A DNA stretch of 11,428 bases. Origin: Nitrospinota bacterium. GTDB lineage: Bacteria > Nitrospinota > Nitrospinia > UBA9942 > JAHJSF01. A program made the translations under genes and the position numbers. The stretch covers positions 1 through 11,428 of the forward strand of contig JAHJSF010000099.1 in NCBI GenBank assembly GCA_018830405.1, given 5' to 3'. The notes beneath the pieces were generated by a model. It saw nothing but the letters and a program-made list of their open reading frames with translations, was not told the DNA's origin and ran no database searches. Positions 1 through 11,428 of this stretch are shown piece by piece; the stretch's first letter is position 1, and each line of letters starts with the position of its first letter.

Positions 1-387
1 AGCCTCGGCAATCTGTTCGTTGGAAATATCCAATGTACCGTCATTCTTCAGTGCTGCCAGGAGTGATGCAGTAGCAATGAGGCCATGTTCACACCCCAAA
101 AACGGTATCTTAGGATGAGCCATGAGTAGCTCGGCTATTGATAAGGAATCTTTCTCATCCGTGGTAAAAGCGATATCTTTGACGAGATCAAACGCACCTT
201 TGCCATGACATTCGTCGCAGACATAATGTTCCTTAGGACAGCGTACATACCCCGTCTCTTCCTTACCGCAGTAGTTACAGACAACACTGACCGCAGTTTC
301 TAAATACTCTAACCGAGTACCACAAACCATGCAGTTCTCTGTTTTTTTCTCTTCTTCTTTAGGCTTACAGCAACATTCTTTATTCAT
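1..387 (-). CDS. DUF5714-like cysteine-rich protein, N-terminal 129 residues (3' partial)
   Basis: The minus-strand frame opens with ATG at 387-385 behind a strong AGGAGG Shine-Dalgarno at 7-nt spacing, and stays open to the window edge for 129 residues. Cysteines are abundant: C5-C7, then CxxC pairs at 19/22, 37/40 and 57/60, plus C50 and C99. A 'HYVCDECH' stretch lies at 54-61 and 'GCEHG' at 98-102. The paired cysteines suggest a zinc ribbon or other metal site. The spacing and the later His/Leu-rich segment resemble DUF5714 proteins, a family without an assigned function. The gene is divergent from the integron integrase and starts 85 bp past an attI-like core, so it could be the first gene cassette; that is inference. 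The C-terminal part is outside the window, so neither full length nor the presence of an attC can be judged. Confidence 0.65.
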   Translation of the reverse strand, partial: MNKECCCKPKEEEKKTENCMVCGTRLEYLETAVSVVCNYCGKEETGYVRCPKEHYVCDECHGKGAFDLVKDIAFTTDEKDSLSIAELLMAHPKIPFLGCEHGLIATASLLAALKNDGTLDISNEQIAEA

Positions 388-471
388 GCTAATACCTCCT
401 CAATTTTTATCTTCAAGACTCAATCGCTTATTTCATCTATCCGAACTATTTCAGATATATTTTTTATCGAA

Positions 472-488
472 GCCTAACAGTGTTAATA
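472..488 (-). other. Putative integron attI simple site (GTTAGGC core)
   Basis: Read on the minus strand, the sequence is an AAC-ending L-like site (TATTAAC, 488-482), three bases, then GTTAGGC (478-472). GTTAGGC is the classical core-site heptamer at which IntI cuts between G and TTAGGC. The AAC-N3-GTTAGGC arrangement resembles the attI1 crossover region as known from class 1 integrons. The site points away from intI and towards the DUF5714-like gene, the direction in which cassettes are inserted. The L half matches the RYYYAAC consensus only partly, and a single heptamer can occur by chance. Confidence 0.45.
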
Positions 489-537
489 GATGGAAACATT
501 TTCCATCATATCCGAGTATATATATGGAAAATGTTTC
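489..537. repeat. Nested inverted repeats upstream of intI
   Basis: A perfect 14-bp inverted repeat pairs GAAACATTTTCCAT (493-506) with ATGGAAAATGTTTC (524-537) across 17 nt. Its left arm lies within a second palindrome, GATGGAAA-CAT-TTTCCATC (489-507). The two folds are mutually exclusive. Possible roles are integrase accessory binding, a repressor operator for one or both divergent genes, or a structured single-stranded site. Nothing in the sequence decides among these. Confidence 0.6.
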
Positions 538-624
538 TACTTATTTCCGTATTAAAGATGTTTTGCGGAATATTTAGTTTGATTCTTTAATTGTTGTGGT
601 GTGGTCTCTAATTTTCTTTTTTAA

Positions 625-632
625 ATTATAAT
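625..632. promoter_or_regulatory. Symmetric -10-like box ATTATAAT, possibly bidirectional
   Basis: ATTATAAT is its own reverse complement and gives TATAAT on both strands (627-632 plus, 630-625 minus). On the plus strand it lies 11 nt before the intI ATG, so an intI transcript would have a very short leader. On the minus strand it points at the attI-like site and the DUF5714-like gene, where a cassette promoter is expected. No good -35 element accompanies it in either direction, and the region is AT-rich. Confidence 0.3.
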
Positions 633-643
633 ATGGGAAATAT

Positions 644-1636
644 ATGGAAAGCAAGGCTAAATTCAGACCTAATCCTGAGTACCGTTTGATGGATCAAGTC
701 CACGAGGTTTTACGATATCATCATTATGCGTATAGTACCGAACAGTCGTATGCTTCTTGGATATTGCAGTATCTAAAATTTTATGGAGGTAAAACCCACC
801 CGAAAGATATGGGTAAGGCGGAGCTTGAGAAGTTTTTGAGCTACCTTGCGGAACAGAAACATGTTGCAGTGGCAACTCAGAAGCAGGCGTTTAATGCGCT
901 TATTTTTTTATACAAGAAAGTTCTTGATATCGATTTAGGAAATGAAATAGCCCCAACACGCTCCAAACGCAGGATAAACCTACCAACAGTATTAACTAAG
1001 AGTGAGGTTTCTCGATTGCTTAATAATATGCATGGGAAACATGCTCTTATGGCAAGATTGCTTTATGGTGGTGGTTTGAGATTGATGGAGTGTGTTCGTT
1101 TGCGTGTGAAGGATGTTGATTTTGGGCAGGGAAAGATTTTTATACGAGATGCCAAGGGGAATAAAGATCGCATGGTAATTTTGCCGGAATCTATACATGC
1201 CTCTTTGAAAAAACAGATTGATTCTGTTGTTGAACTGCATGCTGAGGATGTAAAAGAAGGCTTTGGAGATGTTTATATAGCTATTTCCCTTTCTCGTAAA
1301 TATCTTAATGCTTCTAAAGAGATTGCCTGGCAATACGTTTTCCCCGCCAAGAGGCGCTCTGTTGACCCTAGGTCGGGGAAGGTAAGGCGTCATCATGTTA
1401 TGGAGTCCGGTTTGCAGAAGGCGGTCAAGGTTGCTCTAAATAATGCCAAAATATATAAGAAAGCCGGATGTCATACATTGCGTCATAGTTTTGCTACTCA
1501 TTTACTTGAAGATGGGGCTAATATTAGGATTGTACAAAAACTTATGGGGCATGCTGACGTAAAGACTACAGAAATTTATACCCATGTTATGAGAAAGGAT
1601 ATCGATTCTGTTAAAAGTCCTCTCGATAATCTATAA
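644..1636 (+). CDS. intI: Integron integrase (IntI-type tyrosine recombinase)
   Basis: The 330-residue product is a tyrosine recombinase with a SAM-like core-binding domain (about 15-95) and a catalytic domain (about 115-325). The visible catalytic set is R146, K171, H277, R280, H303 and nucleophile Y312, the same residue numbers known for IntI1. The insertion that separates integron integrases from XerC/D and phage integrases is present at about 210-252, including '[11 protein letters not shown]' and '[11 protein letters not shown]'. IntI enzymes recombine attI with attC sites of gene cassettes, acting on folded single-stranded attC. A weak GGGAA lies before the ATG. The gene is intact. It is divergent from the DUF5714-like gene and convergent with mscS. 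No clear attC was found in the window, so the enzyme may serve an array to the left or be a cassette-poor relic. Confidence 0.93.
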
Positions 1637-1669
1637 AGGTATGCACAATATGTATAGATATTTAATGTC

Positions 1670-1700
1670 GGGAGAGATTAGTTTCTTGTTTTAATCTCCC
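1670..1700. other. Imperfect hairpin between converging intI and mscS
   Basis: GGGAGAGATTA (1670-1680) pairs with TAATCTCCC (1692-1700) except for a 2-nt bulge. It lies between two converging genes and could limit transcription in both directions, but neither strand has a clear U-run after the stem. Its left arm starts outside the 59-bp repeat and its right arm is inside it. Confidence 0.35.
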
Positions 1701-1734
1701 TTATATACTAAGATTGTTAACCTATCTGTTTTTG
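1676..1734. repeat. 59-bp direct repeat, copy A
   Basis: These 59 bp recur at 2930-2988 in the same orientation with one difference (C1722 versus T2976). This copy starts 39 bp after the intI stop codon and ends 11 bp before the mscS stop codon. The 1,254-bp repeat-to-repeat distance corresponds to one repeat plus a segment that carries only mscS. Confidence 0.95.
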
Positions 1735-1745
1735 CCTGTTTTTGT

Positions 1746-2813
1746 TCATGATTGATTTTCCGGGGATTTCTCTACATATAGTGTTTGAGTCGGATAGGCG
1801 AATTCGATCCCTCGTTTTTCAAACTCTTCCCCGATCGCAAAATTGATCTCCTGCTGAATGTCCATGTATTTGTTATAGTCACTGCTCAAAACATAGTAGA
1901 CGACTTCGAAATCAAGGCTGAAGTCTCCGTACGAGGAAAAATGGGCGCGGTCAAATGCCGTGTCCCTGATATTTGCTATAATATCCTTTATTATTCCCGG
2001 AATTTCCTTTAGCTGTCCGGACGTTGTTTGATAAATCATGCCGAGTTTGAAAACAACACGGCGTTTTTCCATCCTCTTGTAGTTCCGGATGCGGGAATTC
2101 GTCAGATCGGTGTTCGAAAATACCAGCTGTTCCCCGCTCAGACTGCGCACCTTTGTGGTTTTTATGCCGATATGCTCAATTGTTCCAAGAAAATCACCGA
2201 CAATAATGAAATCGCCCAGTTCAAACGGCTTGTCGAAAAATATGACGAAGTAGCTGAACAGATCCCCCAGTATTGTCTGTGCGGCCAGCGCTACGGCTAT
2301 CCCGCCGATTCCCAGACCTGCAACAATAGTTGAAATTTTAAAGCCCAGATTGTCGAGAAGAAACGTAATGCCTATGCCCCAGACTATAACTTTGATTATA
2401 GGTATAATTCCCTTGAGGCTCTGCTGCCTGACAGGGTCGACTTCCTTTTTTATCCAGTATGTCTGAAGTGAGTAATTAATGAGCTCCATTATGAAGCGCA
2501 AACTGAAATAAGTCAGGACCACCAGACCCGATATGTCCAGTGTTCTTATCATCGAAGGGCTCAGCGTCAGTGTTTTGATAGCAAGATAGAACAGGCCGAA
2601 ATAAAGCAGCGGGACCAGTTTTTTCTCAATGATCCGGATCAGGAAATCGTCTATTGTCGTGGAGGTCTTCTTCGACCATGACTTCAGCCTGTGCAAAAAA
2701 ATGCTTTTAATGATCTTTATTGTGAGAATGCCCGCGAGAAAGACCGCAATGGAAATAAGATAATCCATCACCCGGTTCTGAAAAACAGTCTGCTGCAGGA
2801 TTTCAATATCCAT
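1746..2813 (-). CDS. MscS-family small-conductance mechanosensitive channel
   Basis: This inner-membrane channel would release solutes during hypo-osmotic shock. With the start chosen here it has 355 residues. Hydrophobic segments lie at about 17-40, 66-84, 94-112 and 135-155. They are followed by the glycine/alanine-rich pore helix at about 160-195 (GLGIGGIAVALAAQ) and the DKPFELGD stretch that opens the beta domain, both hallmarks of MscS. A cytoplasmic alpha/beta domain follows to the end. The ATG at 2813 was chosen because AAGGA precedes it at 6 nt and the N-terminus then fits the family. An in-frame ATG at 2924 would add 37 residues of atypical sequence. The gene lies alone, opposite to its neighbours, between two 59-bp direct repeats, which suggests it was inserted as a unit. 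Confidence 0.88.
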   Translation of the reverse strand: MDIEILQQTVFQNRVMDYLISIAVFLAGILTIKIIKSIFLHRLKSWSKKTSTTIDDFLIRIIEKKLVPLLYFGLFYLAIKTLTLSPSMIRTLDISGLVVLTYFSLRFIMELINYSLQTYWIKKEVDPVRQQSLKGIIPIIKVIVWGIGITFLLDNLGFKISTIVAGLGIGGIAVALAAQTILGDLFSYFVIFFDKPFELGDFIIVGDFLGTIEHIGIKTTKVRSLSGEQLVFSNTDLTNSRIRNYKRMEKRRVVFKLGMIYQTTSGQLKEIPGIIKDIIANIRDTAFDRAHFSSYGDFSLDFEVVYYVLSSDYNKYMDIQQEINFAIGEEFEKRGIEFAYPTQTLYVEKSPENQS

Positions 2814-2929
2814 GACAATTCCTTGATTCTTTGAATTCTTAAGGCATTTCCCGATTATAATCAACTTCTTGTGAGAGAGTATATTATACTCCTCAAACAG
2901 GATACTTCTAAATTGGTTTGCCAATGGTG

Positions 2930-2988
2930 GATTAGTTTCTTGTTTTAATCTCCCTTATATACTAAGATTGTTAACTTATCTGTTTTTG
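2930..2988. repeat. 59-bp direct repeat, copy B
   Basis: This is the second copy of the repeat at 1676-1734, ending 41 bp before the aspS ATG. The left arm of the hairpin seen at copy A is degraded here (GGTGGATTA, 2926-2934), because homology begins inside that arm. A TATACT (2958-2963) inside the repeat could serve as a -10 for aspS, but no good -35 is present at normal spacing. Confidence 0.95.
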
Positions 2989-3029
2989 TTATTTTCCCTA
3001 AATATTTTTTTAGAAGTTGTGATTTGACC

Positions 3030-4805
3030 ATGTCCAAATTATTGAAAAGAACGCATAACTGCGGAGAGCTTAGCGCCAAGGATGCCGGCCAAGAGGTTAC
3101 CCTGTGCGGCTGGGTAGATAGGCGCCGTGACCATGGAGGACTAATATTTGTAGACCTTCGTGACAGAGAAGGGATTACCCAGGTTGTCTTTAACCCTGAG
3201 GTTAATAAAGAGGTTCACGCCGAGGCGGAATCTATACGGAACGAGTATGTATTGGCTATTGTTGGGAATGTTTCTCCCCGCCCTGAGGGGACAATTAACG
3301 GGCATCTGAAAACAGGGGAAATTGAGATTGTTGTTTCAAGCCTGGAGATACTCAACAGGGCCGCCCCTCTCCCCTTTGCCATCAATGACAACGAGGAGAT
3401 TTCTGAGTCTTTGAGGTTAAAGTATCGTTATCTCGACCTCAGGCGCTCCGAAATGAGAGATAGGCTTCTCACCCGGAGTAAGGTAGTCAAGGCGGTTCGT
3501 GACTTTCTAGACGGCGAAGGGGTGATAGAGGTTGAAACCCCTTATCTAACCAAGAGCACCCCTGAAGGGGCGCGAGACTACCTTGTCCCCAGCCGTATAA
3601 ATGTCGGGCATTTTTATGCCCTTCCGCAGTCTCCCCAGCTTTTTAAGCAGATATTGATGATTGCCGGTTATGAGAAATATTATCAGATAGCCAAGTGTTT
3701 CCGAGATGAGGATCTGAGGGCCGATAGACAGCCGGAGTTTACTCAGATAGATATGGAGTTTTCCTTTGTTGACAGCAATGACGTTATGTCGCTTATTGAG
3801 GGGATGATGTGTCAGGTCTTCGACAAGGTTATGGGGAAGAGGCTTGAGGCCCCATTTCAAATTATCCCCTACCATGAGGCGATGGATAGGTATGGGTCTG
3901 ATAAACCTGACCTCAGGTTTGGGATGGAGCTGAAGGATATTTCCTCCATTGCCGCCTCATCCGACTTTAAGGTCTTCGCCGAGACGATTAAAAATGGGGG
4001 AGAGGTCAGGGGAATAAATGCCAAGGGGTGTTCCGGCTACTCAAGGAAGGATGTAGACCTTCTCATGGAGGAGGCCAAGATATTCGGGGCCAAGGGGCTG
4101 GCCTGGTTTAAGATTACCGAAACGGGAATTGAGTCACCCATAGCCAAGTTCTTCTCCCCCGAACAGCTTGAGGCCATAAAGACAAAACTTGAAGGGGAGG
4201 GGGGGGATCTACTTCTCTTTGTGGCCGATAGTAGAAAGGTTGTCTTAGACTCATTGGCCCACCTGAGAAATCTCTTTGGTGAGAGACTGGGGATGATAGA
4301 TGAGAAAAAATATGCCTTTGCTTGGATAACAGAATTCCCTTTGTTGGAGTGGGATGATCAGGAGAATAGGTGGTTTGCCATGCATCACCCCTTTACCTCT
4401 CCTGTGGATGAGGATATCTCCCTATTCGATACCGATCCGGGGAAGATGAGAACCCACGCCTACGACCTTGTTCTAAACGGTTCTGAGATTGGTGGGGGGA
4501 GTATCAGGATACATAAGAAAGAGATTCAGGAGAAGATGTTTAGGGTCCTCGGAATAGGGGAGGATGAGGCCAGAGAGAAGTTTGGCTTCTTCATAGATGC
4601 CCTCGACTACGGAACCCCACCGCACGGCGGAATAGCTATCGGACTCGACAGGTTTATGGCCATGATTACCGGGTCTAAATCTATACGTGATGTTATCGCC
4701 TTCCCGAAGACTCAGAAGGGGGTCTGTCTTATGACTGAGGCTCCTTCAACCGTTGATAAGAAACAGCTTAAAGAGCTCGGTATCGTTAAGATAGAACAGA
4801 AATAG
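3030..4805 (+). CDS. aspS: Aspartate--tRNA ligase, predicted non-discriminating type
   Basis: This class IIb synthetase charges tRNA with aspartate in the cytoplasm. The 591 residues follow the bacterial layout: N-terminal OB-fold anticodon-binding domain (about 1-110), catalytic core, an inserted GAD domain (about 285-415), and the end of the core. Motif 2 begins at 'FRDEDLRAD' (224-232), and motif 3 'GIAIGLDR' (534-541) ends in the conserved Arg541. '[12 protein letters not shown]' and 'QSPQLFKQ' are also intact. His35 and Gly87 align with E. coli Leu30 and Lys82. His and Gly at these sites are reported for the non-discriminating enzyme of Pseudomonas aeruginosa, so it probably also charges tRNA-Asn for GatCAB. 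The ATG at 3030 fits the family N-terminus. A TTG at 3024 is in frame and better placed for the weak AGAAG at 3012-3016. It heads an aspS-gltX-uppP operon. Confidence 0.95.
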
Positions 4806-4817
4806 GGTATAAAAAAT

Positions 4818-6254
4818 ATGAGTAATATAGAAGCGGGGAAGGTGAGGACACGTTTTGCCCCCAGTCCAACAGGTTATCTACACGTGGGGGGTGTTCGTAC
4901 TGCCCTTTTCAATTACCTCTTTGCTAGACAGCATGGGGGAGAGTTTATCCTCCGTATTGAAGATACAGACCAGACCCGTTCTACAGAGGAGTCGATAGCC
5001 CAGATACTTGAGGGGATGAAATGGATGGGGCTTGATTGGGATGGCCCTGTAACTAGGCAGACAGAACGTTTTGCGGCCTACAAGTCTCATGTAGATAGGT
5101 TGTTGTCCGAAGGGAATGCCTACCGCTGTACCTGTTCTCCCGAAGAGCTTGATGCCAAAAGAAAGCTGGCCATGGCGGAGGGGCGTAAACCTCAGTATGA
5201 TGGAACCTGCCGTAATCGTAATGACATCTCTCCTGATGGGCCGCATGTAATCCGTTTTAAATCTCCGGCCGAAGGCGCTACCACTTTTACAGACCTGGTG
5301 AGAGGGGATATGAGTGTCAACAATGCTGAGATAGATGACCTTATAATCTGGAGAACGGATGGAACACCAACCTACAATCTCTCCGTTGCCATAGATGATG
5401 CCGAGATGGGGATTAGCCATGTTATACGTGGTGATGACCATTTAGCCAATACGCCGAGACAGGTTCAGCTGTATGAGGCCCTCGGATATCCTATTCCTAA
5501 GTTTGCCCATATACCGATGATATTAGGCCCCGATAAAGCCAGACTCAGCAAACGCCATGGGGCGGCCTCTATCCTTGAGTATAGGGAGATGGGCTATCTG
5601 CCGGAAGCGGTTATAAACTATATCGCCCGATTGGGCTGGTCCTACGGAGATCAGGAAATATTCAGCATGAAGGAGCTGATAGATTGTTTCTCACTTGATC
5701 GTGTTGGCAGGTCTCCGGCAGTATTTGATACTGAAAAGCTCGATTGGCTCAACACCCATTATATAAAGAATGGGGATGACCTAGCCTTAACCCAGGCGAT
5801 AAAACCGTTTCTTTCCAAGGACTCTATATCTGTTGAAGATAAGGATATTATTGTCGGCATCCCCTCCCTTAAACAGAGGAGCAGAAATCTGCTTGAGATG
5901 GCTCAGGGGACAGAGTACTACCTCTTAGATGAAATTAAATATGAGGAGGAATCAGCCTCAAAGTTTTTAACCGAGGATAATCTCCCCTATATAAAAAAGG
6001 TTGAAGAGAGGCTTTTGCTTCTTGATTTGGTCAGCCACGAGACACTTGAAAAACTCTTCAATGAGGTGTGCGAAGAAACCAATACAAAATTGGGAACCAT
6101 TGCCCAACCGGTAAGGGTTGCCCTGACCGGCAAAAAGGTAAGTCCCGGGATATATGATGTAATACAGGTTCTTGGTCGAGACAGGAGTATTAAGAGATTG
6201 CAGTCGGCCGAGAAGATGATTAAGGCCAAACCCTTCCCCGCAGAGGGAAAATGA
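4818..6254 (+). CDS. gltX: Glutamate--tRNA ligase
   Basis: This class I synthetase attaches glutamate to tRNA-Glu and, in many bacteria, also to tRNA-Gln for later amidation. The 478-residue length is normal. The HIGH-type motif reads HVGG (22-25) within 'APSPTGYLHVGG', and the KMSKS-type motif reads LSKR (243-246) in 'DKARLSKRHGA'. C104, C106 and C131 match three positions of the zinc site of the E. coli enzyme. The fourth ligand, a histidine in E. coli, is not seen, which is common in this family. A helical anticodon-binding domain occupies about residue 320 to the end. The gene begins 12 nt after aspS, with a modest TAGGG upstream, and its TGA overlaps the uppP ATG, so translational coupling is likely. 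Confidence 0.96.
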   Translation: MSNIEAGKVRTRFAPSPTGYLHVGGVRTALFNYLFARQHGGEFILRIEDTDQTRSTEESIAQILEGMKWMGLDWDGPVTRQTERFAAYKSHVDRLLSEGNAYRCTCSPEELDAKRKLAMAEGRKPQYDGTCRNRNDISPDGPHVIRFKSPAEGATTFTDLVRGDMSVNNAEIDDLIIWRTDGTPTYNLSVAIDDAEMGISHVIRGDDHLANTPRQVQLYEALGYPIPKFAHIPMILGPDKARLSKRHGAASILEYREMGYLPEAVINYIARLGWSYGDQEIFSMKELIDCFSLDRVGRSPAVFDTEKLDWLNTHYIKNGDDLALTQAIKPFLSKDSISVEDKDIIVGIPSLKQRSRNLLEMAQGTEYYLLDEIKYEEESASKFLTEDNLPYIKKVEERLLLLDLVSHETLEKLFNEVCEETNTKLGTIAQPVRVALTGKKVSPGIYDVIQVLGRDRSIKRLQSAEKMIKAKPFPAEGK

Positions 6255-7024
6255 ATAATTTAACCGCTTTATTGCTCGGGGTTATGCAGGGGGTGGCCGA
6301 GTTTCTTCCGATAAGTTCTTCGGGGCATCTGGTAATTGCCCAACATTTTATTAAAGGGTTTAAGCAGCCGGGGATCCTCTTCGACGTTGTTCTCCATGTA
6401 GGGACATTGGTTTCCACCTTAATCTATTTCAGAAGGGATATAGTCGAAATAATAAAAGAGTTTTTTAAGGGGGGAAGGGATAATAAGAAAACCGCCATAC
6501 TTATCATCGTCGCCTCTCTTCCAACCGCCATTATAGGACTGACTTTCAAGGATTATGTTGAAACTGTTTTCAGTTCTGTCTCCATTGCAGCCGCCATGTT
6601 ATTAGTGACCGGCCTTATCCTCTTTCTTACCGGTTTCGTGACAAGGGGGCATAAAGACAGGTTGGGGTTTTTGGATGCTATTCTGATAGGAACGGCCCAG
6701 GGGATAGCCATTATGCCCGGTATATCTAGGTCAGGGGTAACTATCTCTACCGGTATATTCAGAAAGATAGACGCGGAGGAGGCCGGACGGTTCTCCTTTC
6801 TTCTTTCTATCCCGGCTATCCTGGGTGCCCTCCTTATAGAGAGCAGACATATATCATTAGTTGAGAGCGGCTCCGCATCATTCTATATAGTCGGCGCGGT
6901 TGCTGCTATGGTGGCCGGCCTTTTATCGATCCACTTTTTGATGTCCGTTCTTCGTTCTAAGCGTTTGGCCTATTTTGCCGTATACTGTTGGATTATAGGT
7001 GGTATAACCTTTCTTGTAATCTAG
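6251..7024 (+). CDS. uppP: Undecaprenyl-diphosphatase UppP/BacA
   Basis: This integral membrane phosphatase converts undecaprenyl diphosphate to the monophosphate lipid carrier for peptidoglycan and other surface polymers. Loss or overexpression of family members alters bacitracin sensitivity. The 257-residue product is almost entirely hydrophobic helices. It shows both family signatures: the glutamate-rich motif in 'QGVAEFLPISSSGH' (14-27), and 'PGISRSGVT' (156-164) with the conserved arginine (R160). The start codon lies in an ATGA overlap with gltX, so it probably relies on reinitiation from the synthetase message. It appears complete. No strong intrinsic terminator was found after the stop codon. 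Confidence 0.96.
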   Translation: MNNLTALLLGVMQGVAEFLPISSSGHLVIAQHFIKGFKQPGILFDVVLHVGTLVSTLIYFRRDIVEIIKEFFKGGRDNKKTAILIIVASLPTAIIGLTFKDYVETVFSSVSIAAAMLLVTGLILFLTGFVTRGHKDRLGFLDAILIGTAQGIAIMPGISRSGVTISTGIFRKIDAEEAGRFSFLLSIPAILGALLIESRHISLVESGSASFYIVGAVAAMVAGLLSIHFLMSVLRSKRLAYFAVYCWIIGGITFLVI

Positions 7025-7122
7025 ATTATTGAGCGAGTTAGGGATAGGGCTTGTTTCTTGCTATTTTCTGTGTTTTCTGCGAACTCTGCGGTGGTGGGAA
7101 GGCGCTGTATCCCACATAATAT

Positions 7123-7152
7123 TTGACAAGCTACCTATGTTATGTTCATAAT
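7123..7152 (+). promoter_or_regulatory. Sigma70-type promoter for rpsT
   Basis: A perfect -35 TTGACA (7123-7128) and a near-perfect -10 CATAAT (7147-7152) are separated by 18 bp. Transcription would start near 7159, giving a leader of about 60 nt before the S20 start codon. This is the best consensus promoter in the window, as expected for a ribosomal protein gene. Confidence 0.75.
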
Positions 7153-7170
7153 ACCGAGCTGTTTAGTTAT

Positions 7171-7187
7171 TCCGCCATGTGGGCGGA
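7171..7187 (+). promoter_or_regulatory. Leader hairpin of rpsT
   Basis: TCCGCC (7171-7176) and GGCGGA (7182-7187) form a perfect 6-bp stem with a 5-nt loop in the predicted rpsT 5' leader, 16 nt before the Shine-Dalgarno. It could stabilise the message or serve in autoregulation by S20. The role is inference. Confidence 0.45.
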
Positions 7188-7217
7188 TTTCAAAGAATAA
7201 AAAGAGGAGGATCGGTT

Positions 7218-7508
7218 TTGAGTAATAAAGTTTCCGCCAGACATAAGTCGGCTGTCAAGAGGGCCAAACAGAACATTAAAAAAAGGGAACATAACGTTCA
7301 GGTTGTATCTTTTCTTAAGACTGTCGTTAAGGGTGTTAAGGTTGCAGCCGCCGGCGGTTCCAAGGCGGAGGCCGAGGTTGCCCTTAAGAAGGCTGTGCCT
7401 GTTATAGATAAGGCCGTGTCTAAAGGGGTTATCCCGAGAGAGAGGGGAAGCAGAAAGATTGCCCGTCTTCATCTTTTGGTCAACTCTGTTGGATCAGTCG
7501 AGGCATAA
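7218..7508 (+). CDS. rpsT: 30S ribosomal protein S20
   Basis: S20 is a primary 16S rRNA-binding protein of the small subunit. The 96-residue product is lysine/arginine-rich and helical. Its 'SARHKSAVKRAKQN' start and 'KKAVPVIDKAVSKGVI' segment are typical of S20. The start is the TTG at 7218-7220, because a strong GAGGAGG (7204-7210) precedes it by 7 nt and the family N-terminus begins there. An ATG at 7179 would add 13 unrelated residues and would overlap the leader hairpin. A UUG start is also known for E. coli rpsT, where it is tied to translational control. The gene has its own promoter, and its last 15 bp overlap the end of holA on the other strand. Confidence 0.93.
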   Translation: MSNKVSARHKSAVKRAKQNIKKREHNVQVVSFLKTVVKGVKVAAAGGSKAEAEVALKKAVPVIDKAVSKGVIPRERGSRKIARLHLLVNSVGSVEA

Positions 7509-8480
7509 ACCAAGTATAAGATTTTCCAAGACTATATTGGGACGCAGATCTGATTTAAGTTTCAGGTCTGCGTCTTTTAGTTTGGAGAATGATTTTCTAA
7601 GAGTTTTACCCTTAAAGTTATCAGCCTGTTTCAGATAACTCTTCAGTAAAAACAGGGGAAACCCCGCCCTTGAAGCTATTTCTCCCATTGGGACATTCTT
7701 CTGTTTCAGAGCCTTAACCAGCCATATAAGTCTAATCTGCCGGGTAATCATACTGAATATCCCTTGCGGTGCTTCCCCATCCTCTATAAGTTTATTAAGG
7801 GTACGCAGACCTTTTACGGTATCTTTCAACCCTATGGCATCGGTCAGGGCGAAGATTGATTCATTAAACCTCCCTGTGGTTATCTCTTCCACATCCTGGC
7901 AATCCCCTTTTCTCCCATTGAGGTAGGCGGCCAATTTTTCTAATTCCGTATCTATCTGCCGCAGGTTTGTCCCGACAAGTTCAACCAGCAACCCTATCCC
8001 TCTATCTGTTACATCTATCCCCTTAGATTTACTCCTGCCTATCCCCCACCTTATCGCCTCCGGTTTTTTTAGGTGGATTAGATTGGCCGAGATATGTTTC
8101 TTGATGAGTGTTGAGTAAAACTTTCTCCTTGTATCTATCTTTTCAGCTGTGAAGATAACAGTTGTTGAGGGGACCGGGGAGGCGAGATAGGGGAGGAGTT
8201 TATCCTGTTCATCCTTGGAGAGGAGGTCTACCCCTCTGACAATGATAAGCCTTCGCTCGCCCAGAAAGGGGAGGGTTTTAGCCCTATCGGTTATGGCATT
8301 CCCCTTTATTTCGTCACCCCAGAGAACCTCTGTATTCATATTGTCAGAGGCGGAGCCGCAGGCCGCTACCTTGGCCTTGACGATAAAATCGTCGGCCAAT
8401 ATCTCCTCTTCCCCATACATCAAATATATGGGGGCAAGCTCCCCTTTATCGATTGTTTTCAGGATATCTTCGTAGTTCAT
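7494..8480 (-). CDS. holA: DNA polymerase III delta subunit
   Basis: Delta is the clamp-loader subunit that opens the beta sliding clamp during replication. The 328-residue product begins 'MNYEDILKTIDKGELAPIYL' and continues with 'YGEEE', as HolA proteins do. It then has a degenerate AAA+ fold (about 15-215) without a functional Walker A, and a C-terminal helical collar domain with conserved 'GIFSMITRQIRLIW' (about 240-253). Length and both ends fit the family. No Shine-Dalgarno is visible before the ATG; a palindrome in the upstream gap may hold an extended -10 so close that the message would be leaderless. The gene converges on rpsT with a 15-bp overlap and diverges from thiDN. Its 3' end also carries the likely rpsT terminator. 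Confidence 0.93.
   Translation of the reverse strand: MNYEDILKTIDKGELAPIYLMYGEEEILADDFIVKAKVAACGSASDNMNTEVLWGDEIKGNAITDRAKTLPFLGERRLIIVRGVDLLSKDEQDKLLPYLASPVPSTTVIFTAEKIDTRRKFYSTLIKKHISANLIHLKKPEAIRWGIGRSKSKGIDVTDRGIGLLVELVGTNLRQIDTELEKLAAYLNGRKGDCQDVEEITTGRFNESIFALTDAIGLKDTVKGLRTLNKLIEDGEAPQGIFSMITRQIRLIWLVKALKQKNVPMGEIASRAGFPLFLLKSYLKQADNFKGKTLRKSFSKLKDADLKLKSDLRPNIVLENLILGLCLD
7541..7583 (+). terminator. Intrinsic terminator of rpsT, inside the holA coding sequence
   Basis: GACGCAGATCTGA (7541-7553) and TCAGGTCTGCGTC (7562-7574) form a 13-bp stem with one G-U pair and an 8-nt loop. TTTTAGTTT follows on the plus strand. It lies 33 bp after the rpsT stop codon and within holA on the opposite strand, where the stem encodes the near-repeated residues 'DADLKLKSDLR'. 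Confidence 0.8.
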
Positions 8481-8481
8481 G

Positions 8482-8498
8482 TATGCTAATATAGCATA
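8482..8498. promoter_or_regulatory. Palindrome between divergent holA and thiDN
   Basis: TATGCTA-ATA-TAGCATA is a perfect 7-bp inverted repeat centred at 8490 in the 45-bp gap. It contains TGnTAATAT on the plus strand and TGnTATATT on the minus strand, both resembling extended -10 elements. It may be an operator, a bidirectional promoter core, or both. No -35 elements stand out. Confidence 0.45.
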
Positions 8499-8525
8499 AA
8501 CGTTAACAAATATTATGGAGCGAAG

Positions 8526-9878
8526 ATGAAGAGGGTATTAACTATTGCCGGTTCCGATTCGAGCGGCGGGGCAGGTATAGAGGCAGACATAAAGACTTTG
8601 GCGGCTATGGGTGTGCACGGAACCACCGTTATAACCTCCGTAACGGCCCAAAATAGCGGTGGGTTTATTTCTTCCGCCCCTATGCCTTCCGAAACAGTTG
8701 CAGAGCGTATAAAGGCAACTTTGGGGGATATTGGAGCCGATGCGGTTAAGACCGGAATGTTGGTCAATAAGGATATTGTTCAGGTCGTGGCTGATTCTTT
8801 AAAAAAGTTTAAGGTCAGCAACTTGGTTGTTGATCCGATTATCTCAGCCGGTTTGGGGGGAAAGCTCCTCGATAAGGAGGGGGCGGATATGATGATTAAA
8901 AAGCTTATCCCTCTATCCACCCTTGTTACCCCTAATATCCCTGAGGCAGAGTTTATATCGGAGATAAAGATAAAGAACTACAACGATATTAAAAAAGCTG
9001 CTCAAATTATAGGAAATAAGAAAACCTCTGTTCTTATAAAAGGGGGGCATATAAACCTTAAAAAAGGTTTTTCGGTTGATACGTTGTTTCATAACGGCCA
9101 ATTTATCTCTTTCGAGTCGGAGCGTCTTGAAAAGGGGAAACTGCATGGAACGGGATGTGTCCTCTCCTCAGCTATAGCAGCCGGTCTGGCCAATGGCAGG
9201 TCTATTCCCGATGCGGTTGGTTGGGGGAAGAACTTTATAAACGAGGCGATAAAGGGGAGTTATAGTCTCGGTAAAAATGAACTTGGTTTCTTAAATCAGT
9301 CTCATTCCCTTATCGACAAGGGGAAACGCTATACCCTTCTGGAAGAGATGGATGAAGCGGTTGATATTCTTACATCGATGCCGATCGGTTCACTTATTCC
9401 CGAAATACAGTCTAACCTGGTGGCCGCTATTGAGGGGGCTGAGGGGGTTGATGATGTTGTTGGTATTCCGGGGCGAATTATCAAGGTAGGCGAGTGGGTT
9501 ACAACCGTTTCACCACCATCATTTGGAGGTTCCAACCATGTGGCCAGGATTGTCCTGACCGCCATGAGGTTTGATTCATCGATGAGGAGCTGTATAAATC
9601 TGGCCTATTCTCCCGAAATTATCAAGGCCTGCCGAGTGGCCGGGCTTAAGGTAAAAGATTTCTCAAGGAATGATGAACCTAAGTTCGTTAAGGACAAGGA
9701 AGGCTCAACCCTTGAGTGGGGTGTTTCTGAGGCGATTAAAAAGTGCGGCTTTGTCCCCGATATAATATATGACAAGGGGGGTGTTGGTAAGGAGGCAGTC
9801 TCTCGTGTTATGGGAACCTCTCCGCTAGATGTCATTGAGAAGGTTGAAAAGATTGCAGAGGTCTTAGGCTGTCTATGA
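8526..9878 (+). CDS. thiDN: Bifunctional HMP/HMP-phosphate kinase and ThiN-type thiamine-phosphate synthase
   Basis: The 450 residues join two thiamine enzymes. The N-terminal ThiD domain (about 1-260), a ribokinase-fold kinase, phosphorylates hydroxymethylpyrimidine twice. It shows 'GSDSSGGAG' (9-17), 'TPNIPEAE' and the 'GTGC' anion hole (208-211). The C-terminal part (about 268-450) matches ThiN, which joins HMP-diphosphate to the thiazole phosphate in place of the unrelated ThiE. Recognisable ThiN pieces are '[12 protein letters not shown]', 'GIPGRI', '[12 protein letters not shown]' and '[13 protein letters not shown]'. This fusion is known from archaea and some bacteria. GGAG (8517-8520) precedes the ATG by 5 nt. 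The 45-bp upstream gap is too short for a TPP riboswitch. The stop codon overlaps the larB start. Confidence 0.92.
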
Positions 9879-10630
9879 ATAGAGCTAAAATAGAAGATAT
9901 TGTCCGTAAGATATATGAGCATGAGCTTGATAGTGAAGAGGGGATTAAACTCCTTTCTCATCTTCCCTACGAGGATATCGGCTTTGCTACCATAGACCAT
10001 CATCGGGAGCTTAGGCAAGGTTTTCCTGAGGTTATCTATTGCGAAGGTAAGTCTGATAGGCAGGTTGTTGAGATAGTTGGGAAGATGCTGGAGAGAGGTT
10101 CTGATATCTTGGCCACACGCGCTTCGGAAGAACTCTTTGCCAAGGTCAAAGATTCCTATCCGGAGGCTGAATATAATATAGATGGAAGGGTTATCTATAT
10201 CCGTAGAGGGAAAAAGGAACTTGTCGGTAATATACTGGTGGCCACCGCCGGAACATCAGATATCCCCGTGGCCGAAGAGGCCGCTATTACTGCCGAAGTG
10301 ATGGGGAGTAAAATAAACAGGCTCTATGATGTTGGGGTGGCCGGAATACATCGTCTCTTGGGGCAGAAAGAGGCCATTTATGAGGCCAATATAATTATTG
10401 TTGCCGCGGGAATGGATGGTGCCTTGGCGAGTGTAATAGGCGGATTGGCCGATAAACCTGTCATTGCCGTTCCGACCAGTGTTGGCTATGGGGCAAGCTT
10501 TCAGGGGCTTTCGGCTCTATTGGCCATGTTAAACTCTTGCGCCCCCGGGGTAGCGGTGATGAATATAGACAACGGTTTCGGGGCGGGGTGTTTCGCCCAC
10601 AGGGTAAACCTTTTGTGCAGAGCGCCATAA
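9875..10630 (+). CDS. larB: LarB, nickel-pincer cofactor biosynthesis (P2CMN synthase)
   Basis: LarB carboxylates and hydrolyses nicotinic acid adenine dinucleotide to make pyridinium-3,5-biscarboxylic acid mononucleotide, the first step to the nickel-pincer cofactor of lactate racemase-type enzymes. The 251-residue length is normal. The C-terminal PurE-like domain (about 115-251) has 'VATAGTSDIPVAEEAA', 'AAGMDGALASVIGGL', 'VPTSVGYGASF' and 'NIDNGFGAGCFAHR'. Cys222 in 'SCAPG' corresponds to the cysteine (Cys221 in Lactobacillus plantarum) known to form a covalent adduct with substrate. The N-terminal helical part carries 'DHHRELRQGFPEVIYCEGKS'. The ATGA overlap with thiDN implies co-translation. 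No larA, larC or larE lies in the window. Confidence 0.92.
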   Translation: MNRAKIEDIVRKIYEHELDSEEGIKLLSHLPYEDIGFATIDHHRELRQGFPEVIYCEGKSDRQVVEIVGKMLERGSDILATRASEELFAKVKDSYPEAEYNIDGRVIYIRRGKKELVGNILVATAGTSDIPVAEEAAITAEVMGSKINRLYDVGVAGIHRLLGQKEAIYEANIIIVAAGMDGALASVIGGLADKPVIAVPTSVGYGASFQGLSALLAMLNSCAPGVAVMNIDNGFGAGCFAHRVNLLCRAP

Positions 10631-10631
10631 T

Positions 10632-10676
10632 TTCTTTTTAACCCCTTTCTTGTTCGGGCAAGAAAGGGGGAAAGAA
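10632..10676. repeat. Long hairpin after larB
   Basis: CCCCTTTCTTG (10642-10652) pairs perfectly with CAAGAAAGGGG (10659-10669) around a 6-nt TTCGGG loop. An outer TTCTTT/AAAGAA pair (10632-10637/10671-10676) extends the stem past a small internal loop. It starts one base after the larB stop and may stop transcription or protect the 3' end, though no U-run follows on the plus strand. Confidence 0.6.
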
Positions 10677-10714
10677 CCCGCCGCCTGCTCATTTTTTTAA
10701 CGGCTTGGAATTAC

Positions 10715-10777
10715 GGTTGCTTGAGGAGCCTAAAAAACTCGCTTCGCTCAGACAGTTTTAGGCTTATTTCCTCAACC
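10715..10777. repeat. Interrupted palindrome with CTCGCTTCGCTC core
   Basis: GCCTAAAAAACT (10728-10739) pairs with AGTTTTAGGC (10754-10763), apart from two extra A residues in the left arm. Partial outer pairing of GGTTG/AGGA with TCCT/CAACC extends the symmetry to 10715-10777. It looks like the second half of a repeat element that began at 10632. Confidence 0.5.
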
Positions 10778-10849
10778 AACCTACTCCAATCCTAAAAATG
10801 AGATGGCGGGAATAATCATTTGACCCTACCAGATAAAAGCGATACGATT

Positions 10850-10884
10850 ACTCTAACAAGCAATCCAAACAACACGTTAGGAGT
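10850..10884 (+). promoter_or_regulatory. Hairpin overlapping a Shine-Dalgarno
   Basis: ACTCTAAC (10850-10857) pairs with GTTAGGAGT (10876-10884) except for one bulged G. The right arm contains AGGAG (10879-10883), the Shine-Dalgarno of the ATG at 10891, so folding would hide the ribosome binding site. The TAAC...GTTA ends resemble integron attC termini, but the 18-nt interior is too short for a normal attC. Confidence 0.35.
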
Positions 10885-10890
10885 TCTTAA

Positions 10891-10965
10891 ATGCTCAACC
10901 TTCGGGACGTTTCAACTTTTGAACCTATTCTTACCGCAATCTCTCCGTCTATACATTTTTACTAA
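10891..10965 (+). CDS. Possible 24-codon leader ORF ahead of the LprI-like gene
   Basis: ATG at 10891 follows AGGAG by 7 nt and opens a 24-residue frame, starting MLNLRDVSTFEPIL, that ends at TAA 10963-10965. It is in the same frame as the LprI-like sequence that begins directly after the stop. No family is recognised. It may be a true leader peptide, the remnant of an N-terminal region now cut by a nonsense codon, or not expressed. Confidence 0.25.
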   Translation: MLNLRDVSTFEPILTAISPSIHFY

Positions 10966-11428
10966 ACCTGTAAACTCCTTTTTATATCTCTTTTAGTTTC
11001 TCTTTTATTTGCTCCTTCCGCCCACGCCGCCAGTTTCGACTGCGCTAAAGCTTCGACCAAAGTCGAAAAGATGATCTGCTCCAATCCAGAGTTGTCCAAG
11101 CTTGATGATAAATTGGCTACCGGTTATTGGCATGCCTTGGAAGATGACAAAAACATTACGGCTGGACGCAAAGAGCAGATACGGAAGGTTCAAAGAGAAT
11201 GGGTTAAAGAACGCAATACCTGTTCTGGTATAGATTGCATTAAGAAATCCTATGAGGAACGAATAGATGTACTTATAGGGAAATATGTTTTGATAATGAG
11301 CAAAGATGATAATCTCTGCGGCCATATGCTTAATCTTTACAATCGAGATTTAGATAAATATGGAGAGGTCAGATACAACGAGCATGAGGAGTTTAACTGG
11401 ATAAAGTGGGAAGATAAAACTTTAAAAA
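10966..11428 (+). CDS. LprI-like (DUF1311) secreted protein, no start codon visible, 3' partial
   Basis: The open frame runs from the stop codon at 10963-10965 to the window edge. It encodes an export signal, 'KLLFISLLVSLLFAPSAHA', with a typical AHA cleavage site. The mature part, 'ASFDCAKASTKVEKMICS...', matches the lysozyme-inhibitor LprI N-terminal family: the paired Cys codons at 11041 and 11077, 'NPELSKLDDKL', 'QREWVKERNTC' and 'CIKKSYEERI' (Cys codons 11221 and 11236). Such proteins act in the periplasm or envelope, and some inhibit lysozyme. No ATG, GTG or TTG precedes the signal peptide in frame; the codon before AAA-CTC-CTT is TGT, where ATG would be expected. The gene may have lost its start, use a non-standard start, or hold an error nearby. 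The domain assignment is firmer than its functional state. Confidence 0.6.

Follow-up and report, generated by a model that had tools for sequence, protein, structure and literature searches.

Is a gene that lies between two near-identical direct repeats beside an integron integrase a gene cassette, or a foreign gene that arrived in a more ordinary way? The question is raised by an mscS gene on an 11,428-bp contig (C76), the whole of which was analysed and is called the window here. It belongs to a 1.42-Mb draft genome (G000) that is in 185 contigs and 87% complete. An earlier note on this DNA had seen in the arrangement the geometry of a cassette, or of attL and attR around an inserted circle. 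Our best reading is that of a bracketed, probably acquired and losable gene, which is not an integron product and reflects the ordinary insertion of a foreign gene. The features on which the argument turns are collected in Table 1.

Table 1. Features of the window around the bracketed mscS gene.
Feature	Position	Strand	Basis or remark
Putative MbdU-like metal-binding fragment ORF	1..387	-	runs off contig; similarity far below family cut-off
Putative attI	~470..560	-	GTTAGGC core (~471-477) and GGAAA/TTTCC dyad; conserved 5' of intI in relatives
intI, integron integrase (tyrosine recombinase)	644..1636	+	TIGR02249
59-bp direct repeat, copy 1	1676..1734	+	39 bp past intI stop; 11 bp beyond mscS stop
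mscS, small-conductance mechanosensitive channel, 355 aa	1746..2813	-	ORF and Pfam
Putative sigma-70-like promoter of mscS, TTTAGA-18-TATAAT	2883..2912	-	consensus match 10/12
59-bp direct repeat, copy 2	2930..2988	+	35-41 bp ahead of aspS start
aspS, core gene	3030..4805	+	gltX follows

The starting observation, near-perfect 59-bp direct repeats around a segment with mscS only, was borne out. The two copies agree at 58 of 59 bases (98%), with a single C/T difference and a start-to-start spacing of 1254 bp, and the longest exact word common to both is 46 bp, against ~13 bp expected by chance for the length. The segment between them (1735-2929; 1,195 bp) holds mscS as its sole gene. The suggestion that the event was recent is likewise supported by the 98% identity of the copies, and outside the 59 bp their flanks are alike at chance level only. 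We carried out the proposed search for the 59-mer in the genome and in 99 other genomes, mostly of the same class: there are two copies in the genome, both at the mscS locus, and none in the other 99. The next-best genome matches cover 35 bp at 80%, or no more than 17 bp, and no exact match was present in the genome_contigs and viral_contigs collections. With only two genome copies and none in the 99 genomes, a common dispersed sequence is ruled out.

Local and dispersed repeats were surveyed in ~64% of the genome (0.9 Mb). Six non-dispersed local direct-repeat pairs (at least 40 bp, at least 85%, within 6 kb) were found in the 0.9 Mb sampled, and the pair that brackets mscS is the most alike of the six. 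On contig C72, a direct-repeat pair of 80 bp (L190:579-656 and L190:1894-1973; 87.5%, spacing 1315 bp) brackets two small ORFs of 80 and 243 aa and has no further copies in the sampled genome; it is possibly a parallel to the mscS pair. The genome also carries dispersed repeats, with 2,581 between-contig matches in the 0.9 Mb sampled of this small genome. One of them, a strongly folding intergenic element of ~175 bp, lies in the window at 10627-10814 (DNA fold -43 kcal/mol, z -7.2). It has 36 genome matches at 74-100%, some of them partial, with no match in 19 relatives or in Rfam, and it represents a lineage-specific dispersed repeat family, MITE-like or structured-RNA-like. At least three further families, of ~165 bp, 118 bp and a 40-bp core, have many copies each (examples are L119:7950-8118, L119:9549-9666 and L119:3671-3710). 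Rfam gave no match in the window or the bracketed segment, and the locus has no tRNA.

The mscS product is a full MscS with three Pfam domains. Its likely start is the ATG at 2813, chosen for the ATG and an upstream AAGGAA, and a longer TTG-start ORF reaching 2924 is possible. The stop codon at 1746-1748 confirms the order noted earlier on the minus strand, that is repeat, gene, then a repeat 11 bp past the stop. A promoter-like site lies 18 bp inside the bracketed segment; the scan behind it scores consensus match only and found 4 sites against 3.3 expected in shuffles, which makes it weak evidence alone. Repeat copy 2 occupies the expected place of the aspS promoter and contains TATACT, and the 35-bp match to the 59-mer, on contig C168, precedes an rnr-like gene by ~70-110 bp. 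The 59-bp sequence may thus be promoter-like.

The tyrosine recombinase gene noticed next to the repeats is indeed a true integron integrase, scoring 419 bits against TIGR02249 (cut-off 265). The attI-like sequence 5' of intI is also found in loci labelled Desulfobacteraceae, Smithella, Desulfocapsa and Zetaproteobacteria and in the same-class genome G007, and a TAACAGTG-like core and the dyad are largely conserved among the attI-like regions of these intI relatives. The GGAAA/TTTCC dyad region (window 470-643; L085, L104, L109, L051, L105) spans several bacterial groups and may represent an attI architecture that this intI clade has in common. Both attC-like repeats and ORFs on the opposite strand stand 5' of intI in L077, from a Desulfocapsa relative; since this layout is canonical, the array of the window's integron should run leftwards from ~470, and the MbdU-like ORF (387-1) would probably be its first cassette. 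One Desulfobacteraceae-labelled MAG, CSMAG_1163, carries two intI fragments (L083 and L085) that are 82-85% identical to the window's intI; the frame in L083 is only 110 aa long and apparently broken.

Where mscS came from is indicated by its relatives. Among the searched genomes the best match comes from G009, which belongs to another family: it is a C-terminal fragment, lying at the end of a contig, with 78% identity over 55 aa, whereas the aspS protein of G009 is 62% identical to that of the window and the MscS proteins of same-order genomes are only 25-28% identical. This comparison, whose mscS side is the one 55-aa contig-end fragment, suggests lateral acquisition of mscS. The nearest intI among the searched genomes (78%) belongs to the same genus as the mscS relative (g8), and the protein comparisons suggest that mscS and intI were both acquired laterally. 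Among the relatives, intI and mscS were never found at one locus, and the relatives' loci examined had no intI-aspS adjacency; several relatives have aspS next to gltX, with a gene other than mscS ahead of aspS. Plasmids matched the mscS coding sequence only, at ~64%, and phages gave no match. Around eight other mscS relatives there are no flanking repeats of the bracketing kind, and therefore nothing shows the mscS unit to be mobile as such. In G009, a long hairpin, imperfectly paired and ending in CCTAACC/GGTTAGG (L049:245-365, contig C149), lies 3' of the mscS-relative fragment. This hairpin is attC-like in look, but its R' box is off; if it were an attC, mscS would be a cassette in G009.

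We consider it very unlikely that the window's mscS is an integron cassette or a circle integrated by IntI, with the 59-bp repeats as attC-like or attI-like sites of the adjacent integrase. A true integron integrase does lie ~40 bp from copy 1, the succession of gene, short gap and repeat on the minus strand is cassette-like, and the closest relatives of intI and mscS among the searched genomes both fall in genus g8 at ~78% identity. The repeat itself, however, contains no RYYYAAC/GTTRRRY pair (R''/R' boxes), folds too weakly to be attC-like (~-1 kcal/mol) and resembles the attI region no more than shuffles do. The conserved attI-like site is 5' of intI whereas mscS is on the 3' side, and an array with mscS would read toward the 3' end of intI. 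Moreover, mscS comes with its own promoter-like site, the repeat with its two genome copies is not common to other cassettes, and neither cassette insertion by IntI nor a reaction on attC would yield two identical 59-bp copies. In G014, the closest searched genome with intI, the 3' side of the integrase gene carries unrelated genes, one for a metallo-beta-lactamase-fold protein and one for a radical SAM protein. A scan for attC boxes across the window and the relatives' loci returned nothing convincing, and we found no direct report of mscS in integrons in the literature. Of the original cassette or attL/attR reading, then, the bracketed and probably acquired gene is retained, and the cassette, like an attL/attR pair made by IntI, is given up for want of attC features and because mscS is on the wrong side. 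That the 59 bp could be an undescribed, non-attC recombination site, at which IntI or another host recombinase inserts and excises single genes 3' of intI, strikes us as extremely unlikely.

A rather unlikely history is one in which mscS and aspS are older divergent neighbours, and the repeats arose by local tandem duplication of mscS and its promoter region with later loss of one mscS, or by template switching. The seat of copy 2 at the aspS promoter place, with its TATACT, and the similar stretch ahead of the rnr-like gene agree with such a history, but the flanks beyond 59 bp show no residual likeness, the history takes two steps, and in the relatives a different gene stands upstream of aspS. 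Nor do we give much credit to an artefact of metagenome assembly or binning that placed mscS in the gap between intI and aspS via the repeat, which we rate as improbable. Although the assembly is fragmented, with 185 contigs and many repeats, the 59-mer has no third copy, the GC content of mscS (44%) is similar to that of its neighbours (40-49%), and the copies have distinct flanks and differ at an internal base; this one-base difference makes a simple contig-overlap artefact unlikely.

We lean, by a modest measure, towards the acquisition of a self-contained mscS transcription unit that was inserted into the short intI-aspS intergenic region, with the repeats marking the event. The ancestral state would have held one 59-bp copy, in the order intI, GGGAGA, 59 bp, TTATTTTCC, aspS. 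An incoming circle or fragment with the identical 59 bp may have integrated via a crossover through them; alternatively, break repair or template switching at insertion may have copied the 59 bp. IntI would not have been responsible. The flank on the intI side would survive at the left junction and the one on the aspS side at the right. A hairpin spans the left edge of copy 1 (GGGAGAgATTA/TAATCTCCC; sequence GGGAGAGATTA...TAATCTCCC) and is absent at copy 2; an equally good fold was reached by 6 of 500 shuffles. Its presence at copy 1 alone fits an ancestor with one copy that had intI to its left. Counting against the insertion, a 59-bp duplication is, to our knowledge, longer than known transposase target duplications, and we know of no donor circle for the mscS unit. 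Deletion between direct repeats, RecA-dependent or by slippage, is established behaviour in bacteria. Recombination or slippage between the two copies would need no dedicated enzyme; it would remove 1,254 bp, mscS among them, and a single copy would stay behind, and in this way mscS could in principle be lost.

If this reading of an inserted mscS unit is right, the locus adds to the cases in which a stress-related gene, here an osmotic safety valve, was probably gained laterally where an integron borders a core operon, in an arrangement from which it could be lost again by simple repeat recombination. It also cautions that closeness to intI is insufficient ground for naming a gene between repeats a cassette; one must also check which side of intI it lies on and what att features it has. 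Among known systems, dif/Xer modules (pdif-flanked genes) likewise place one gene between short recombination-type repeats, but the likeness of the 59-bp repeat to dif is at shuffle level (259-354 of 500 shuffles reach the local score), with the 28-bp XerC/XerD site of E. coli as the sole dif reference. Genomic islands with attL and attR share the direct repeats at both ends of probably acquired DNA, whereas the mscS segment is 1.2 kb long with one gene, no internal integrase and no tRNA, and its repeat is not a known att site. With the integron cassette of the intI/attI/attC system, mscS has in common that it is a single gene near a true intI and that a repeat closely follows its stop; it differs in lying on the wrong side of intI, in a repeat that has neither attC boxes nor an attC fold, in having, as typical cassettes do not, its own promoter-like site, and in being bracketed by two near-identical copies of a sequence that is not common to other cassettes.
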